Assembly (NCBI RefSeq): GCF_000170915.1
Contig: NZ_ABCT01000004.1
Coordinates: 1-64,000, forward strand
DNA: 64,000 nt
Direction: 5' to 3'
DNA from: Limnobacter sp. MED105
GTDB lineage: Bacteria; Pseudomonadota; Gammaproteobacteria; Burkholderiales; Burkholderiaceae_B
The notes beneath the pieces are model-generated. The model did not search any database and had not been told where the DNA came from. It saw only the letters and a list, made by a program, of their open reading frames with translations. A program made the translations under genes and the position numbers. This document shows positions 1 to 64,000 of this stretch, one piece after another. Within the stretch, counting starts at the first letter, position 1; every line of letters begins with the position of its first letter.

Positions 1-80
1 TGAACATGTTCCCGCACACTGCGCATGTGGAATCGATTGCGGTGTTTGAGCGGGTTGAATACAGCGAATATTGCGGATAA
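1..80 (+). CDS. rlmD: 23S rRNA (uracil-5-)-methyltransferase RlmD/RumA, 3' end only
   Basis: Partial gene cut by the window start. The frame beginning at base 3 reads about 25 residues to a TAA at 78-80, including NMFPHTAHVESIAVFER. This matches the characteristic C-terminus of RumA/RlmD (MFPHTxHxE...), the SAM-dependent enzyme that makes m5U1939 in 23S rRNA. The catalytic and iron-sulfur parts lie upstream of the window. It converges on the BI-1 gene, and an intrinsic terminator follows 37 bases after the stop. Identification rests on the C-terminal motif only. Confidence 0.75.
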   Translation, partial: NMFPHTAHVESIAVFERVEYSEYCG

Positions 81-116
81 AAAGCCAAGCGATCACTGGC
101 TGGAAGCACAAATAAC

Positions 117-142
117 AAACGGGGCCGTTGCGGCCCCGTTTT
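117..142 (+). terminator. Intrinsic terminator after rlmD
   Basis: Perfect inverted repeat AAACGGGGCC / GGCCCCGTTT around a five-base loop (GTTGC), followed by further T residues. Because an A run precedes the stem, it could also act on the opposite strand for the convergent BI-1 gene, although that gene stops about 170 bases away. Confidence 0.85.
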
Positions 143-313
143 CGTTGGTGCGTTTGCCTCACCAACTCGGCGGTCAGTATAGATACCGACCAACTGAGAC
201 TTCATATTGCGCTTCTGAAACCGACTTTGCAACAACTTTCGATGTTGCAAAGTGTCAAAAAAGTACTTTTAAATCAGTTACTTTCAGGTAACTTGAAGTC
301 TGTTGGCCCGTTT

Positions 314-1018
314 TTACTCGCGGCTGCCACCAGCAAACACCATGAGCAGTTGCAGCAAATTCACGAACAAATTGTACAAACTCAGGTAAATGCTCAGGGC
401 GGCAGAAATATAGTTTGTTTCACCACCGCGCATCACGCGCTGCAGGTCGTACAAAATAAACAGCGAGAACAAGCCTACACAAATGGTAGAAATGGTCAGC
501 GACAAGGCTGGCATTTGCAGGAAGATGTTGGCTACAGAAGCCACAATCACCATGACCAGACCAATCAGCAGGCCTTTGCCCATATTGGTGAAGTCGCGCT
601 TGGTCACCGCTGCGTAGCTGGCCAGACCAAAGAAAATACCCGCTGTACCCAACGCAGCCATCATGATGATGGAGCCACCGTTGGACAGGCTAAGTGCAAC
701 CGACAATATGCCGGAGAGCATCAAACCCATGAAGAATGTGAAGCCGAGCATCAAGACCACACCAAATGAGTTGTTGCGGTTACGTTGAATACCCCAGATG
801 AAGCCGAACATGGCCGCAAGCATCACGACGAACGACAGGATCGGGCTGCCAGCGAATAGACGGAAGAAGCCGAATTGAATGCCCGCAAACGCGCCCAAGG
901 CTGTTGGCACCATGGAAAGGGCCAGCAAGAAATAGGTGTTTCGCAGAACGCGGTTGGTTTCTACGGTAGATACACCACCGGCTGTTCGGCCAAATTGTGC
1001 AGTTCTGAAGTCAGACAT
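314..1018 (-). CDS. Bax inhibitor-1 / YccA family membrane protein
   Basis: A 234-residue integral membrane protein. After a short hydrophilic N-terminus (MSDFRTAQFGRTAGG) come about seven hydrophobic segments, beginning near residue 28 and running almost to the C-terminus, the layout of the BI-1/YccA (UPF0005) family. The bacterial YccA member is an inner-membrane protein that interacts with and can modulate FtsH; other members behave as calcium leak channels. The exact role here is not shown by the sequence. The start is well supported: AAGGAGCGAGTACAC precedes the ATG. It is divergent from ndk and probably monocistronic. Confidence 0.85.
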   Translation of the reverse strand: MSDFRTAQFGRTAGGVSTVETNRVLRNTYFLLALSMVPTALGAFAGIQFGFFRLFAGSPILSFVVMLAAMFGFIWGIQRNRNNSFGVVLMLGFTFFMGLMLSGILSVALSLSNGGSIIMMAALGTAGIFFGLASYAAVTKRDFTNMGKGLLIGLVMVIVASVANIFLQMPALSLTISTICVGLFSLFILYDLQRVMRGGETNYISAALSIYLSLYNLFVNLLQLLMVFAGGSRE

Positions 1019-1059
1019 GTGTACTCGCTCCTTTGTAAAACGCGAATTTGTATGGATTT

Positions 1060-1088
1060 AGAGTAATGGTAATGGCGAAAAGTTTCAA
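1060..1088 (-). promoter_or_regulatory. Possible sigma-70 promoter for the BI-1 gene
   Basis: Minus strand TTGAAA (1088-1083), a 17-base spacer and TACTCT (1065-1060), about 42 bases before the start codon. The -35 is good (5 of 6) and the -10 is poor (3 of 6), so this is tentative. Confidence 0.35.
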
Positions 1089-1113
1089 TTCAAGACGTGG
1101 GTCAGCCCCGTGA

Positions 1114-1142
1114 TTGGGTTTTTTACATAAACCAGCTATAAT
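1114..1142 (+). promoter_or_regulatory. Sigma-70 promoter of ndk
   Basis: TTGGGT at 1114-1119, a 17-base spacer and a perfect TATAAT at 1137-1142. Transcription would start near 1149, leaving a leader of about 40 bases before ndk. Confidence 0.65.
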
Positions 1143-1190
1143 CGCGGGTTAATTTTCATGCTTTTCTAATCTTTTCGGAGTGGTTACACC

Positions 1191-1616
1191 ATGGCAATCG
1201 AGCGCACCCTGTCCATCATCAAGCCTGATGCTGTTGCAAAAAACGTTATTGGTCAAATTTACAGCCGCTTTGAAGCCGCTGGCCTGAAGGTTGTTGCTGC
1301 ACGCATGGCACACCTGTCACGCGCTGAAGCTGAAGGTTTCTACGCTGTGCACAAGGCACGTCCATTCTTCAAGGACCTGGTTGAATTCATGATCTCCGGT
1401 CCAGTAATGATTCAAGCCCTGGAAGGCGAGAATGCAATTGCCAAGAACCGCGAACTGATGGGCGCAACAAACCCCAAGGAAGCCGCTGCCGGTACAATTC
1501 GCGCCGACTTCGCAGACAGCATTGACGCCAACGCTGTTCACGGCTCCGATGCACCAGAAACCGCTGCGAACGAAATCGCTTATTTCTTCCCAGCGTCACA
1601 AGTATTTTCACGCTAA
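1191..1616 (+). CDS. ndk: Nucleoside diphosphate kinase
   Basis: 141 residues, the standard length of bacterial Ndk. It transfers the gamma phosphate from ATP to NDPs through a phosphohistidine, balancing (d)NTP pools in the cytoplasm. The N-terminus ([12 protein letters not shown]) is typical, and the catalytic His117 lies in the signature [12 protein letters not shown]. It has its own consensus promoter upstream and a hairpin terminator downstream, so it may be transcribed separately from rlmN, although both lie in the same direction in the usual betaproteobacterial order ndk-rlmN. Confidence 0.97.
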
Positions 1617-1639
1617 TCTAGTTCGATTGCGTTGAATTC

Positions 1640-1668
1640 CGGGGGCGCACGTGCGTCCCCGTTTGTTT
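1640..1668 (+). terminator. Intrinsic terminator between ndk and rlmN
   Basis: The stem CGGGGGCGCA...TGCGTCCCCG at 1640-1661 (one G-T wobble, GC-rich) is followed by TTTGTTTT. It lies directly before the rlmN Shine-Dalgarno sequence (AAAGGA), so it may act as a partial terminator that sets the ndk:rlmN ratio. Confidence 0.7.
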
Positions 1669-1682
1669 TGAAAGGACACACC

Positions 1683-2822
1683 ATGAGTGCACAACTCGAC
1701 AATTTGCTGGACTACTCGGTGCCCGAGTTGATTCAGTGGTGTGGCAATTTGGGTGAAAAGCCGTTCAGGGCCAAGCAGCTGGCCAAATGGATACACCAGT
1801 CAGGCATGGACAATTTTGACTCCATGACCGACCTTGCGAAGTCATTTCGCCAGAATTTGAACAGCCGTGCCTGCATCAAGGCCCCTAGCATCATTTCCGA
1901 CAATGTCTCCAAAGACGGCACACGCAAGTGGCTCTTTGATGTGGGTAACGGCGATGCTGTCGAAACGGTATTTATTCCCGAAGAGCGCCGTGGAACCCTC
2001 TGTGTCAGTTCGCAGGCAGGCTGCGCCGTGAATTGCCGTTTCTGCTCCACAGGCAAGCAAGGTTTTTCCCGCAATTTAAGCACCGCCGAGATTGTGGCCC
2101 AGTTGTGGAAGGCCAATGTCTTACTGCGTGAAGCGGGTGACCGGGTTTACGCTCAAGAGCGCCCGGTTACGAACGTTGTCATGATGGGCATGGGCGAACC
2201 ACTGTTGAACTACGATGCCCTGGTGCCTGCCTTGCAATTGATGCTGGATGACACGGCTTATGGTCTGTCTCGCCGAAGGGTTACTGTGTCCACTTCAGGT
2301 GTTGTGCCGTTTATGGACAGGCTCTCACAAGACTGCCCCGTGGCTTTGGCTGTGTCGCTGCACGCCCCCAATGACGCGCTTCGTGACCATCTGGTGCCAT
2401 TGAACAAAAAGTATCCCCTGCGGGAATTGCTGGACGCTTGTTTGCGTTACCTGAAATTTGCACCCCGTGATTTCATCACTTTTGAGTATGTGATGCTCGA
2501 TGGTGTGAACGACAAGCCCGAGCATGCTCAGCAATTGCTTGAAATCGCAAAAATTGTGCCTTGTAAATTCAATCTGATCCCCTTCAACCCCTTCCCGGAA
2601 TCGGGTTTGCTCAAGTCAACCAGCCCTGCGATCAAAACGTTTGTAGACATACTGGGCGGAGCAGGGGTTGTGACCACCGTTCGCAAAACTCGGGGCGACG
2701 ACATCGATGCGGCCTGTGGGCAACTGGCCGGTGAGGTTCGGGACCGAACGAAAGTCAAGGAGCGGCTGGTGAGCACCGTGTCTCTGGAAGAACTGAGGGG
2801 TTCCTCCAAACGCAGGGACTAG
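1683..2822 (+). CDS. rlmN: Dual-specificity 23S rRNA A2503 / tRNA A37 C2-methyltransferase
   Basis: 379-residue radical SAM enzyme making 2-methyladenosine at 23S A2503 and at A37 of some tRNAs. Cys114, Cys118 and Cys121 form the CxxxCxxC cluster motif (CAVNCRFC), and Cys345 near the end (AACGQLAGE) is the probable methyl-carrying cysteine. [11 protein letters not shown] and [12 protein letters not shown] are family signatures. The ATG at 1683 was chosen because AAAGGACACACC precedes it and [12 protein letters not shown] is a plausible N-terminus; the open frame extends 17 codons further upstream but overlaps the terminator hairpin. Confidence 0.96.
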
Positions 2823-2982
2823 GGAAACACCCCGCATGCTTTGTCATACAATGAATGCATGATGTGGTGTGTTGTAGAAGTCTGAGTGTATTAATTGAAC
2901 TATAAAAACTATATTTTGATCGCCGAACTTGTGGCGCTTTCTCAAAAAACTCCTCAACACATTGAATTTTCATAGAAATCGC

Positions 2983-3012
2983 TTGAATCTACCGGCTTGC
3001 TTCGATTATGCT
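2983..3012 (+). promoter_or_regulatory. Possible promoter for the rodZ-like gene
   Basis: TTGAAT at 2983-2988, an 18-base spacer and TATGCT at 3007-3012, in the 265-base gap after rlmN. No other feature was seen in that gap. It is a moderate match only. Confidence 0.35.
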
Positions 3013-3087
3013 GCACAGGTGGTGGCGGTAAAGAACTACAATTACTAATCGGGGCCATTTGTGCCTGCCGACGCTTGGAAAGACCAA

Positions 3088-4191
3088 ATGAATGAAAATC
3101 GTGCCATGAGCAAAACTGAATCATCAGATGCCAGTGCAGGTCAGGATGTAAAACTGGAGCAAAACAACAGCTCTGTTGCAGAAAAGCACCCCAATTTGAC
3201 GCTGCTCGAGTCGGGTCAAAACCCAGGCGAAATTTTGCGTGTCGCCCGTGAAAAAGCAGGTTATTCCCTCAGCGACATCAGCGCTCAAACCAAAATCAAC
3301 GAACGCCAGCTTGAAGCCATTGAAAGTGGCGATGTTGGGCGCCTGCCGCCTGAGACATTTGCCAAGGCTTTCATTAAAAGTTATTGCAAAGCCCTGAAGA
3401 TGGATCCGGCACCAGTCATCATGTCCTTCGGGTTTTCCGAGGCCAGCGCGCAAGTCAAAGCCGCACGGTCTGGGCAGGCAGACAGTGGTCGCCCTGAGCC
3501 GCTCGAGCCAAAAATGCCCAACAGCTCCAAGCGCTTGTCCACCCTGAATTTTGATCGTAAAACCGGCAAAAAATCATTGAGCTATGGCATTGTGCTGGCA
3601 GCCGTGGTGGTCATGGCTGTGTTTTACATTCCAGTGTTTATGTCAGGTCAAGAGGCCGAAGTTGTTGATGCGGAAGTGATCGAGCCCAACGAGGCGCCCG
3701 TATCCACGGCACCAGGTGCAGAGAGTGCAGTGCCAGCGGATGGTTCTTTGCCTCTAAGCCTCGATCCGCCAGCTGCTGCCGGCGATACTTCTGTTTTTCC
3801 AGCGCTTCAGCAACCTGTCACGCCTGAAGGTGAATCTGCGCCATCAGCCGCTATTGCACCAAGCTCCTCAGCAGTGGTCGGAAGCACTGCAACCCCGCCT
3901 CTTGCCGAAACAACAGCGCCTGCTGCGGCGGCAGCTTCCGCGGCCAGTGGCGGTGAAGGCTTGTTGCGATTTAACTTTCAGGAGCAATCCTGGGTGACCG
4001 TTCGCGATGCAAATGACAAGGTATTGATTTCCCAGCTTAACGACGGCGGCAGCAATCTTGAAGTAAAGGGCCAAGCGCCGTTCAAGCTGATTGTTGGCAA
4101 CGCCAAGGCAGTGAGTGTATCCAGCAATGGAAAACCTGTTGACCTGACTTCATCCATTCGCGGGGAAGTGGCCCGAATCACTGTTCAGTAA
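3088..4191 (+). CDS. rodZ: RodZ-like cytoskeletal/cell-shape protein (HTH_25 plus DUF4115)
   Basis: About 367 residues. The architecture is that of RodZ: an N-terminal Xre-type helix-turn-helix (GEILRVAREKAGYSLSDIS... to about residue 105), one transmembrane helix near residues 165-188 (YGIVLAAVVVMAVFYIPVF), a long Ala/Pro/Ser-rich periplasmic linker, and a C-terminal beta-rich DUF4115 domain (RFNFQEQSWVTVRDANDKVL...). RodZ links MreB filaments to the wall elongation machinery. The start is uncertain: ATG 3088 has GGAAAGA close upstream, a GTG at 3061 adds nine residues, and an ATG at 3106 removes six. In many relatives pilF sits between rlmN and this gene; it is missing here. Confidence 0.85.
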   Translation: MNENRAMSKTESSDASAGQDVKLEQNNSSVAEKHPNLTLLESGQNPGEILRVAREKAGYSLSDISAQTKINERQLEAIESGDVGRLPPETFAKAFIKSYCKALKMDPAPVIMSFGFSEASAQVKAARSGQADSGRPEPLEPKMPNSSKRLSTLNFDRKTGKKSLSYGIVLAAVVVMAVFYIPVFMSGQEAEVVDAEVIEPNEAPVSTAPGAESAVPADGSLPLSLDPPAAAGDTSVFPALQQPVTPEGESAPSAAIAPSSSAVVGSTATPPLAETTAPAAAAASAASGGEGLLRFNFQEQSWVTVRDANDKVLISQLNDGGSNLEVKGQAPFKLIVGNAKAVSVSSNGKPVDLTSSIRGEVARITVQ

Positions 4192-4200
4192 AATCTGTCA

Positions 4201-4226
4201 GGGGGCTTTATATAGCCCCCGCTTTT
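4201..4226 (+). terminator. Intrinsic terminator between rodZ and ispG
   Basis: The perfect seven-base stem GGGGGCT (4201-4207) / AGCCCCC (4214-4220) with a six-base loop is followed by GCTTTT. It sits ten bases after the rodZ stop and 33 bases before ispG, so it could separate the two or attenuate read-through. Confidence 0.75.
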
Positions 4227-4258
4227 AAGCAACCCGTCTATCTCGCCAGAAGTTCATC

Positions 4259-5506
4259 GTGATTCCAAATACACCCCTGAATCGTCGCAAAACGCACCAA
4301 GTGGATGTGCGCTGGAAAGAACATGTCGTATCAATCGGGGGTGGTGCGCCTGTGCTGGTGCAGTCCATGACCAATACCGACACGGCAGATGCGCTAAACA
4401 CCGCCTTGCAAATCAAGGCGCTGTACCTAGCGGGCAGCGAGATGGTTCGAATCACAGTGAACAACGACGCCTCTGCAGAGGCTGTGCCTTATATTCGTGA
4501 CCAACTGGACAAAATGAGGATCCCCGTACCACTGGTCGGTGACTTTCATTACAACGGACATTTGTTGCTTCAAAAATACCCGGACTGCGCGAAGGCCTTG
4601 TCCAAGTACCGAATCAACCCTGGCAATGTGGGCTCGTCCCGCTCGCGTGATGACAACTTCGCCGCCATGATTTCAATTGCCGCTGAACACGACAAGCCTG
4701 TGCGTATTGGCGTGAACTGGGGCAGCCTGGATCAAAACCTGCTCGCGCGCATGATGGATGAAAACGGCAAAAAAGCCGACCCACTGCCCGCGCAGCAACT
4801 GATGTATCAGGCGCTAATCGAGTCTGCTGTCAGCAGCGCGCACAAGGCGGTCGAGCTTGGTTTGCCAGCCGATAAAATTGTGTTGTCTTGCAAGGTAAGC
4901 CAGGTTCAGGATTTGATCGCGGTGTACCGCGAACTGGCCGGCCGAAGCGAGTTTCCTCTTCATCTTGGCTTGACCGAAGCCGGCATGGGTACCAAAGGCA
5001 TTGTGGCCTCCACCGCTGCGTTGTCTGTGCTACTGCAGGAAGGCATTGGTGACACCATTCGAGTGTCCTTGACACCCGAGCCCAACGGCGACCGCTGCAA
5101 GGAAGTGCTGGTTGGTCAGGAAATATTGCAGTCTCTCGGCCTGCGTGCCTTCACGCCGCAGGTGATTGCCTGCCCAGGTTGTGGTCGCACCACCAGCACC
5201 GTGTTCCAGGAATTGGCGGATCAAATTCAAACCTACCTGCGTGATCAGATGCCGATCTGGAAAAACCAGTACGTGGGTGTTGAGGAAATGAAAGTAGCCG
5301 TGATGGGTTGCGTGGTCAATGGCCCGGGTGAAAGCAAACATGCCGACATTGGTATTTCATTGCCAGGCACTGGTGAGGCACCGTCGGCCCCTGTGTTTTT
5401 GGACGGCAAGCGCACAGTGACACTGAAAGGCGAGAACATCGCCCAGGAATTTCAGGCGATTGTGCAGCGTTATGTTGAGCAAAGGTACGCTGGCGGCAAC
5501 AAGTAG
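4259..5506 (+). CDS. ispG: 4-hydroxy-3-methylbut-2-en-1-yl diphosphate synthase
   Basis: 415 residues. IspG (GcpE) converts MEcPP to HMBPP in the non-mevalonate isoprenoid pathway using a [4Fe-4S] cluster. The N-terminal TIM-barrel half contains [11 protein letters not shown]; the C-terminal half has the cluster cysteines in ACPGCGRTT and GCVVNGPGE. The likely start is GTG 4259, with no strong Shine-Dalgarno; TTG or GTG starts are common in this window. It begins the conserved run ispG-hisS-yfgM-bamB-der. Confidence 0.96.
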
Positions 5507-5556
5507 CCCAAGAATAGGCGACAATACCGGGTTGAGAAATTAAGTTGAATGCGTCA

Positions 5557-6882
5557 ATGAGTCATCCTGAGTCGCCGGAACAATCCAAAGCCAAGAAGCA
5601 AACCCGACTTCAATCCGTCAAGGGAATGAACGATGTGTTGCCTGTAGAGGGCATCCATTGGGAAAACCTCGAGGTGATGTTGCGCGAGTGGTTGACTTCC
5701 TATGGTTACCGCCTGATTAAAACCCCTGTACTGGAACCCACATCGCTGTTTCGTCGAGGCATTGGTGAAGTCACCGACATCGTCGAGAAAGAGATGTTCA
5801 GTTTTGTGGATCGTTTGAATGGCGACGAACTCACCCTGCGGCCGGAATTCACAGCGGGTATTGCACGCGCAACCATCCAGCACAACTTGACCTATGCAGC
5901 ACCTCAGCGTGTTTATTCCATGGGGCCTGTGTTCCGCCATGAGCGCCCCCAGCGCGGGCGTTACAGGCAGTTTCACCAGCTTGATGTTGAAGCATTGGGT
6001 TTTGCGGGGCCCGACATCGACGCTGAATTGATCGTGATGCTGTCGCGTCTTTGGCGTGAAATGGGCCTTGAAGATGTACGCCTTGAAATTAACTGCTTGG
6101 GCGAAGCGCCAGAACGCCTGGCGCACCGACAAGCCTTGATTACGTATTTTGAAGCGAATGCTGAGCTGCTGGACGAAGACGCCAAGCGCCGCTTGCACAG
6201 CAACCCCTTGCGGATTCTGGATACGAAGAACCCCACCATGCAAGACATGGTCAATGGCGCACCACGTTTGTCAGAATTTTTGGGTGAGCAATCACTGGCC
6301 CATTATCAAGGTGTAAAGCGCCTGCTCGACGATGCGGGTGTGCGTTACATTGAAAACCCGCGCCTGGTTCGCGGCCTTGATTACTACAACCTGACCGTAT
6401 TCGAGTGGATTACTGATGCCCTGGGCACGCAGGGCACCATTTGTGGCGGTGGCCGTTACGATGGTTTGATCGAGGTTCTGGGTGGAAAGCCGACACCGGC
6501 CATCGGATTTGCAATTGGCCTGGAACGTTTGCTCGAGTTGTACCTCGAAGTGAATCAACCTGATGACACTGCTGATCTGGATGTCTATGTGGTCCACCAA
6601 GGCGAAGGAACAGCACGGCGCGCATTTACACTGGCTGAAGAGCTTCGGGATGCAGGGTTTGCTGTTGTACTTCACGCTGGTGGTGGTGGTTTTAAAAGCC
6701 AAATGAAACGCGCAGATGTCAGCGGTGCGGCTGTGGCGGTTATTCTGGGTGAAAACGAATTGAATGCGGGCACTGCGGCAGTCAAATTGTTGCGCGGTGA
6801 AAGCAAGCAGGAAGAATTCAAACAAGAGGGATTGGCCGAAGCCATTTTCGGTCTGCTTTACGGAGAAGGAGAGGAGTCTTGA
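5557..6882 (+). CDS. hisS: Histidyl-tRNA synthetase
   Basis: About 441 residues, class II synthetase charging tRNA-His. Visible landmarks are KGMNDVLP at the start of the core, [10 protein letters not shown] (motif 2 region), [15 protein letters not shown] (histidine-A motif), GGGRYDGL and GFAIGLERL (motif 3), then an anticodon-binding domain ([14 protein letters not shown] onward). About 20 residues precede the conserved core. The ATG at 5557 is chosen, and a TTG at 5545 is also possible. The stop overlaps the yfgM start by four bases (TTGA). Confidence 0.96.
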
Positions 6883-7523
6883 GTCGATACAGCCTTGAAG
6901 AACAAGAACAACTGGCCAGTTTGAAGGCATTCTGGTCCAAATACGGCAGTTTTATTTTGACCGTGTTGATTCTTGTGTTCGGTGCCTTTGCCTTGAACAA
7001 CGGTTGGAAATGGTGGCAGGCACGCCAGTCCACAGAAGCGGTAGTGGTCTATGAACGCTTGGAGGCGGCTAGTCGCGAGGGAAATATCGAACTGGTAGGT
7101 GAAATCCAGAAGACCTTGTTCGAGGAGCATGCTGGTTCACCTTATGCGCAGCGTGGGGCCTTGATTGCGGCCAAAGCCTTTTTCGATGAAGGCAAGCTCG
7201 ACGAGGCGAAGGCATCTTTAAAGTGGGCTTCTGAAGAAGCAAAGCTGGATGAATATGTTGCGACTGCTCGTTTGATGTTGGCAGGCATTCTGATCGAGCA
7301 ATCCGAGTTCGATGCGGCCAAAGCTGCCTTGAGTGAAGACTATCCGGGATTTGAAGGCCTGTTTCACGACCGTTTGGGTGATTTGGCTTTGGCTCAGAAG
7401 GATGTAGCTACTGCGCGCAAAGAGTATGAGCTGGCGCTTGGTACCATTCAATCCGACAGTCCGTGGAAGCAGGTCATTGAGCGCAAAATCAGCGCCTTGC
7501 CCAAACTGGAGGCCAAACAATGA
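6879..7523 (+). CDS. yfgM: YfgM-like TPR membrane protein
   Basis: 214 residues. It has a short cytoplasmic N-terminus ([19 protein letters not shown]), one transmembrane helix at about residues 23-45, then a periplasmic helical, TPR-like region. This is the YfgM family (DUF2133), an ancillary SecYEG/PpiD-associated factor in E. coli. The TTG start at 6879 overlaps the hisS stop and follows a strong purine-rich Shine-Dalgarno (GGAGAAGGAGAGGAG), showing translational coupling. The position directly before bamB is conserved in proteobacteria. Confidence 0.88.
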
Positions 7524-8698
7524 GAGATCCAATGAAGCACATTCTTAAAATTTCATCTCTTGTTGCTACTTTGGCCTTGCTGGGTGGTTGCGCTGCCATC
7601 AGCTCAACCATGAGCAGCCTGAATCCTTTTGGCAGCAGTGCTGTAAAGCCCGCGGAATTGCAGCCTTTTACGCCCCAGCTGAAAGTTGCCAATACCTGGT
7701 CTGTGGACGTGGGCGACTCTGAGCAAGGCAGCTTCACGCCTGTTTTACTCGACTCCACCGTGTATGCCGCTTCGCAAGAGGGTCAGTTGGTGGCTATTGA
7801 CCGGGCCACAGGTAAAACAAAATGGAAAGTAAAAGTGGGCACCGAGCTGAAAGTCGGTGTGGCCGCAACGCTTGACACCATTGCCGTGATCGACGTAAAC
7901 AACAATCTGCTTGCGTTTGATGCCAATGGCAAACAAAAATGGCAAACCGGTGTGGGCGCCGATGTAAGTAGCGTGCCGGTGGGTGCTGCGGGCACCATTC
8001 TGGTCCGCGGCATCGATTTCTCGGTGATCGCTTATTCGGCATCGAATGGAGCACAGCGCTGGAAGTACACGCGACAGTTACCTCCGCTGACTTTGCGTGT
8101 CAATACGCCGGTAGATGTCAACAATGCGCGGGTTTACGCCGGTTTCCCAGGTGGTCGCTTGGTGGCACTTGACCTGAGCGCGGGCACCGTTGTTTGGGAA
8201 GGTACCTTGGCAACGCCCAGCGGAACCACTGAAATTGAGCGCATTACCGACGTAACCGGCACACCGATATACAACTTCCGTGAAGTGTGTGCAGCTGCTT
8301 TTCAAGGCAAGGTTGGTTGTCTGGACTCAGTCAGTGCACGTCCAATCTGGACCACCGATTTTTCTGCACCCAGTGGCGCCTCGGTCGACGACCGCTACAT
8401 GATTGCTCCCAATGAACTGGGTGATCTGTTCGCGTTTTCCCGCAGCGGCGGCAAGCAGGTTTGGAAAATTGAGAACTTCCAGCGTCGTCAACCAACCACA
8501 CCGACCGTAATTGGTCGCGCTGTGGCCGTGGGTGACTACGAAGGCTATGTTCATTTCATTGATCGAGACACCGGCAAAACCATTGCGCGAACAAGAGTGG
8601 GTTCAACCACTTTTGCCAGCCAGCCTGTGCCTGCTGAAACCGATGCGCTGATCGTGCAATCGCGTGGCGGCAGTGTGGCCCTGATATCTGTCCAGTAA
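7520..8698 (+). CDS. bamB: Outer-membrane assembly lipoprotein BamB
   Basis: 392 residues. A lipoprotein signal peptide ends in the lipobox LLGGC with the lipidated Cys at residue 24. The rest is a PQQ-type eight-bladed beta-propeller, with repeated blades such as LVAIDRATGKTKWKVKVG, LLAFDANGKQKWQTGVG and LVALDLSAGTVVWEG. BamB is the scaffold lipoprotein of the BAM complex that inserts beta-barrel proteins. The start at 7520 overlaps the yfgM stop (ATGA) and follows GGAGG with a seven-base gap; an in-frame ATG at 7532 would also give a normal signal peptide. Confidence 0.95.
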   Translation: MRDPMKHILKISSLVATLALLGGCAAISSTMSSLNPFGSSAVKPAELQPFTPQLKVANTWSVDVGDSEQGSFTPVLLDSTVYAASQEGQLVAIDRATGKTKWKVKVGTELKVGVAATLDTIAVIDVNNNLLAFDANGKQKWQTGVGADVSSVPVGAAGTILVRGIDFSVIAYSASNGAQRWKYTRQLPPLTLRVNTPVDVNNARVYAGFPGGRLVALDLSAGTVVWEGTLATPSGTTEIERITDVTGTPIYNFREVCAAAFQGKVGCLDSVSARPIWTTDFSAPSGASVDDRYMIAPNELGDLFAFSRSGGKQVWKIENFQRRQPTTPTVIGRAVAVGDYEGYVHFIDRDTGKTIARTRVGSTTFASQPVPAETDALIVQSRGGSVALISVQ

Positions 8699-8706
8699 AG
8701 TAAAAC

Positions 8707-10032
8707 ATGAAACCTGTCATTGCCCTGGTTGGGCGCCCAAATGTGGGCAAGTCCACATTGTTCAATCGTTTGACCCGAACAAGAGACGCCCTGGTGGCCA
8801 ACCAGCCCGGCTTAACCCGTGATCGCCATTACGGTGTTGGCCGCATAGGCCCACGAGAATACTTGGTGGTAGACACCGGCGGGCTAGAGCCTGTGGCGAA
8901 AGATGGTATTTACGCGGAAATGGCCAAACAAAGCCGACAGGCGATTGTTGAGTCTGACCTGGTATTGTTTCTGGTGGATGGTCGCCAAGGTGTAACCCCT
9001 CATGATCACGTGATTGCAGCAGAACTGCGCAAAGCCAAACGTGAAGTGATTCTGGTGGTCAACAAAACCGAGGGCTATACGCACTCCATGGCAGCTGCTG
9101 ACTTCTTCGAGTTGGGTTTAGGCGAGCCAGAGACCATTTCCGCAAGCCACGGCGATGGCGTGCGCCAATTGATGGACATCGCCTGTGAAAAGCTGCCGGT
9201 TTTGCCTGAAGACGAAGCCGGTGGTAGGCGAATCAAGGTAGCCATTGCAGGCCGCCCGAACGTGGGTAAATCCACGATGGTGAACACCTTGCTGGGTGAA
9301 GAACGCGTAATCGCCTTCGACTTGCCTGGCACCACCCGGGACAGTATTTACATCGATTTCGAGCGCAATGACAAGCCGTATACCTTGATTGACACTGCTG
9401 GTTTGCGCAAGCGTGGCAAGGTGTTTGAGTCAGTCGAAAAGTTTTCGGTGATTAAAACACTGCAGGCGATTGAAGACGCCAATGTGGTGATTTTAATGCT
9501 GGATGCCCAGCAGGATATTTCCGATCAAGATGCTTCCATCGCTGGCTTCATTGTAGAAGCTGGGCGTTCGCTGGTCTTGGCTGTGAACAAGTGGGACAGT
9601 CTGGATGATTATCGCAAGGAACGAATCAAGGCTGAAGTAGGGCGCAAGCTCACCTTTCTGAATTATGCGAAGTTTCATTATGTGTCTGCCACCAAGCCGT
9701 TTGGTATTGCGGCCATGATGAAGTCAGTCGATGAAGCGCACGCAGCGGCTTTCGCCAAGTTGTCTACGCCTAAGCTGACTCGCCTGATTCAGGAATGCGT
9801 TGAACACCAACAACCCCCTCGCAAAGGCATTTTCCGCCCCAAGCTGCGTTATGCCCACCAGGGTGGTCAGAATCCGCCAATCGTGATTGTGCACGGCACT
9901 GCGCTGGATGCGATTCCAGACAACTACAAACGTTATCTGGAAACTCGAATTCGCGAACGTTTCAAGCTTGATGGCACGCCGCTTCGGGTGGAGTTCCGAA
10001 GCAACGTGAATCCGTTTGACAAGAAAGATTAA
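8707..10032 (+). CDS. der: Ribosome biogenesis GTPase Der (EngA)
   Basis: 441 residues with two tandem G domains and a C-terminal KH-like domain, the architecture unique to Der. P-loops read GRPNVGKS at about residues 8-15 and again at about 181-188. G3 motifs are DTGG and DTAG, and the second G4 is NKWD. The first G4 is NKTE, a variation on NKxD. Der is essential for 50S subunit maturation. It ends the ispG-to-der run; in many relatives hfq-hflX follow, but here a minus-strand DUF962 gene follows 21 bases later. Confidence 0.97.
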
Positions 10033-10053
10033 CGCAAAAAATTAACGCGAGAA

Positions 10054-10368
10054 TTAGAACGGAATTTTGCGGGTCAGAATGTCTTTGTACATCACCCAGT
10101 CACCCATGAGGCTGTAGAGCGGATACTTGAATGTGGCTGGGCGGTTCTTCTCGAAAAAGAAGTGTCCCACCCACGCAAATGCATAGCCTGTCAGCAAGCC
10201 ATACAGTAGCCACATGGGTTGGCCTGTGGTGATCAATTTGAACAAACACACCAGTGCCAGCGTTGAGCCCACAAAGTGCAGTCTGCGACAAGTCAGGTTG
10301 TTGTGTTCAGCCAAGTAAAAAGGGTAAAAATCTGCAAAAGTCTGAAATCTGTTTCCGGTTTTTGGCAT
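10054..10368 (-). CDS. DUF962 / Mpo1-like membrane protein
   Basis: About 104 residues. It has the DUF962 (YGL010w/Mpo1-like) pattern: an N-terminal FYLAEHNNLTCRRLHFVG with two conserved His, two transmembrane segments, then GHFFFEKNRPATF with a further conserved His, and YPLYSLMGD. Yeast Mpo1 is an iron-dependent dioxygenase of 2-hydroxy fatty acids; whether the bacterial protein does this is unknown. The start at 10368 is chosen because GGAGA lies seven bases upstream; another ATG two codons earlier is too close to that site. It converges on der and is divergent from the CBS gene. Confidence 0.8.
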   Translation of the reverse strand: MPKTGNRFQTFADFYPFYLAEHNNLTCRRLHFVGSTLALVCLFKLITTGQPMWLLYGLLTGYAFAWVGHFFFEKNRPATFKYPLYSLMGDWVMYKDILTRKIPF

Positions 10369-10453
10369 GCCCATGTCTCCATTTATTTATTTTTGATCGT
10401 TGTAGTTTACATCCCTTGCCGCTTCAGGCTTGCATTTGCCCAGAAATTTGGAC

Positions 10454-10481
10454 TTGAAAGCTGTGGCATTTCGGGTAGGAT
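10454..10481 (+). promoter_or_regulatory. Possible promoter for the CBS-pair gene
   Basis: TTGAAA at 10454-10459, a 16-base spacer and TAGGAT at 10476-10481, about 39 bases before the start codon. The match is moderate. Confidence 0.4.
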
Positions 10482-10519
10482 GAATAAAACGACCATAAGA
10501 ATATTTTAGGAGGTTTGTG

Positions 10520-10993
10520 ATGCAAGTTAAAGAAGTCCTGCGCGTAAAGGGCAACACGCTTTTTACTGTCACCCCCGAAACCAATCTTTCTGATTGCGTG
10601 GTAACCATGGCCGATCATGATGTAGGTTCTCTGGTCGTGATGGACAAAGGGGTGCTGGCTGGCATCGTAACCTTCCGCGAAGTGATTCGTGTACTGGCCA
10701 AGCGACAGAAAGAGCACCGCACAGGCCCCACCCCCCCAGTGGCGGAAATTGTGGTTCGCGAAGTGATGAACACAGAGCCCACAGTGGCAACCCTGGATAT
10801 GGAAGTGGACAGCCTTCGTAAATTAATGCTTGAGAATCACCAGCGCTATTTGCCTGTGATGGATGGAAACACCCTGTGCGGCGTGATTTCGTTTCACGAC
10901 GTGGCCAAAGCAGTGCTTGAAGAACAAGGGTTTGAGAACAAAATGCTGAAAGGCTATATTCGCGATTGGCCGATGGAAGAAAGCAGCAGTTGA
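10520..10993 (+). CDS. CBS-domain-pair protein
   Basis: 157 residues made almost entirely of two CBS domains (about residues 5-65 and 77-140; landmarks MADHDVGSLVVMDKGVLAGIVTFRE and LMLENHQRYLPVMDGNTLCGVISFHD). Such Bateman modules bind adenine nucleotides and usually regulate a partner; the partner is not evident. The start is clear: a perfect AGGAGG at 10508-10513 with a six-base gap to the ATG (a GTG one codon earlier is too close). It may be cotranscribed with the downstream FAD oxidoreductase. Confidence 0.85.
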   Translation: MQVKEVLRVKGNTLFTVTPETNLSDCVVTMADHDVGSLVVMDKGVLAGIVTFREVIRVLAKRQKEHRTGPTPPVAEIVVREVMNTEPTVATLDMEVDSLRKLMLENHQRYLPVMDGNTLCGVISFHDVAKAVLEEQGFENKMLKGYIRDWPMEESSS

Positions 10994-11026
10994 GTTGAAC
11001 ACAGAAGCAGTGCAGGTGGTACCAAA

Positions 11027-12055
11027 TTGAAGAAAAGAGTTGCGATTATTGGCGCTGGTATGTCGGGTTTGGCTTGCGCACGAGAATTGATCCAGCAAGG
11101 CCACGAAGTCACCTTGTATGAGAAAAGTCGCGGCCCGGGTGGGCGTATGCCCACGCGCTGGCTGAATCGCGATACCGACCCCCCCTTGGGTTTTGATCAC
11201 GGTACCCAATATTTCCAGGCCTCGTCACCCGCGTTTGTTGAATTGATTGATCTTGCCCACAAAGCGGGCGCGGTTGCGCCCTGGGCTGGTTCTGTTGTGA
11301 ACCTGGGCTATGGGCTTTCCTCCCCGCATGCCAGCACCACCACTCGATGGGTGGGCACCCCTGGAATGGCCAGTTTGGGGCGTTTTATGGCTCAAGGGCT
11401 TGATGTTCGATTGCAATGCCGGGTGGCTGGTGTGGTTCACACCGATGGTCTGTTCCAGCTAACGGTGCACCTCGCCGATGGCACTGTGCGCGTAGAGTCT
11501 GGCTTTCATGCCGTGGTCAGTGCCGTTCCTGCAGAGCAGGTGGTGCCGCTCTTCGAGGAAGTTCACAAACCTTTGGCCCAATTGGCCGCTGCTGTTGAAT
11601 CCAACGCCACTTGGTCAGTCATGCTCACGCCGCGGGAGCTTGTCAAAGTCGATTTTGACGGAGCCTTCGTGGTGGACAGTCCACTGGGCTGGATTTGCCG
11701 GGATTCGTCCAAGCCTGGCAGGGCCGTGGGCGATCGCTGGATCTTGCAGGCCACTGCTGATTGGTCTCGGCTGCACCAGGACTACGCCGCTGAGGAAGTG
11801 GGAAAAATGCTGCTTGATGTGTTCTGCAATGTAACTGGTCAGCTGATTGAGGAGCCTCTGACCATGACTGCACATCGATGGTTGTATTCTTTGCCGAGCA
11901 ATCCTGTAGGCGTTCCTTGTTATTTCAGCGAAGAGAATATGCTGGGTGCATGTGGCGACTGGCTCAACGGCGCACGTGTTGAAGATGCATTTTTGAGTGG
12001 TTACACTCTGGGGCATCAACTGTCCAATGCATTCAACAGTACTTTGATTCAGTAG
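11027..12055 (+). CDS. FAD-dependent oxidoreductase, renalase-like
   Basis: 342 residues. The N-terminal Rossmann fingerprint (VAIIGAGMSGLACARELIQQ) and the following YEKSRGPGGRMPTR motif match bacterial renalase-like / NAD(P)-binding amine-oxidase-type flavoproteins. A second nucleotide-binding segment is near the C-terminus (LGACGDWLNGARVEDAFLSG), where FAD contacts usually lie. Substrate unknown; the characterised bacterial renalases oxidise aberrant dihydro-NAD(P) isomers. The start is TTG 11027 with AGGTGG upstream, 34 bases after the CBS gene. Confidence 0.8.
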   Translation: MKKRVAIIGAGMSGLACARELIQQGHEVTLYEKSRGPGGRMPTRWLNRDTDPPLGFDHGTQYFQASSPAFVELIDLAHKAGAVAPWAGSVVNLGYGLSSPHASTTTRWVGTPGMASLGRFMAQGLDVRLQCRVAGVVHTDGLFQLTVHLADGTVRVESGFHAVVSAVPAEQVVPLFEEVHKPLAQLAAAVESNATWSVMLTPRELVKVDFDGAFVVDSPLGWICRDSSKPGRAVGDRWILQATADWSRLHQDYAAEEVGKMLLDVFCNVTGQLIEEPLTMTAHRWLYSLPSNPVGVPCYFSEENMLGACGDWLNGARVEDAFLSGYTLGHQLSNAFNSTLIQ

Positions 12056-12174
12056 CAACTCGGCTGCAAATAAATTGCAATTGAGAAGTTGCAAGTGAGC
12101 AAGCTCAACACCCGCGCCGTTCAGGTGCGGGATATTCCGATAAAATAACCTTTTGCTTATTCGAGTGAACGCGC

Positions 12175-13281
12175 ATGTCCGGAAGCAGCCTGGGTCGCCT
12201 TTTTGTGGTCAGTAATTTTGGGGAAAGCCATGGGCCTGCCATTGGTTGCGTGGTGGATGGTTGCCCACCGGGTTTACCACTCACCGAAGCCGACTTGCAA
12301 GCAGACCTGGACCGACGCAAACCGGGTACCTCCCGCCATGTGACTCAGAGACAGGAAGCCGATCAGGTTGAAATTCTTTCCGGTGTGTTTGAAGGCGTGA
12401 CAACGGGAGCCCCCATTGGCTTGTTGATTCGGAATCAAGACCAGCGCAGCAAAGATTACGGCAACATCATGGACACGTTTCGCCCGGGCCATGCCGATTA
12501 CACCTACTGGCACAAATATGGCATTCGTGATTATCGCGGGGGCGGGCGTTCCTCGGCCCGCATGACTGCGCCCATGGTAGCGGCAGGCGCAATTGCGAAA
12601 AAATGGCTGGCCAGCAAGCTGGGTATTGAGATTCGTGGTTGCATGACCCAAATAGGCGAGGTGGATATTCCGTTCTTCACTTGGGACGATGTACATACCA
12701 ATCCTTTTTTCGCGCCAAACAACGAAAAGGTTGCCGAGCTAGAGGCCTATATGGATGCCTTGAGAAAGTCGGGCGACTCATGTGGTGCTGGCTTGCGTGT
12801 GCAGGCCACTGGCGTGCCTGTCGGTTTGGGTTCGCCTTTGTACGACAAGCTGGATGCCGACATTGCCCACGCCATGATGAGCATTAACGCTGTAAAAGGC
12901 GTTGAAATTGGCGCTGGTTTCGCTTGTATTGCCCAAAAGGGCTCTGAGCACGGTGATGAAATGACCCCGGAGGGATTTGGTTCCAACCACGCAGGCGGCA
13001 TTCTGGGCGGTATTTCAACTGGCCAGGATATTGAAGTTCGCATGGCGATCAAGCCAACGTCCAGCATTCGTTTGCCCAGAAAGTCGATAGATAAAGCGGG
13101 CAATCCGATCGACGTTGAAACCTATGGCCGACACGACCCTTGTGTTGGAATACGCGCAACGCCTATTGCTGAGGCCATGCTTGCTTTGGTCATTATGGAT
13201 CACATGCTGGTGCATCGCGCACAGTGTGCGGATGTTCAGGTGGGCACACCACAAATTCCCCCCGGCATTTCAAATTATTAA
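12175..13281 (+). CDS. aroC: Chorismate synthase
   Basis: 368 residues, the usual size. It performs the last step of the shikimate pathway, converting EPSP to chorismate with reduced FMN. The signature [18 protein letters not shown] is at the N-terminus, and RxGGRSSARxT ([19 protein letters not shown]) and the [16 protein letters not shown] motif follow. It supplies chorismate for the trp genes further along. It is followed at 27 bases by an MFS gene, the order seen in other Burkholderiales. Confidence 0.97.
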
Positions 13282-13308
13282 GTTGTTAATCTCTACACGG
13301 GCAGGCAT

Positions 13309-14490
13309 TTGCAACTGGGCTGGTTAGCGCTTTTTTACGCAGCGTATTTCGCATTTGTAGGCTTGTATTCGCCGTTTTTGGGGCCTTACCTGAAATCGAT
13401 TGGTCACAGTCTGGATGTGATCGCCCTGGCTTTGGGCATGATGCAGTTGATGCGAATTGTTGGTCCATTTGCCTGGGGCTGGCTGGCTGACCACACCGGC
13501 AACCGGGTTCGCTGGATTCGATTGGGAACCTTTGCTGGTTTCTGTTTCGCAGCGCTCGCATTTTGGTATCAGCAAACGCCTTCGCACCTCATTGTTCTCG
13601 TCTTGCTCTTGAACCTGAGTATTTCTGGTTTGGTGCCCATGTCCGATTCCTACGCCATGGAGCGTTGTGCTGGTTGCACTGGTCAGTATGGCCAAGTGCG
13701 TTTGTACGGCTCGTTGGGCTTTGTGTTGGCGGTGCTGGTTTTTGGGGCAGTGGCGGATCGCTTTGGTTTTGCCTCCTATCCGTTTTGGGCCTGTGCCATG
13801 TTGCTGCTTGGCTATGTTGCAGCCTTGAAATTCACACCCGATTCACCCCGGGTTGCCAACACGGAGAGTTCGATCTTGTTAACCGGCAGCGGCTTTAAAC
13901 GGCTGCTGTTACCGGGGCCCATGCCGCTTTTCTGGTTGGCTTCTTTTTTCATGATTTTTGCCCATGGAGTTTTTTACGCCTTTTTCTCACTCTATTTGCT
14001 CGAATTCAATTATTCGGAACTGAGCATTGGTGGTTTGTGGGCATTCGGTGTGATGTGCGAGGTGGTCTTTTTTGCACTTCAAACCCGCTTCTTCAAACGC
14101 TTTTCCCTGAACACTTGGCTTTGCGTCAGTTTCGCGGCTTGTGCGTTTCGCTTCGCCCTGACTGCGGCGTTCCCTGAATTCGGCTGGGTGATGCTTTTTG
14201 CTCAGGGCTTGCATGCTTTAACCTTTGCGGCACACCATACCGCTACCATTAGTTGGTTGCGAGAAAACCTGCCGGGCAAGCTGGTGGTTCGTGGCCAGGC
14301 CATGTATGCCACCATTGCGTATGGCTTAGGGGGTTCAGCGGGTACATTTTTGGGTCGTTTTGCATGGGAGTGGGGCGGGCCAGCCAGCGCATTTGCCATG
14401 GCCTCGGTCAGTGGTTTGATTGCCTTGCTTCTTGGCTGGCGTTTTACAATCGCCAGCAAGCAAGCCCCTTCGGCACTTTTGTCGGGATAA
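13309..14490 (+). CDS. MFS transporter of the HcaT/MFS_1-like family
   Basis: 393 residues with about twelve transmembrane segments. The N-terminal half reads ALFYAAYFAFVGLYSPFLGPYL and GWLADHTGNRVRWIRLG, the loop 2-3 signature of the MFS_1-like (PF12832-type) group that includes E. coli HcaT and YcaD relatives. The C-terminal half has ALTFAAHHTATISWL and YGLGGSAGTFLGRFAW. The substrate is not predictable. The start is TTG 13309 with GCAGG close upstream. It may be cotranscribed with aroC. Confidence 0.82.
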   Translation: MQLGWLALFYAAYFAFVGLYSPFLGPYLKSIGHSLDVIALALGMMQLMRIVGPFAWGWLADHTGNRVRWIRLGTFAGFCFAALAFWYQQTPSHLIVLVLLLNLSISGLVPMSDSYAMERCAGCTGQYGQVRLYGSLGFVLAVLVFGAVADRFGFASYPFWACAMLLLGYVAALKFTPDSPRVANTESSILLTGSGFKRLLLPGPMPLFWLASFFMIFAHGVFYAFFSLYLLEFNYSELSIGGLWAFGVMCEVVFFALQTRFFKRFSLNTWLCVSFAACAFRFALTAAFPEFGWVMLFAQGLHALTFAAHHTATISWLRENLPGKLVVRGQAMYATIAYGLGGSAGTFLGRFAWEWGGPASAFAMASVSGLIALLLGWRFTIASKQAPSALLSG

Positions 14491-14580
14491 GCAGTCTTAG
14501 ATGGGTAGTTGATGTCAACTTTGCAGCATTGTCTGCCGTTTCTACAGAACGGTTTTACTGAAAATTACAGGTGAAAAACA

Positions 14581-15414
14581 ATGGTATTTTCTGGATTGAA
14601 GCGACGCACCACCTTAACGCTGACGCTTGCGTTTTCAACTGGTGTGTTGGCCGCATGTTTAACCACTCAAACCACCTCGGGTGGGGCGGTTGGGGTTGAT
14701 CGTTCCCAATTTGTACTGGTTTCCTCGGCGGAAGTAGACGCCGCTGCCGCCAAGGGCTATGCCGATGTGATCGCCAAGGCTCAAAAAGAGGGCAAACTGA
14801 ACAGGGACGCCAAGCAGGTGGCTCGTGTGCGCGCCATTGCCAATCGGCTCATTCCTCAAACTGTGGCTTTCCGGCCGGATGCACCGCAATGGAAGTGGGA
14901 AGTCAATGTGATTGAATCAGACCAACTGAATGCATGGTGCATGGCTGGCGGAAAAATCGCTTTTTACTCGGCCTTGATTGAAAAGTTGGCCCTGACTGAT
15001 GATGAAATTGCCGCCATCATGGGACATGAAATCGCCCATGCTCTGCGGGAACACAGCCGGGAACGAATTTCACAGCAACTCGCCACCAATGTTGGGCTTG
15101 ACCTGGCTTCGGCTGTTTTTGGTTTGTCGCGCGGTGCGTCCGATCTGGCTGGCATGGCCGCCAATGTTGCAATTTCACTACCTTATGGGCGTTCCCACGA
15201 GGTCGAGTCTGATCGAATTGGCGTGGAGCTGGCAGCGCGCGCGGGCTACAACCCCCGCGCTGCAATCAGTGTTTGGCAGAAGATGAGCCGGGCCGGTGGT
15301 GGATCACCTCCCGAGCTGTTGTCGACGCACCCTTCACCCGAGAACCGAATTCAGGATTTGGAAGTTTATTCAGCCAAGGTTCAGCCTTTGTACGAGCAAG
15401 CCAAAAGGCGTTGA
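14581..15414 (+). CDS. M48-family zinc metalloprotease lipoprotein (LoiP/YcaL-like)
   Basis: 277 residues. The signal peptide ends in LAAC with Cys26 as the lipidation site. The M48 core contains the zinc-binding HEIAH (in MGHEIAHALREHSRER) and the downstream glutamate in HEVESDRIGVELAARAGY. Family members such as LoiP, YcaL and BepA act on misassembled outer-membrane proteins. It lacks the TPR domain of BepA, so it is nearer LoiP/YcaL. It is separated by 90 bases from the MFS gene. Confidence 0.88.
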   Translation: MVFSGLKRRTTLTLTLAFSTGVLAACLTTQTTSGGAVGVDRSQFVLVSSAEVDAAAAKGYADVIAKAQKEGKLNRDAKQVARVRAIANRLIPQTVAFRPDAPQWKWEVNVIESDQLNAWCMAGGKIAFYSALIEKLALTDDEIAAIMGHEIAHALREHSRERISQQLATNVGLDLASAVFGLSRGASDLAGMAANVAISLPYGRSHEVESDRIGVELAARAGYNPRAAISVWQKMSRAGGGSPPELLSTHPSPENRIQDLEVYSAKVQPLYEQAKRR

Positions 15415-15574
15415 GCACTGGCGGGTGGCTTGATTTTGGGGCACAGCCACGTCCGCTGTGCTGCTAGGTCTGTGCTGGCTGTGGCATAATCAGGGGTTAT
15501 TCTCCACGCAATTTGCTGGTCCGTTCAGCGGAACAAACCCGCTGAATGAGTCAGCCCGAAGCAGGTCCTTGAAA

Positions 15575-16975
15575 ATGGCAAAAACTCTTTACGACAAACT
15601 CTGGGAAAGTCATGTGGTGCGCACCGAAGAGGATGGCACCTCACTGATTTACATCGACCGCCATTTGCTGCATGAAGTCACCAGCCCCCAAGCCTTTGAA
15701 GGTTTGGAGCTTGCTGGTCGCGACTTGTGGCGCAACAGTGCCAACCTGGCTGTGGTGGATCACAACGTGCCTACCACCGATCGTTCCAAGGGAATTGCAG
15801 ACCCCACCTCGCGACTGCAGGTGGAAACCTTGGACAAAAATGCCAAAGCCCACGGTTTGACCTATTTCGACATTAAAGACCTGCGTCAGGGCATCGTTCA
15901 CGTGATTGGTCCAGAGCAGGGCGCGACCTTGCCGGGCATGACCGTGGTTTGCGGCGACTCGCACACAAGTACCCATGGCGCCATTGGTGCATTGGCATTT
16001 GGTATTGGTACCTCGGAAGTTGAGCATGTCATGGCCACTCAGTGTTTGCTGATGAAGAAAGCAAAAAACATGTTGGTGCGCGTAGAGGGCACCTTGGGCA
16101 AGGGTGTTTCTGCGAAAGACGTGATTTTGGCCATCATCGGCAAAATCGGCACGGCCGGCGGCACTGGCTATGCGATTGAATTTGCCGGTTCAGCCATTCG
16201 TGGCTTGTCCGTTGAAGGCCGTATGACCATGTGCAACATGGCCATTGAGGGCGGGGCACGTTCCGGCATGGTGGCGGTCGATGAAAAGACGATTGAATAC
16301 GTGAAAGGCCGGCCCTTCAGCCCGAAAGGCGAAATGTGGGATGCCGCTGTGGCTTATTGGAAGACCTTGCATTCAGATGAAGGTGCGCAGTTTGACCGCG
16401 TGGTTGAACTGAAAGCCGAGGACATTGAGCCGCAGGTGAGCTGGGGTACTTCACCGGAAATGGTAACTGATGTTCATGGTGTGGTGCCCGATCCTGCTTT
16501 GGTGGCCGATCCGGTGAAACGCCAAGGCTATGAGCGTGCCTTGCAGTACATGGGCTTGAAGCCGTTGCAGAAAATTGAAGACATCAACGTGGATACCGTA
16601 TTCATTGGTTCTTGTACCAATTCTCGCATTGAAGATTTGCGCGATGCCGCTGCGGTGGTGAAAGGCAAGAAAAAGGCGGAATCGGTCAAATTGGCCATGG
16701 TGGTCCCTGGCTCGGGACTGGTAAAGGCCCAGGCCGAACAGGAAGGTTTGGACAAAATTTTCCTGGAAGCCGGGTTTGAGTGGCGTGAGCCAGGTTGCTC
16801 AATGTGCTTGGCCATGAATGCCGATCGTTTGGGCAGTGGAGAGCGATGTGCCTCCACCAGCAACCGGAATTTTGAAGGACGTCAAGGTGCGGGCGGCCGT
16901 ACACACCTTGTTAGCCCGGCCATGGCGGCTGCGGCAGCGATTGCAGGCCATTTCACTGATTCCAGAACTTTTTAA
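15575..16975 (+). CDS. leuC: 3-isopropylmalate dehydratase large subunit
   Basis: 466 residues, the aconitase-type subunit that isomerises 2- to 3-isopropylmalate in leucine synthesis with LeuD. Cluster cysteines appear in [14 protein letters not shown] and [37 protein letters not shown] is the expected substrate region. The start is ATG 15575 ([15 protein letters not shown]), the family N-terminus; the frame is open for 39 more codons upstream but those are not conserved-looking. The stop is 18 bases before the entericidin-like gene. Confidence 0.97.
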
Positions 16976-16993
16976 AACAAGGGAGTACTTGAT

Positions 16994-17131
16994 ATGAAAA
17001 TCGTTTCCGTACTGATGCTTGCTTTGTCAGCTCTGTCATTGTCCGCCTGCAACACCATTGAAGGCATGGGTAAAGACATTAAGGCGGGCGGCGCCGCCAT
17101 TGAGCGTACCGCTGACGAGAACAAAAAGTAA
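16994..17131 (+). CDS. Entericidin-family small lipoprotein
   Basis: A 45-residue gene. The signal peptide MKIVSVLMLALSALSLSAC ends in a lipobox (LSAC, Cys19), then comes NTIEGMGKDIKAGGAAIERTA, the hallmark of the entericidin A/B (EcnA/EcnB) family. The enteric proteins form an antidote/toxin lipoprotein pair; only one copy is present here and its job is unproven. GGGAG lies eight bases before the ATG. The location between leuC and leuD is a recurring betaproteobacterial arrangement (recalled knowledge). Codon use and phase fit the surrounding operon. Confidence 0.88.
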   Translation: MKIVSVLMLALSALSLSACNTIEGMGKDIKAGGAAIERTADENKK

Positions 17132-17148
17132 TTTTTACTGACATTCAC

Positions 17149-17196
17149 AAGCCCTGCATGCATTCGCAGCAGGGTTTGAAATCCGGCTTAACCGGA
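17149..17196 (+). other. Two adjacent hairpins between the entericidin gene and leuD
   Basis: Hairpin 1: AAGCCCTGC (17149-17157) pairs with GCAGGGTTT (17169-17177) over nine base pairs including one wobble. Hairpin 2: TCCGG (17182-17186) pairs with CCGGA (17192-17196). There is no proper U tract, so these look more like mRNA processing, stability or partial-attenuation structures than a full terminator. Confidence 0.5.
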
Positions 17197-17213
17197 ATAT
17201 TCACGGATTAATT

Positions 17214-17855
17214 ATGGACAAATTTGTAACCCACACTGGCATCGCCGTTGCTTTGAACCGCGCCAATGTGGACACCGACGCCATCATCCCAAAACAGTTT
17301 TTGAAAAGCATCAAGCGCACCGGGTTTGGTGAGCACCTGTTCGATGGCTGGCGTTACCTGGACGAAGGCGAGCCCGGCATGGATTGCACCAAGCGGCCCT
17401 TGAATCCTGATTTCGAGCTGAATAAGCCCGAATTCAAGGGGGGCACAGTGTTGGTCGCAGGCCCCAACTTTGGGTGCGGGTCATCTCGTGAACACGCCCC
17501 CTGGGCGTTGCAACAGTACGGTTTTAAGGCTGTGATCTCCAGTAGTTTTGCTGATATTTTCTTCAACAACTGCTTTAAAAATGGATTCTTACCCATTGTT
17601 TTAAAAGAAGAAGAGTTGAAGGAAGTGTTTGCTTTGATTGAGGCCAAGCCTGGTATTGAAATCACAGTCAATCTTGAGCAGCAAACCGTGAGCATTGCGG
17701 ACAAAAGCTACGGCTTTAACGTAGATGCATTCCGCAAGCATTGCCTTATGAACGGTTTCGACGACATTGGTCTGACTTTGCAGCATCGCGATGAAATTGT
17801 CGCTTTCGAGAAAAACCGCTTGGCCAACCAGCCTTGGCTTGCAAATACCATCTAA
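17214..17855 (+). CDS. leuD: 3-isopropylmalate dehydratase small subunit
   Basis: 213 residues, the swivelling domain partner of LeuC. Family landmarks are [31 protein letters not shown] and [17 protein letters not shown]. It forms the LeuCD heterodimer in the cytoplasm. It follows the entericidin-like gene by 82 bases and precedes leuB by 23 bases. Confidence 0.97.
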
Positions 17856-17878
17856 ATAAAAACAGGCAGAGAACCAGA

Positions 17879-18973
17879 ATGACTTTGAAAATTGCCGTAA
17901 TGCCCGGTGACGGGATTGGCCCAGAGATTACAGCGCAGGCCGTGAAGGTGCTTGAAGCACTGAAAACCGATGGTTTGAACATCGAATTTGAGCATGCCCT
18001 GATCGGTGGTGTGGCTTACCGTGAAAAAGGTATGCCCCTGCCTGAAGAAACCGTGAACCTGGCCAAGGCTTCGGATGCTGTACTGTTTGGTGCAGTAGGT
18101 GATTTCTCGCTTGACACTTTGCCGCGCCATTTGCGCCCCGAGCAAGCCATTCTGGGTATTCGTAAGGCTTTGAACTTGTTTGCCAATTTTCGTCCCGCCA
18201 TGGTTTACGAGGAACTGGCTGATGCGTCTACCTTACGTCCCGAAGTGGTGGCGGGTCTTGATATTCTGATTGTTCGCGAATTGACGGGCGACATTTACTT
18301 TGGCACGCCGAGAGGAAATCGCATTGCAGAGGATGGCCCGTTCAAGGGTGAGCGCGAAGCATTCGATACCATGCGCTACGCTGAAACCGAAATTCGCCGC
18401 ATTGCCCATGTTGCATTTCAGGCGGCACAAAAGCGTGGTGGCAAGTTGTGCTCGGTTGACAAAGCCAATGTGCTGGAAACTACCCAGTTTTGGCGCGACA
18501 TCGTGACTGAGGTTGGCAAGGAATACAGCGATGTCGAATTAAGCCACATGTATGTTGACAACTGCGCCATGCAGCTGTTGAAAAACCCAAAGCAGTTTGA
18601 CGTCATCGTGACCGGCAACCTGTTCGGTGATATTTTGTCAGATGAAGCGTCGATGTTGACTGGCTCTATTGGCATGTTGCCTTCGGCGTCGCTGAATGAA
18701 TCAAACTTTGGTTTGTACGAACCGATTCACGGTTCGGCGCCCGATATTGCTGGCAAGGACCTGGCCAACCCCATGGCCACTGTGCTTTCTGCAGCCATGA
18801 TGCTGCGCTACACATTTGGTCTCGAAGATTATGCCAACCGCATTGAGAGTGCGGTGAAAACCGTGTTGGCCACTGGCCCGCGTACAGGTGATATTTGGCG
18901 TGACGGCAAGACGCGCACCGGCACAGCAGGTATGGGCGATGCAATTGTTGCTGCGCTGGCCAAGCAACAATAA
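17879..18973 (+). CDS. leuB: 3-isopropylmalate dehydrogenase
   Basis: 364 residues, NAD-dependent oxidative decarboxylation of 3-isopropylmalate. The N-terminus is [17 protein letters not shown]; the active-site region contains [10 protein letters not shown], and [26 protein letters not shown] with [15 protein letters not shown] close the cofactor site. The ATG at 17879 (after AGGCAGAGA) is chosen; the reading frame extends 15 codons upstream into leuD. Confidence 0.97.
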
Positions 18974-19017
18974 AGCGAAATCGCGATTCAAGAATTTAAA
19001 AGTACTGGAGTTTTTTT

Positions 19018-20142
19018 ATGTTGAAAGTTGGTTTGATTGGGTGGCGTGGCATGGTGGGTTCCGTGCTCATGCAACGTATGCAAGAAGAGAATGATTTCGC
19101 GCATTTCGAGCCGATTTTCTTCTCCACTTCCAATGCTGGTGGCAAGGCCCCGGCTTTCGCCGGAAATGCAGGTCCCTTGCAAGACGCAAACAACATCGAT
19201 GCCCTGAAACAAATGGACGTGGTGTTGACTTGCCAGGGCGGTGATTACACCAATGAGGTGTTTCCCAAGTTGCGCGAGGCTGGCTGGAACGGTTACTGGA
19301 TTGACGCGGCCTCAAGCCTGCGCATGAAAGACGATGCCATTATTATTCTCGATCCGGTCAATATGAACGTGATCAAGGATGGCTTGACCAAGGGCATCAA
19401 GAATTACGTGGGTGGCAACTGCACAGTCTCACTGATGTTGATGGCTCTGGGCGGTCTTTTCCAGCAGAATAAAATTGAATGGATTACGTCCATGACCTAC
19501 CAAGCCGCTTCTGGCGCTGGTGCGCAGAACATGCGCGAACTGATTTCGCAGATGGGTAGTATTCACGGTTCAGTCAAAGAGTTGTTGGCCGATCCCGCTT
19601 CCGCGATTCTTGAGATTGACCGTAAGGTCGCCCAGCATATCAATTCCGACGCATATCCAACGGATAACTTTGGCGTACCACTGGGCGGAAGTCTCATTCC
19701 CTGGATCGACAAAGACCTGGGCAATGGGCAGTCGAAAGAAGAATGGAAAGGCGGTGCAGAAACCAACAAGATTCTGGGCAAGCCGGCCATGGGTACACCC
19801 GGTTGCGTACCTGTAGACGGGCTGTGCGTGCGTGTGGGTGCCATGCGTTGTCACTCGCAGGCCTTGACCATCAAGCTGAAGCAGGACATTCCATTGAATG
19901 AGATCAATGACATGCTCGCCAAGGCCAATGATTGGGTTAAAGTAATTCCCAATGAGCGTGATGCATCCATGCGCGATTTGACTCCTGCCGCTGTCACAGG
20001 CCGCATGCATGTGCCAGTTGGCCGCTTGCGAAAAATGGCAATGGGTGGCGAGTACCTTAGCGCATTCACCGTGGGTGATCAGCTGTTGTGGGGTGCGGCC
20101 GAGCCACTGCGCCGCATGCTGCGTATTTTGATTGAACGCTAA
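19018..20142 (+). CDS. asd: Aspartate-semialdehyde dehydrogenase
   Basis: 374 residues. It reduces aspartyl phosphate to aspartate semialdehyde for lysine/DAP, threonine and methionine. The N-terminal NADP fold is [16 protein letters not shown]; the catalytic Cys135 sits in [10 protein letters not shown] and the acid/base His in [11 protein letters not shown]. It is of the gamma/beta-proteobacterial type ([10 protein letters not shown]). Its pathway partner lysC lies 11 kb downstream. Confidence 0.97.
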
Positions 20143-20206
20143 GCTGCATCAATTTTGATCCCAAAAAAGCTGCCGAAGGTGGCTTGAACATTCATGGAGT
20201 AAACGG

Positions 20207-22387
20207 GTGAGGCATACCAAAAAGAAGATTCTGCCCTTTGTTTTTGCATCAGGTTTGTTGGCAAGTTCCTTCGCGCAGGCAGCACAGCTGGGTAAGCTTG
20301 AGGTGCTGTCGGGTGCTGGCGAACCCTTTTTGGCGCAAATTCAGGTTGATCTGGTTCTGCCAGAGGAACGTGCTTCCCTACAGGCCAAGCTGGCGTCTGC
20401 TGATGCTTTCAAAGCTGCTCGCCTGAGCATGGATCCGAACCTGAAGAATCTTCAGTTTGCGGTGCAAGATGGCCCTCAGCCTGGTACGGCACTGGTGAAA
20501 ATTACCTCAGCACAGCCATTGCCAGCTGGTTTTATCGACACATTGGTTGAATTAACCTGGGCGGGTGGTCGAGTAGCCCGTGAATACACCTTGACCGTGC
20601 CTGTTGGTGTGGCCCAAGCTGCTGAGCCCGCGACAAGCCTGCCTGAAATTCGCCCTCCAATGACACCGCCCACGGCGACGGCGCCTCAAGCAGCGGCTCC
20701 CAAGTTGCCAGCTGCTTCTGAACCACCTGCAGCTTCTGCACCCAGCGTGGCTGAGGGCACTTTCAATGTTCAGCGTGGCGACACCCTGTCGGAGTTGGCT
20801 TTGCAATTGGTGGGCGATGGCGTGACGTTGAACCAGGCCATGGCTGCAATTTATGAAGCCAACAAAGCCTCATTTATTAATGACAGCGTGCACTTGATTC
20901 GCGAGGGAGCGCAAATTCAGGTTCCCAATCGAGCCGCGTTGCGAGCCCGCACTGCCAATGAGGCCTTGCTGATTCTTGCCCAAAATGACGATCGAAATGT
21001 GTATTCAGCTTATGCACGCCAAATTGGTTTGCTGACTGTTGACAATCAAGTTGCGGCAGCCGACGCGACCAGTACCCAAGGCAGTATTACTCCCCAAGAG
21101 CAAGCGCCCAAGGCGAATGCTGGTGCGCCAGCGGATCGATTGCAAATTGCTCCCGGTGCAGCTCAAGGTTCAGGTAATGCCGATGCCAATGCAGAAGAGT
21201 TGGTGGCCAAAAACAAGGCACTGGCCGAGGCGAATGAACGAATTGCATTGCTTGAGAAGAACGTAAGCGATTTACAGCGTTTGCTCGACATGCAAAAAGA
21301 CTTGAGTAACGAGCCGATCGCACCTTCAGCAGATGGCCCGGCAGTTGAAACTGATGCGACGGAATCGACGACTGTTGAAGTACCCTCTGAGACACTTGCC
21401 GAACCACCTGTGGCCAGTGAGCCCCCTGCAAGCACCGATGGCGTGCAGGCGCCCGTGGAGCAGGCCCCCGCTGAAGAGCAGCCTTTTAACTGGTTGCCCT
21501 GGATTTTGGCAGGTGTAGGCGGTTTGGTGGTGTTACTGGTGCTGCTGCTGATTGCGCGCGCACGCAAGAACAACGCCAAAAGCGATGAAGGTGAATTTGA
21601 AACTGAGGACGAGTCTTCTTTCAGCGAAGTGAATGAATTTGATGAGGCCATTGCAGCTGCCAGTGCGGGAATTGCGGCAGAGCGGGCCACGGGATTGAAT
21701 CAAGCTGAAAATTCTGATTTTGATCTGGATGAAGTACTGAATGATCGCTTAAAGCAGGCTGACGTGGATGAGGCGACACAACTTCGTGCAACCCCCGCGG
21801 AAGTGAAAGCCGAGCCAGTTGTGGCCGAAGACATTCCAGAATTGAATGAAGCTTCAGATGAGGCACAGCAACACAAGGAATCTTTGGACAGCGAGGTAAC
21901 GCTGGATTTCCCTGAGGAGGAGTCCAGCGAAGCGAAGTCCGGTTCAATTCTTGATGATCTGGACGAGATCGAAAAGGGCACCTTGGCAGCTCAGGAAGAA
22001 CTGGATGAATTGCGCAAACAACCTCTGCCCCAGCACGATGTGAATTCGCGTGAGATAGACGCTGCATTTGGCGACTTGATTGGCGAAGAGCCTGTTGACG
22101 AAAAACCTGTTGAGTTGGATGAAGCCGACAAGGCCGATGCTGCTGCGTCCGACGTCATTCCTGAAGAGGCTTTTGACAAGGCGCTTGTTGATCTGGATGT
22201 CGACGTTCCAAACCCCAAAGTTGACGATGCTACCTGGCAGGAAGTGGCCACCAAGCTGGACTTGGCGGGCGCTTACGTGGAAATTGGCGATGCAGATGGT
22301 GCCAAAGAGTTGCTGAACGAAATCGTGAAAAAGGGCGATGTTGACCAGGTTCGCAAGGCCAAGGCGCTTTTGGCCACGTTGAACTAA
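20207..22387 (+). CDS. fimV: FimV-family polar hub / peptidoglycan-binding protein
   Basis: 726 residues. Order: signal peptide (about 1-26, ending AQA), the conserved FimV N-terminal region (LGKLEVLSGAGEPFLAQI...), a LysM domain at about residues 183-245 (FNVQRGDTLSELALQLVGDG), a coiled coil near residues 325-365, Pro/Ala/Glu-rich linker, one transmembrane helix near 427-448, a long acidic cytoplasmic stretch and the C-terminal FimV helical domain (WQEVATKLDLAGAYVEIGDADGAKELLNEI). FimV organises the cell pole for type IV pili and motility. The start is GTG 20207 with GGAG seven bases upstream. truA begins at the next base after its stop. Confidence 0.92.
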   Translation: MRHTKKKILPFVFASGLLASSFAQAAQLGKLEVLSGAGEPFLAQIQVDLVLPEERASLQAKLASADAFKAARLSMDPNLKNLQFAVQDGPQPGTALVKITSAQPLPAGFIDTLVELTWAGGRVAREYTLTVPVGVAQAAEPATSLPEIRPPMTPPTATAPQAAAPKLPAASEPPAASAPSVAEGTFNVQRGDTLSELALQLVGDGVTLNQAMAAIYEANKASFINDSVHLIREGAQIQVPNRAALRARTANEALLILAQNDDRNVYSAYARQIGLLTVDNQVAAADATSTQGSITPQEQAPKANAGAPADRLQIAPGAAQGSGNADANAEELVAKNKALAEANERIALLEKNVSDLQRLLDMQKDLSNEPIAPSADGPAVETDATESTTVEVPSETLAEPPVASEPPASTDGVQAPVEQAPAEEQPFNWLPWILAGVGGLVVLLVLLLIARARKNNAKSDEGEFETEDESSFSEVNEFDEAIAAASAGIAAERATGLNQAENSDFDLDEVLNDRLKQADVDEATQLRATPAEVKAEPVVAEDIPELNEASDEAQQHKESLDSEVTLDFPEEESSEAKSGSILDDLDEIEKGTLAAQEELDELRKQPLPQHDVNSREIDAAFGDLIGEEPVDEKPVELDEADKADAAASDVIPEEAFDKALVDLDVDVPNPKVDDATWQEVATKLDLAGAYVEIGDADGAKELLNEIVKKGDVDQVRKAKALLATLN

Positions 22388-23152
22388 ATGAACAGAGTGG
22401 TCTTGGGCCTGTGCTACGACGGTCATGAGTTCGAGGGTTGGCAAACACAACCGCATGGTCGAACTGTTCAAGACTATTTGACCAAGGCCATTGAAGCCAT
22501 TGCCCAAGAGCCGATCGCCCTGACTTGCGCGGGTAGAACCGACACCGGAGTGCACGCGCGCCAGCAGGTGGTGCATTTTGATACAGCGGCAGAAAGGCCG
22601 CTGACGGCTTGGGTAAAAGGGGTCAACAACAGTCTGCCATCGAGCATTTCCGTACAGGGTGCCAAACAGATCGATTCCGGTTTTCATGCACGTTTCAGTG
22701 CGGTATCACGAACTTATCGTTACTATTTTTACAGTGCCCCTGTCAGGGATCCTTTCAAGCGTTTCATGACCTGGGTGCATTACCCGCTTGATTTGGCTGC
22801 CATGCGCCGTGCGGCAGTTTGCTTGCTGGGTACCCACGATTTCAGTGCATTTCGCGCGTCGCAATGCCAGGCAGCAAGCCCTGTGCGCACTTTGTATGCT
22901 TTGAATCTTATTGAAGCTGATGATCATTGCTATTTTGAGATTCATGGCAATGCGTTTTTGCACCACATGGTGAGAAATTTGATGGGCAGCCTAATGGAAG
23001 TGGGCCAGCACAGGCAATCCGAGGCCTGGCTTCAAGACGTTCTGGTATCCAAAAACAGAAGCCTGGCGGCAAAAACCTACCCTGCGCAAGGCTTGAGCTT
23101 GTGGAATATTGAGTACCCCGAGCAATATGGAATACAGGAACTGTTTGCATGA
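22388..23152 (+). CDS. truA: tRNA pseudouridine(38-40) synthase
   Basis: 254 residues. It modifies U38-40 in the anticodon arm. The catalytic Asp52 is in AGRTDTGVHARQQV; FHARFSAVSRTYRYYF and HGNAFLHHMVRNLMGSLMEVG are family motifs. Its ATG abuts the fimV stop and its end overlaps trpF by four bases (ATGA), so it is coupled to both. Confidence 0.96.
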   Translation: MNRVVLGLCYDGHEFEGWQTQPHGRTVQDYLTKAIEAIAQEPIALTCAGRTDTGVHARQQVVHFDTAAERPLTAWVKGVNNSLPSSISVQGAKQIDSGFHARFSAVSRTYRYYFYSAPVRDPFKRFMTWVHYPLDLAAMRRAAVCLLGTHDFSAFRASQCQAASPVRTLYALNLIEADDHCYFEIHGNAFLHHMVRNLMGSLMEVGQHRQSEAWLQDVLVSKNRSLAAKTYPAQGLSLWNIEYPEQYGIQELFA

Positions 23153-23784
23153 GAACCCGAATCAAGTTGTGCGGTTTTAAGACCGAAGACACTGTGCGTG
23201 CGGCCACTCGGGCAGGGGCTGATGCGGTGGGGTTTGTATTTTATCCGCCTTCGCCACGCCACATTGAGGTGCAGCAGGCGGGTCAGCTTGCGCGTTGTCT
23301 GGGTGCCTGGCAAACCCCTGTTGCCTTGTTTGTGAACCCTCAGGCTGATTTTGTCAATTCCGTGATCAAGGAAATTCCCAACGTGCTGTTGCAATTTCAT
23401 GGCGATGAAAGCCCTGAATACTGCGAAAGCTTCGGACGGCCTTTTATCAAGGCAATTCGCATGAAAGCAGATGTGAACTTGCTGGATGAAAGTAAAAAAT
23501 TCCACGCGGCGCAGGCCCTCCTTGTCGATTCATGGAGCGAGGCGTATGGTGGGACAGGGCATACTTTTGATTGGTCTTTGCTGCCCAAAGCGAGTGAACT
23601 CAAGCAGGCTTTGGTATTATCCGGAGGGTTGGATGCCGGCAATGTTGAACAGGCCATTCTTGGCTTGCAACCCTATGGCGTCGATGTGTCCAGCGGTATT
23701 GAGTCGGCGCGAGGCGTAAAGAGCATTGAAAAAATTGAAATGTTCTGCAAAGCGGTCCAAAAGACCGATGCAGGGCTGTTGTAA
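23149..23784 (+). CDS. trpF: Phosphoribosylanthranilate isomerase
   Basis: 211 residues, a single TIM barrel catalysing the third tryptophan step. The general-base Cys is in RIKLCGFKTEDTV, and the general acid Asp is probably in LLVDSW. LSGGLDAGNVEQAI and GVDVSSGIESARGVKS form the phosphate-binding end. It overlaps truA by four bases; trpB follows 23 bases later. Confidence 0.96.
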   Translation: MRTRIKLCGFKTEDTVRAATRAGADAVGFVFYPPSPRHIEVQQAGQLARCLGAWQTPVALFVNPQADFVNSVIKEIPNVLLQFHGDESPEYCESFGRPFIKAIRMKADVNLLDESKKFHAAQALLVDSWSEAYGGTGHTFDWSLLPKASELKQALVLSGGLDAGNVEQAILGLQPYGVDVSSGIESARGVKSIEKIEMFCKAVQKTDAGLL

Positions 23785-23807
23785 GTGAACCCAGATAGAG
23801 CAGCATC

Positions 23808-25061
23808 ATGAACAAACCCTATGAATTCCCAGACGCCACCGGCCATTTTGGTCCCTATGGCGGCACTTTTGTATCTGAAACCCTGGTTCACGCCCTGGAA
23901 GAACTGAAAAGTGTCTATGCACACTACCAAAACGACCCTGAGTTTTTGGCTGAATTTGAAAGTGAACTGAAGCATTTTGTGGGTCGCCCCAGCCCCATTT
24001 ACCACGCCAAGCGTTGGTCCGATTTGGTCGGTGGCGCGCAAATTTACTTCAAGCGCGAAGATTTGAACCACACCGGCGCCCACAAGGTGAACAACTGTAT
24101 TGGGCAGGCCATGTTGGCCAAACGGATGGGCAAGCCCCGCGTTATTGCTGAGACCGGCGCAGGCCAGCACGGTGTGGCTACAGCCACCGTGGCTGCACGC
24201 TATGGCATGAAATGTGTGGTGTATATGGGCCAGGAAGACGTGGCACGCCAGGCTCAAAACGTGTTTCGCATGAAGCTGTTGGGTGCTGAGGTAATTCCTG
24301 TGACTTCAGGTTCAAAAACCCTGAAGGACGCCTTGAACGAAGCCATGCGCGACTGGGTCACCAACGTAGAAGACACTTTTTACATTATTGGTACTGTGGC
24401 TGGTCCACACCCTTATCCCATGTTGGTTCGCGACTTCCAAAGTGTAATTGGCCGCGAATGCATTCAGCAAATGCCCACTATGGTTGGTAAGCAACCAGAT
24501 TACGTGCTGGCGTGTGTGGGTGGCGGCTCAAACGCTATGGGTATTTTTCACCCTTACCTGAACGTGGATGGTGTGAAGTTGGTGGGCGTGGAAGCAGCGG
24601 GTGAGGGCATTGAAACCGGTAAGCATGCCGCATCTCTAAGCGCGGGCACACCTGGTGTGTTGCATGGCAACCGCACGTACCTTTTGCAAAGTGAGGATGG
24701 GCAAATTATTGAAACTCATTCGGTTTCTGCAGGTTTGGATTATCCCGGTGTTGGGCCAGAGCATGCATGGCTGAAAGATTCTGGCCGGGCTGAATACGTG
24801 GGTGTTACTGACAATGAGGCGCTGGAGGCTTTCCACCAATGTTGCCGCATTGAGGGTATTATTCCCGCGCTTGAAAGCAGCCACGCCTTGGCACATGCCG
24901 CAAAGCTTGCCAAAACATTGCCGAAAGACAAGGTGATTTTGGTGAATTTGTCTGGCCGTGGCGACAAGGACATGCACACCGTGGCGCGCTTGAGTGGTGC
25001 CGAGTTTTATTGCCACCCCGATTGCAAAACAGGCGCAGAAATGGCCTGCAACAAGAAATAA
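23808..25061 (+). CDS. trpB: Tryptophan synthase beta chain
   Basis: 417 residues. PLP enzyme condensing indole with serine. Lys93 in [11 protein letters not shown] is the Schiff-base lysine; [17 protein letters not shown] and [12 protein letters not shown] bind the substrate and cofactor phosphate. It forms the alpha2-beta2 complex with TrpA, whose gene follows at 15 bases. Confidence 0.98.
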
Positions 25062-25076
25062 ATTTCAATCTCAACC

Positions 25077-25889
25077 ATGTCAAGAATCAAAGCAGTATTT
25101 GCAAAATTAAAAGAAGAGGGCCGCAAAGGCCTGATTCCTTTCGTCACCGGCGGTGATCCAGACCCAGGCCAGACTGTGGCCATGTTGCACGCCTTGGCGA
25201 ATGCGGGTTCCGATGTCATCGAGTTGGGTGTGCCGTTTTCCGACCCCATGGCCGATGGCCCGGTCATTCAGCGTTCAAGCGAACGCGCGCTCGAGAAAGG
25301 GGTGACTTCCCGCAAAATTCTCGATTACGTGGCTGAGTTTCGCCTGACCAACCAGCATACACCGATCGTACTCATGGGTTATGCAAACCCGATTGAGCGC
25401 ATGGGTGTGGAAAAGTATGTTGCAGAGGCGAAAAAGGCCGGGGTAGATGGTGTGCTGGTGGTGGATTATCCGCCCGAGGAATCACTGGAGTTTTCCAAGT
25501 ACTTGCGCGCTGCTGAACTGGACCCCATTTTCTTGTTGGCTCCTACGTCGTCTGACGAGCGAATTGAAAAAGTTGCGAAGGCAGCCAGTGGTTATGTGTA
25601 TTACGTCTCATTGAAAGGTGTGACCGGTGCACAAAACCTGAATGCAGCCGAAGTGAGCTCCAAGTTGCCTACCATTCGCAAATTCACTGACGTGCCGGTG
25701 GGTGTGGGCTTTGGTATTCGCGATGCCGAGTCTGCATGCCGAGTCGCTGAGTCTGCGGACGCAGTTGTCATCGGTTCCGCCCTGATTCAAACTCTGGAAG
25801 CAGGCAGCCCACAAGAGGCAGCCGCTTTGGCGGGCAAGTTCATTGCCCCAATTCGCGCCGCGCTTGATTCCAAGTTCGGCGCACGATAA
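25077..25889 (+). CDS. trpA: Tryptophan synthase alpha chain
   Basis: 270 residues, TIM barrel cleaving indole-3-glycerol phosphate. The catalytic Glu49 and Asp60 ([15 protein letters not shown]) fall at the same positions as in E. coli. [11 protein letters not shown] forms the phosphate site. It is followed by accD, the usual betaproteobacterial order. Confidence 0.98.
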
Positions 25890-25913
25890 AAACACCTCAG
25901 CAAGGGAAAGTGA

Positions 25914-26792
25914 ATGAGCTGGTTTGACAAAATAATTCCACCACGCATTTCATCAAAAACTCCGGGTGATGCAGCCAAGAAAAGCGTTCCTGAAGGTATT
26001 TGGGCGAAATGTAAAAGTTGTGATGCCGTGCTTTACCAAAACGATTTGGTCAGCAATGCCATGGTGTGTCCATCCTGTACTTATCACATGCGCATCGGCT
26101 CGCGGGAGCGTTTGAATTTGTTGTTCGACAACGATGAACGTGTGGAAATCGGGCAGGAAATTCTGCCCATGGACACCCTGAAATTCAAGGACAGCAAAAG
26201 CTATACCGCCCGTTTGAATGAAGCCAAAGAAGCCACAGGCGAAACCGACGCTTTGGTGGTTCAGAAAGGCACGATGAATGGCGTTGAAGTGGTGATTGCC
26301 TGTTTTGAATTTGAATTCATGGGTGGTTCCATGGGTTCTGTGGTGGGCGAGCGTTTTTGTCGTGGTGTGCAGGCAGCTCTGGATGCCAACGTTCCGTTCA
26401 TCAGTATTGCCGCCTCTGGCGGTGCGCGTATGCAGGAAGGTTTGGGATCGCTGATGCAAATGGCAAAAACCTCGGCTATGCTGGCCAAGTTAAGCCAGGC
26501 CAGGCTTCCGTATATTTCCGTGTTGACCGACCCAACCATGGGCGGTGTTTCCGCCAGCTTCGCGTTTTTGGGCGATGTGGTGGTGGCAGAGCCCAAAGCC
26601 TTGATCGGTTTTGCCGGTCCACGCGTGATTGAACAAACTGTGCGCCAAACCTTGCCTGAAGGTTTTCAGCGTGCCGAGTTTTTGATGGAAAAGGGTGCAG
26701 TGGATTGCATCGTGGATCGCCGTGAAATGAAAAAAACCCTGGCCAGCCTCTTGGCGCTGTTGATGAAAAAACAGATTGACCAAGCGGCCTGA
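25914..26792 (+). CDS. accD: Acetyl-CoA carboxylase carboxyltransferase beta subunit
   Basis: 292 residues. An N-terminal zinc ribbon ([10 protein letters not shown] ... CPSCTYH) precedes the crotonase-like carboxyltransferase fold ([45 protein letters not shown]). With AccA it transfers CO2 from biotin to acetyl-CoA for fatty acid synthesis. folC starts six bases after its stop. Confidence 0.97.
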
Positions 26793-26798
26793 ATACTC

Positions 26799-28205
26799 AT
26801 GACTCAAGCAGTACCCGAACCGAAATCTTCCAAGCCAGGTAAACCCAACGCCGATGCCAGTTTGAATGACTGGCTGGCCTACCTGGAATCAATCCACAGC
26901 AAGCCGATCGACATGGGGCTGGATCGCTTGAAGGTGGTTCAGCAACACATGAACTTCACCCTGAAGGGCGTGGTGTTTACCGTGGCAGGCACGAACGGCA
27001 AAGGTTCCACATGCGCCATGCTGGAAAGTATTCTGATTCAGGCGGGCTACAAGGTGGGTATGTACACCTCGCCGCACTTGATTCGCTTCACTGAGCGGGC
27101 CCGTATCAATGGCGAGGAGGTGTCTGAGTCTGAGCTGATTTCTGCATTTGAAAAGGTAGAGCAGACCCGCGTTGCAACCGGCATTTCCCTGACTTACTTT
27201 GAGTTCACCACGCTGGCGGTGGCACTCGTGTTTTCTCGCCTCGATCTGGAGGCGGTCATTTTGGAAGTGGGTTTGGGTGGCCGACTGGACGCAGTCAATA
27301 TTTTCGATGCGGACTGCGCAATTTGCACCAGCGTAGATATTGATCACCAGGCTTTTCTTGGGCCTGATCGCGAAAGCATTGGTCGTGAGAAGGCCGGCAT
27401 ATTTCGGCCGGGCAAGCCTGCAATTGTTGGCGACCCAAAGCCGCCACAAAGCGTGATTGACCATGCAAATTCAATAGGTGCTGACCTTTGGCTGTTTTCG
27501 CGCGATTACAACTACAGCGGTGACAAGCAGCAATGGGCTTACGGCGGGCGCAGCATGCGTCGTGCAGCGCTGGCCTACCCGGCATTGCGCGGAACCAACC
27601 AGTTGTTGAATGCCTCGGCGGCCTTGGCTGCACTGGAGTCAGTTCGGGATCGTTTGCCGGTTCCGGCACAATCAATTCGACAAGGTTTTTTGTTGGTGGA
27701 ATGGCCTGGGCGCTTTCAGGTGTTGCCGGGTCAACCCACGGTGGTTTTGGACGTTGGACACAATCCCCACGCTGCTGCGCATTTGCGCGAGAGCCTCGAC
27801 AACATGGGATTTTTTCCTTACACCCATTGTATTTTCGGCATGCTGGCCGATAAAGATGCAGTGGAAGTTGTAAAGGCATTGAAAGACCGTGTTGACCACT
27901 GGCACTTGGTGCCACTGGAAGGCGACCGAGGGCGCAGCACGGAACAGTTGAAGCAGCAACTTGAACTGGCTGGCGTGGATGCAGGGGCATTTGACTGGGT
28001 TGCTAATTCCCAGGCACTGGCCAAAGGTGGTATTGCGAAGCAGCCACCGGAAAAAAGCGTGCAGAGCTACGAGAGTGTGGGTCAAGCGTATGCGGTGGTC
28101 ACTTCTGCGGTGCCACCCAATGATAGAATTCTGGTTTTTGGATCCTTCCTGGTTGTGGCGCAGGCCATGCAAGCCAAAGAAGCGCTTCGAAAACGTCCCG
28201 GTTAA
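26799..28205 (+). CDS. folC: Bifunctional dihydrofolate / folylpolyglutamate synthase
   Basis: 468 residues, Mur-ligase-type fold. P-loop AGTNGKGSTC at about residues 63-72; YTSPHLIRFTERARING and GLGGRLDAVN are FolC signatures, and VLDVGHNPHAA marks the C-terminal domain. It adds glutamate to dihydropteroate and to folates. It sits between accD and the SPOR-domain gene as in other proteobacteria. Confidence 0.96.
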   Translation: MTQAVPEPKSSKPGKPNADASLNDWLAYLESIHSKPIDMGLDRLKVVQQHMNFTLKGVVFTVAGTNGKGSTCAMLESILIQAGYKVGMYTSPHLIRFTERARINGEEVSESELISAFEKVEQTRVATGISLTYFEFTTLAVALVFSRLDLEAVILEVGLGGRLDAVNIFDADCAICTSVDIDHQAFLGPDRESIGREKAGIFRPGKPAIVGDPKPPQSVIDHANSIGADLWLFSRDYNYSGDKQQWAYGGRSMRRAALAYPALRGTNQLLNASAALAALESVRDRLPVPAQSIRQGFLLVEWPGRFQVLPGQPTVVLDVGHNPHAAAHLRESLDNMGFFPYTHCIFGMLADKDAVEVVKALKDRVDHWHLVPLEGDRGRSTEQLKQQLELAGVDAGAFDWVANSQALAKGGIAKQPPEKSVQSYESVGQAYAVVTSAVPPNDRILVFGSFLVVAQAMQAKEALRKRPG

Positions 28206-28222
28206 TTTTTTCAGGAGTGCAG

Positions 28223-28924
28223 GTGAGTTCAAATTCGCGTTCTACTGCCAGGAACAAAGTCAACAACGATCCGGTTGATGAGTTGAAACGCAGGTCCAGA
28301 AGGCGGTTGGTAGGCTCCATTGCGCTTTTTCTGGCAGCCATCATCATTGTGCCCGCTTTGGTTGAAAACGAACCATCCCAAACCAGCAGCGATGTCGAGT
28401 TGGTGGTGCCCGATCGTCCTTCCGCTGAAATTCCTGCGCAGGCGGCACAGGTTCCCGAACAGCCAAAGATTGAAGCGCCCCAGTCTACCCAAGAACAGGC
28501 CTTGGCGACTGCACCAGTTGCACCTGCCGTAGAACCGCCACCTGTAGTTTCTGAACCTGCACCTAAACCTGCACCTAAGCCCGAACCCAAGCCCGAACCC
28601 AAGCCCGAACCCAAGCCAGAACCCAAAGCAGAAACTAAGGTTGAGCCTAAGGTTGAGCCTAAGGTTGAAGATCCGATTGCTGCGTTTGCAAAAGCTGAGG
28701 TGTACTGGGTTCAGGTGGCTGCTGTCAGCGACAAGCTACGCGCAGATGCGCTGAGTAAGGAATTGAGTGGCAAGGGTTTTCCGGCCAAGGTTGAATCAAC
28801 CAGCACTGGCAATGGCACCGTATACCGGGTCAGGGTTGGGCCAATTGCAGGCCAAGCCAAAGCCGATGAAACCAAAGCCAAGTTGGCTGCTGCAGGTTAC
28901 TCCGCAGGGAGAGTGGTGCAGTGA
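28223..28924 (+). CDS. dedD: SPOR-domain protein (DedD-like)
   Basis: About 233 residues. A cytoplasmic N-terminus is followed by one transmembrane helix (LVGSIALFLAAIIIVPAL), a Pro/Glu/Lys-rich periplasmic linker containing tandem PEPK and KVEP repeats, and a C-terminal SPOR domain (VYWVQVAAVSDKLRADALSKEL... to the end). SPOR domains bind denuded septal glycan, and DedD is a divisome accessory protein. GTG 28223 is preferred because AGGAG lies five bases upstream; the GTG two codons earlier overlaps the ribosome site. It overlaps cvpA by four bases. Confidence 0.88.
   Translation: MSSNSRSTARNKVNNDPVDELKRRSRRRLVGSIALFLAAIIIVPALVENEPSQTSSDVELVVPDRPSAEIPAQAAQVPEQPKIEAPQSTQEQALATAPVAPAVEPPPVVSEPAPKPAPKPEPKPEPKPEPKPEPKAETKVEPKVEPKVEDPIAAFAKAEVYWVQVAAVSDKLRADALSKELSGKGFPAKVESTSTGNGTVYRVRVGPIAGQAKADETKAKLAAAGYSAGRVVQ
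28580..28669 (+). repeat. Short tandem repeats inside dedD (PEPK / VEPK linker)
   Basis: The 12-base unit CCCGAACCCAAG is present three times perfectly and once with changes at 28580-28627. A second 12-base unit, GTTGAGCCTAAG, is repeated twice plus a partial copy at 28640-28669. Both units are multiples of three, so copy-number change would only lengthen or shorten the periplasmic linker. Confidence 0.9.
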
Positions 28925-29412
28925 CAATTTTTGATTACATCGTCATCGCCGTGGTGGTGCTGTCGGTTATTTTGGGTTTGTTTCGTGGCATGGTCAAAGA
29001 AGTGCTGTCCCTGGCCAACTGGGTGCTGGCCTTCTGGGTGGCAAACCGCTATGGCGCAGACCTCGCTGTTTACATGGACTGGGCTGAGTCGCTGAGCCCG
29101 CCCATGAAAGCGCTGATAGGGTGCGCTGCTGCTTTTTTTGCAACCATGTTGGTGGGGGCAATTCTGATTTCTTTGCTGGGCAAAATTGTTGCGGCAGCTG
29201 GTTTGGGTTTTGCGGACCGTGGCCTGGGTGCTACGTTCGGCTTCGCGCGTGGTTTATTTATTGTTTTGGTGCTGGTTACTGGGGCAGGTTTCACCTCGCT
29301 TCCGGAACAGCCATTTTGGCGAAATGCCATGTTGTCCCCTTTGGCAGTGGATGCGATGAGAGAAATCAAACCGCATTTGCCCGAAAGTGTGGCCAAGTGG
29401 GTGCGCTACTAG
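28921..29412 (+). CDS. cvpA: CvpA family membrane protein
   Basis: 163 residues with four predicted transmembrane helices, starting FDYIVIAVVVLSVILGLFRGMVKEV, the CvpA signature. It is required for colicin V production in E. coli and tied to envelope homeostasis; its true role is unclear. It lies directly before purF, as almost always. The GTG start overlaps the dedD stop. Confidence 0.92.
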   Translation: MTIFDYIVIAVVVLSVILGLFRGMVKEVLSLANWVLAFWVANRYGADLAVYMDWAESLSPPMKALIGCAAAFFATMLVGAILISLLGKIVAAAGLGFADRGLGATFGFARGLFIVLVLVTGAGFTSLPEQPFWRNAMLSPLAVDAMREIKPHLPESVAKWVRY

Positions 29413-29421
29413 GAGCTTTCA

Positions 29422-30936
29422 ATGTGCGGGATTGTCGGTATTGCCGGTTTTTCTCCTGTTAATCAAATTCTTTACGACAGTTTGCTGTTGTTGCAACACC
29501 GTGGCCAAGATGCTGCGGGTATTGCCACGGCACACAGCAATTCTTTTTCAATGTCCAAAGGCAATGGCTTGGTGCGAGACGTGTTCCGCACCCGCAATAT
29601 GCGTTCATTGCCCGGCAATATGGGCATTGGTCATGTGCGTTACCCCACAGCTGGCTCGGCTGCCAGCTCAGATGAAGCACAGCCTTTCTACGTGAACGCG
29701 CCTTACGGCCTGGTATTGGCTCACAACGGCAACCTGACCAACAGCGAGCGTTTGAAAGCTGAATTGTTCAAAAACGATCGCCGCCACATCAATACCAATT
29801 CTGATTCCGAGGTGTTGCTGAACGTACTGGCGCATGAATTGCAGTCCAATGCTTCGGGCTACTCCCTTGATCCAGTCACGATTTTCCGCGCAGTGGCCGG
29901 CGTGCATGCGCGTGCCCGTGGTGCTTATGCCTGCGTGGCTCAAATTGCAGGTTATGGCTTGCTGGCTTTCCGTGATCCGTTCGGTATTCGCCCCTTGGCT
30001 TTGGGCAAAGCTGAAACCGAGCAGGGTACCGAGTACATGTTCGCATCCGAATCCGTGGCCCTTGTGGGCATGGGCTTTGAGTTTGTGCGTGACATTGAGC
30101 CGGGTGAGGCTGTCTTTGTCGACCTTGACGGCAAGTTGTATGCGCAGCAGTGCGCAGAGAAGTCTTCGCTGAACCCCTGTATTTTCGAATATGTGTACTT
30201 GGCTCGTCCCGATTCCGTGATGGACGGCATCAGCGTGTACGAAGCCCGCGTGAAAATGGGTGAATACCTGGCTGACAAAATTCGTAAAAGCATGCCTGCC
30301 GGCGAAATCGATGTGGTGATGCCCATTCCTGATTCTAGCCGTCCAGCTGCACTGGAATTGGCCAATCAGTTGGGCGTGCCCTACCGTGAAGGTTTTATCA
30401 AGAACCGTTACATTGGCCGTACGTTTATTATGCCTGGGCAGGCGGTACGAAAGAAAAGCGTTCGCCAGAAGTTGAATGCGATTTCTGTTGAATTCAAGGG
30501 TAAAACCGTGTTGTTGGTGGATGACTCCATTGTGCGCGGTACAACCAGCCGGGAAATTGTACAAATGGCCCGCGAAGCAGGTGCAAAGAAAGTGATTTTT
30601 GCATCGGCAGCGCCACCCGTGCGTTTTCCAAACGTTTACGGCATTGACATGCCCACGCGTGATGAGCTGATTGCCTCTGGTCGTACAGATGATGAAATTT
30701 GTGCCGAGATCGGTGCAGATGCCTTGTTTTACCAGGATATCGCAGACATGAAGCGCGCCGTTCGTGATTTGAATCCAAAGATTCAAACCTTCGATGCCAG
30801 CTGTTTTGATGGGTCGTACATCACTGGCGATGTCACCACTGAATACCTCGATCGTCTGGAATACATGCGCAAACATCCCGAGGTATTGGAGTCGGGCGGA
30901 TTGCAAATGAATCTGGGTTATTCCGCGAATCAATAA
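29422..30936 (+). CDS. purF: Amidophosphoribosyltransferase
   Basis: 504 residues, first committed step of purine synthesis. Cys2 ([10 protein letters not shown]) is the N-terminal nucleophile of the glutaminase domain. The PRTase loop is [18 protein letters not shown]. It ends the truA-to-purF block and is followed by an intrinsic terminator; metZ, which often follows purF in relatives, is not here. Confidence 0.98.
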
Positions 30937-30978
30937 GTGCAGCGAAAATTTCAGGTAAAATGTTCAACTGATTGATTT

Positions 30979-31007
30979 AAAAGCGCGAAATGGTTCGCGC
31001 TTTTTAT
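30979..31007 (+). terminator. Intrinsic terminator after purF
   Basis: The perfect 11-base stem AAAAGCGCGAA (30979-30989) / TTCGCGCTTTT (30994-31004) has loop ATGG and continues into T residues. It separates purF from lysC. Confidence 0.88.
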
Positions 31008-31027
31008 TTGTGCAGGGCGATCTGACT

Positions 31028-32284
31028 ATGTCACTGATAGTACATAAATACGGTGGCACCTCCATGGGGTCCACAGAACGTATCAAGAATGTAGCCAAGC
31101 GTGTCGCCAAGTGGCATCGCGCGGGCTTTCAAATGGTGGTGGTTCCATCGGCCATGTCTGGCGAAACCAACCGCTTGATTGGCCTGGCCAAGGAAATTCA
31201 GGCTGAGCCTGATCCCCGTGAACTCGACATGTTGTGTTGCACCGGTGAGCAGGCTTCAGTCGCTTTGCTGGCCATGGCCTTGAAGGCTGAGGGGCTGGAC
31301 GCAATCAGTTTCTCGGGTTGGCAAGTGCCCATTAAAACCGACAGCAGCCACACCAAGGCCCGCATTGAATCGATTGACGACACGCGCGTAAAAGCCGAGC
31401 TGAACGCTGGCAAGGTGGTGATCATCACCGGTTTCCAGGGCATTGATGAAGCTGGCAACCAAACCACGCTGGGTCGTGGTGGTTCTGACACCTCAGCTGT
31501 GGCAATTGCTGCAGCCATGGGTGCAGCTGAGTGCCTGATTTATACCGATGTGGATGGTGTTTACACCACCGACCCTCGCGTGGTGCCCGAGGCTCGCCGC
31601 ATGCGTGTTGTAAGTTTCGAAGAAATGCTGGAAATGGCCTCTTTGGGTTCGAAGGTTCTGCAAATTCGCTCTGTTGAATTTGCGGGCAAGTACCGCGTGC
31701 CCACCCGTGTGCTTTCCAGCTTGACCGATCCGATGATGTCGCTGGACGAAGAAAAAGTGTCTGGCACGCTGATTACTTTTGAGGAAGATGAACATATGGA
31801 ACAGGCCGTTGTTTCCGGTATCGCTTTCAACCGTGATGAAGCAAAAGTGACCATCCGTGGCGTGCCTGACAAGCCCGGTGTGGCTTACCAAATTTTGGGT
31901 CAGGTTGCTGAGGCCAACATCGACGTGGACATGATCATCCAGAACCAGGGTTCGGATGGCACCACCGATTTCACGTTCACCGTACACCGCAATGAATTCA
32001 ACAAAACCATGGATCTGTTGAAAAACAAGATTCAGGGTAGCGTGGGTGCACGTGAAGTGGCGGGCGATACCAATGTGTGCAAGGTGTCGATTGTGGGTAT
32101 CGGCATGCGCTCACATGTGGGTGTGGCCAGCCTGATGTTCAAAACCTTGTCGGAAGAGGGCATTAACATCCAGATGATCTCTACTTCGGAAATCAAGGTG
32201 TCGGTGCTGATCGACGACAAGTACATGGAATTGGCAGTTCGTGCGCTGCACAAGGCCTTCGGTTTGGAAAAAGAGGCAGCTTGA
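31028..32284 (+). CDS. lysC: Aspartate kinase
   Basis: 418 residues. The kinase domain begins MSLIVHKYGGTSMGS, with TLGRGGSDTSAVAIAAA and YTDVDGVYTTDPR as substrate/ATP motifs; two ACT domains follow (about residues 265-415; VTIRGVPDKPGVAYQILGQ and VSIVGIGMRSHVGVA), implying allosteric feedback by lysine and/or threonine. The ATG at 31028 matches the family N-terminus. It stands alone after the purF terminator and before tRNA-Ser. Confidence 0.96.
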   Translation: MSLIVHKYGGTSMGSTERIKNVAKRVAKWHRAGFQMVVVPSAMSGETNRLIGLAKEIQAEPDPRELDMLCCTGEQASVALLAMALKAEGLDAISFSGWQVPIKTDSSHTKARIESIDDTRVKAELNAGKVVIITGFQGIDEAGNQTTLGRGGSDTSAVAIAAAMGAAECLIYTDVDGVYTTDPRVVPEARRMRVVSFEEMLEMASLGSKVLQIRSVEFAGKYRVPTRVLSSLTDPMMSLDEEKVSGTLITFEEDEHMEQAVVSGIAFNRDEAKVTIRGVPDKPGVAYQILGQVAEANIDVDMIIQNQGSDGTTDFTFTVHRNEFNKTMDLLKNKIQGSVGAREVAGDTNVCKVSIVGIGMRSHVGVASLMFKTLSEEGINIQMISTSEIKVSVLIDDKYMELAVRALHKAFGLEKEAA

Positions 32285-32356
32285 ACTGGGAGTTTGAGTT
32301 GAGTTTTAACTGATGGGAATGTGGTGCAATTTGCTTGAAAGCGATTTGCGCCAGCA

Positions 32357-32386
32357 TTCAACATTTTGGCCGAAACCGTGTATAAT
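32357..32386 (+). promoter_or_regulatory. Promoter of tRNA-Ser
   Basis: A perfect TATAAT lies at 32381-32386, with TTCAAC at 32357-32362 (18-base spacer) as the best -35. The GC-rich TTCGGCC after the -10 resembles a stable-RNA discriminator. Transcription would start a few bases before the mature tRNA. Confidence 0.6.
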
Positions 32387-32396
32387 TCGGCCTTCT

Positions 32397-32487
32397 GGAG
32401 ACGTGGCCGAGTGGTCGAAGGCACTCCCCTGCTAAGGGAGCATACCCCAAAAGGGTATCGGAGGTTCAAATCCTCTCGTCTCCGCCA
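32397..32487 (+). tRNA. tRNA-Ser, anticodon GCT
   Basis: A 91-base type II tRNA. The acceptor stem GGAGACG pairs perfectly with CGTCTCC, followed by discriminator G and an encoded CCA end. The anticodon stem CTCCC/GGGAG encloses the loop CTGCTAA with anticodon GCT at 32431-32433 (reads AGC/AGU). The long variable arm (ATACCCC AAAA GGGTAT) is typical of serine tRNAs, and the T arm contains GGTTCAAATCC. Confidence 0.98.
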
Positions 32488-32492
32488 GAATG

Positions 32493-32524
32493 AAAAAGGG
32501 ATCCCAATCGGGATCCCTTTTTTT
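32493..32524 (+). terminator. Bidirectional terminator after tRNA-Ser
   Basis: The stem GGGATCCC (32498-32505) / GGGATCCC (32510-32517) with loop AATC is flanked by A5 on the left and T7 on the right. It works for the tRNA on the plus strand and for the lipid kinase gene ending at 32523 on the minus strand. Confidence 0.9.
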
Positions 32525-33455
32525 ATTCCATGGCTACAAACTGCACTGCCGGGGCGCTGCTGATTCGTATTGACGACAGGGGTGCATGCACATCGCCATC
32601 GAGTTGCCAGGCTGTGGGTGAATCGAATTGAAAATCAATGCGGTGAATAGTGCTGCGTTCTACGCCCACACTGTGCGGCATCCTACCCAACCAAATTCTC
32701 AGCAAATTAACTACCAGCGCCAGTTTATTGGGTACACCCGCGATCAGGCACATGTCTTGATTGGCGAGCGGGCCGCCGCTTGTGGACACACGAAACCTCA
32801 GCGGTAAACACTGAATACTGAGCGCAAGGCAGGCCTGCCATGCGAACCCTTGTGGTGTGGCATTGTCGCGAGATTGCTGCCCCTTGACTGTGGAGAAAAG
32901 ATTTTCCACGAACTGACTGCGCCGAATAATTCCCCACGCTATTTTGGCCAACAATTTTGTGGCTGCAATTGGGCCACTACCCAGGCTGTAATACGCGTGC
33001 ATGAAATTGACAGTGACGCCGAAGCCAAACACAAAACCATATTGCTGGCCAGATGTTTTAATGGGATATCGGGGCGTGCTGTGCAGGTGAGTGCTGGCCT
33101 GATTCTCAACCAACCATTGCAGTGCTTTCAGTGGCGCAGTTTTGGGGTAGGCGTCCCAGGCAATCATGTTCATGGTGCCAGCATGCACAGGGAATATAGC
33201 TGGTATCGCATGCTCCCCCCAAACTTTGGCAGCGGCGCCCAACACTGCTGAAACGGTGCCATCGCCACCGAAAGGCACGATCACTGTGGGTGGTTTGTAC
33301 TCATAATGGCGCAAGGCATTTTCAAGTTCTTGCGTATTTTGAGTGAGCGCCACATGGCCGGAGTTGCCAAGAATTGAATGAATCCCGGCCAAGCTGGCCC
33401 CGGCGTTGTGTGTTTTCAGGTAACCCGATTTCGGATTGGCAATGACAAGAATCAC
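32523..33455 (-). CDS. Diacylglycerol/lipid kinase family protein
   Basis: 310 residues. N-terminal DAGK catalytic domain: ILVIANPKSGYLK at the start, then the nucleotide-binding VPFGGDGTVSAVLGAA and FPVHAGTMNMIAWD. The C-terminal half is the beta-sandwich usual in YegS/DgkB-type kinases. The substrate (diacylglycerol, phosphatidylglycerol or sphingoid base) cannot be told from sequence. It converges on tRNA-Ser and lies 83 bases downstream of the PAS kinase gene on the same strand. Confidence 0.85.
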   Translation of the reverse strand: MILVIANPKSGYLKTHNAGASLAGIHSILGNSGHVALTQNTQELENALRHYEYKPPTVIVPFGGDGTVSAVLGAAAKVWGEHAIPAIFPVHAGTMNMIAWDAYPKTAPLKALQWLVENQASTHLHSTPRYPIKTSGQQYGFVFGFGVTVNFMHAYYSLGSGPIAATKLLAKIAWGIIRRSQFVENLFSTVKGQQSRDNATPQGFAWQACLALSIQCLPLRFRVSTSGGPLANQDMCLIAGVPNKLALVVNLLRIWLGRMPHSVGVERSTIHRIDFQFDSPTAWQLDGDVHAPLSSIRISSAPAVQFVAME

Positions 33456-33538
33456 AATGATTTTGTTACGTAATGATGTGAGTTCAATTTAACTGATTTT
33501 GTAAATCCCAAATCAACAAATTGAAGTACCTTTGCGTA

Positions 33539-35779
33539 TCACGGCGTCTCCGGGGCAAATTTGGGAAAGTACAGTTCCACGCAAGTTCCTGAATTGGGTG
33601 CTGAGTGAATTTTGATGTAGCCCTTGGATTGCTTCACAAATCCAAACACCATGCTAAGTCCCAATCCACTACCCTTGCCAACTTCTTTGGTCGTGAAAAA
33701 CGGTTCGAATGCACGATTCAGGGTTTCCTGCGTCATGCCGTGCCCGGTGTCACGAACTGAAATCAAGACATATGGGCCAGCAGGCAGGGTTTCTTTGGCA
33801 TCTGTTTGTATCGAATCAAGTTCAGTATTCAATGCGCTGATGTGAAGCTTGCCGGCTTGTGGAATTGCGTCTCTACCATTGATGACCAAGTTCAGCAGTG
33901 CTACCTCCAGTTGCCCGGGGTCCACTGCAATTTTCCACAAACCGTCAGTGTCAGGCGCTTCGATTTCGATGGTTTCCGGCAGAATCCGTCGAAACAGGGC
34001 CAGAGAATCTTGAATTAGTTGCCCTGCATCAACCGTTTTGGGCTGCAGGGGTTGCCTGCGAGCAAACGACAACAGTCGACTGGTGAGTTCAGCCCCGCGT
34101 TCTGCGGCTTTGCTGGTCATTTCTGCCAGTGATTGAAGTTGTGGATTGTCTTTAAGCCTGTAGGCCAGGGTTTCAGCATTGCCCATGATTACAGTGAGCA
34201 GGTTGTTGAAGTCGTGGGCTACTCCGCCAGTCAGTTGCCCCATGGCCTCCAGCTTTTGGGATTCACGCAATTTCTCCTCCAGTTCCCGGGTTTCGGTCAG
34301 GTCCAGCATGCTGCCCAACATGCGAATGGCTTTGCCCTGTTCGTCTCGAATGACAAACCCCCGGTCGTGAACCAAAGCATACTTTCCGCTTGATTTTGCG
34401 AATCGGTATTCATTGCTCCAGTGTGTTCCCGTGCCATCGATAACCTGATGAATGCTCTCAAGAACCCGCTGACTGTCATCGGGGTGGATACGCGTCGTCC
34501 ATGATTCAGGGCCAGGTTCAAGTTGCAGCAGTTCATAGCCAAACACGCGGCTCATGGACTCGTTCCACCAAAGCCCATTTTTGATCAAGTCCCAATCCCA
34601 GATCACATCGTTGGTGGCCTTGGACACCAGCACGAATCGCTCATGCAGCAGTTTCGCGGCTTGTTGCTGGTTCTCCTCGTTGGTGACGTCACGAAAATAG
34701 ACGCCAAGTCCTTCGCTTGTCGGGTATCCATTGACTTCGAACCAGGTGTCCAGAGGCGGGTAGAAAAATTTGACCTTGATGGCATTGCCTGTATCGATGG
34801 CTTGTTGATACAGGGAATACACCGGTGTGTTGCGCGCTTCCGGGAACTCTTGCCAAATGTTTTTGCCGATCAGGTCTTCGCGTCGTCTTTTGAGCAGGTT
34901 TTCAGCCCTAGGGTTCAAGTACACAAAGTCGAATCGGGTCGAGATCATGAAAAAAGAGTCGCTCATGTTCTCGAGGGTTGAGAACAGTCGCTGTTCCAAA
35001 TCAGAGTTGCGATTCTTTTCATGTATCAGTTCGGTGATGTCCTGGAATGCACCCTGAGCGCCGATGATGTTTCCCAGAGAATCAAGCTCGGGTTCACCAA
35101 TGGCTCGGACCCAGGCGATGCGATTGGATCGTGTTTTGATTTGGAGTATTTCGTCGTAAGGTTTTCCTTCCGTGATGCATTCCGTGTAGCACTTTTCAAT
35201 TTTCTGGCGGTAGGCGGGCAGGTAGTACGAAAAGGCTTCCTCTGCGCTGGGCGCAGGCTCGTAAGGGGCGTCGTGGATGGCGGCAGTTTGGGGAGTCCAT
35301 GACACGTGGTCACTGCCAAGGCTCATCCTCCAGCCGCCCAGTTTTGCTTTGGTACCAGCGATATCAATCAATTTTTTTGCACGGTCCAGGTTGGCCAGGG
35401 TTTCGTGGGTATCGGTGACATCATTGATGGTCGCCAACACTTGTATTTTTTGATTCAGGGCGCAGCGTTGCCAGTGGAAACGGGCTTTGAATGATTTGCT
35501 TGTTTTGCTTTGAAGGGTCCATTGCGATGTAAATGTGGTTTCGTTTTGAAACGCAATCAAAGCAGCGCGCAGGGCCTGGTGGTCTGAAGGGGGGCGAAGA
35601 TCGAGAATTGTTTTGCTCTGCAATTCGGCAGCACTTATTTCCAGCCACTCTTCGCAGGCAGGGTTGTTCCATATGATGCGCAAGGTTTCCGGATCAAATA
35701 TCCAGATGGGTTGTGGCAGTGCTGACAAGGCTTGCAGTGCATTCTCTTCCAGTAAAAGGGGATTGTTGTCCATTTTCAT
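33539..35779 (-). CDS. Multi-PAS sensor histidine kinase without receiver domain
   Basis: About 746 residues, no transmembrane segment. Four PAS/PAC units in order (about 12-125, 135-255, 260-370, 380-505), then HisKA with phospho-acceptor His522 (GGVAHDFNNLLTVI), and a HATPase_c domain whose G boxes read DTGHGM and GSGLGLSMVFGF. The HDFNNLL type usually belongs to hybrid kinases with a C-terminal receiver. This one stops right after the ATPase domain, and a receiver of the matching type is encoded separately across the divergent gap (36159-36596). The ATG at 35779 is chosen; a GTG at 35809 lacks a ribosome site. Confidence 0.88.
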   Translation of the reverse strand: MKMDNNPLLLEENALQALSALPQPIWIFDPETLRIIWNNPACEEWLEISAAELQSKTILDLRPPSDHQALRAALIAFQNETTFTSQWTLQSKTSKSFKARFHWQRCALNQKIQVLATINDVTDTHETLANLDRAKKLIDIAGTKAKLGGWRMSLGSDHVSWTPQTAAIHDAPYEPAPSAEEAFSYYLPAYRQKIEKCYTECITEGKPYDEILQIKTRSNRIAWVRAIGEPELDSLGNIIGAQGAFQDITELIHEKNRNSDLEQRLFSTLENMSDSFFMISTRFDFVYLNPRAENLLKRRREDLIGKNIWQEFPEARNTPVYSLYQQAIDTGNAIKVKFFYPPLDTWFEVNGYPTSEGLGVYFRDVTNEENQQQAAKLLHERFVLVSKATNDVIWDWDLIKNGLWWNESMSRVFGYELLQLEPGPESWTTRIHPDDSQRVLESIHQVIDGTGTHWSNEYRFAKSSGKYALVHDRGFVIRDEQGKAIRMLGSMLDLTETRELEEKLRESQKLEAMGQLTGGVAHDFNNLLTVIMGNAETLAYRLKDNPQLQSLAEMTSKAAERGAELTSRLLSFARRQPLQPKTVDAGQLIQDSLALFRRILPETIEIEAPDTDGLWKIAVDPGQLEVALLNLVINGRDAIPQAGKLHISALNTELDSIQTDAKETLPAGPYVLISVRDTGHGMTQETLNRAFEPFFTTKEVGKGSGLGLSMVFGFVKQSKGYIKIHSAPNSGTCVELYFPKFAPETP

Positions 35780-35904
35780 ATCGCCGATTTTGAATGGTTC
35801 AGGGTGCACTCAATTGAGTAGGGGGGGCTTAAACGCTGGTTCAGGTGCGGCTCTTTCAATAAAATAATGGTCAGCGCCTAACAGGCAGTCAAGGGGTAAT
35901 TGGC

Positions 35905-36162
35905 ATGGTGACGGATGGAACGGGCAGCGGGGATCAAGGTGAGCAAGTGAATCAGTTGCTTTCTCAGTACGTACACAAACTAAACAACACCATGCTGCCG
36001 TTTGTGCTTGAGCTGGACGATTTGCTTGGAAAAATGAATGAGCACTCACGATTGGATCAACTCAAGCTACAGCGGTTTGACACGGAGTGCAGGGCACAAC
36101 TGGAAATAATCCAGCGAATTCGTAGTCTGATTTCTTGTACGTCAGAGTCTGACTTTGAATGA
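35905..36162 (+). CDS. Small DHp-like (histidine phosphotransfer-type) protein
   Basis: 85 residues, no recognised full-length family. The sequence QYVHKLNNTMLPFVLELDDLL (about residues 21-41) resembles the HxxNN box of HisKA helices (the neighbouring kinase has AHDFNNLLTVI), with His24 in the phospho-acceptor position. A second amphipathic helix (FDTECRAQLEIIQRIRSLI) follows after a short linker, as in a two-helix DHp domain. There is no ATPase domain. Its stop overlaps the receiver gene start (ATGA), so the two are probably coupled. The phosphotransfer role is inferred; it could be an unrelated helical protein. Confidence 0.6.
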   Translation: MVTDGTGSGDQGEQVNQLLSQYVHKLNNTMLPFVLELDDLLGKMNEHSRLDQLKLQRFDTECRAQLEIIQRIRSLISCTSESDFE

Positions 36163-36596
36163 GCCAAACAAGGACGGAGAGCGGTGCAGCCATGGACAAT
36201 AATTCGACCAATCAAGGTGCTGCCGTTTGTAGTGCCAAACACATTTTGTTGGTGGAGGACGATGCCATGGTTCGCGAGCATGTGGAGTGCTTGCTGGAAG
36301 ACCTGGGTTACAAGGTGACCTCGGCGCACAATGCTCGAGAGTGTTTGCGTGTAATTTCTGACCTTGATCGCGTCGATTTGCTGTTCTCCGACATAGTCAT
36401 GCCCGGTGGCATGTCTGGTACCCAGTTGGCCCGTGAAATCCGTCAAATGTACCCGGGTTTGCCCATTCTTTTGACCTCGGGCTATGCCGAGGATGTGATC
36501 AGTGGCCTTGATTCCATCGATGCTCGCCTAGCTTTGCTTCGAAAACCTTATCGCCGTACTGACTTGTGCCGTGCATTGCAGGCCATGCTGGGATAA
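36159..36596 (+). CDS. Stand-alone response regulator receiver protein
   Basis: 145 residues. After about 26 variable residues comes one receiver domain: acidic pocket LVEDDAMV, phospho-acceptor Asp in LLFSDIVMPGGMSG, Thr/Ser and Lys switch residues in LLTSGYAED and LLRKPYRRTDL. FSDIVMPGGMSG and RKPYRR are typical of receivers fused to the C-terminus of HDFNNLL-type hybrid kinases, so this looks like a detached kinase receiver. No output domain. The start at 36159 overlaps the upstream gene; an ATG at 36192 has GGAGAG upstream and is an alternative. Confidence 0.85.
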   Translation: MSQTRTESGAAMDNNSTNQGAAVCSAKHILLVEDDAMVREHVECLLEDLGYKVTSAHNARECLRVISDLDRVDLLFSDIVMPGGMSGTQLAREIRQMYPGLPILLTSGYAEDVISGLDSIDARLALLRKPYRRTDLCRALQAMLG

Positions 36597-36609
36597 TCAT
36601 GGTGCTTGT

Positions 36610-37998
36610 TTAGTGCCGCTCGGCCAGTGCTTTTGGCTTCATGATGTAAATTTTCATGGGATGACCAATTACCTTTTCGCCATCACGGAATTTGGTGATC
36701 ATTCTGCCGTTGACCACCTGGTCTTTGGCGCCCCACAGGTATCCATCCGGGCCCGTGAAATCACGTGTAAGTACTGCGCCGATTTTCAGTGTCTTGGCGC
36801 TTACCATTTGTTCATGCTCAAGCGGTGTGCTGCCGTATTCTTCCAGTGCGGACGGCAATGCCCGGATGACCTCGGGGTCGTACCGTCGGCCCGAGGCATT
36901 GCTGACGAATCGAGCGGCATCCTTGGCGGATAATTTTTGATCTGCCAGCCAACCCTGTTGCAGTTCATCGTAATCTTCAGCCACAGCGAGTATGCGTGCT
37001 CCAATGTGTATGCTTGCGCCGATGAGGCCGTCCGGGAATCCTTGACCATCATAGCGTTCGTGATGGTGGCGAATGATCGTGCTGACTTCCCCCATGTCGG
37101 GCAGGCTTAAAAACACGGTTTGGGCGCGCACTGGGTGTTTGAGCAAGCTGGCTTGCGCTTCGCCGTCAAGGCTTGCAAAGGGGGTGAACAGGGTTCGGTC
37201 TGGCAAACCTATTTTGCCAATGTCGTGTAGCAAGGCTGCAATGTAAATTTCCTGAACCTCGCTTTCATCAAGACCAAGTTGTTGCGCAAGAATTCGTGAA
37301 AGGTCGGCAACACGCCGTGAATGTGCAGCCAAGGCAGGGGAGCGTAAATCCAGAAAGTTGCAGAACACGCGAATCGCGCTGAGGTATTGCAGCTTGATGT
37401 CTTTACGGGACTGGTCCAGCAGTGAATTAACCTGCTTGATTTCATCCATGCGTTCGTCAACTCTGGTGTTGAGCTCTTGTTGAAAGTTTTCAAGTTCATA
37501 AACCTTCTCGGCCAGGCTTTGGTTCATTTGCTCGGTTTCAAGCCGAATTTGAAACACTTCGATCAGTTCCGCTACGGCATGACGCAAGGTGTCGTCCTTG
37601 CAGGGTTTGCTTAAAAACCGGTCGACTTGTCCCAGGTTGATGGCGTCAATTGAGGAGTTAAGGTCTGCATGGCCTGTGAGAATGATTTTCCCGACGTGGG
37701 GTGCAAATTCGGAAATAGCTTGCAGCACGTCTACGCCGCTTAAATCGGGCATGCGCATATCACAGATCACCACGGACGGTTTTTCCCTGCGAGTGAGTGC
37801 AATCGCCTCTCGTGGGTTGGTCGTGAAAAGAATGTCGTAAGGCTCAAGGCTGAATACTTTGCGTAGTGAATTGATGACGTTGGAGTCGTCATCCACAAAC
37901 AGGATTTTGTGCTTGGAGGGTTTGTTCCGGTTAAGGCTTCCCGTGAATCCGTGGATTAATGGGCTGCTCTCTTTGTCGAGGGTGTCTTCAGTGTGCAT
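36610..37998 (-). CDS. Receiver / HD-GYP-type phosphodiesterase response regulator (copy 1, GFP variant)
   Basis: 462 residues. N-terminal receiver (about 30-145; FVDDD, Asp80 in VICDMRMPDLSG, Lys131 in LSKPC), a coiled coil at about 150-200, then an HD-GYP-type domain (about 205-375) with LLHDIGKIG (His258/Asp259) and HHHERYDGQGFPDG. The signature tripeptide is GFP, not GYP, and the usual VAD.YDA reads VAEDYDE. A C-terminal extension (about 385-460) contains RDFTGPDGYLW. HD-GYP domains hydrolyse cyclic di-GMP; the changes make activity uncertain. Paralogue of the next gene, which lies 20 bases upstream on the same strand. Confidence 0.88.
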   Translation of the reverse strand: MHTEDTLDKESSPLIHGFTGSLNRNKPSKHKILFVDDDSNVINSLRKVFSLEPYDILFTTNPREAIALTRREKPSVVICDMRMPDLSGVDVLQAISEFAPHVGKIILTGHADLNSSIDAINLGQVDRFLSKPCKDDTLRHAVAELIEVFQIRLETEQMNQSLAEKVYELENFQQELNTRVDERMDEIKQVNSLLDQSRKDIKLQYLSAIRVFCNFLDLRSPALAAHSRRVADLSRILAQQLGLDESEVQEIYIAALLHDIGKIGLPDRTLFTPFASLDGEAQASLLKHPVRAQTVFLSLPDMGEVSTIIRHHHERYDGQGFPDGLIGASIHIGARILAVAEDYDELQQGWLADQKLSAKDAARFVSNASGRRYDPEVIRALPSALEEYGSTPLEHEQMVSAKTLKIGAVLTRDFTGPDGYLWGAKDQVVNGRMITKFRDGEKVIGHPMKIYIMKPKALAERH

Positions 37999-38018
37999 GG
38001 TGTGTTCCGCGGGGTGCC

Positions 38019-39434
38019 TTACCGGCCAGATCGCTTGAGGCGATATACATAGACTTTTTGCGATTTGCCATGTGTGGCTTCGTATTCTTTGACCTGATCA
38101 ATAAAGTGTTTGCTCACCAGTTTTTCTTTGGATAGCCACAAGTATCCGTCAGGGCCAATGAAGTCGCGTGACAGTGTTTGACCCACCATCAATTCGCTGC
38201 CCGACAGAAGGCGCTCTTCAAGTCGTGGGGCGGCCCGGAGTTTTTCCAGTGCAGGTGGTAACGCTTGCAGCACTTGTGGGTCGTAGCGGCTTTCGCCAGA
38301 TTTCATGACAAATGACAGCGCCTCGTCTTCAGAAAGCTTTTTGGGCGCGAGCCAGCCTTGTTGCAATTCATCGTAGTCTTCTGCAACGGCCAGAATGCGC
38401 GACCCAATTGGAATCACCTGATTCAAAATCCCGTCCGGGTAACCCTCGCCATCGAAACGCTCATGATGGTGCCGAATCATGGTGGCGATTGTTTCCATGT
38501 CGGCCAAGCCTGCAAATACGGCCTGACCTTTGGTGCAGTGGGTCATCAGTTCAGTGCGCAGTTCCTTGCCCAGGCTACCAACAGGCATGAAAAGAGCTTC
38601 ATCGGACAGACCGATTTTTCCAACATCATGCAGCAAACCAGCGATATACACTTCGTTCACATAGTTTGGATCGCAGCCAAGTTCAATTGCGATAAGGCGG
38701 GCCAGTTCAGCCACCCGTTTGCTGTGTGCGCCCAGTTGAGGAGAGCGCAGCTCAGTGAGACCAGAAAATACTTTGATCGCACTGAAGTACTGGGCTTTTT
38801 GTTCCCTGCGGGACATGTCCAGGAACAGCTTGGCTTGTTCAAACTCTCGAATGCGTTCACTGATGCAATGTTCAAGCGAGCTGTTGAGCAATTCAAGTTC
38901 GGCCGCTCTGTTATTCAACTCGCGTGCAGCCTTGATTCGCTCCAGCTTGACACGGGCCAGCCCCACCAGCTCGGACAGGGTAAGTTGAAGCATTTCAGCG
39001 TCAAGGGGTTTGCACAGGTAGCGATTCACGTGGCCGCGGTTGATGGAGGAAACCACGGTGTCCAGTTCGCTGAATCCGGTCAACATGACCCGGGCGGAGT
39101 CAGGTGAAATTTGATGAATGGCTTCAAATACCTCAACGCCCGACAATTCAGGCATTCGTATATCGCAAATAACCACGCCCGGTTTGTGGTGTTTGGCCAG
39201 TGATACGCCTTCCCGGGCGTCCAGCGAGGTGAGTACAGTGAGGTTTAACTTGCGCAGTTCTTTGCGCAGGGCCATGAGTACATCGGGGTCGTCGTCGATT
39301 AGCAAAACTACGTCAGGACTCAAATCTTTGCTTGCATAGCTCGACTCCGACAGCAGATTGGCTGGCGAGTCTGCCTGGTTTGCAGTGTCAGGTTCCGGCC
39401 CGGATGTGTTTTCGGCGAGGCTGGCGGAGATCAT
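38019..39434 (-). CDS. Receiver / HD-GYP phosphodiesterase response regulator (copy 2)
   Basis: 471 residues, same architecture as its downstream paralogue: receiver (about 40-155; LIDDDPDV, Asp91 in VICDIRMPELSG, Lys142), coiled coil, HD-GYP domain with LLHDVGKIG (His269/Asp270) and HHHERFDGEGYPDG, where the GYP is intact, and a C-terminal RDFIGPDGYLW domain. The VAEDYDE change is shared with copy 1, and the usual HP of the middle motif reads HC (THCTKGQAVF). Likely a cyclic di-GMP phosphodiesterase activated by phosphorylation. First gene of a two-gene operon. Confidence 0.9.
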   Translation of the reverse strand: MISASLAENTSGPEPDTANQADSPANLLSESSYASKDLSPDVVLLIDDDPDVLMALRKELRKLNLTVLTSLDAREGVSLAKHHKPGVVICDIRMPELSGVEVFEAIHQISPDSARVMLTGFSELDTVVSSINRGHVNRYLCKPLDAEMLQLTLSELVGLARVKLERIKAARELNNRAAELELLNSSLEHCISERIREFEQAKLFLDMSRREQKAQYFSAIKVFSGLTELRSPQLGAHSKRVAELARLIAIELGCDPNYVNEVYIAGLLHDVGKIGLSDEALFMPVGSLGKELRTELMTHCTKGQAVFAGLADMETIATMIRHHHERFDGEGYPDGILNQVIPIGSRILAVAEDYDELQQGWLAPKKLSEDEALSFVMKSGESRYDPQVLQALPPALEKLRAAPRLEERLLSGSELMVGQTLSRDFIGPDGYLWLSKEKLVSKHFIDQVKEYEATHGKSQKVYVYRLKRSGR

Positions 39435-39618
39435 TGGCGTTGTGGCCTTTCACTGGTGAAGAAATTGGTACTTCCGGAAATGGTAGTTGAATGTTGCTTT
39501 TTTTAATGCTTGAAAAGAATGTCAAAAATGGTCAATTTCGGCTGATGAGGTGAATATCAATACCAAGGATGGGTAGTAGCCTGATGTAGGGGGGTCAACC
39601 GTTTTGTAGGTTAGGGAG

Positions 39619-41028
39619 TTGAAAGGGTACCTGTCTCTGTTATTGCTCAGTCCAAAGGTAAGCTTGGTTTATTCAAAATTACGAGTTTTTAGTTCCGCGC
39701 AAGTGCAAATCCGTCAAAGCCGTCCGTATTGGCTACTGGCCTTTGGTTGCGCGATGGTGCTTGCCTTGTTGGGCATCACTTACACCCATTCCCGAATGAA
39801 TGCTGAGGTGGTGGCGATGTCTGAGCTCAATCAAAAACGCATCGATCGCCTCGACCAATTGTGGGTGTTGTTGGTTGATGCGCAAGCCAGTGCCCTGTCT
39901 TTTTTGCTGATGCGCAACGACGCGTACCTCGAGCCTTACCGAAGTACAGCGACGCGACTGGAGCCGCTCATGGCATCCATGAACTTTGATATTCCGCCTG
40001 ATTCGGATGATTATGCCGATTTGCAAGACTTGAAGCGTTTGGTGGATGCAAAGTTTCAGTACCTCGGTGAGATGTTGAGCCGGGGTGGTGCTCCCTTGGT
40101 TTTGTCGGTAGAGCATGGTGAACTTGGGAAACAGTTGATGGATGAAATCCGGGTTCGCTTGGCGATACTGAAAGCCAGAAGGGAGAAGGTTCATCAGGAT
40201 TTTGAGAATATGTATTTGGCGCGTGCCAAGAAAATTCAGTACGTGGGATATGCCTTGGGTGTCGCGTCGCTATTGTTGATACTTGGCCTGTTTGTGGTGC
40301 AACAGAGGCAGGTGGCCTTGCGTGCAAGAATTCAGGAGTTGTTGAAAACAGAAAACAGCCGGCTTGAAGCCAAGGTGCAAGCGCGCACGCTTGAGTTGAG
40401 CAATTTGGCCACCAACCTGACCACCGCCCAAGAGGCGGAGCGCCAGCACATAGCCAGGGAGTTGCACGACGAAATGGGTTCGGCATTGACTGCTGCGAAA
40501 ATGGATGCGGGCTGGTTGCGCCGATCTTTGGGTACGCAGGTCGATGAACTTGTTCAGGAGCGAATGCTTCGTTTGATTGAAAACATTGGAAGCACTATTT
40601 CAATGACGCGTCGTTTGGTTGATGACCTGCAACCCCCTTTGCTCAAGGGTTTGGGGCTGGTTGAGGCGCTTCGTTCACTGGGGCAGCAGTTTGAAATGGA
40701 CATGTCTGTGGTGATGGACTTTCCCGAGCATGAGTTGAGTTTGTCGCCTGAACAATCGTTGGCCTTGTTTCGGGTGGCCCAGGAGTCGTTGACGAATGTT
40801 CGGAAATACGCCAAGGCCAGCAAGGTGGAGTTGAGCCTGAAGGAGAAGCAGGGCATGGTAATTCTGAGCGTGGCTGATAACGGCAGTGGCTTTAACACAG
40901 AAAACATTGAGCTGCATGGCCATGGCATTGCCGGCATGAAACACCGTGCTCAGATGTTTAACGCCAATTTATTGCTTGATTCACAAGCTGGACGCGGCAC
41001 ACGCATTGAAGTGCGAATGCCTGTTTGA
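39619..41028 (+). CDS. NarX/DegS-type sensor histidine kinase with CHASE3-like sensor
   Basis: Up to 469 residues. Two transmembrane helices (about 37-56 and 209-228) flank a roughly 150-residue helical extracytoplasmic domain resembling CHASE3. Then a coiled coil, a HisKA_3 dimerisation domain with His283 (QHIARELHDEMGSALTAAK) and HATPase_c (VADNGSGFN, GHGIAGMKHRAQ). HisKA_3 kinases pair with NarL/LuxR-type regulators, and one is convergent 15 bases downstream. The start is uncertain: TTG 39619 has a poorly spaced GGGAG, while TTG 39664 has AAAGG six bases upstream and would remove 15 residues. Confidence 0.85.
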   Translation: MKGYLSLLLLSPKVSLVYSKLRVFSSAQVQIRQSRPYWLLAFGCAMVLALLGITYTHSRMNAEVVAMSELNQKRIDRLDQLWVLLVDAQASALSFLLMRNDAYLEPYRSTATRLEPLMASMNFDIPPDSDDYADLQDLKRLVDAKFQYLGEMLSRGGAPLVLSVEHGELGKQLMDEIRVRLAILKARREKVHQDFENMYLARAKKIQYVGYALGVASLLLILGLFVVQQRQVALRARIQELLKTENSRLEAKVQARTLELSNLATNLTTAQEAERQHIARELHDEMGSALTAAKMDAGWLRRSLGTQVDELVQERMLRLIENIGSTISMTRRLVDDLQPPLLKGLGLVEALRSLGQQFEMDMSVVMDFPEHELSLSPEQSLALFRVAQESLTNVRKYAKASKVELSLKEKQGMVILSVADNGSGFNTENIELHGHGIAGMKHRAQMFNANLLLDSQAGRGTRIEVRMPV

Positions 41029-41043
41029 TTTTGAACAGGTGGT

Positions 41044-41679
41044 TTAGTCGAGCAGCAAGCCGTGCTGGTGTGCGTAGGTGGCCAGTTCTGCGTTGCTGTT
41101 CACGCCAAGCTTATCCAGTAACCTTGATCGATAGGTGCTCACTGTTTTTACGCTCAAGTGAAGCACCTGCGCTATAGCTGACACACTTTCGCCCCTCACC
41201 AAGCGCATGAACACTTGCCTTTCACGTTCAGACAGTTCCTGATGCGCTGGTTTGTCGCTTTCGCCGGTCATTTCGCGGGCCAACAGTTCTGCTGTGTTGG
41301 CCGAGATATAACGTCGACCCTGCGCCACCGTATGGATAGCGTTGACAAGGTCGCTGCGGTCGCAGTCTTTGCAAAGGTATCCGCTGGCACCACTTCGGAT
41401 CATTGGCAAAGCATAGCGTTCTTCTGAAAAACTGCTGATGACCAAGACCTGCGTCTTCTCATGTCGTTGTTTAACGGCGCGCAACAAGTCAATACCGTTT
41501 TCGTCAGGCAATGACAGGTCAAGCATCAAAACATCGCAGTTGTGCTCTCGCAGCAGGCTTCTGGCCTCTTGCGCGGTACCCGCTTCGAACTGAATACACA
41601 TGCCCAGTTCTTCATTGAGCATTTCACGAAAGCCAGCACGCACAATTGCATGATCATCAACAATCGCCAATCGAATCAT
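41044..41679 (-). CDS. NarL/LuxR-family response regulator
   Basis: 211 residues. Receiver with VDDHAIVRAG, Asp54 in LMLDLSLPDENG and Lys in YLCKDC; C-terminal LuxR helix-turn-helix (LSERERQVFMRLVRGESVSAIAQVLHLSVKTVSTYRSRLLDKL). Presumed partner of the convergent HisKA_3 kinase. Targets unknown; the nearest promoters are its own and that of the BON gene in the shared 185-base gap. Confidence 0.92.
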   Translation of the reverse strand: MIRLAIVDDHAIVRAGFREMLNEELGMCIQFEAGTAQEARSLLREHNCDVLMLDLSLPDENGIDLLRAVKQRHEKTQVLVISSFSEERYALPMIRSGASGYLCKDCDRSDLVNAIHTVAQGRRYISANTAELLAREMTGESDKPAHQELSERERQVFMRLVRGESVSAIAQVLHLSVKTVSTYRSRLLDKLGVNSNAELATYAHQHGLLLD

Positions 41680-41864
41680 TTGAATAGTCCTCGTGTTGTG
41701 GTCCGTTGGGGAAGCCAGACTGGTCCTACAAACGAATCGTCCTTGTCGGACAGATCAATGGTTTGCCCCGCCGTAGTATTGAACGCATGAAGCCTGATCA
41801 ATACATACCTTTGATCTTGATTTCTTGTCAGTAGTCAGTTCAATAACCTTGAAGGAGTACAACC

Positions 41865-42197
41865 ATGAAAAAATTGATCACTCAAACCTTGATCGCCTCT
41901 GGTGTTGCGTTGTCTGCGTTGAGCCCTGTGTATGCAGCAGAGCAGGGTAAAGAACCATTGAAGGCCGTGGGGCAATATGTGGACGACGCCACCATTACCA
42001 CCAAGGTAAAGGCCAAGCATGCGGAAGACAAAACCGTAAGTGCCTTGCGTGTGAATGTAGAAACCAAGCAAGGTGTGGTGGTGTTGTCGGGTGAAGCCAG
42101 AACCGAGGCTGAACTTGAGCGCGCCGAGGCGTTGGCCAAACAGGTGGAAGGTGTGAAAGCTGTTTCCAATATGATCGAGTTGAAGCCCAAGTCGTAA
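41865..42197 (+). CDS. BON-domain periplasmic protein (OsmY-like, single domain)
   Basis: 110 residues. A Sec signal peptide is cut after about residue 24 (SPVYA|AEQ). One BON domain fills the rest (VDDATITTKVKAKHAEDKTVSALRVNVETKQGVVVLSGEA...EGVKAVSNMIEL). BON proteins associate with phospholipid and are often stress-induced (OsmY). AAGGAG precedes the ATG. The location between two response-regulator genes suggests regulation by the local two-component system; this is inference. Confidence 0.9.
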   Translation: MKKLITQTLIASGVALSALSPVYAAEQGKEPLKAVGQYVDDATITTKVKAKHAEDKTVSALRVNVETKQGVVVLSGEARTEAELERAEALAKQVEGVKAVSNMIELKPKS

Positions 42198-42240
42198 GCT
42201 TGGCGATAGAGCCAACGGATTGAGCCGACCTTAACTCAAT

Positions 42241-42267
42241 GCCCTGCTGGCTTTGCGCCAGTGGGGC
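42241..42267 (+). terminator. Strong hairpin between the BON gene and the receiver gene
   Basis: GCCCTGCTGGC (42241-42251) pairs along all eleven positions with GCCAGTGGGGC (42257-42267), with two G-T wobbles and a five-base loop. Only GTTG follows, so there is no good U tract. It ends 16 bases before the receiver gene, so it may be an attenuator or mRNA stabiliser instead of a terminator. Confidence 0.45.
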
Positions 42268-42283
42268 GTTGTAGGTGCCCGCC

Positions 42284-42715
42284 ATGAAAAAGAATTGTAC
42301 AAACCAATTGCAAGTGCCATTGCGTGTGTTGCTAGTAGAGGACTCGATTGAATTGCAGGCGATGCTTCAATCCATGTTGAGCGAAATTCCCAGTGTTGAA
42401 GTGGTCGCCAGTGTGGAGTCTGAGGAAGATGCAGTGGCTTTCATGAGAGTGGACCCTACAGATTTGGCGATCGTTGACTTGGAATTGCGGTCTGGCACGG
42501 GCTTGGGCGTGCTGAAAAAACTGCAGGATGATCTGGATTTGACCGACAGACAGATTGGTGTTGTCGTTTTTTCCAACTATTCAAATTTGGTGATTCGACA
42601 CCGTTGTTTGAGTCTTGGGGCGAGGGCCTTCTTCGACAAGTCGTTTCAAATTGATGAATTGCTTGAGTTTGTTCAGAAACAAGCCTCGGGCAACGCCAAA
42701 GGCTCGTTACTCTGA
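42284..42715 (+). CDS. Stand-alone receiver-domain protein
   Basis: 143 residues with a single receiver: LLVEDSIEL, phospho-acceptor Asp in LAIVDLELRSGTG, and FSNYSN and FFDKSFQIDELLEF in the switch positions. There is no DNA-binding or enzymatic domain, so it probably works by protein contact or as a phosphate sink. The start ATG 42284 follows TAGGTG; a GTG nine bases earlier is possible. It may be cotranscribed with the BON gene across the hairpin. Confidence 0.85.
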   Translation: MKKNCTNQLQVPLRVLLVEDSIELQAMLQSMLSEIPSVEVVASVESEEDAVAFMRVDPTDLAIVDLELRSGTGLGVLKKLQDDLDLTDRQIGVVVFSNYSNLVIRHRCLSLGARAFFDKSFQIDELLEFVQKQASGNAKGSLL

Positions 42716-42728
42716 ACATCCAACCGTT

Positions 42729-43871
42729 TTAAATCGCCTGTGCAGGACCAAAAAACTCGAAATGCTGACGCTCGGCAGGCACACCCAGCTTGCCCAGCAT
42801 GTTCTTTACTGCACTCATAAAACCAACTGGACCCAAAAAGTAAACCTGTGCATTGTTGGGCAGGTTTTTCTCAATGGTTTGGTGTTTAATCAAACCATCC
42901 TGATTCTCATAAATGTACTCGGCTGTGATGTTGCTGTGCTGGGTACTTAATTGCTCGGTCAGGTTTTTGAAAGAGTGTTGCGCGGCATTTTTGCAGGCGT
43001 GGATGAACCGCACCTCGCGTTGGCCTGCTGCTGCTTTCAGCATTGCAATGGCCGGGGTCAACCCAACGCCGGCGGTGATCAGCACCAAGGGGTCTTTGCT
43101 GTCATCGAGAACAAACTCACCGCAGGGTGGGCTTAGCTGTACTGTGTCCCCCACAGCCAGTTGCTTGTGCAGGTGGTTGGATACCACGCCGCCTTCTTCG
43201 CGCTTGACCGAAATTCGATAATGTTGCCCGTTGGGTGCGTCTGAGAGTGAGTAGTTGCGCATCACAGTTGCGCCATTTACATTCAGGTGCAGGGTAATGT
43301 ATTGCCCCGGTTTGAAAGTCATAATCTGTTTACCATCCAAAGGTTTCAGATAAAAAGATGTGACCAGTTCGCTTTCTTGCTCTTTCGCGGCAATTGTGAA
43401 AGCACGTTGCCCCTCCCACCCTCCGGTGGACATGGCTTGTTTGGCATACAGGTTTGCTTCGGCGTTGATCAAAATATCGGCGAGCTGGCCATAGGCGGCT
43501 GCCCAGGCGTCGATAATTTCAGGTGTGGCTGCGGCGCCCAGCACCTCTTTCATGGCCTGTAGTAGGCATTCGCCCACAATAGGGTAGTGTTCGGCTTTGA
43601 CCCCCAGGGCTACATGCTTGTTGACGATCAGTGTGACCGCACCCATGAGTACTGCCGGGTTGTCAATGTGTTTGGCGTAGGCCAGCACGGCATTGGCCAG
43701 GGCGCGAGGTTGAGTGCCTTTTTCCTGATGAGCCGGATTAAAAAAGGTAGCCGTAACCGGGTATTTGCTGAACATCAGTTTGTAGAAGTGTGTCGTCAAT
43801 GCTTCGCCACCCTGTTCGAGTGCGGGAATGGTTGCCTTGATCCAATGTTTTTGCTCGGTGCTGACTGACAT
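42729..43871 (-). CDS. hmp: Flavohemoprotein (nitric oxide dioxygenase)
   Basis: About 380 residues. N-terminal globin (about 1-140, proximal His within NKHVALGVKAEHYPIVGE), then a ferredoxin-reductase-like FAD domain (YSLSDAPNG, FKPGQYITLHL) and an NAD domain (ITAGVGLTPAIAMLKAA, YFLGPVGFM). It converts NO to nitrate with O2 and NAD(P)H. The ATG at 43871 is chosen because AGGAAGGAAAAAGC precedes it; the frame extends 12 codons upstream. It is divergent from norR, which should activate it. Confidence 0.95.
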   Translation of the reverse strand: MSVSTEQKHWIKATIPALEQGGEALTTHFYKLMFSKYPVTATFFNPAHQEKGTQPRALANAVLAYAKHIDNPAVLMGAVTLIVNKHVALGVKAEHYPIVGECLLQAMKEVLGAAATPEIIDAWAAAYGQLADILINAEANLYAKQAMSTGGWEGQRAFTIAAKEQESELVTSFYLKPLDGKQIMTFKPGQYITLHLNVNGATVMRNYSLSDAPNGQHYRISVKREEGGVVSNHLHKQLAVGDTVQLSPPCGEFVLDDSKDPLVLITAGVGLTPAIAMLKAAAGQREVRFIHACKNAAQHSFKNLTEQLSTQHSNITAEYIYENQDGLIKHQTIEKNLPNNAQVYFLGPVGFMSAVKNMLGKLGVPAERQHFEFFGPAQAI

Positions 43872-43927
43872 GCTTTTTCCTTCCTGATCGATTGTAAATT
43901 TGTACATGCTTCACAGTGACAAACACT

Positions 43928-43944
43928 ATCAAGATACATGCCAG
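43928..43944 (-). promoter_or_regulatory. Sigma-54-type promoter for hmp
   Basis: The minus strand reads CTGGCATGTATCTTGAT from 43944 to 43928, close to the -24/-12 consensus YTGGCACGrNNNTTGCW (mismatches at three positions, including GA for GC at -12). It sits about 57 bases before the hmp start and next to an NorR gene, whose product acts only with sigma-54. Confidence 0.6.
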
Positions 43945-44006
43945 CCTTAACATTTTTATTAAGTATATGAAAATATTGAATATATGAAAAAATGTGTTTT
44001 GTTAAA

Positions 44007-44045
44007 AATATCAAATCATTGTTTAATTGACAGCGATTTGATATT
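44007..44045. promoter_or_regulatory. Perfect 11-bp inverted repeat in the hmp-norR gap (candidate operator)
   Basis: AATATCAAATC (44007-44017) is mirrored by GATTTGATATT (44035-44045) with a 17-base spacer. It lies upstream of the sigma-54 promoter of hmp, where an NorR enhancer is expected. A separate GT-N7-AC match, the published core of NorR sites, is at 44064-44074. A direct repeat TATATGAAAA at 43964-43973 and 43981-43990 is also present, with 17-base phasing. Confidence 0.5.
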
Positions 44046-44091
44046 GTTATTAAAACAGTAATTGTTATAAGTACAATAAGGACGGCTAGCC

Positions 44092-45666
44092 GTGGAAATG
44101 TCCAGTTTTGTGTTGGCAGTGATTGAAGACCTTGGAGCCGACCTGGATCCGTCAACTCGCTACTTGCGCTATGTCAATTCATTGGCCGCCGCATTGCCCG
44201 GCAACGCGTGCGCCTTGCTGAAAAAGGAGGGCTCGACCTTAAAGCCGCTGGCCGTACGCGGTTTGACTCCCGATAGCCTGGGGCGCCGCTTCGAATTAAA
44301 CGAGCATCCTCGCCTGAATGCGATTGTGACTTACCGTGGCGTGACCCATTTTCCGAACAAGTCCACCTTACCCGACCCCTACGACGGTTTGCTCGAAGGC
44401 GTGCATGCGGGCGATTTGAATGTCCATGACTGCATGGGTTGTGCCCTGCATGTAAATGGCAAGTTGTGGGGAGCAATTACGCTGGACTCCCTGAAAGCGG
44501 GCGTGTTTGATGTGAAAGTTGAACGCGCCATGGCCATGTTTGCACGCTTGGGTGAAGCGGTTGTGCATGTCGCCGAACTGACTGAGAAAACCGATCGAAC
44601 CGCGACTTCCCTGAAGTTGAGTCAGGCTGACGGCAATGGTCTGAGCGCGTTGGAAGGTGTTCAATTGTCTCGTCGGGAAATGATTGGGGACAGCACGCCC
44701 ATTCGCGAACTAAAGCATGAAATTTTGACTGTTGCCAACAGTCAGTTGGCTGTGCTCATTCATGGTGAAACAGGTGTGGGCAAAGAATTGGTCGCGCAGG
44801 CCTTGCATGCCATGTCCGACAGGGCGAATTTGCCCTTGGTGGTGATCAATTGCGCCGCCTTGCCCGACCAGTTGATTGAAAGCGAGCTGTTTGGCCATGT
44901 TAAAGGCGCGTTTTCCGGTGCAGAGCGCGATCGTCAAGGCAAGTTTGAATTGGCCAACGGTGGCACCTTGTTTCTGGATGAAGTGGGCGAGCTGAGTGCC
45001 TCTGCCCAAGCCAAGTTGTTGCGGGTACTGCAAAGCGGGCAGGTGCAGCGTGTGGGTAGCGACAGAGAGCACCGGGTCGATGTGCGCATCGTGGCTGCCA
45101 GCAATCGGGACCTTTCGGCTGAAGTAAAGGCAGGGCGTTTCAGGGCTGATCTGTATCACCGCCTGTGCGCTTATCCTTTACACATTCCACCGCTTCGCGA
45201 GCGTGGGGATGATGTGGTATTGCTGGCAGGCTATTTTCTGGAGCAGAACCGTAGCCGTTTGGGCTTGCGCAATTTGCGCCTGGGGCGCGGCTGTGAGGCT
45301 GCATTAAAACGCTACCCTTGGCCGGGCAATGTGCGGGAACTGGAACATACATTGGGGCGTGCAGCATTGAAAGCGCGTCGGGATGAACCTGGCCCCATGG
45401 TGACTGTAGAACTTGAGCACCTTGACCTGCTGAGCGAGCTTGAGCAAGAACGCGCTGTGACTGCCCGAGGCCCGGCAACTATTGTGGAGATGGGAATGGC
45501 CGGCCCTATCGAAGGCATGCCTTATCGGGATGCTGTAGATGCTTTTTCTAGAAATCTGATACAGCAGGTGCTGGATTACACGGATGGCAATCGAGCCGCA
45601 GCCGCTAGGCAGCTGGGTCTCGATTCCGGCAACTTTCACCGCATGCTCAAGCGGCTTGGTTTTTAG
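44092..45666 (+). CDS. norR: Nitric-oxide-responsive sigma-54 activator NorR
   Basis: 524 residues. GAF sensor (about 15-165), AAA+ domain (about 195-430; Walker A GETGVGKE, sigma-54 contact loop GAFSGA in place of the common GAFTGA, Walker B LFLDE), and a C-terminal Fis-type helix-turn-helix (GNRAAAARQLGLDSGNFHRMLKRL). Residues Asp98, His112, Cys114 and Asp132 fall one place after the positions recalled as iron ligands in E. coli NorR, which supports NO sensing. The GTG start at 44092 follows AAGGA; an ATG two codons on is possible. It converges with cphA, overlapping by four bases. Confidence 0.93.
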   Translation: MEMSSFVLAVIEDLGADLDPSTRYLRYVNSLAAALPGNACALLKKEGSTLKPLAVRGLTPDSLGRRFELNEHPRLNAIVTYRGVTHFPNKSTLPDPYDGLLEGVHAGDLNVHDCMGCALHVNGKLWGAITLDSLKAGVFDVKVERAMAMFARLGEAVVHVAELTEKTDRTATSLKLSQADGNGLSALEGVQLSRREMIGDSTPIRELKHEILTVANSQLAVLIHGETGVGKELVAQALHAMSDRANLPLVVINCAALPDQLIESELFGHVKGAFSGAERDRQGKFELANGGTLFLDEVGELSASAQAKLLRVLQSGQVQRVGSDREHRVDVRIVAASNRDLSAEVKAGRFRADLYHRLCAYPLHIPPLRERGDDVVLLAGYFLEQNRSRLGLRNLRLGRGCEAALKRYPWPGNVRELEHTLGRAALKARRDEPGPMVTVELEHLDLLSELEQERAVTARGPATIVEMGMAGPIEGMPYRDAVDAFSRNLIQQVLDYTDGNRAAAARQLGLDSGNFHRMLKRLGF

Positions 45667-48275
45667 GCAGATGCCCGTGCTGGCTCGCCTGTGGTGTTTT
45701 CCTGCAGGTATTGCAAGGCTTCATTGACCTGATCGATCAATACCAACACCAGGTGGTCCGGGCCTGTTTCATCCAGGGCCATTTGAATTGCCTTGAACTC
45801 ACCCCGCACCTCGACAACCGAGGGTTTCTTGTCGCCAGAGGCGAGTGCAATGCCCTGTTGCAGCAAGGCCAGCGTTTCACCATCTGGGCGACCGCGCTGG
45901 CAGGCGTCCTCATACAAAATAATGTGATCAAAAAATCCACCCACCAAGCGACCTTGCTCAGTGATGTCCTGATCGCGACGATCGCCCGCTGCACTAATTA
46001 CTACGGTGCGTCTAACGGCCGGTATGTTCTTCAGCGTATTAACCAGCGTTGACACTGCATCCGGGTTGTGGCCGTAATCGGCAATCACTGAACCCCCTTT
46101 GTGCTTGAAAAAATTGAAGCGGCCGGGCACCGTGTCGGGGGTAGATTGAAAGCTGCCAAGCGCTGCCCGAATGGTGTTGAATGGTACGTTCAGACCCAAG
46201 GCGGCAGCCACAGCACACATCACATTTTGTACCTGGAAGGTGAACAAGCCGTTGTTGGTCAGTGGTACATCCATCAGGTCAATGGTTTTTTCCATGTCGT
46301 CATAACTGATGTTGATCACGCGACCGTCGTGAATAATGACTGGGCGACCTTTGGCTTTGTGTGCAGCCACAATCGGGTTGTCCGGGTTGCTGGTGAAGAA
46401 CAGCACACGTCCGGGGGTGAGTTTGGCCATGTTCGCAGCGTGGCGGTCATCCGCGTTCAGTACAGCAAGACCATTGGGGGCCACGTTTTGAACCAGCACG
46501 CTTTTTAGCAAGGCCAGGTCTTCCACGCTGTCGATGAAGTTCAGACCCAGGTGGTCACCCTCGCCAATGTTGGTCACAATGCCCACATCGCACATGTCAA
46601 AACCCAAACCTTCACGCAGCATGCCGCCCCGTGCACATTCCAGTACGGCGGCATCTGCTTCGGGGTGAACCAGCACCTTGTGTGCGCTTTTAGGTCCACT
46701 GCAATCACCGGTGTCGATCAAGTGTCCGTTCACGACCACACCTTCTGTGCCAGTAAAACCAACACGCAGATTGTGGTAGCGAAGGATTTGTTCAATCAGG
46801 CGAACCGTGGTGGTTTTGCCGTTGGTGCCAGTGACGGCCACTACTGGAATACGGCCGTTTTCATCTTTCTTGAACATCAGATCAATCACGGCTGCACCCA
46901 CGTCGCGCCCCTTGCCGATTGATGGCTCCAGGTGCATGCGCAAGCCCGGTGCAGCGTTTAATTCAACAATGCCACCACCTTGGGCCTCAAGCGATTCGTC
47001 CACACGCTCGCACACCACATCCACGCCGCACACCTCGATTCCAATTTGCTGTGCGGCCTGAATCACCATTTCGGCCATGGCGGGGTGAACGTTGTCGGTA
47101 ACATCCGTGGCGCTGCCACCAGTACTCAGGTTTGCATTGTTACGAAGGACAACCCTAACACCTTGCTCGGGTACAGATTCAGCGGTGAAACCCTGTTTCT
47201 TGATTCGGGCAATTGCAATTTCATCGAGGCGAAGTTTGCTCAAGGCGCTGCCATGGCCTTCACCACGCAGGGGGTTGCGGTTTTCAATTTCGACCAACTC
47301 GGCAATGGTGTGCGCACCATCGCCAACCACGGAAGGAGGTTCGCGACGTGCGGCAGCCACCAACTTGTCACCCACCACCAGAAAGCGATAATCGTGACCA
47401 GGTATGAATTCCTCCACGATGGGTACACCGCTGCCGTACTTTTTGGCGGCATCAAAGGCTACACGCAAGTGTTCCTCGTCCACAATGTTCACTGTCACGC
47501 CTTTGCCTTGGTTGCCATCGCTTGGCTTGATCACCACGCCTTTGTTGGTGGCCTTGGTCAATTCGCGAAAGGCTTCCAGCGCTTCTTCAAACGTTTTAAC
47601 CAGTTTGCCGCGGGGTGTGGGAATTCCGGCTGCAGACAAAATGGTTTTGGTCAGGTCTTTGTCCTGGGCGATTTCCTCAGAAATGGCACAGGTTGTATCG
47701 GTCTCTGCTGCTTGAATTCTGCGCGCTTTGGAGCCCCAACCCAACTGCACAAGGCTACCCTGGGTCAGGCGGCGAATGGGAATACCCCGGCGCAGTGCTG
47801 CATTGACAATCGAGCCTGTGCTGGGCCCAAGTTTGCAGTCTTCATAAATTTCTTTGAGGCGCTCTATGGCTGCATTTGCATCAAAATCATGGCCTGCCAG
47901 CGCCGCCAGAATAAGTTGGTGCGCTTCTTCAAAAGCCGCACGCGCCAAATCTTCTTCCTCGTACTGCACCACCACCCGAAAGTACCCGGTGGTAATGTTG
48001 TCAGCCACATGGGCGAAAGTCACCTGCGAACCAGCTTCAACCTGAAAGCGCAAGGCGGTACGGCTCAAAATATGCGCCAGCGCTATATTGCTTTGCTCGA
48101 ACCCTGTGGCTCGCAGCGAACCAATGCCGGGCAACGCGCTGCGAACGCGCATTTCAATATTGGCAAAGCGATCATAAAGGCGTTCGTTTTCTTCGCAAAA
48201 CACCAGGGCTTCCATGCTGGTGTTTTTGCTCCACAAATTGGGGCCGCGCAAGGCGCGAATGCGTTCAATTTTCAT
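45663..48275 (-). CDS. cphA: Cyanophycin synthetase
   Basis: 870 residues, the full CphA length. An N-terminal domain (1-160) is followed by ATP-grasp (about 165-470; KPSDGNQGKGVTV, VELNAAPGLRMHL) and a Mur-ligase-like domain (about 475-860) with an intact P-loop VTGTNGKTTT near residue 481-490 and DYGHNPDAV. It adds Asp to the backbone and Arg to the side chain of multi-L-arginyl-poly-L-aspartate, a nitrogen reserve. Second gene of the cphA'-cphA operon, 35 bases after cphA'. Confidence 0.95.
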   Translation of the reverse strand: MKIERIRALRGPNLWSKNTSMEALVFCEENERLYDRFANIEMRVRSALPGIGSLRATGFEQSNIALAHILSRTALRFQVEAGSQVTFAHVADNITTGYFRVVVQYEEEDLARAAFEEAHQLILAALAGHDFDANAAIERLKEIYEDCKLGPSTGSIVNAALRRGIPIRRLTQGSLVQLGWGSKARRIQAAETDTTCAISEEIAQDKDLTKTILSAAGIPTPRGKLVKTFEEALEAFRELTKATNKGVVIKPSDGNQGKGVTVNIVDEEHLRVAFDAAKKYGSGVPIVEEFIPGHDYRFLVVGDKLVAAARREPPSVVGDGAHTIAELVEIENRNPLRGEGHGSALSKLRLDEIAIARIKKQGFTAESVPEQGVRVVLRNNANLSTGGSATDVTDNVHPAMAEMVIQAAQQIGIEVCGVDVVCERVDESLEAQGGGIVELNAAPGLRMHLEPSIGKGRDVGAAVIDLMFKKDENGRIPVVAVTGTNGKTTTVRLIEQILRYHNLRVGFTGTEGVVVNGHLIDTGDCSGPKSAHKVLVHPEADAAVLECARGGMLREGLGFDMCDVGIVTNIGEGDHLGLNFIDSVEDLALLKSVLVQNVAPNGLAVLNADDRHAANMAKLTPGRVLFFTSNPDNPIVAAHKAKGRPVIIHDGRVINISYDDMEKTIDLMDVPLTNNGLFTFQVQNVMCAVAAALGLNVPFNTIRAALGSFQSTPDTVPGRFNFFKHKGGSVIADYGHNPDAVSTLVNTLKNIPAVRRTVVISAAGDRRDQDITEQGRLVGGFFDHIILYEDACQRGRPDGETLALLQQGIALASGDKKPSVVEVRGEFKAIQMALDETGPDHLVLVLIDQVNEALQYLQENTTGEPARASA

Positions 48276-48310
48276 AATTTATCAACCTGTTGTGTGCGTC
48301 AGCTTGGGGT

Positions 48311-50503
48311 TTAATAGCGCTGCCGAAGATCGGCGCGCAGCAGGTGGTGCGGTACGTCCATCGCCCAACCTGCCGCTGCAAGAGCCAGCGCCTTTGTCAG
48401 GTTTACCGGCGGCTGTTTTAGCGGAATGGGGCTGCGTTGTTCGGCTTCGGCTCGATTGCCCATGAACTGAATATTCTCGTCTTGATAAACAACGGCCATG
48501 CCGCCGTTTTTCACGTGCTCCGCAACAATCGGGTTGTCGGCGCTGCTGCTGATCCAGATCACCTTACCGTCACACAGGTCCTTCAAAGGCAGCAGGCTGA
48601 CTTCGTCTGCGTTGACAACAGCGTGGCCACTGCCCAGTACCAGGTCTACCACGGTGCGCATCACATTGAAGTGTTGTTCCTTGGTGAGAATGTCCCATTC
48701 TTCCAGCCCTTCCATGGCACCCAGACTGGTAATCACAGCCAGACTTGACCGGTCGTAGGGCAGGCCTTCAGACAGAATGGTGCTGGCCTTGACCTGCATT
48801 ACCAAGGTGTCCAGATTCTTGTTGATCAGGCAGTTGCGGCCTGATTGCCAGTTTGCTGAGGGGGCTTTGTTGATGGTGCGGCCGTTCATCACCAAACCTT
48901 GGTCGCAGGCCAAGCCCACTTTGTGTCCCTGATCTTCAAGAATTTCAGTGAGTTCGGGGCCGAAGCCGTCAATTTCGGGGCCGCCTGAATAGGAAATGGT
49001 TGGAATTCGACCGTTGGCATCACCCGGGAAAAGTGATTCGACAATGGGTTTGCCCACGTTGCGTGCCTGACCTTTCGCAGGTTTGATGTGCATGAGCAAG
49101 CCAGGACCTGCATTGACTTCGACCACCGCCAGTGATTGGCCCTTGGGGGACTGATCGATATGCTCGCAGACGAGGTCGATACCCGCCACATCCAGGCCTA
49201 CAACGCGCGCTGCCATGCAGCACAGGCGTGCAATTTCGGGGTGAATCAAATCGGTGACATCTTCCGAGGCGTTGCTGTTGCGTTCGATCAGCACTTTTAC
49301 GCCATTTGCAATCACGGAAGTGGCTGTGTATCCCTGGCGTTGTACTTCCAGAAATACGGCCGGATTTTTTTCAACGTTGACCGGGCGCAAGGGGAAAATT
49401 TCCGATTCACCACGACGAGGATCTGTATTGATTTGCTGATTGCAAAGTTCTTGCAAGGTTGACTTTCCGTCGCCCATCACATGAACCAATTCACCACGTG
49501 ATACTGCCGCCACCTGGTAATTCACCACCAAAACCCGATGCTCAGTTCCGCGAATGAATTTTTCAACAATAACGCCGGTGTAGCTTTCCTTGTCTGCAAG
49601 TGGCCAGGCGTTTTTTACATCCTCTTCTTTGGTCAGCTCAAGCGATACACCGCGCCCCCAATTACCGTCAACGGGTTTCACAACCACAGGCACGCCGATG
49701 TCCTGTGCAATTCCCCAGGCGTGTTCAGGGCTTTTGGCCATTTCACCTTCGGGAACGGGTACACCGCATTGCGCCAGCAGTTCCTTGCAAAGGTCTTTGT
49801 CGGCGGCAATGCCTTCTGCAATGGCTGAGGTTTTGGATGTTTCTGCAGTCCAGATGCGCTGTTGCTTGTTCCCATGGCCCAGCTGTACCAAATTGCCGTC
49901 GTTAAGGCGAACAATCGGAATTCGACGCTCGTAAGCCGCATCAAGAATATGTTGTGTGCTGGGGCCCAGGCCGTGCATGTCGCAGTGGTGCTTGATCACT
50001 TTCAGCTCGGCCTGCAAATCGTACTCTGTCCCCTCGATGGCTGCGTGCAACAAGCGCACACCTGCCTCCAGACAAGCCATACCCACTACCGGGTCTGGGG
50101 TGCGAAAAACCATTTTGTACACGCCTTCCTTGCTGGTCATTCGGGCTTTGCCAAATCCCACTTCAAGGCCTGCTTGCGTGTGCAGTTCAATCACAATGTG
50201 TTCAAGCATGTGCGCAGCGTAAGTGCCCTCGCGCACCCTCAGCAGGAAACCGCCCGGCTCGCCAATTCCACAGCGGTGGTCAACCAAACCGGGTAGCAAA
50301 GCCGTTAATCGCTCGTAAAATCCTGGCAACAGGTTGGAAGGGAATTGTTCCAGTTCTTGAATATCCACCAACGCTTCAATGCAACTTCGATAGGTCCAGA
50401 TATTTGGGCCATCAAGCCACATGGTTCGGAGTATTACAAGGCGTTTTTGCGTCATAAGATGGGTGTCGGCAGGTTTGTTTTCGAGGATTGGATTTTCGAT
50501 CAA
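48311..50503 (-). CDS. Cyanophycin synthetase-like protein CphA' with degenerate Mur domain
   Basis: 730 residues, paralogous to CphA. The N-terminal domain and ATP-grasp are well kept (KPVDGNWGRGVSLEL, VVEVNAGPGLLMHIKP). The Mur-ligase-like half is truncated by about 140 residues, and its P-loop position (about 499-511) reads RIPTISYSGGPEI, without GTNGKT. In this it resembles cyanobacterial CphA2, which joins beta-Asp-Arg dipeptides with only the ATP-grasp site. Whether the beta-proteobacterial CphA' does the same is not shown by sequence. The start is TTG 50503 with GGAG six bases upstream; an ATG at 50455 is an alternative. First gene of the operon. Confidence 0.88.
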   Translation of the reverse strand: MIENPILENKPADTHLMTQKRLVILRTMWLDGPNIWTYRSCIEALVDIQELEQFPSNLLPGFYERLTALLPGLVDHRCGIGEPGGFLLRVREGTYAAHMLEHIVIELHTQAGLEVGFGKARMTSKEGVYKMVFRTPDPVVGMACLEAGVRLLHAAIEGTEYDLQAELKVIKHHCDMHGLGPSTQHILDAAYERRIPIVRLNDGNLVQLGHGNKQQRIWTAETSKTSAIAEGIAADKDLCKELLAQCGVPVPEGEMAKSPEHAWGIAQDIGVPVVVKPVDGNWGRGVSLELTKEEDVKNAWPLADKESYTGVIVEKFIRGTEHRVLVVNYQVAAVSRGELVHVMGDGKSTLQELCNQQINTDPRRGESEIFPLRPVNVEKNPAVFLEVQRQGYTATSVIANGVKVLIERNSNASEDVTDLIHPEIARLCCMAARVVGLDVAGIDLVCEHIDQSPKGQSLAVVEVNAGPGLLMHIKPAKGQARNVGKPIVESLFPGDANGRIPTISYSGGPEIDGFGPELTEILEDQGHKVGLACDQGLVMNGRTINKAPSANWQSGRNCLINKNLDTLVMQVKASTILSEGLPYDRSSLAVITSLGAMEGLEEWDILTKEQHFNVMRTVVDLVLGSGHAVVNADEVSLLPLKDLCDGKVIWISSSADNPIVAEHVKNGGMAVVYQDENIQFMGNRAEAEQRSPIPLKQPPVNLTKALALAAAGWAMDVPHHLLRADLRQRY

Positions 50504-50572
50504 TGTTAACTCCGTGTCGCTGGAAATAGTGGTGTAACATCAGCGAATTCGCGAACTGAGGGGGTAATCTCA

Positions 50573-52795
50573 TTGAAAATCGTTGGATTTTCACCGTCTG
50601 AAAACGAAGTACAACGCCTTTCAGAGGTTTGGGCCGCCAATTCACCAACCCAAGCGGTGTTTGTGGCTGACATGAACACTCGGCGTGAGTTTTCTCGCAG
50701 CCTTGTAGCCTTTAACGCCCATGAATTAATTGTGGTAGACAAGGAATTGCAGGTGCCTGTTTTCAAGGCACATTTCTCAAGCATTGAGAAAATTTCCATG
50801 TCCGATCATTCTGGTCTTTCTACGGTTTTGATTCAGATTGATTCCGGGCAGGTATTTCGCTTCTATGCCAGCTTCAGTTTGCATCGCGCACTTGAAGAAT
50901 TTGTGGAGTTGCTGGAGACAGCCGTGCGTGAGTTTGAGCAGGGCACATCTCACGCGGCTCAAATTCAGCACCCGGTGCCGCGCTTGCTGGCCGATGAAGA
51001 ACTGGATGATGCCGGGTTTGAAGAGCCCGTTTCTTCACGGGCACTGTTGCGCTTGTGGCGCTTTGCACACCCGTATCGCTGGCGTTTGTTTGCCGGGCTG
51101 ATTCTGACATTGCTGTCAACTGCTGCAACGCTGGTGGCGCCTTATCTTTCAATGCCACTTATGGACGAAGTACTGATTCCATTCCAGAACGGCCAACCCA
51201 TGAACACCGAGTTGGCAACGTTTTATCTCAGTGGTCTCTTGATTTCAGCGGTGGTGGCTGCCGGTTTGAGTTGGGCAAGAACCTACTTGTTGGCCTTGGT
51301 CTCCGAGCGAATCGGCTCTGATTTGAGAACCACCACATTCAACCATTTGATGAGCTTGTCGCTGGACTATTTCAGCGCGAAACGCACCGGTGATTTGATC
51401 GCGCGTGTCAGCGCTGAAACCGATCGAATCAATTTGTTTCTCTCGCTGCATGCGCTCGACTTCATTACCGATGTGATCATGATCGTGATGACAGCGATCA
51501 TTTTGATGAACATTGACTTTGAGCTGGCTTTGCTGACGTTGCTGCCGTTGCCCGTCATTGCCTGGATGATTCACCTGGTCCGCGAAAAGCTGCGCACGGG
51601 TTTTGAGAAGGTCGACCGTGTTTGGGGTGAGGTCACCAACATTCTTACGGACACCATTCCGGGCATTCGTGTTGTGAAAGCCTTTGCACAAGAGCGTAGA
51701 GAGTCTGACCGCTTTTTGAAGGCCAACACCCGCAACCTCGAAGTGAACGACCGAATCAACAAAACCTGGTCGCTGTTCGCACCCACGGTCAGTCTGCTGA
51801 CTGAACTGGGTATTTTGGTGATTTGGGCTTCCGGCATCTGGATGATCATGAACAATGACATCACGGTGGGTGTACTCACCGCCTTTTTGGCTTACATCGG
51901 CCGTTTTTACACCCGGCTTGATTCGATGAGCCGGATCGTGTCTGTCACCCAAAAAGCAGCCGCTGGTTCCAAGCGTATTTTCGATATTCTGGATTACAAG
52001 TCTTCGGTACCCGAAGCTGAAAACCCGGTAAAAATTGATCAGTTGAAGGGCGAGCTTGAATTGCGGAATGTGTCATTCCGCTATGGAAGCCGGCAGGTGC
52101 TCGATGGTGTGAACCTGAAAGTGAAGCAGGGCGAAATGGTTGGGTTGGTGGGCCACAGTGGTTCCGGCAAGTCAACTTTGGTGAATCTGCTGTGCCGTTT
52201 TTACGATGTGAGTGATGGTGAAGTGCTGGCCGACGGAATTGATATTCGTCAAATTGAAATGGCCAGCTACCGCAGAAATATTGGCCTGGTGTTGCAAGAG
52301 CCTTATTTGTTTTTTGGCACCATCGCCGAGAATATTGCCTATGGGCGTCCCGACGCTACCCGTGAAGAAATTATTTCTGCAGCGCGGCTTGCACATGCGC
52401 ATGAATTCATTCTGCGCTTGCAGCACGGTTACGATTCACTGGTGGGGGAGCGTGGTCAAAGTTTGTCGGGTGGCGAGCGCCAGCGTATTTCGATTGCGCG
52501 TGCCTTGTTGATCGATCCTAAAATTCTCATTCTTGACGAGGCCACCAGCTCGGTCGATTCGCAAACCGAGAAGGAAATTCAAAAGGCCTTGGACAACCTG
52601 GTGCAGGGAAGAACCACCATTGCGATTGCACATCGGCTTTCAACCTTGCGCAAAGCCGACCGCATTGTGGTGATGGACCGTGGCAAGGTGGTGGAAGAAG
52701 GCCCGCACGATGAATTGCTGGCGGCGAAATCGCACTTCTGGCATTTGCACCAGGCCCAGGAAAAACTGAAGCAGGAGCAAGCCCAATATGACTGA
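50573..52795 (+). CDS. Cyanophycin-associated ABC exporter-like protein with PH-like N-terminus
   Basis: 740 residues. Residues 1-125 form an unusual soluble extension (FNAHELIVVDKELQVPVFKA, FRFYASFSLHRALEEFVELLETAV) with the strand-strand-helix pattern of a bacterial PH-like domain. Then an ABC type-1 transmembrane domain (about 160-465) and a nucleotide-binding domain: Walker A GHSGSGKST near 525, LSGGERQR near 631, Walker B ILILDEATS near 655. It fits the ABC gene that accompanies cphA'-cphA in Burkholderiales. Start TTG 50573. It is divergent from cphA' by 69 bases and overlaps the DUF1854 gene by eight bases. Substrate unknown. Confidence 0.85.
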   Translation: MKIVGFSPSENEVQRLSEVWAANSPTQAVFVADMNTRREFSRSLVAFNAHELIVVDKELQVPVFKAHFSSIEKISMSDHSGLSTVLIQIDSGQVFRFYASFSLHRALEEFVELLETAVREFEQGTSHAAQIQHPVPRLLADEELDDAGFEEPVSSRALLRLWRFAHPYRWRLFAGLILTLLSTAATLVAPYLSMPLMDEVLIPFQNGQPMNTELATFYLSGLLISAVVAAGLSWARTYLLALVSERIGSDLRTTTFNHLMSLSLDYFSAKRTGDLIARVSAETDRINLFLSLHALDFITDVIMIVMTAIILMNIDFELALLTLLPLPVIAWMIHLVREKLRTGFEKVDRVWGEVTNILTDTIPGIRVVKAFAQERRESDRFLKANTRNLEVNDRINKTWSLFAPTVSLLTELGILVIWASGIWMIMNNDITVGVLTAFLAYIGRFYTRLDSMSRIVSVTQKAAAGSKRIFDILDYKSSVPEAENPVKIDQLKGELELRNVSFRYGSRQVLDGVNLKVKQGEMVGLVGHSGSGKSTLVNLLCRFYDVSDGEVLADGIDIRQIEMASYRRNIGLVLQEPYLFFGTIAENIAYGRPDATREEIISAARLAHAHEFILRLQHGYDSLVGERGQSLSGGERQRISIARALLIDPKILILDEATSSVDSQTEKEIQKALDNLVQGRTTIAIAHRLSTLRKADRIVVMDRGKVVEEGPHDELLAAKSHFWHLHQAQEKLKQEQAQYD

Positions 52796-53255
52796 CTGGC
52801 GATTGCGTGAATCAACACAGGGCAAGCTGGCCTTGTACAAAGGAGAGGAGTTGGTGGCCGACCGGGTGATGCCTGTGTTGGCGTTTCCTTTTTCAGCACC
52901 CAATGAGAGTATTTCAATTGTGGATGAGTACAGCAAAGAACTGGCTTGGCTGGATCGCCTTGATCAATTGGACGCAGGCTCACAGGCTGTGGTGAAAGAT
53001 TACCTGGCTGTTCGCGAATTCAGGCCCACTGTGCTTCGAATTACTTCGGTGTCCACGTACTCCACACCAAGCATTTGGACCCTGGAAACGGACAAAGGGT
53101 CTTGCAAGTTCGAGTTGCCCACGGATGAAAGCATTCGGCGTCTGGGGGGTAGCCGTTTGGTGTTGACCCATGCCAATGGCATGCAGTTCATCATCGAAGA
53201 CCTGCTTGCGCTGGACGCCCGAAGCCGCCAAATTCTTGCCCGCTTCATGGCTTAA
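52788..53255 (+). CDS. DUF1854 protein, cyanophycin-associated
   Basis: 155 residues, no signal peptide or membrane segment. The sequence (GEELVADRVMPVLAFPFSAP, LDAGSQAVVKDYLAVREF, IWTLETDKGSCKFELPTDESIRRL, LLALDARSRQILARFM) matches the DUF1854 family as recalled, which travels with CphA and this ABC protein. The function is unknown; the overlap with the ABC gene suggests a subunit or regulator of it. It ends just before a hairpin shared with the convergent flhDC operon. Confidence 0.82.
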   Translation: MTDWRLRESTQGKLALYKGEELVADRVMPVLAFPFSAPNESISIVDEYSKELAWLDRLDQLDAGSQAVVKDYLAVREFRPTVLRITSVSTYSTPSIWTLETDKGSCKFELPTDESIRRLGGSRLVLTHANGMQFIIEDLLALDARSRQILARFMA

Positions 53256-53290
53256 AAAAAACACCTGTGAGCAATCGCTGACAGGTGTTT
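53252..53290 (-). terminator. Terminator of the flhDC operon
   Basis: AAACACCTGT (53259-53268) pairs perfectly with ACAGGTGTTT (53281-53290). On the minus strand the stem runs into eight T residues (plus-strand A run at 53254-53261), making a good terminator for flhDC. On the plus strand the U tract is short, so DUF1854 transcripts would be ended less efficiently. Confidence 0.82.
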
Positions 53291-53371
53291 GAAGTGTCCT
53301 TGTACTACGGACAGGGGAGAGAGACAAAAAACAAGCTACTGCTTGGTACAACGGCACTACAATTCAATTCT

Positions 53372-53938
53372 TTAAGCGGTTTCCAGCATGCTTTCTTCAT
53401 TGAAGAAGCGGGTTGCTGCGTCCTGCTTGGTTTTCCCGGCGCGGGAGGGCATATTGCACAAGCCGCATTCATAGTCATTCACCAGGTCGTAGGTGTGCAC
53501 CACAAAGTTGCCATGGCAAGTTTTGCAGGCTGTGGTGGTCAACATTCCGGCGTCAAAAAATTTCACCAAGCGCCATGCGCGGGTCAGTGACAACACTTCA
53601 GGCAGGCCCAAGACGTTGATTTGTTCGCGATACAGTTTGTAGGCCTTGACCAGGCATTCGCCGTCTTCAAGGTCGGTGTGCTTGATGCAAGTGGAGTAAA
53701 AGTTCATGAATAGCGAGCAATGAATATTGGGCTGCCAGGTCATAAACCAATCGGTGGAGAAGGGCAACATGCCCTTGGGTGGCGATTTCTGCTTGATTTC
53801 CTTGTACAGGCGAATCAGGCGCTCACGTGACAATTGGGTTTCGCTCTCCAGTACTTGCAGTCGAGCGTCTAGCTTGATCAAGTCAGAAGCAAGTTTGATT
53901 TGAACGGCCTCGGCCATCAAGGATTTAATCTTGGACAT
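53372..53938 (-). CDS. flhC: Flagellar master regulator subunit FlhC
   Basis: 188 residues, matching the family. The C-terminal zinc-binding cysteines are in ACKTCHGNFVVH and YECGLCNMPSRAGK; the N-terminus MSKIKSLMAEAVQIKLASDLI is typical. With FlhD it forms the heteromeric activator of class II flagellar operons. The ATG at 53938 follows GGAGAGCAAAC; ten upstream in-frame codons are excluded. 55 bases after flhD. Confidence 0.95.
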   Translation of the reverse strand: MSKIKSLMAEAVQIKLASDLIKLDARLQVLESETQLSRERLIRLYKEIKQKSPPKGMLPFSTDWFMTWQPNIHCSLFMNFYSTCIKHTDLEDGECLVKAYKLYREQINVLGLPEVLSLTRAWRLVKFFDAGMLTTTACKTCHGNFVVHTYDLVNDYECGLCNMPSRAGKTKQDAATRFFNEESMLETA

Positions 53939-53993
53939 GTTTGCTCTCCAGCGCACTCGCAGGTGCATGAACCACGGTTATTTTTAAGTGCGC

Positions 53994-54311
53994 TTAAGCT
54001 GAAATTTGGGCGCTGCGGCCGGCCATCAAGATGGCGGCGTGCATGCCTGAAATAGCGCGCTCTTTTCCGTGGTCACAAAGGAGTTTCCACACGGCAGGGT
54101 CTTCGAATCGAATGCTGCACATTGGCACATCGTTTGCTGCAATGCGCAAAACCTGTGCGGTGGTCAGTTGATCCAGCAGGTCTGCTGTGTTTTCATCAAT
54201 ACCCAAGCGAATGATGGCCTCGGCTTTGTCTTCATTGATGAGTTGTTTGGCCAGAAGCAGGTAAGATAAATTGGCTTCGCGAATTTGTTCCAGTAGTTCA
54301 TTTGCTTTCAT
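53994..54311 (-). CDS. flhD: Flagellar master regulator subunit FlhD
   Basis: 105 residues. MKANELLEQIREANLSYLLLAKQLINEDKAEAIIRLGI matches FlhD closely; the protein is helical and dimerises to hold FlhC. A perfect AGGAGG lies nine bases before the ATG at 54311, while an earlier in-frame ATG directly abuts the AGGAGG and cannot be used well. The 190 bases upstream, shared with the divergent hydrolase gene, must hold the flhDC promoter; no clear -35/-10 was seen. Confidence 0.94.
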   Translation of the reverse strand: MKANELLEQIREANLSYLLLAKQLINEDKAEAIIRLGIDENTADLLDQLTTAQVLRIAANDVPMCSIRFEDPAVWKLLCDHGKERAISGMHAAILMAGRSAQISA

Positions 54312-54505
54312 TTTGAACATCCTCCTATTCAAATCAAGCAATCTTTTTCAGAAGGTTTCGACGCTTCCCACAGACATCGATCCCAGTGAATGTATTGTTG
54401 ATGAACCGCGAAAAAAACTAAGCCATCCAATTGCTGTAAGCGAGATCAGCGAGCAGCCATTGTGTATGTAAGAAGAAACCAGACAACGAGACAGGTGAAA
54501 CAACA

Positions 54506-55384
54506 ATGAGCAACGCGTTTATGAACTGGCTGTGCCGCAAACTGATCGATTCCAAATGCAAACAAATGGGTCTGATCAAAAGCAGCGTCAACACCGTAGA
54601 CGGGCGCACCGTGTATTTCAAAGGTGGGCAAGGGCCCGACATGGTTTTGATACATGGCTTTGGTGCCAACAAGGAGAATTGGCTGGCACTGGCCCCGCGC
54701 CTGATGCGCCATTACACCGTATGGATTCCCGACCTGATCGGTTTTGGTGAATCAGACCGACCCAGCAATGCCCGTTTTAATATTGCGGAGCAGGCCGATC
54801 GGGTTGTGCGTTGGCTGGATGCTGTGGGTGTCAAGAATTTCCACGCGATGGGTAACTCCATGGGAGGCTATTTGGCAGGTGCCTTGGCCGCGAATTTTGA
54901 GAACCGGGTTCTTAGCGCTTGTTTGCTAAATCCCGCGGGAGTGAAAGGCTCCGAGCACACCACCGTTGGGCGCGCCTTTGCCGATGAAGGAAAAATCATC
55001 CTTGCCCCCACCAATTTCGAAGAATATGAAAGGGTGGTTAATCTTTGTTTCAACGGCAAAGCGCCGCCTATGCCTGGTTTCATGCGCAAATATTTCGGCC
55101 GCATGTCGATCAAGAACAAGGCTTTGCTGGATCGGGTTTTCATGGAATTCGTGAACCCGGATGTCAATGTCAGTTTGAATGAAATGGTGGAAAAAACCTC
55201 AGTGCCTTTGATGGTGGTGTGGGGTGATTCAGACCAGTTGGTGCACCCCAGCGGGCTGGCCGTGCTGAAACAGGCCAAACCCGCGATTGTCGATTTAATG
55301 CTTGAAAACACAGGCCACTGCCCCATGGTGGACAGGGCTTCACTGGTTTATAGGGCGCATCTGGAATTCATGCCAGCATCTTGA
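54506..55384 (+). CDS. Alpha/beta-hydrolase fold protein
   Basis: 292 residues. Oxyanion motif LIHGFGANKENW, nucleophile elbow GNSMGG with Ser118, an acid residue at Asp241 or Asp243 (VVWGDSDQLV) and His271 (ENTGHCPM) complete a Ser-Asp-His triad. Substrate unknown; the lid region (about 150-225) resembles lipase/monoacylglycerol-lipase-type members. It overlaps the 3' end of the convergent amidase gene by 17 bases. Confidence 0.85.
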   Translation: MSNAFMNWLCRKLIDSKCKQMGLIKSSVNTVDGRTVYFKGGQGPDMVLIHGFGANKENWLALAPRLMRHYTVWIPDLIGFGESDRPSNARFNIAEQADRVVRWLDAVGVKNFHAMGNSMGGYLAGALAANFENRVLSACLLNPAGVKGSEHTTVGRAFADEGKIILAPTNFEEYERVVNLCFNGKAPPMPGFMRKYFGRMSIKNKALLDRVFMEFVNPDVNVSLNEMVEKTSVPLMVVWGDSDQLVHPSGLAVLKQAKPAIVDLMLENTGHCPMVDRASLVYRAHLEFMPAS

Positions 55385-56795
55385 AAGGTTGAGCTTGTTC
55401 AATTTCCAGGGCAAGCTCGATCAGCCTGAATTCATGTCCCATGGCTGCGGCAAAGTGAACCCCCACTGGAGTACCTTCAGCGGTGTGGTGCATGGGCAGG
55501 CTGATGGCTGGTGCGCCCGCCACGTTTTGAGCGGCGGTGAATGATGCAAAGTTAACCAGCCTTTCCCGCGCCTGCTCAAAAGGCAGGTCGAGTGCCAGGT
55601 AACCCAAAGGCGGCGCTGGCTGCCCCAGGGTGGGGCTAAGCAGCACATCCAGGTCCGCAAAGGCTGTGGCATATTGCGCTTCAAACTGGTGAAGCCTGCG
55701 CAAAGCGAATGGAAACTTCAACAGATTGCGGGTGAAGTGTTTGGCCAAACCGAGGGTAAGTGGCTCGAGTTTTCCTGTATCCATGTGCCGGTCAACGGCC
55801 AGCTTGCCCAAGTGTGAAATGGAGGCGGCCAGCATGCCCCAGTACAGCAAAAAATCATCCGCAAACTGGGCGCTGATCGGAACTTGTATTTCCTGCACTT
55901 CATGGCCCAGCTCTTCGCACAAGGCGGCGGCCTTGTGCACAGCCTCCACGCAGGCGGAGTCTGTTTCATGACCAGAAATTTTCTGCGTGAACATGCCGAT
56001 TTTCAGGCGTTTGCGCCCTGGGGCTGTAATGTGGCCCAGTGGTGGCAATGTCGGGTTCTTGTAATGCTCTTCAGCCAAAGCGAAAAACGCTGCAGTGTCC
56101 CGTACGCTACGCGACACAATCCCGTCGCTCACAATATTGATAGGCAAACTTTTTGCCATTTCATTCATGGCCAGCCGGCCTCGGCTTGGTTTTAATCCCA
56201 CCAGCCCACAGCAGGCGGCTGGAATACGAATGGAGCCGCCACCGTCGTTTGCATGGGCAATTGGAACCACACCCGCGGCCACCAGGGCCGCGGAACCGCC
56301 CGATGAACCACCCGTGCTGTGTCCAGTGTTCCAGGGGTTGTGGGCTGCTTCTGACTTGCTGTATTCCGTGGTGGCAGTCAGCCCGAATTCGGGCAGTTTG
56401 GTCTTGCCCAGCAACACCACACCGGTGTCAATAATTTGTTGTGCCACGGCGCTTGTATGCTTTTTGGGGGTATCGGGCATGGCAGCAGAGCCGTGCCGAG
56501 TGGGCAAACCCTGCAAATCCAGGTTGTCTTTCAAAAATCCCGGTATACCCTGAAACGCCCTGAAATTGCCCAATTCGTCGTAATAACGGGCTTGAGCCAA
56601 TGCGGTTTCTTCTTGCATGCACACCGTGGCGTGTAGCGCAGGGTTCACCAATTCAAGCCTTTGGTAGGCTGCTTGCACCAGCGCGCTGGCACTGGTTTCT
56701 CCGCGTTGAAGTTGCCCCGCCAGGGCCACTGCGTCGTGATGACCCAAGGCATCGGTATGGTTAAACGCGTGCACTTGTGTAGGGTTAATTGTCAT
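55368..56795 (-). CDS. Amidase-signature family protein
   Basis: 475 residues. The Ser-cisSer-Lys triad is visible: Lys89 (GFLKDNLDLQG), cis-Ser in GGSSGGS (about 164-165) and nucleophile Ser188 in NDGGGSIRIPAA. The family hydrolyses amides (acetamide, indoleacetamide, 6-aminohexanoate cyclic dimer and others) or acts in GatA. It is not GatA by context, since no gatB or gatC is present. Substrate unknown. Confidence 0.85.
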   Translation of the reverse strand: MTINPTQVHAFNHTDALGHHDAVALAGQLQRGETSASALVQAAYQRLELVNPALHATVCMQEETALAQARYYDELGNFRAFQGIPGFLKDNLDLQGLPTRHGSAAMPDTPKKHTSAVAQQIIDTGVVLLGKTKLPEFGLTATTEYSKSEAAHNPWNTGHSTGGSSGGSAALVAAGVVPIAHANDGGGSIRIPAACCGLVGLKPSRGRLAMNEMAKSLPINIVSDGIVSRSVRDTAAFFALAEEHYKNPTLPPLGHITAPGRKRLKIGMFTQKISGHETDSACVEAVHKAAALCEELGHEVQEIQVPISAQFADDFLLYWGMLAASISHLGKLAVDRHMDTGKLEPLTLGLAKHFTRNLLKFPFALRRLHQFEAQYATAFADLDVLLSPTLGQPAPPLGYLALDLPFEQARERLVNFASFTAAQNVAGAPAISLPMHHTAEGTPVGVHFAAAMGHEFRLIELALEIEQAQPFKMLA

Positions 56796-56886
56796 GGTTG
56801 CTGGTCATTGTTGTGGGTATAAGGTTGGCTGTCTCTGGCTTCAGTCTAAAATGAAAAATCTGCTGAATTCATCGCTTTTACCTTAC

Positions 56887-57288
56887 ATGGTCCAAAAAAA
56901 TAAATCACAGCCTTGTCCTTGTGGCAAAGGCGATTATCAAGTCTGCTGCCAACCGTTTCATTTTCATCCTGAGTCGGTACCCACAGCCGAGGCGCTCATG
57001 CGTTCTCGCTACAGTGCTTACGCCCTGGGTTTAAGTGATTACGTGTTGTTGACCTGGCATGCCAGCACACGGCCCAAGCAGCTGGATTTAAGCGATGAGC
57101 TTGCACAAGGCAAATGGTTGGGTTTGAGTGTGAAAGGGCACTGGCCACAGGGTGACAAGGCTGAAGTGGAGTTTGTGGCGCGTTACAAGCCCAGCCACGG
57201 GCCTGCCAGTCGTCTTCATGAACGCAGCCGTTTTGTACAGGAAAACGGGCAGTGGTTCTATGTGGATGGCGACTTGTTTTCGACCTGA
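56887..57288 (+). CDS. YchJ-like SEC-C motif protein (UPF0225)
   Basis: About 133 residues. It begins with a SEC-C type metal-binding motif (CPCGKGDYQVCCQPF), then the YchJ-family core (AEALMRSRYSAYALGLSDYVLLTWHASTRP, LGLSVKG, VEFVARYK, HERSRFVQENGQWFYVDGD). Function unknown; SEC-C motifs bind zinc. ATG 56887 places the Cys motif near the N-terminus as in relatives; an ATG at 56851 would add 12 residues, and neither has a clear ribosome site. Confidence 0.85.
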   Translation: MVQKNKSQPCPCGKGDYQVCCQPFHFHPESVPTAEALMRSRYSAYALGLSDYVLLTWHASTRPKQLDLSDELAQGKWLGLSVKGHWPQGDKAEVEFVARYKPSHGPASRLHERSRFVQENGQWFYVDGDLFST

Positions 57289-57307
57289 AAAAATTTTAAT
57301 GAAAACG

Positions 57308-57333
57308 CTTGAAATTTTCCGGGCGGCTCATAA
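57308..57333 (+). promoter_or_regulatory. Heat-shock (sigma-32-type) promoter of hsp20
   Basis: CTTGAAA (57308-57314), an 11-base gap, then GCTCATAA (57326-57333), against the consensus CTTGAAA-N11-16-CCCCATnT. The -35 is perfect and the -10 partial. It lies about 80 bases before the Hsp20 start. Confidence 0.6.
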
Positions 57334-57341
57334 ATCAGACT

Positions 57342-57414
57342 TGTGGGAAATGTCTCCAAGAGAGTTTCCGCACATTTTGAGCAACTGATTTTTTGCTTCT
57401 CAGGAGAATGAATC
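57342..57414 (+). promoter_or_regulatory. ROSE-like RNA thermometer in the hsp20 leader
   Basis: Hairpin 1: TGTGGGAAA (57342-57350) pairs with TTTCCGCACA (57365-57374) with one bulged G. Hairpin 2 masks the ribosome site: GATT...TTGCT (57387-57397) folds over loop TCTC onto AGGAG...AATC (57402-57414), ending next to the ATG. The TTGCT facing AGGAG is the U(U/C)GCU / SD pairing that defines ROSE elements of Hsp20 genes. Confidence 0.65.
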
Positions 57415-57906
57415 ATGGCAACAATCGACCTTACCCCTTTGTACCGCAGCACCATTGGATTTGACCGCATGGCCAGTATTCTGGATGCAGCAATGCGTGC
57501 GGATACTTCAACCGGTTATCCCCCCTACAACATTGAGGCACTTGAAGAAAACCGTTACCAAATCAGCGTAGCAGTGGCGGGTTTCGATGAAAAAGAGCTC
57601 GAGTTGGAAGTAGAGCGTGGTGTGCTCACCGTGCGTGGCCGCAAAACCGACGAAGAGGGTAAACAGTACCTGCACAAAGGCATTGCATTTCGCAGTTTCG
57701 AGCGCAAATTCAACCTTGCAGACTATGTGCAAGTGGAAGGAGCCAACCTGAAAAATGGTTTGTTGGTGGTTGAGTTGCGCAAGGTCATTCCCGAGCAAAT
57801 GAAAGCACGCCGAATTCCGATCGGTGAGGCGGGTCTTCGAACCATTGAGGCAAGCGATGCAAACCAGACCAACCTGGCCAACCAGGACAAGCAAGCCGCA
57901 GCGTGA
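57415..57906 (+). CDS. Small heat shock protein Hsp20 (IbpA-like)
   Basis: 163 residues. The alpha-crystallin domain spans about 38-135 (YNIEALEENRYQISVAVAGFDEKELELEVERG, GIAFRSFERKFNLADYV, GLLVVEL), with VIPEQMKARRIPI as the C-terminal IxI-type anchor. It is an ATP-independent holdase that binds unfolding proteins. The leader carries a heat-shock promoter and a ROSE-like thermometer, so both transcription and translation look temperature-controlled. A strong terminator follows. Confidence 0.95.
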   Translation: MATIDLTPLYRSTIGFDRMASILDAAMRADTSTGYPPYNIEALEENRYQISVAVAGFDEKELELEVERGVLTVRGRKTDEEGKQYLHKGIAFRSFERKFNLADYVQVEGANLKNGLLVVELRKVIPEQMKARRIPIGEAGLRTIEASDANQTNLANQDKQAAA

Positions 57907-57932
57907 ATCATCTAAGCTAATTCGCGTATTGC

Positions 57933-57961
57933 AAAAAAAGCAGCCGCTGGCTGCTTTTTTT
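57933..57961 (+). terminator. Intrinsic terminator after hsp20
   Basis: Stem AGCAGCC (57939-57945) / GGCTGCT (57949-57955), loop GCT, preceded by A7 and followed by T7. It is strong and symmetrical. Confidence 0.9.
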
Positions 57962-58004
57962 GTGTTTAAACTCAAAGTCTGTTGTTCCAACTTTTGGTGC
58001 TTCC

Positions 58005-58685
58005 ATGCCCAAGGCTTACCTTCTTTCCGATCGCGCTATCCAGATAGACTGGGCCACCAGTGTTTACCCAACCGAGCTGGCGCTGTTTCGCGAGGAATTA
58101 ATCCAGTCTTTTGAAACCCAGGACTGGCCTGTCTGTCAGTGTGTTCAGACGGATCAGTCAATTACTGTTTTGTTTGAAAATTCAATAGTTGTAACAGGGC
58201 GGTGCGAAGCCTTGCTTGATCAACTTGACCGCACACTGACCAAACTCGGGAAGGTTAGGATGGATGCCAACAAACCGGGCTGCCATCATCACATTGTTGT
58301 GCATTACGGTGGCGTGGCCGGGCAAGATCTCGACTGGTTGGCCGGGCAAACCGGGCTAAGCCCGACTGAAGTAATCGACTTGCACAGCAGCATTATTTAT
58401 ACCGTTCAGTTTTTGGGCTTTTTACCCGGCTTCGCCTACCTTACAGGTTTACCCAAACAGCTTCAGTTCCCGCGCCGGGAAACGCCGCGCCCGCGTGTAC
58501 CAGCTGGTACATTGGCGATTGCCGCTCATTACTGCGCGGTGTACCCCTGGGAAAGTCCCGGTGGATGGCATTTGATGGGGCACGTCGAGCAGGTCCTTTT
58601 TGATCCTGAACGTACAGATCAGGAAGGGCATTCACTGTTCAAGGCTGGTGACACAGTTCAATTCATTCGGGCTGATCATGCTTAA
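58005..58685 (+). CDS. pxpB: 5-oxoprolinase subunit PxpB (KipI-like)
   Basis: 226 residues. The C-terminal carboxyltransferase-type domain 1 carries HYGGVAGQDLDWLA, GFLPGFAYLTGLP and PRRETPRPRVPAGTLAIA, the KipI/PxpB signature. With PxpC and PxpA it opens 5-oxoproline (pyroglutamate) to glutamate with ATP. ATG 58005 was chosen as the first Met with a family-like N-terminus; no strong ribosome site is seen. Its end overlaps pxpC by eight bases. Confidence 0.93.
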   Translation: MPKAYLLSDRAIQIDWATSVYPTELALFREELIQSFETQDWPVCQCVQTDQSITVLFENSIVVTGRCEALLDQLDRTLTKLGKVRMDANKPGCHHHIVVHYGGVAGQDLDWLAGQTGLSPTEVIDLHSSIIYTVQFLGFLPGFAYLTGLPKQLQFPRRETPRPRVPAGTLAIAAHYCAVYPWESPGGWHLMGHVEQVLFDPERTDQEGHSLFKAGDTVQFIRADHA

Positions 58686-59652
58686 AGTAGTCAGAGCTCA
58701 AGGGCAGGGTATTGTCAGCGACCTCGGGCGTTGGGGATACCAGCATGAGGGTGTGCCCATCGGTGGAGTGCTGGATCCCTTCTCGTTCGGTTTGGGTAAC
58801 CTGGCTTTGGGTAACGCTGTCAATTCAGCGTGTCTTGAGCTTATGGGCCAATTCGATTTTGTATGCGCCAAGCCATGCCAGGTATTGTTTGCAAACCGCG
58901 GCGCCCAGGCTTTATTGAACAACAAATCGGTGTTGTGCGGTCAAGTTTTAACATTGCAGGAGGGTGATGTACTGCGCACCAAACCACCTCATTTGGGCTT
59001 CTGGAATATGTTGTGCGTGCAAGGTGGTGTGGATCTGCCTGAAATTATGGATTCCCGCAGCACTTGTCTTGCCGCCGGCTTCGGCGGTTTGCAAGGCAGG
59101 GCCTTGCAAGTCGGGGATGAACTTCATTTTACCCAGCAGTTTGCTCCCAGCATACGAACTGGTGTTCGTTTGGCCATGCCGCTTGCTCGCTCCGGGCATT
59201 TTGTTCCCTTGGTGCTTCATTTTTTGCCTGGTCCGGAATTTTTTGAACTCAGCGAGAATTCGCAACACCTGTTTACACGCCAACATTTTAGCCTGGGTAC
59301 TCAAAGCAGCAGAATGGGCTATCGGCTTGAGGCTTCAGAGTCACCTTTATCGCTGAAACAAGCGTTGTCCTTGCGCTCTCATGCCGTTCACCCGGGGCTG
59401 GTGCAGCTGCCCCCCAGTGGGCAACTGGTGGTGCTGCTGTGCGAGGCTCAGGTCACCGGCGGCTACCCCCGTCTGGGCAGTGTGTTGTCTTGCGACCTCT
59501 GGAAATTGTCGCAACTTGGTGCCGGGGAAAGCGTAAGCTGGGTACTGGTGGATCAACAGCAGGCAAGGCGCTTGCACGCAAAGCATGAACATGAATACAA
59601 ACGCTACCAACACGCCATTGAATGCAACAAGGCAAGCGGTGATGTGGATTAA
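58678..59652 (+). CDS. pxpC: 5-oxoprolinase subunit PxpC (KipA-like)
   Basis: 324 residues, carboxyltransferase domain 2 family. Landmarks are GIVSDLGRWGYQHEGVPIGGVLDPFSF, TQSSRMGYRLEAS and GGYPRLGSVLSCDLWKLSQL. It is a partner of PxpB. ATG 58678 lies within the pxpB 3' end, so translation is coupled; the frame extends upstream inside pxpB but is not needed. Confidence 0.93.
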   Translation: MLKVVRAQGQGIVSDLGRWGYQHEGVPIGGVLDPFSFGLGNLALGNAVNSACLELMGQFDFVCAKPCQVLFANRGAQALLNNKSVLCGQVLTLQEGDVLRTKPPHLGFWNMLCVQGGVDLPEIMDSRSTCLAAGFGGLQGRALQVGDELHFTQQFAPSIRTGVRLAMPLARSGHFVPLVLHFLPGPEFFELSENSQHLFTRQHFSLGTQSSRMGYRLEASESPLSLKQALSLRSHAVHPGLVQLPPSGQLVVLLCEAQVTGGYPRLGSVLSCDLWKLSQLGAGESVSWVLVDQQQARRLHAKHEHEYKRYQHAIECNKASGDVD

Positions 59653-60376
59653 TGCTGATTTGGGCGAAGGTTGTGCCCACGACGAAGCCTTGTTCAAGAT
59701 TATCGACTGGGCCAATATTGCCTGTGGCGGGCATGCTGGTGATGAACACAGTATTCGCCTGGCCTGCAAGTTGGCGCTCGACCACGGCGTACAGGTGGGC
59801 GCCCATCCCAGTTACCCGGACCGGGCCGGGTTCGGGCGTCGAAAGCCCGAGGGTTCAGCTACGCAGTTGCTGAGTGAATTGAAACAGCAAATGGAGTTCT
59901 TTGAAAACATCGCCGCGAAACTGGGGTGTACCTCTGGGCATTTCAAACCCCATGGGCAGTTGTACAACGATGCTGCTTTCCAGACCGCTGAAGCTGAGCT
60001 TCTAATCGATTTGGCCCAGGCTTTTCCACACCTCAAGCTACTGGCTTTGGCTGGAAGTCCGTTGGTGGCGTGGGCTCGTTCAGCTGGCATCGAGGTGGTT
60101 GAGGAAGCTTTCCCGGATCGAGCTTACCTAAGCACAGGCGCTTTGGCACCACGAAGCCAGACCGGTGCTGTGCTTCACGACCCAATTCAGGTCAAGACGC
60201 AGGCTGAATTGATTGTTCGAGGCGGGCCGTTGCAGTGCCTGGATGGTTCAAGCCTCGTGATTATTGCTCAAACACTGTGTGTGCACGGCGACAATGCTCA
60301 GGCTTTGGACAATGCAAAAGCCGTTCGTGCGGCTCTCACTGAACATGATCAAGACACATTCAGCGGTGCAAGTTGA
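59642..60376 (+). CDS. pxpA: 5-oxoprolinase subunit PxpA (LamB/YcsF family)
   Basis: 244 residues. INADLGEGCAHDEALFKIIDWANIACGGHAGDE is the LamB/YcsF signature; GAHPSYPDRAGFGRR and FKPHGQLYND follow. It completes the pxpBCA operon. ATG 59642 gives the family N-terminus (MWINADLGEG) and an 11-base overlap with pxpC; an ATG at 59585 would add 19 non-conserved residues and a 68-base overlap. Its stop directly abuts the convergent YkgJ-type gene. Confidence 0.93.
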   Translation: MWINADLGEGCAHDEALFKIIDWANIACGGHAGDEHSIRLACKLALDHGVQVGAHPSYPDRAGFGRRKPEGSATQLLSELKQQMEFFENIAAKLGCTSGHFKPHGQLYNDAAFQTAEAELLIDLAQAFPHLKLLALAGSPLVAWARSAGIEVVEEAFPDRAYLSTGALAPRSQTGAVLHDPIQVKTQAELIVRGGPLQCLDGSSLVIIAQTLCVHGDNAQALDNAKAVRAALTEHDQDTFSGAS

Positions 60377-60820
60377 TTAACTGCCAGTGTTGATCTCAGG
60401 GGTGGGCAGGGTGATGTGATCCGGCACACCGGCCACGGGCACATAACGCACATTCAATGGAGCAAGGCCGTGTTTGGCGCGCGCCTGGTTACAACGCGGG
60501 TTTAATTCGCCTTTGGCATCAAATACATCGTATTCGCGGCATGGTGAGGGCCGGTTCTCGTAAATGGTACAGCTGACCGACTCACCAATATTGCCTGCCA
60601 GCGCAATGCAACGGGGTTTGCTTTGTGAGCTGCCTTTCATGCAGCTTCGGTACAGATTCATCTGCTCGGTCAATTCAACTGGCACCACGCCGCCTTCGGC
60701 TGCGGTGGTTTCCCCCCAATAAAAACTGATCCTGAACGTGGAGCAGCACACGCCGCAGCTTTGGCAAAGCGCTTCAACGCCGGCGCCATCAACAATGATT
60801 GTGGTGGGATTTGACTGCAA
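60377..60820 (-). CDS. YkgJ-type cysteine-cluster protein
   Basis: About 147 residues. It carries the family cysteine pattern CQSCGVCC near the N-terminus and CTIYENRPSPCREY in the middle, expected to bind zinc or an iron-sulfur cluster; function unknown. The start is taken as TTG 60820 because GAGG lies five bases upstream; the frame is open to a TTG at 60889, but those codons look non-coding. No ATG is available before the conserved Cys motif. Confidence 0.78.
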   Translation of the reverse strand: MQSNPTTIIVDGAGVEALCQSCGVCCSTFRISFYWGETTAAEGGVVPVELTEQMNLYRSCMKGSSQSKPRCIALAGNIGESVSCTIYENRPSPCREYDVFDAKGELNPRCNQARAKHGLAPLNVRYVPVAGVPDHITLPTPEINTGS

Positions 60821-61000
60821 TTTAACCTCGGGAAAAAACAGCCATGGGGAGAGTTGCGCGAATATATTCCTGCCCCAGGCGCAAAGCAAGCACTATTTTC
60901 AAGTGACGTGGCTTGGAAGAAACAAGCTTTTTGTAAGGTGCTGAGGCTACAATAGGGAAAACCATTATAAAAACCATTTAGCCCAGCAAATGGAGAGACT

Positions 61001-62962
61001 GTGAATCGACCGAATGCCGCTTCTGTGGCCGATTCGGGGGTTGCTGCCCCTGATTCAGCCCAAACCAGTACCAGCCCCAGCGGGCAAATGCTGGATTACA
61101 TCAAACAACGGCTGGTCAAGCACGCCCCGTTCAGTGAAATTCCCCTTCGCGATCTGGACTGTCTGCTTGAGGGCTGCGCTGAAACCTACTTCGCACCCAA
61201 CGAAGTGATTGTGCGGCCCGAGGACGGCCCGCCCCAGTTTCTTTACTATGTCGAGAAAGGCTCTACTGTGGGTCGCAAGGGTTTGGCGGATTTGTCCTCC
61301 ACAGGGTTTCAATACGAGGCTGGTGAAATGTTCCCGGTCAATGCTTTTCTGGCCAAAAGGGCAGTGACCGCGACTTACAGCGCCCGCGAAGACTCCTTCT
61401 GTTTGATGTTTACTTTTGACGGTGTGCAAGCCCTGGCGCGTAAAAGCCCGGTGTTCTCCGATTATTTAACCCGGCGCACCATGCAGTTTCTCGACCTGTC
61501 CCGAAAGGCGATTCAGGTGGCTTACTCTTCGCAAACACTGGCTGAGCAAACGCTGGAAAAGCCTTTGCGCGATGTGTGCCGTCACGAGCCTTTTTCCTGT
61601 GCCCCCAGCACCCCCTTGAAACAGGTATTGGAGGTGATGCACGAGCACCGGATTGGCTCCATGATTGTGGTGAATGAGGCCATGGTTGTTGAAGGCATTT
61701 TGACCCGCCAGGATGTGCTGTCCCGCGTGGCCATGGCCCAAAAACCGCTGACCTCGCAAATTGCTGAGGTGATGAACACACCCGTTCATACGCTGGACGA
61801 AAGTTGTACCGCCCAAGATGCTGCCCTGTTGATGTCCAGGTTTGGCATTCGCCATGTGCCCGTGACGCGCAACGGCAAACTGAGCGGAATAGTGTCTGAG
61901 CGGGATATTTTTGCCATGCAGCGTTTGTCGTTGAAACAAATCAGCAGCAACATTCGTTCAGCGCAAGATGCAGATATGTTGCGTGCCTGCGCCAACGACA
62001 TTCGCAGTTTTGCCAAGAACCTGTTGGGTCAGGGCATTGCAGCCAAGCAGCTCACTGAATTGATCAGCCATCTGAACGACGTGCTCACCGAGCGTATTCT
62101 GGAAGTGGTGGGCAACCGAATGGGCATTGATGCCAACAGCTACTGCTGGCTTAGTTTCGGCTCGGAAGGTCGTTCTGAACAAACCATTGCAACCGATCAG
62201 GATAACGGCCTGTTGTTCATCAGCGATCAGCCAGAAGTGGACAGACCTCGCTGGCTGGCCTTCGGCAAAGAGGTGAATCAAACCCTGGATCAGTGCGGCT
62301 ACCCCTTGTGCAAAGGCAATATCATGGCCAGTAACCCTGAGTGCTGCATGACAGCGGGTGAATGGTTGAACAAGTTTGCGCGATGGATCGATGTGGCCAC
62401 GCCTGAAAACCTGCTGCGTGTGAACATATTTTTTGATCTCCGTGCCTTGGCGGGCAACAAGGAGCTGGCGCAGCCGCTTCGGGATTACATTGTGACCCGT
62501 GCCAAAGAGTCCACCATATTCCTGCGCCTTCTGGCTGAAAACATCATGCGGTTTCGCCCACCCCTAAATTGGCACGGCAGCATAGACACCACTGAGATCG
62601 ATGACATTCGCACTCTGGATTTGAAAAAGCAGGGTACCGCCGTATTTGTCGATGCGGCACGTTTTTTCTCACTGGTATTTGGGATTGATGAAGTGAATAC
62701 TCGTCGTCGCTTCGAGGCCGTGGCCAAGCGGCTGAGTGTCGAAGAGCAACGCCGCGATGCTTGGGTGAGCGCCTTTGAGTTTTTGCAAATGATGCGCTTG
62801 CGCATTCAACTGGACGAGGGCGTGGCTGTGCCCGATCTTCCCGACCAGCCCAATGTGGTGAACTACGATGTACTCGACAACATTGATCGCCGCATTCTGA
62901 AAGAATGTTTCCGGGTAGGGCGCCGCTTGCAGCAGCGGATCGAAATGGAGCACATGCGTTGA
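61001..62962 (+). CDS. cNMP-binding / CBS / DUF294 nucleotidyltransferase-like protein
   Basis: 653 residues. Domain order: cyclic-nucleotide-binding-type domain (about 30-155; LEGCAETYFAPNEVIVRPEDGP), two CBS domains (about 190-310; EVMHEHRIGSMIVVNEAMVVEGILTRQD and LMSRFGIRHVPVTRNGKLSGIVSERD), then a DUF294 nucleotidyltransferase-like domain (GSEGRSEQTIATDQDNGL, a GlnD-like pattern) with its C-terminal helical partner. It is presumably a ligand-gated nucleotidyl-transfer regulator; substrate unknown. GTG start with GGAGAGACT upstream. Its stop overlaps the exonuclease start. Confidence 0.88.
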   Translation: MNRPNAASVADSGVAAPDSAQTSTSPSGQMLDYIKQRLVKHAPFSEIPLRDLDCLLEGCAETYFAPNEVIVRPEDGPPQFLYYVEKGSTVGRKGLADLSSTGFQYEAGEMFPVNAFLAKRAVTATYSAREDSFCLMFTFDGVQALARKSPVFSDYLTRRTMQFLDLSRKAIQVAYSSQTLAEQTLEKPLRDVCRHEPFSCAPSTPLKQVLEVMHEHRIGSMIVVNEAMVVEGILTRQDVLSRVAMAQKPLTSQIAEVMNTPVHTLDESCTAQDAALLMSRFGIRHVPVTRNGKLSGIVSERDIFAMQRLSLKQISSNIRSAQDADMLRACANDIRSFAKNLLGQGIAAKQLTELISHLNDVLTERILEVVGNRMGIDANSYCWLSFGSEGRSEQTIATDQDNGLLFISDQPEVDRPRWLAFGKEVNQTLDQCGYPLCKGNIMASNPECCMTAGEWLNKFARWIDVATPENLLRVNIFFDLRALAGNKELAQPLRDYIVTRAKESTIFLRLLAENIMRFRPPLNWHGSIDTTEIDDIRTLDLKKQGTAVFVDAARFFSLVFGIDEVNTRRRFEAVAKRLSVEEQRRDAWVSAFEFLQMMRLRIQLDEGVAVPDLPDQPNVVNYDVLDNIDRRILKECFRVGRRLQQRIEMEHMR

Positions 62963-63693
62963 GCACCACTTTGCAGGGTCAGCTGCTGCCTACTCAAGGC
63001 TGGGCTAGTTATATCAAGAATCGCTTGGTTCAAACGCTCGATTTTTCAAGCCCAAACCCTGACCGCTGGGTGGTGCTTGATGTGGAGTCATCGGGTCTTA
63101 ATCCGAAGAAAGACCGGCTTATTTCAGTTGCTGCCACCGCGATTGTATTTGATGCACAACGGCGTCCACGAATTTCGCTCACTGATACGTTTGAAGTCGT
63201 CATCAAACAACCCCCCGAAATTGTCGATATGATCGAGTTTGAGGCTATCGACAAGAACAATATTTTGATTCATGGAATTGGTATCGGTGCGCAGCAAAAA
63301 GGGGTCAAAGCCGAAGTGGCTTTGTCTGAATTCCTGCGCTATGTGGGCCATTCCCCCTTGATTGCCTTTCACAGCTGGTTTGATGAAATCCTGATCAACA
63401 AAGCACTGCGCAAGGTGCTTGGCCGCACAACCCACAGGCATTGGCTGGATCTGGAACATTTGGCCGCTGTGCTGCACAAGGAAAATCACCAGCTGCCGCT
63501 GGATGTGTGGATGCAGCGCTATGGCATTGAATGTGAACAGCGCCACCAAGCCGCAGCCGATGTGCTGGCCACTGCACAATTGCTGATGAAGTTGTGGCCC
63601 ATGCTGCAAAAACGAAAAGCCACCGACTGGAAAGGCGTTAAAACAATTGCCGGTGGCCTAAAAACCCTGCCGGGCCGGAATTTGCCAACCTAG
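62959..63693 (+). CDS. DnaQ-like 3'-5' exonuclease
   Basis: 244 residues. The DEDDh motifs are present: DVESSG (ExoI), HSWFDEILINKAL (ExoII) and HQAAADVLATAQLL (ExoIII). It resembles the PolC/epsilon-type exonuclease. The TTG at 62959 overlaps the upstream stop (TTGA) and has GGAG upstream; the frame extends further 5' inside the previous gene. Coupling to the cNMP/CBS/DUF294 gene suggests joint function. Not the main replicative epsilon subunit by context. Confidence 0.85.
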   Translation: MSTTLQGQLLPTQGWASYIKNRLVQTLDFSSPNPDRWVVLDVESSGLNPKKDRLISVAATAIVFDAQRRPRISLTDTFEVVIKQPPEIVDMIEFEAIDKNNILIHGIGIGAQQKGVKAEVALSEFLRYVGHSPLIAFHSWFDEILINKALRKVLGRTTHRHWLDLEHLAAVLHKENHQLPLDVWMQRYGIECEQRHQAAADVLATAQLLMKLWPMLQKRKATDWKGVKTIAGGLKTLPGRNLPT

Positions 63694-63763
63694 TTGTAAA
63701 ACCGAGGCCCTGTTTTGCGTTATTCTGCCGGGCTGAACCTTCGTTTTGACTTTGGCTTTTTTC

Positions 63764-64000
63764 ATGCATGATTTTTCCGCTTACGACCTGATCATTGACG
63801 CACGCTCGCCCCGCGAGTACGGGGAGGATCACATTCCTGGTGCCGTCAACATGCCGGTGGTCAACAACGATGAATATGCAGAGGTGGGCACACTTCACCG
63901 AACCGACAAAATGGGTGCGTACAGCATCGGTGTGCGCTACTCGCTGGCCAACATTGCGCGTCACCTTCGCGAAGATTTACCCAAATATCCCAAAAACGCC
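63764..64000 (+). CDS. mnmH: tRNA 2-selenouridine synthase, 5' part
   Basis: 79 codons, cut by the window end. The N-terminal rhodanese domain reads DLIIDARSPREYGEDHIPGAVNMPVVNNDEYAEVGT followed by NIARHLREDLP, closely matching MnmH (SelU/YbbB), which exchanges sulfur for selenium in wobble 2-thiouridine using selenophosphate. The catalytic Cys and P-loop lie beyond the window. No selD is seen in the window. Confidence 0.82.
   Translation, partial: MHDFSAYDLIIDARSPREYGEDHIPGAVNMPVVNNDEYAEVGTLHRTDKMGAYSIGVRYSLANIARHLREDLPKYPKNA

Follow-up and report, generated by a model that had tools for sequence, protein, structure and literature searches.

A DHp-only protein beside two HD-GYP regulators in Limnobacter: a candidate phosphocarrier in a putative c-di-GMP signalling cassette

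The window analyzed here, a stretch of 64,000 nucleotides from Limnobacter sp. MED105, carries a five-gene block (33539..39434) that is best read as a c-di-GMP signalling cassette. Within it lies an 85-residue protein that, with just short of an even chance in our estimation, would be a dimeric histidine phosphocarrier consisting of nothing but a dimerisation/phospho-acceptor (DHp) hairpin and linking a CckA-type receiver to HD-GYP regulators of c-di-GMP. We infer the phosphotransfer steps, relay order, dimerisation and c-di-GMP effect as follows: a PAS kinase would phosphorylate the lone CckA-type receiver, which would hand the phosphate to His24 of the 85-residue protein (a DHp domain reduced to two helices and working as a dimer); His24 would exchange phosphate with the receivers of two REC-HD-GYP proteins, HD1 and HD2, and the output would be the c-di-GMP phosphodiesterase activity of these two. 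Asn28 (position H+4) would probably also let the protein drain phosphate from these receivers.

The initial annotation had described three of these genes, and their anatomy is as it stated: a 756-residue PAS histidine kinase on the minus strand (33539..35809), the 85-residue DHp-only protein on the plus strand (35905..36162; box H24-K25-x-N27-N28-x-M-L-P32 at 35974-36000) and a 145-residue lone receiver, also on the plus strand (36159..36596), with the last two genes overlapping by ATGA at 36159-36162. The kinase and the DHp-like gene diverge from a 95-bp gap (35810..35904); promoter-like sites were no commoner in this region than in shuffles, and the terminator scan likewise gave no excess. 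Convergent with the receiver is HD1 (36610..37998, minus strand, 462 residues), a likely output, followed by a second likely output, HD2 (38019..39434, minus strand, 471 residues). Both have Pfam Response_reg and HD_5 domains above cut-off, and their sequences show HHERYDGQGFPDG / HHERFDGEGYPDG. The block, flanked by a DAGK-domain gene (32523-33455) on one side and a CHASE3-HisKA_3 kinase gene (39619-41028) on the other, is present or absent: the site is empty, with all five genes missing together, in the three relatives compared (G005, G001 and G014). Close orthologues of HD1 (77-82%) are restricted, among 268 family genomes, to the four that carry the DHp-like module (the window's genome, G000, and G004, G006 and G010), and HD2 orthologues adjoin HD1 in the last three. 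The two REC-HD-GYP genes, which the initial annotation left out, belong to the block and are its likely output.

The kinase consists of PAS domains, HisKA (523-586, with AHDFNNLL) and HATPase_c (630-750 of 756), a CckA-like core; the Pfam layout contains no receiver and so agrees with the earlier observation that the protein stops after its ATPase domain. Among its relatives (the best 80 of 583, many of them close Pseudomonas sequences), 79 carry a REC domain directly C-terminal of the ATPase, the sole exception being a Limnobacter orthologue (L014), and HDFNNLL is found in 69 of those 79, as expected if kinases with this box normally end in a receiver. The receivers of the same 79 relatives (again from the best 80 of 583) have KPY in 73 cases, KPYRR in 24 and MPGGMSG in 3, so that the family usually has HDFNNLL and KPY, the exact RKPYRR and MPGGMSG being minority variants.

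The lone receiver (Pfam Response_reg; EDD, FSDIVMP, LTSGYAED and RKPYRR) aligns to the receiver part of the NCBIfam CckA model at 2.3e-23 and 82 bits, far below the full-length cut-off of 1000; on its sequence it looks to be of hybrid-kinase (CckA) type. In this the initial annotation is supported.

A kinase without the receiver that 79 of its best 80 relatives (of 583) carry, with a receiver of that class next door, is what might be expected if one hybrid kinase had been split into three cooperating genes, as the initial annotation held. We now consider this highly improbable. In G006, a sister Limnobacter genome, the orthologous PAS kinase (938 residues, 80% identical to the window kinase in its HK core) is likewise receiver-less, and it coexists with a different, hybrid kinase (770 residues) whose C-terminal REC is 67% identical to the lone receiver and groups with it at a support of 100/100 (in a tree that leaves out the second receiver of G010, a very long row that upset a first tree). 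Nor does the DHp-like piece appear to derive from the window kinase: its G006 copy ends a third protein, it resembles HDINNAISP rather than HDFNNLL domains, and the window kinase retains a DHp of its own.

The likeness to HDINNAISP-type DHp domains supports a DHp origin for the 85-residue protein. In hhalign, a four-member profile of the module matched the DHp domains of HDINNAISP-type hybrid kinases with a probability of 82, gapless over 58 columns and in register at the His, both Asn and the Pro; its score was 32.3, where 200 column shuffles reached no more than 21.1, and it also exceeded the coiled-coil and reversed controls. The profile without the G004 member gave a probability of 42.8 (score 25.6), and single-member profiles gave 16.2, 14.7, 4.7 and 85.0; the match leans on helix 1, the C-terminal half alone giving 1.5. 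No direct homology to the window kinase's own HDFNNLL DHp was found (probability 0.7), although the HDINNAISP profile itself matches the HDFNNLL profile at 95.8.

No Pfam or NCBIfam model matched the protein at E<=1 and no Pfam model at E<=10, and the Pfam HisKA-type models matched none of the four members at E<=10. HPt membership was rejected, as there was no match to Pfam Hpt (PF01627), and matches to PriC, DUF4404 and three other Pfam families (E 0.02-0.08) were taken as chance, each involving one member. The genome itself carries seven Pfam Hpt matches elsewhere, none on contig C43, any of which could serve a relay. A PDB sequence search with the profile returned two chance-level matches only (best E 0.36). 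The AF2 model has helices at 8-46 and 48-76 with modest confidence (pLDDT 71, pTM 0.33) and retrieved nothing from the PDB in Foldseek, while a control DHp modelled from an alignment just as shallow reached a pLDDT of 83.5, with kinase structures ranked first (best E 0.014). The DHp resemblance noted earlier is upheld by the profile match, with weak backing from structure prediction.

All evidence on the module comes from four members in one genus, found in 4 of 16 Limnobacter genomes. The open reading frame looks like more than chance because it has three relatives (38-46% identity), because the differences among them are biased to third codon positions (41/26/52 by codon position between the window and G010 modules, with a third-position excess in all six pairs) and because 13 of 19 invariant columns fall within one 19-column stretch around the His, a clustering equalled in 2 of 20000 shuffles. 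His24, whose conservation in orthologues had been set as a check, is invariant in all four members, as are Lys25, Asn27, Asn28 and Pro32, with synonymous codon changes at each of the five positions except Asn27; Lys25 therefore looks kept by selection.

Outside Limnobacter the module was not found among 268 family, 399 order and 369 class genomes, nor was it found by tblastn in plasmids and phages. The single-sequence search of the family gave 12 matches at E<=0.1, four of them real; the profile search of the order gave 8 at E<=0.05, G000 itself among them; and the class gave 2 at E<=0.01, G000 itself and G871. Further candidates (L005, L006, L007, L008-L013, L122, L126, L127 and L170, and the genus matches L133, L135 and L137) were translated and none is an HKxNN module, L122 from the order search having a kinase-like HDMKNSM box; L121 and L123-L125, from the same search, have stop codons inside the matched stretches. 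In the open PMC literature, the matches listed included no report of such Limnobacter kinases or of an HKxNN DHp-only protein.

The four members differ in architecture. The module is stand-alone in the window and in G010, where its neighbors differ; the G004 copy is the C-terminal part of a receiver protein, in a block with no kinase and with an in-frame stop in HD1; and in G006 it is the C-terminus of a REC-HK-DHp protein (486 residues), the 770-residue hybrid kinase being found there beside the 938-residue receiver-less kinase. Since the site in G006 is occupied by fuller versions, REC-HK-DHp and HK-REC, and the window's two small genes match the C-terminal ends of these proteins, the small genes could be functionless remnants of two deleted hybrid kinases. 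This is very unlikely in our view, given the third-position excess and the synonymous changes at invariant residues, the ATGA overlap, the intact motifs in both genes and the second stand-alone module, with other neighbors, in G010.

As to how these arrangements arose, the HD1 and HD2 trees conflict with each other and are weakly supported, so that they do not settle loss against gain; in the lysC tree G004 groups with G010, G000 with G009 and G006 with G005. The window's kinase and receiver types occur only in G000 and G006. G006 and G010 have REC-HK parts in common (45-47%), and G004 has a REC of this type too (50% to G006), so we lean, from these sequence comparisons, toward loss rather than gain. 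Four architectures in one genus, together with empty sites in close relatives, form a natural series for studying the evolution of multi-step relays from hybrid kinases.

That one module recurs on various signalling proteins, each time next to this HD-GYP pair, suggests that it passes phosphate on, or removes it, without ATP loading. An HPt domain is often found at the C-terminus of a REC-HK protein, just where the G006 module lies, and we count this position, as well as that of the G004 module behind a receiver, in favor of a carrier. The residue following His24 is Lys25 in all four members, the acidic autokinase residue being absent, so the protein should not autophosphorylate; an ATPase domain is lacking even in degenerate form, and the chain ends 9 residues past predicted helix 2. 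The H+4 residue is Asn28 in all four, the Asn/Thr position of DHp phosphatases, and predicts retained phosphatase chemistry. In PMC3510030, a kinase deprived of its H+1 acid can no longer act as a kinase yet keeps its phosphatase activity, for which the H+4 Asn is needed.

Lys at H+1 with Asn at H+4 is equally compatible with a phosphatase and with a carrier. The protein could be a dedicated receiver phosphatase, with the kinase loading and Asn28 unloading the lone and/or HD-GYP receivers and His24 carrying nothing; we judge this unlikely, yet a serious alternative. It matches the kinase-minus, phosphatase-plus pattern of PMC3510030; Lys25 and Asn28 are invariant; and PMC3591291 identifies CheA3, the free P1-bearing protein of the Rhodobacter split kinase, as the main phosphatase there. 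Against this, His24 is equally invariant, although the His mattered little for CrdS phosphatase activity (PMC3510030), and the adjoining receiver is similar to intermediary receivers, a hint that phosphate is exchanged here and not simply put out. A bare DHp would also be a dimerisation surface, and PDB entry 7n0e, by its title, holds the RetS kinase region in complex with the GacS DHp; the hairpin might then, like a microprotein, pair with a complete kinase through the latter's DHp and tune or block that kinase as a heterodimer, taking no phosphate. The invariant residues, however, gather round His24 rather than spreading across the bundle, and G006 and G004 have the module joined in cis to REC-HK and to REC respectively, which makes this role improbable, if still a rival to be taken seriously.

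For the carrier itself, the points that count against it are the modest AF2 model next to its better control, the reliance of the profile match on helix 1 and on the G004 member, the lack of a Pfam HisKA match, the small membership within one genus, the Hpt matches elsewhere in the genome, the kinase-less G004 block with its interrupted HD1, and the restriction of the window's kinase and receiver types to G000 and G006. More tentatively than for the carrier, we would also suggest that a bare DHp hairpin, kinase-dead via the H+1 Lys, has replaced HPt in a c-di-GMP phosphorelay and stays by the HD-GYP pair while kinase parts are lost, fused and reshuffled, a hybrid kinase thus being reduced to its smallest phosphotransfer unit. 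If so, the DHp hairpin alone would be the minimum unit for histidine-aspartate phosphotransfer, and one conserved residue beside the His would switch the kinase role off and leave carrier or phosphatase roles. Limnobacter is an environmental genus, and the proteins of such a series are small and soluble.

Among known systems, RpfC/RpfG likewise uses a sensor kinase with a receiver and a His carrier to control a regulator of REC-HD-GYP type; the window differs in having a DHp-like hairpin rather than an HPt, on a separate gene, and two HD-GYP proteins. Also close are ChpT, Spo0B and PhyT, kinase-derived DHp hairpins that relay phosphate from one receiver to another, the donor of ChpT being a CckA receiver and the window receiver being CckA-type. 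ChpT and Spo0B have Asp at H+1 where the 85-residue protein has Lys, and they combine the hairpin with a degenerate ATPase-like domain that the latter lacks. The hairpin of ChpT is followed by an atypical Bergerat-fold domain at the C-terminus (PMC3433190), and PhyT, with HRxxN, has a degenerate ATPase (PMC5898713), whereas the 85-residue protein has no second domain and HKxNN; bare-DHp carriage is less precedented because ChpT, a DHp-type phosphotransferase, has that added domain. Split histidine kinases also place the DHp part on a protein without an ATPase: HisKA proteins without HATPase number 1556 of 42417, and the candidates for bifunctional split kinases have HE/DxxN/T (both from PMC3591291), unlike the HKxNN of the module in all four members. 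The kinase next to the module in the window, moreover, is complete and not ATPase-only. The lone receiver, finally, matches the receiver part of CckA models but stands alone, and its LTSGY nearly matches the FxSGY motif given for CckA receivers in PMC9981736, with Leu instead of Phe.

The three genes at the head of the block are as the initial annotation described them: a PAS histidine kinase of 756 aa (33539..35809, minus strand; the window kinase), a DHp-like protein of 85 aa (35905..36162, plus strand) and a lone receiver of 145 aa (36159..36596, plus strand). The kinase does stop after its ATPase domain (6 residues past the HATPase_c match), the third gene is a receiver by Pfam and NCBIfam, and the ATGA overlap with the 85-aa gene is real; the 85-aa protein itself has no match in Pfam or NCBIfam at E ≤ 1. 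A scan found at least 583 relatives of the window kinase, of which the best 80 were analyzed, attached receivers being detected with a model built from eight receivers (from the window and its relatives). The receiver-less state is unusual in this family, since 79 of these 80 have a REC domain after the ATPase domain; the lone exception is L014, the Limnobacter orthologue in genome G006. Within the same best 80 of at least 583, the HDFNNLL box is indeed typical of receiver-ending kinases (69 of the 79 receiver-bearing relatives), and the motif held to be typical of attached receivers stands in its shorter form, KPY (73/79), but not as KPYRR (24/79). Kinases of this type are found in two of 16 Limnobacter genomes (G000, the window's own, and G006; E ≤ 1e-60), both times without a receiver.

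The view that the lone receiver is a piece of the window kinase is disfavoured: its one other match at E ≤ 1e-18 in the 16 genomes ends another hybrid kinase, of 770 aa, in G006. The two are 67% identical; over the receiver core they share 69%, whereas the four attached receivers with the best scores among the 79 share 47-48% with the lone receiver. The two paired at 100/100 in a tree with 30 of the 79; an earlier tree that included the very divergent second receiver of G010 did not show them as sisters. The HK core of the window kinase is 80% identical to that of a 938-aa PAS kinase in G006 and 49% identical to that of the 770-aa hybrid. Because G006 keeps its own receiver-less kinase (the 938-aa protein) together with a separate hybrid bearing the sister receiver, the lone receiver looks like the tail of a hybrid kinase other than the window kinase.

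The 85-aa protein and its relatives (here, the module) occur in 4 of the 16 Limnobacter genomes; weak matches in G012, G015 and G004 were judged unrelated. The module stands alone upstream of the lone receiver in G000, stands alone after a 1543-aa REC-HK...PAS-PAS-GAF-HK-REC protein in G010, forms the C-terminus of a 486-aa REC-HK-DHp protein in G006 (the overlapping next gene encoding the 770-aa hybrid kinase), and forms the C-terminus of a 248-aa REC-DHp protein in G004, where the block has no kinase. The G010 fusion (L094:7047-11678) contains two complete kinase cores where G006 has two separate proteins, and its second DHp belongs to the HDINNAISP type, which is also what the adjoining stand-alone module resembles. 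Alignment of the four members gave 19 invariant positions, including V23, H24, K25, N27, N28, M30, L31, P32, V34, E36, L37 and D38; the conservation of His24 among orthologues, proposed earlier as a check, thus extends to all four. Thirteen of the 19 fall inside one 19-column stretch (reached by 2 of 20000 shuffles), third codon positions are the richest in differences in all six member pairs, and more than one codon is used at most invariant residues; the module therefore looks like a selected protein rather than debris.

Searched with the four-member profile, the window's own genome yielded one other match at E ≤ 10, which falls in a hybrid-kinase DHp (AHDINNAISP, E 0.054; frame of 1547 aa), and DHp domains of the same type matched in G001, G014 and G004 (E 0.17-1.25). 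Profile-profile comparison with five HDINNAISP DHp domains, a set picked since the module profile had found it and in which three of five rows are nearly identical, gave a probability of 82 over 58 gapless columns, with His on His, NN on NN and Pro on Pro; control comparisons gave 0.8 (coiled-coil) and 0.7 (HDFNNLL DHp). The alignment score was 32.3, as against 21.1 for the best of 200 column shuffles and 13.1 reversed. Single members reached probabilities of 16.2, 14.7, 4.7 and 85.0; leaving out the G004 member lowered the probability to 42.8 (score 25.6), and leaving out any other gave 82-84. AF2, given two sequences, modeled helices at 8-46 and 48-76 (pLDDT 71); the window kinase's own DHp at equal alignment depth gave helices 2-46 and 50-79 (pLDDT 83.5). 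Foldseek returned kinase structures first for this control (best E 0.014, none below 0.001) and zero matches for the 85-aa model. Against the proposed two-helix likeness to a DHp, the second helix alone did not match the HDINNAISP DHp (probability 1.5). We regard a DHp-type fold of the module as likely. Such a hairpin might serve simply as a dimerisation partner, a role we regard as improbable.

Two REC-HD-GYP genes (Pfam), HD1 (36610..37998) and HD2 (38019..39434), both on the minus strand, are convergent with the lone receiver and complete a five-gene block (33539..39434). Besides G000, HD1 orthologues at 77-82% are found in G004, G006 and G010, the next best in the genus being at 44-49%; with six candidates scored per genome, no HD1 match at E ≤ 1e-125 was found beyond these four among 268 family genomes. 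This set coincides with the four module carriers. The HD1 sequence contains HHERYDGQGFPDG, Phe replacing the Tyr of the GYP motif, which is intact in HD2. In G004, the HD1 orthologue (L096:7150-8532) is interrupted by an in-frame stop roughly 292 residues in, and the adjoining HD2 is intact; the output pair there may be reduced to one protein.

In relatives G005, G001 and G014, picked for the block-absence check since the DAGK-domain gene adjoins lysC there, the next gene along is the orthologue of the window's CHASE3-HisKA_3 gene (39619), and all five block genes are missing from the site. In the window, lysC and the DAGK-domain gene are separated by a tRNA-Ser (GCT; 32397-32487). In G004, where the same tRNA-Ser (L096:6276-6366) also follows lysC, it is 31 bases upstream of the start of the REC-DHp gene, without the DAGK gene; the tRNA is a possible recombination point. 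G010 carries the block and lysC on different contigs, C10 and C2. The intact and empty sites and the carrier layouts indicate that, in the window's clade, the five genes occur either as a complete set or not at all, and that the module and the HD-GYP pair are the only parts common to all four carriers. Directly after the block (39619-43907) is another small signalling cluster, conserved in G005, G001 and G014: a CHASE3-HisKA_3 kinase, a LuxR-type response regulator, a second stand-alone receiver and a flavohaemoglobin-like gene (globin/FAD/NAD domains). In G006 no such kinase, LuxR-type regulator or stand-alone receiver (window 39619-42715) was found in the stretch between HD2 and the flavohaemoglobin-like gene (the stretch being L095:12572-12795).

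HisKA proteins lacking HATPase (1556/42417 in one count; PMC3591291) and DHp-derived phosphotransferases with a second domain are already known; among the papers listed by our literature search (open PMC papers), there was no report of a bare hairpin of the HKxNN kind, occurring in four architectures next to HD-GYP regulators. All four module members have Lys at H+1 and Asn at H+4. For CrdS and three other HisKA kinases, an acid at H+1 is described as needed for kinase and dispensable for phosphatase activity, and Asn/Thr at H+4 as needed for phosphatase activity (PMC3510030). The module could accordingly be read as a phosphatase acting via Asn28, which we consider less probable than a carrier. 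The basic H+1 is also compatible with a phosphate carrier, because PhyT, whose HRxxN DHp is joined to a degenerate ATPase, is described as working as a phosphotransferase (PMC5898713).

Judged by its domains, the block has a kinase as phosphate source, a receiver of probable CckA type with no output of its own, a DHp that should be unable to act as a kinase, and two receivers whose output domain is HD-GYP. In the simplest wiring, which we put forward tentatively, the module would be the carrier: phosphate would pass from the kinase to the lone receiver, from there to His24, and finally from His24 to the HD-GYP receivers. The sequence does not discriminate between this wiring and the phosphatase or dimerisation readings. 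The order proposed is the same as in CckA-ChpT, and Spo0F-Spo0B is wired in a like manner.
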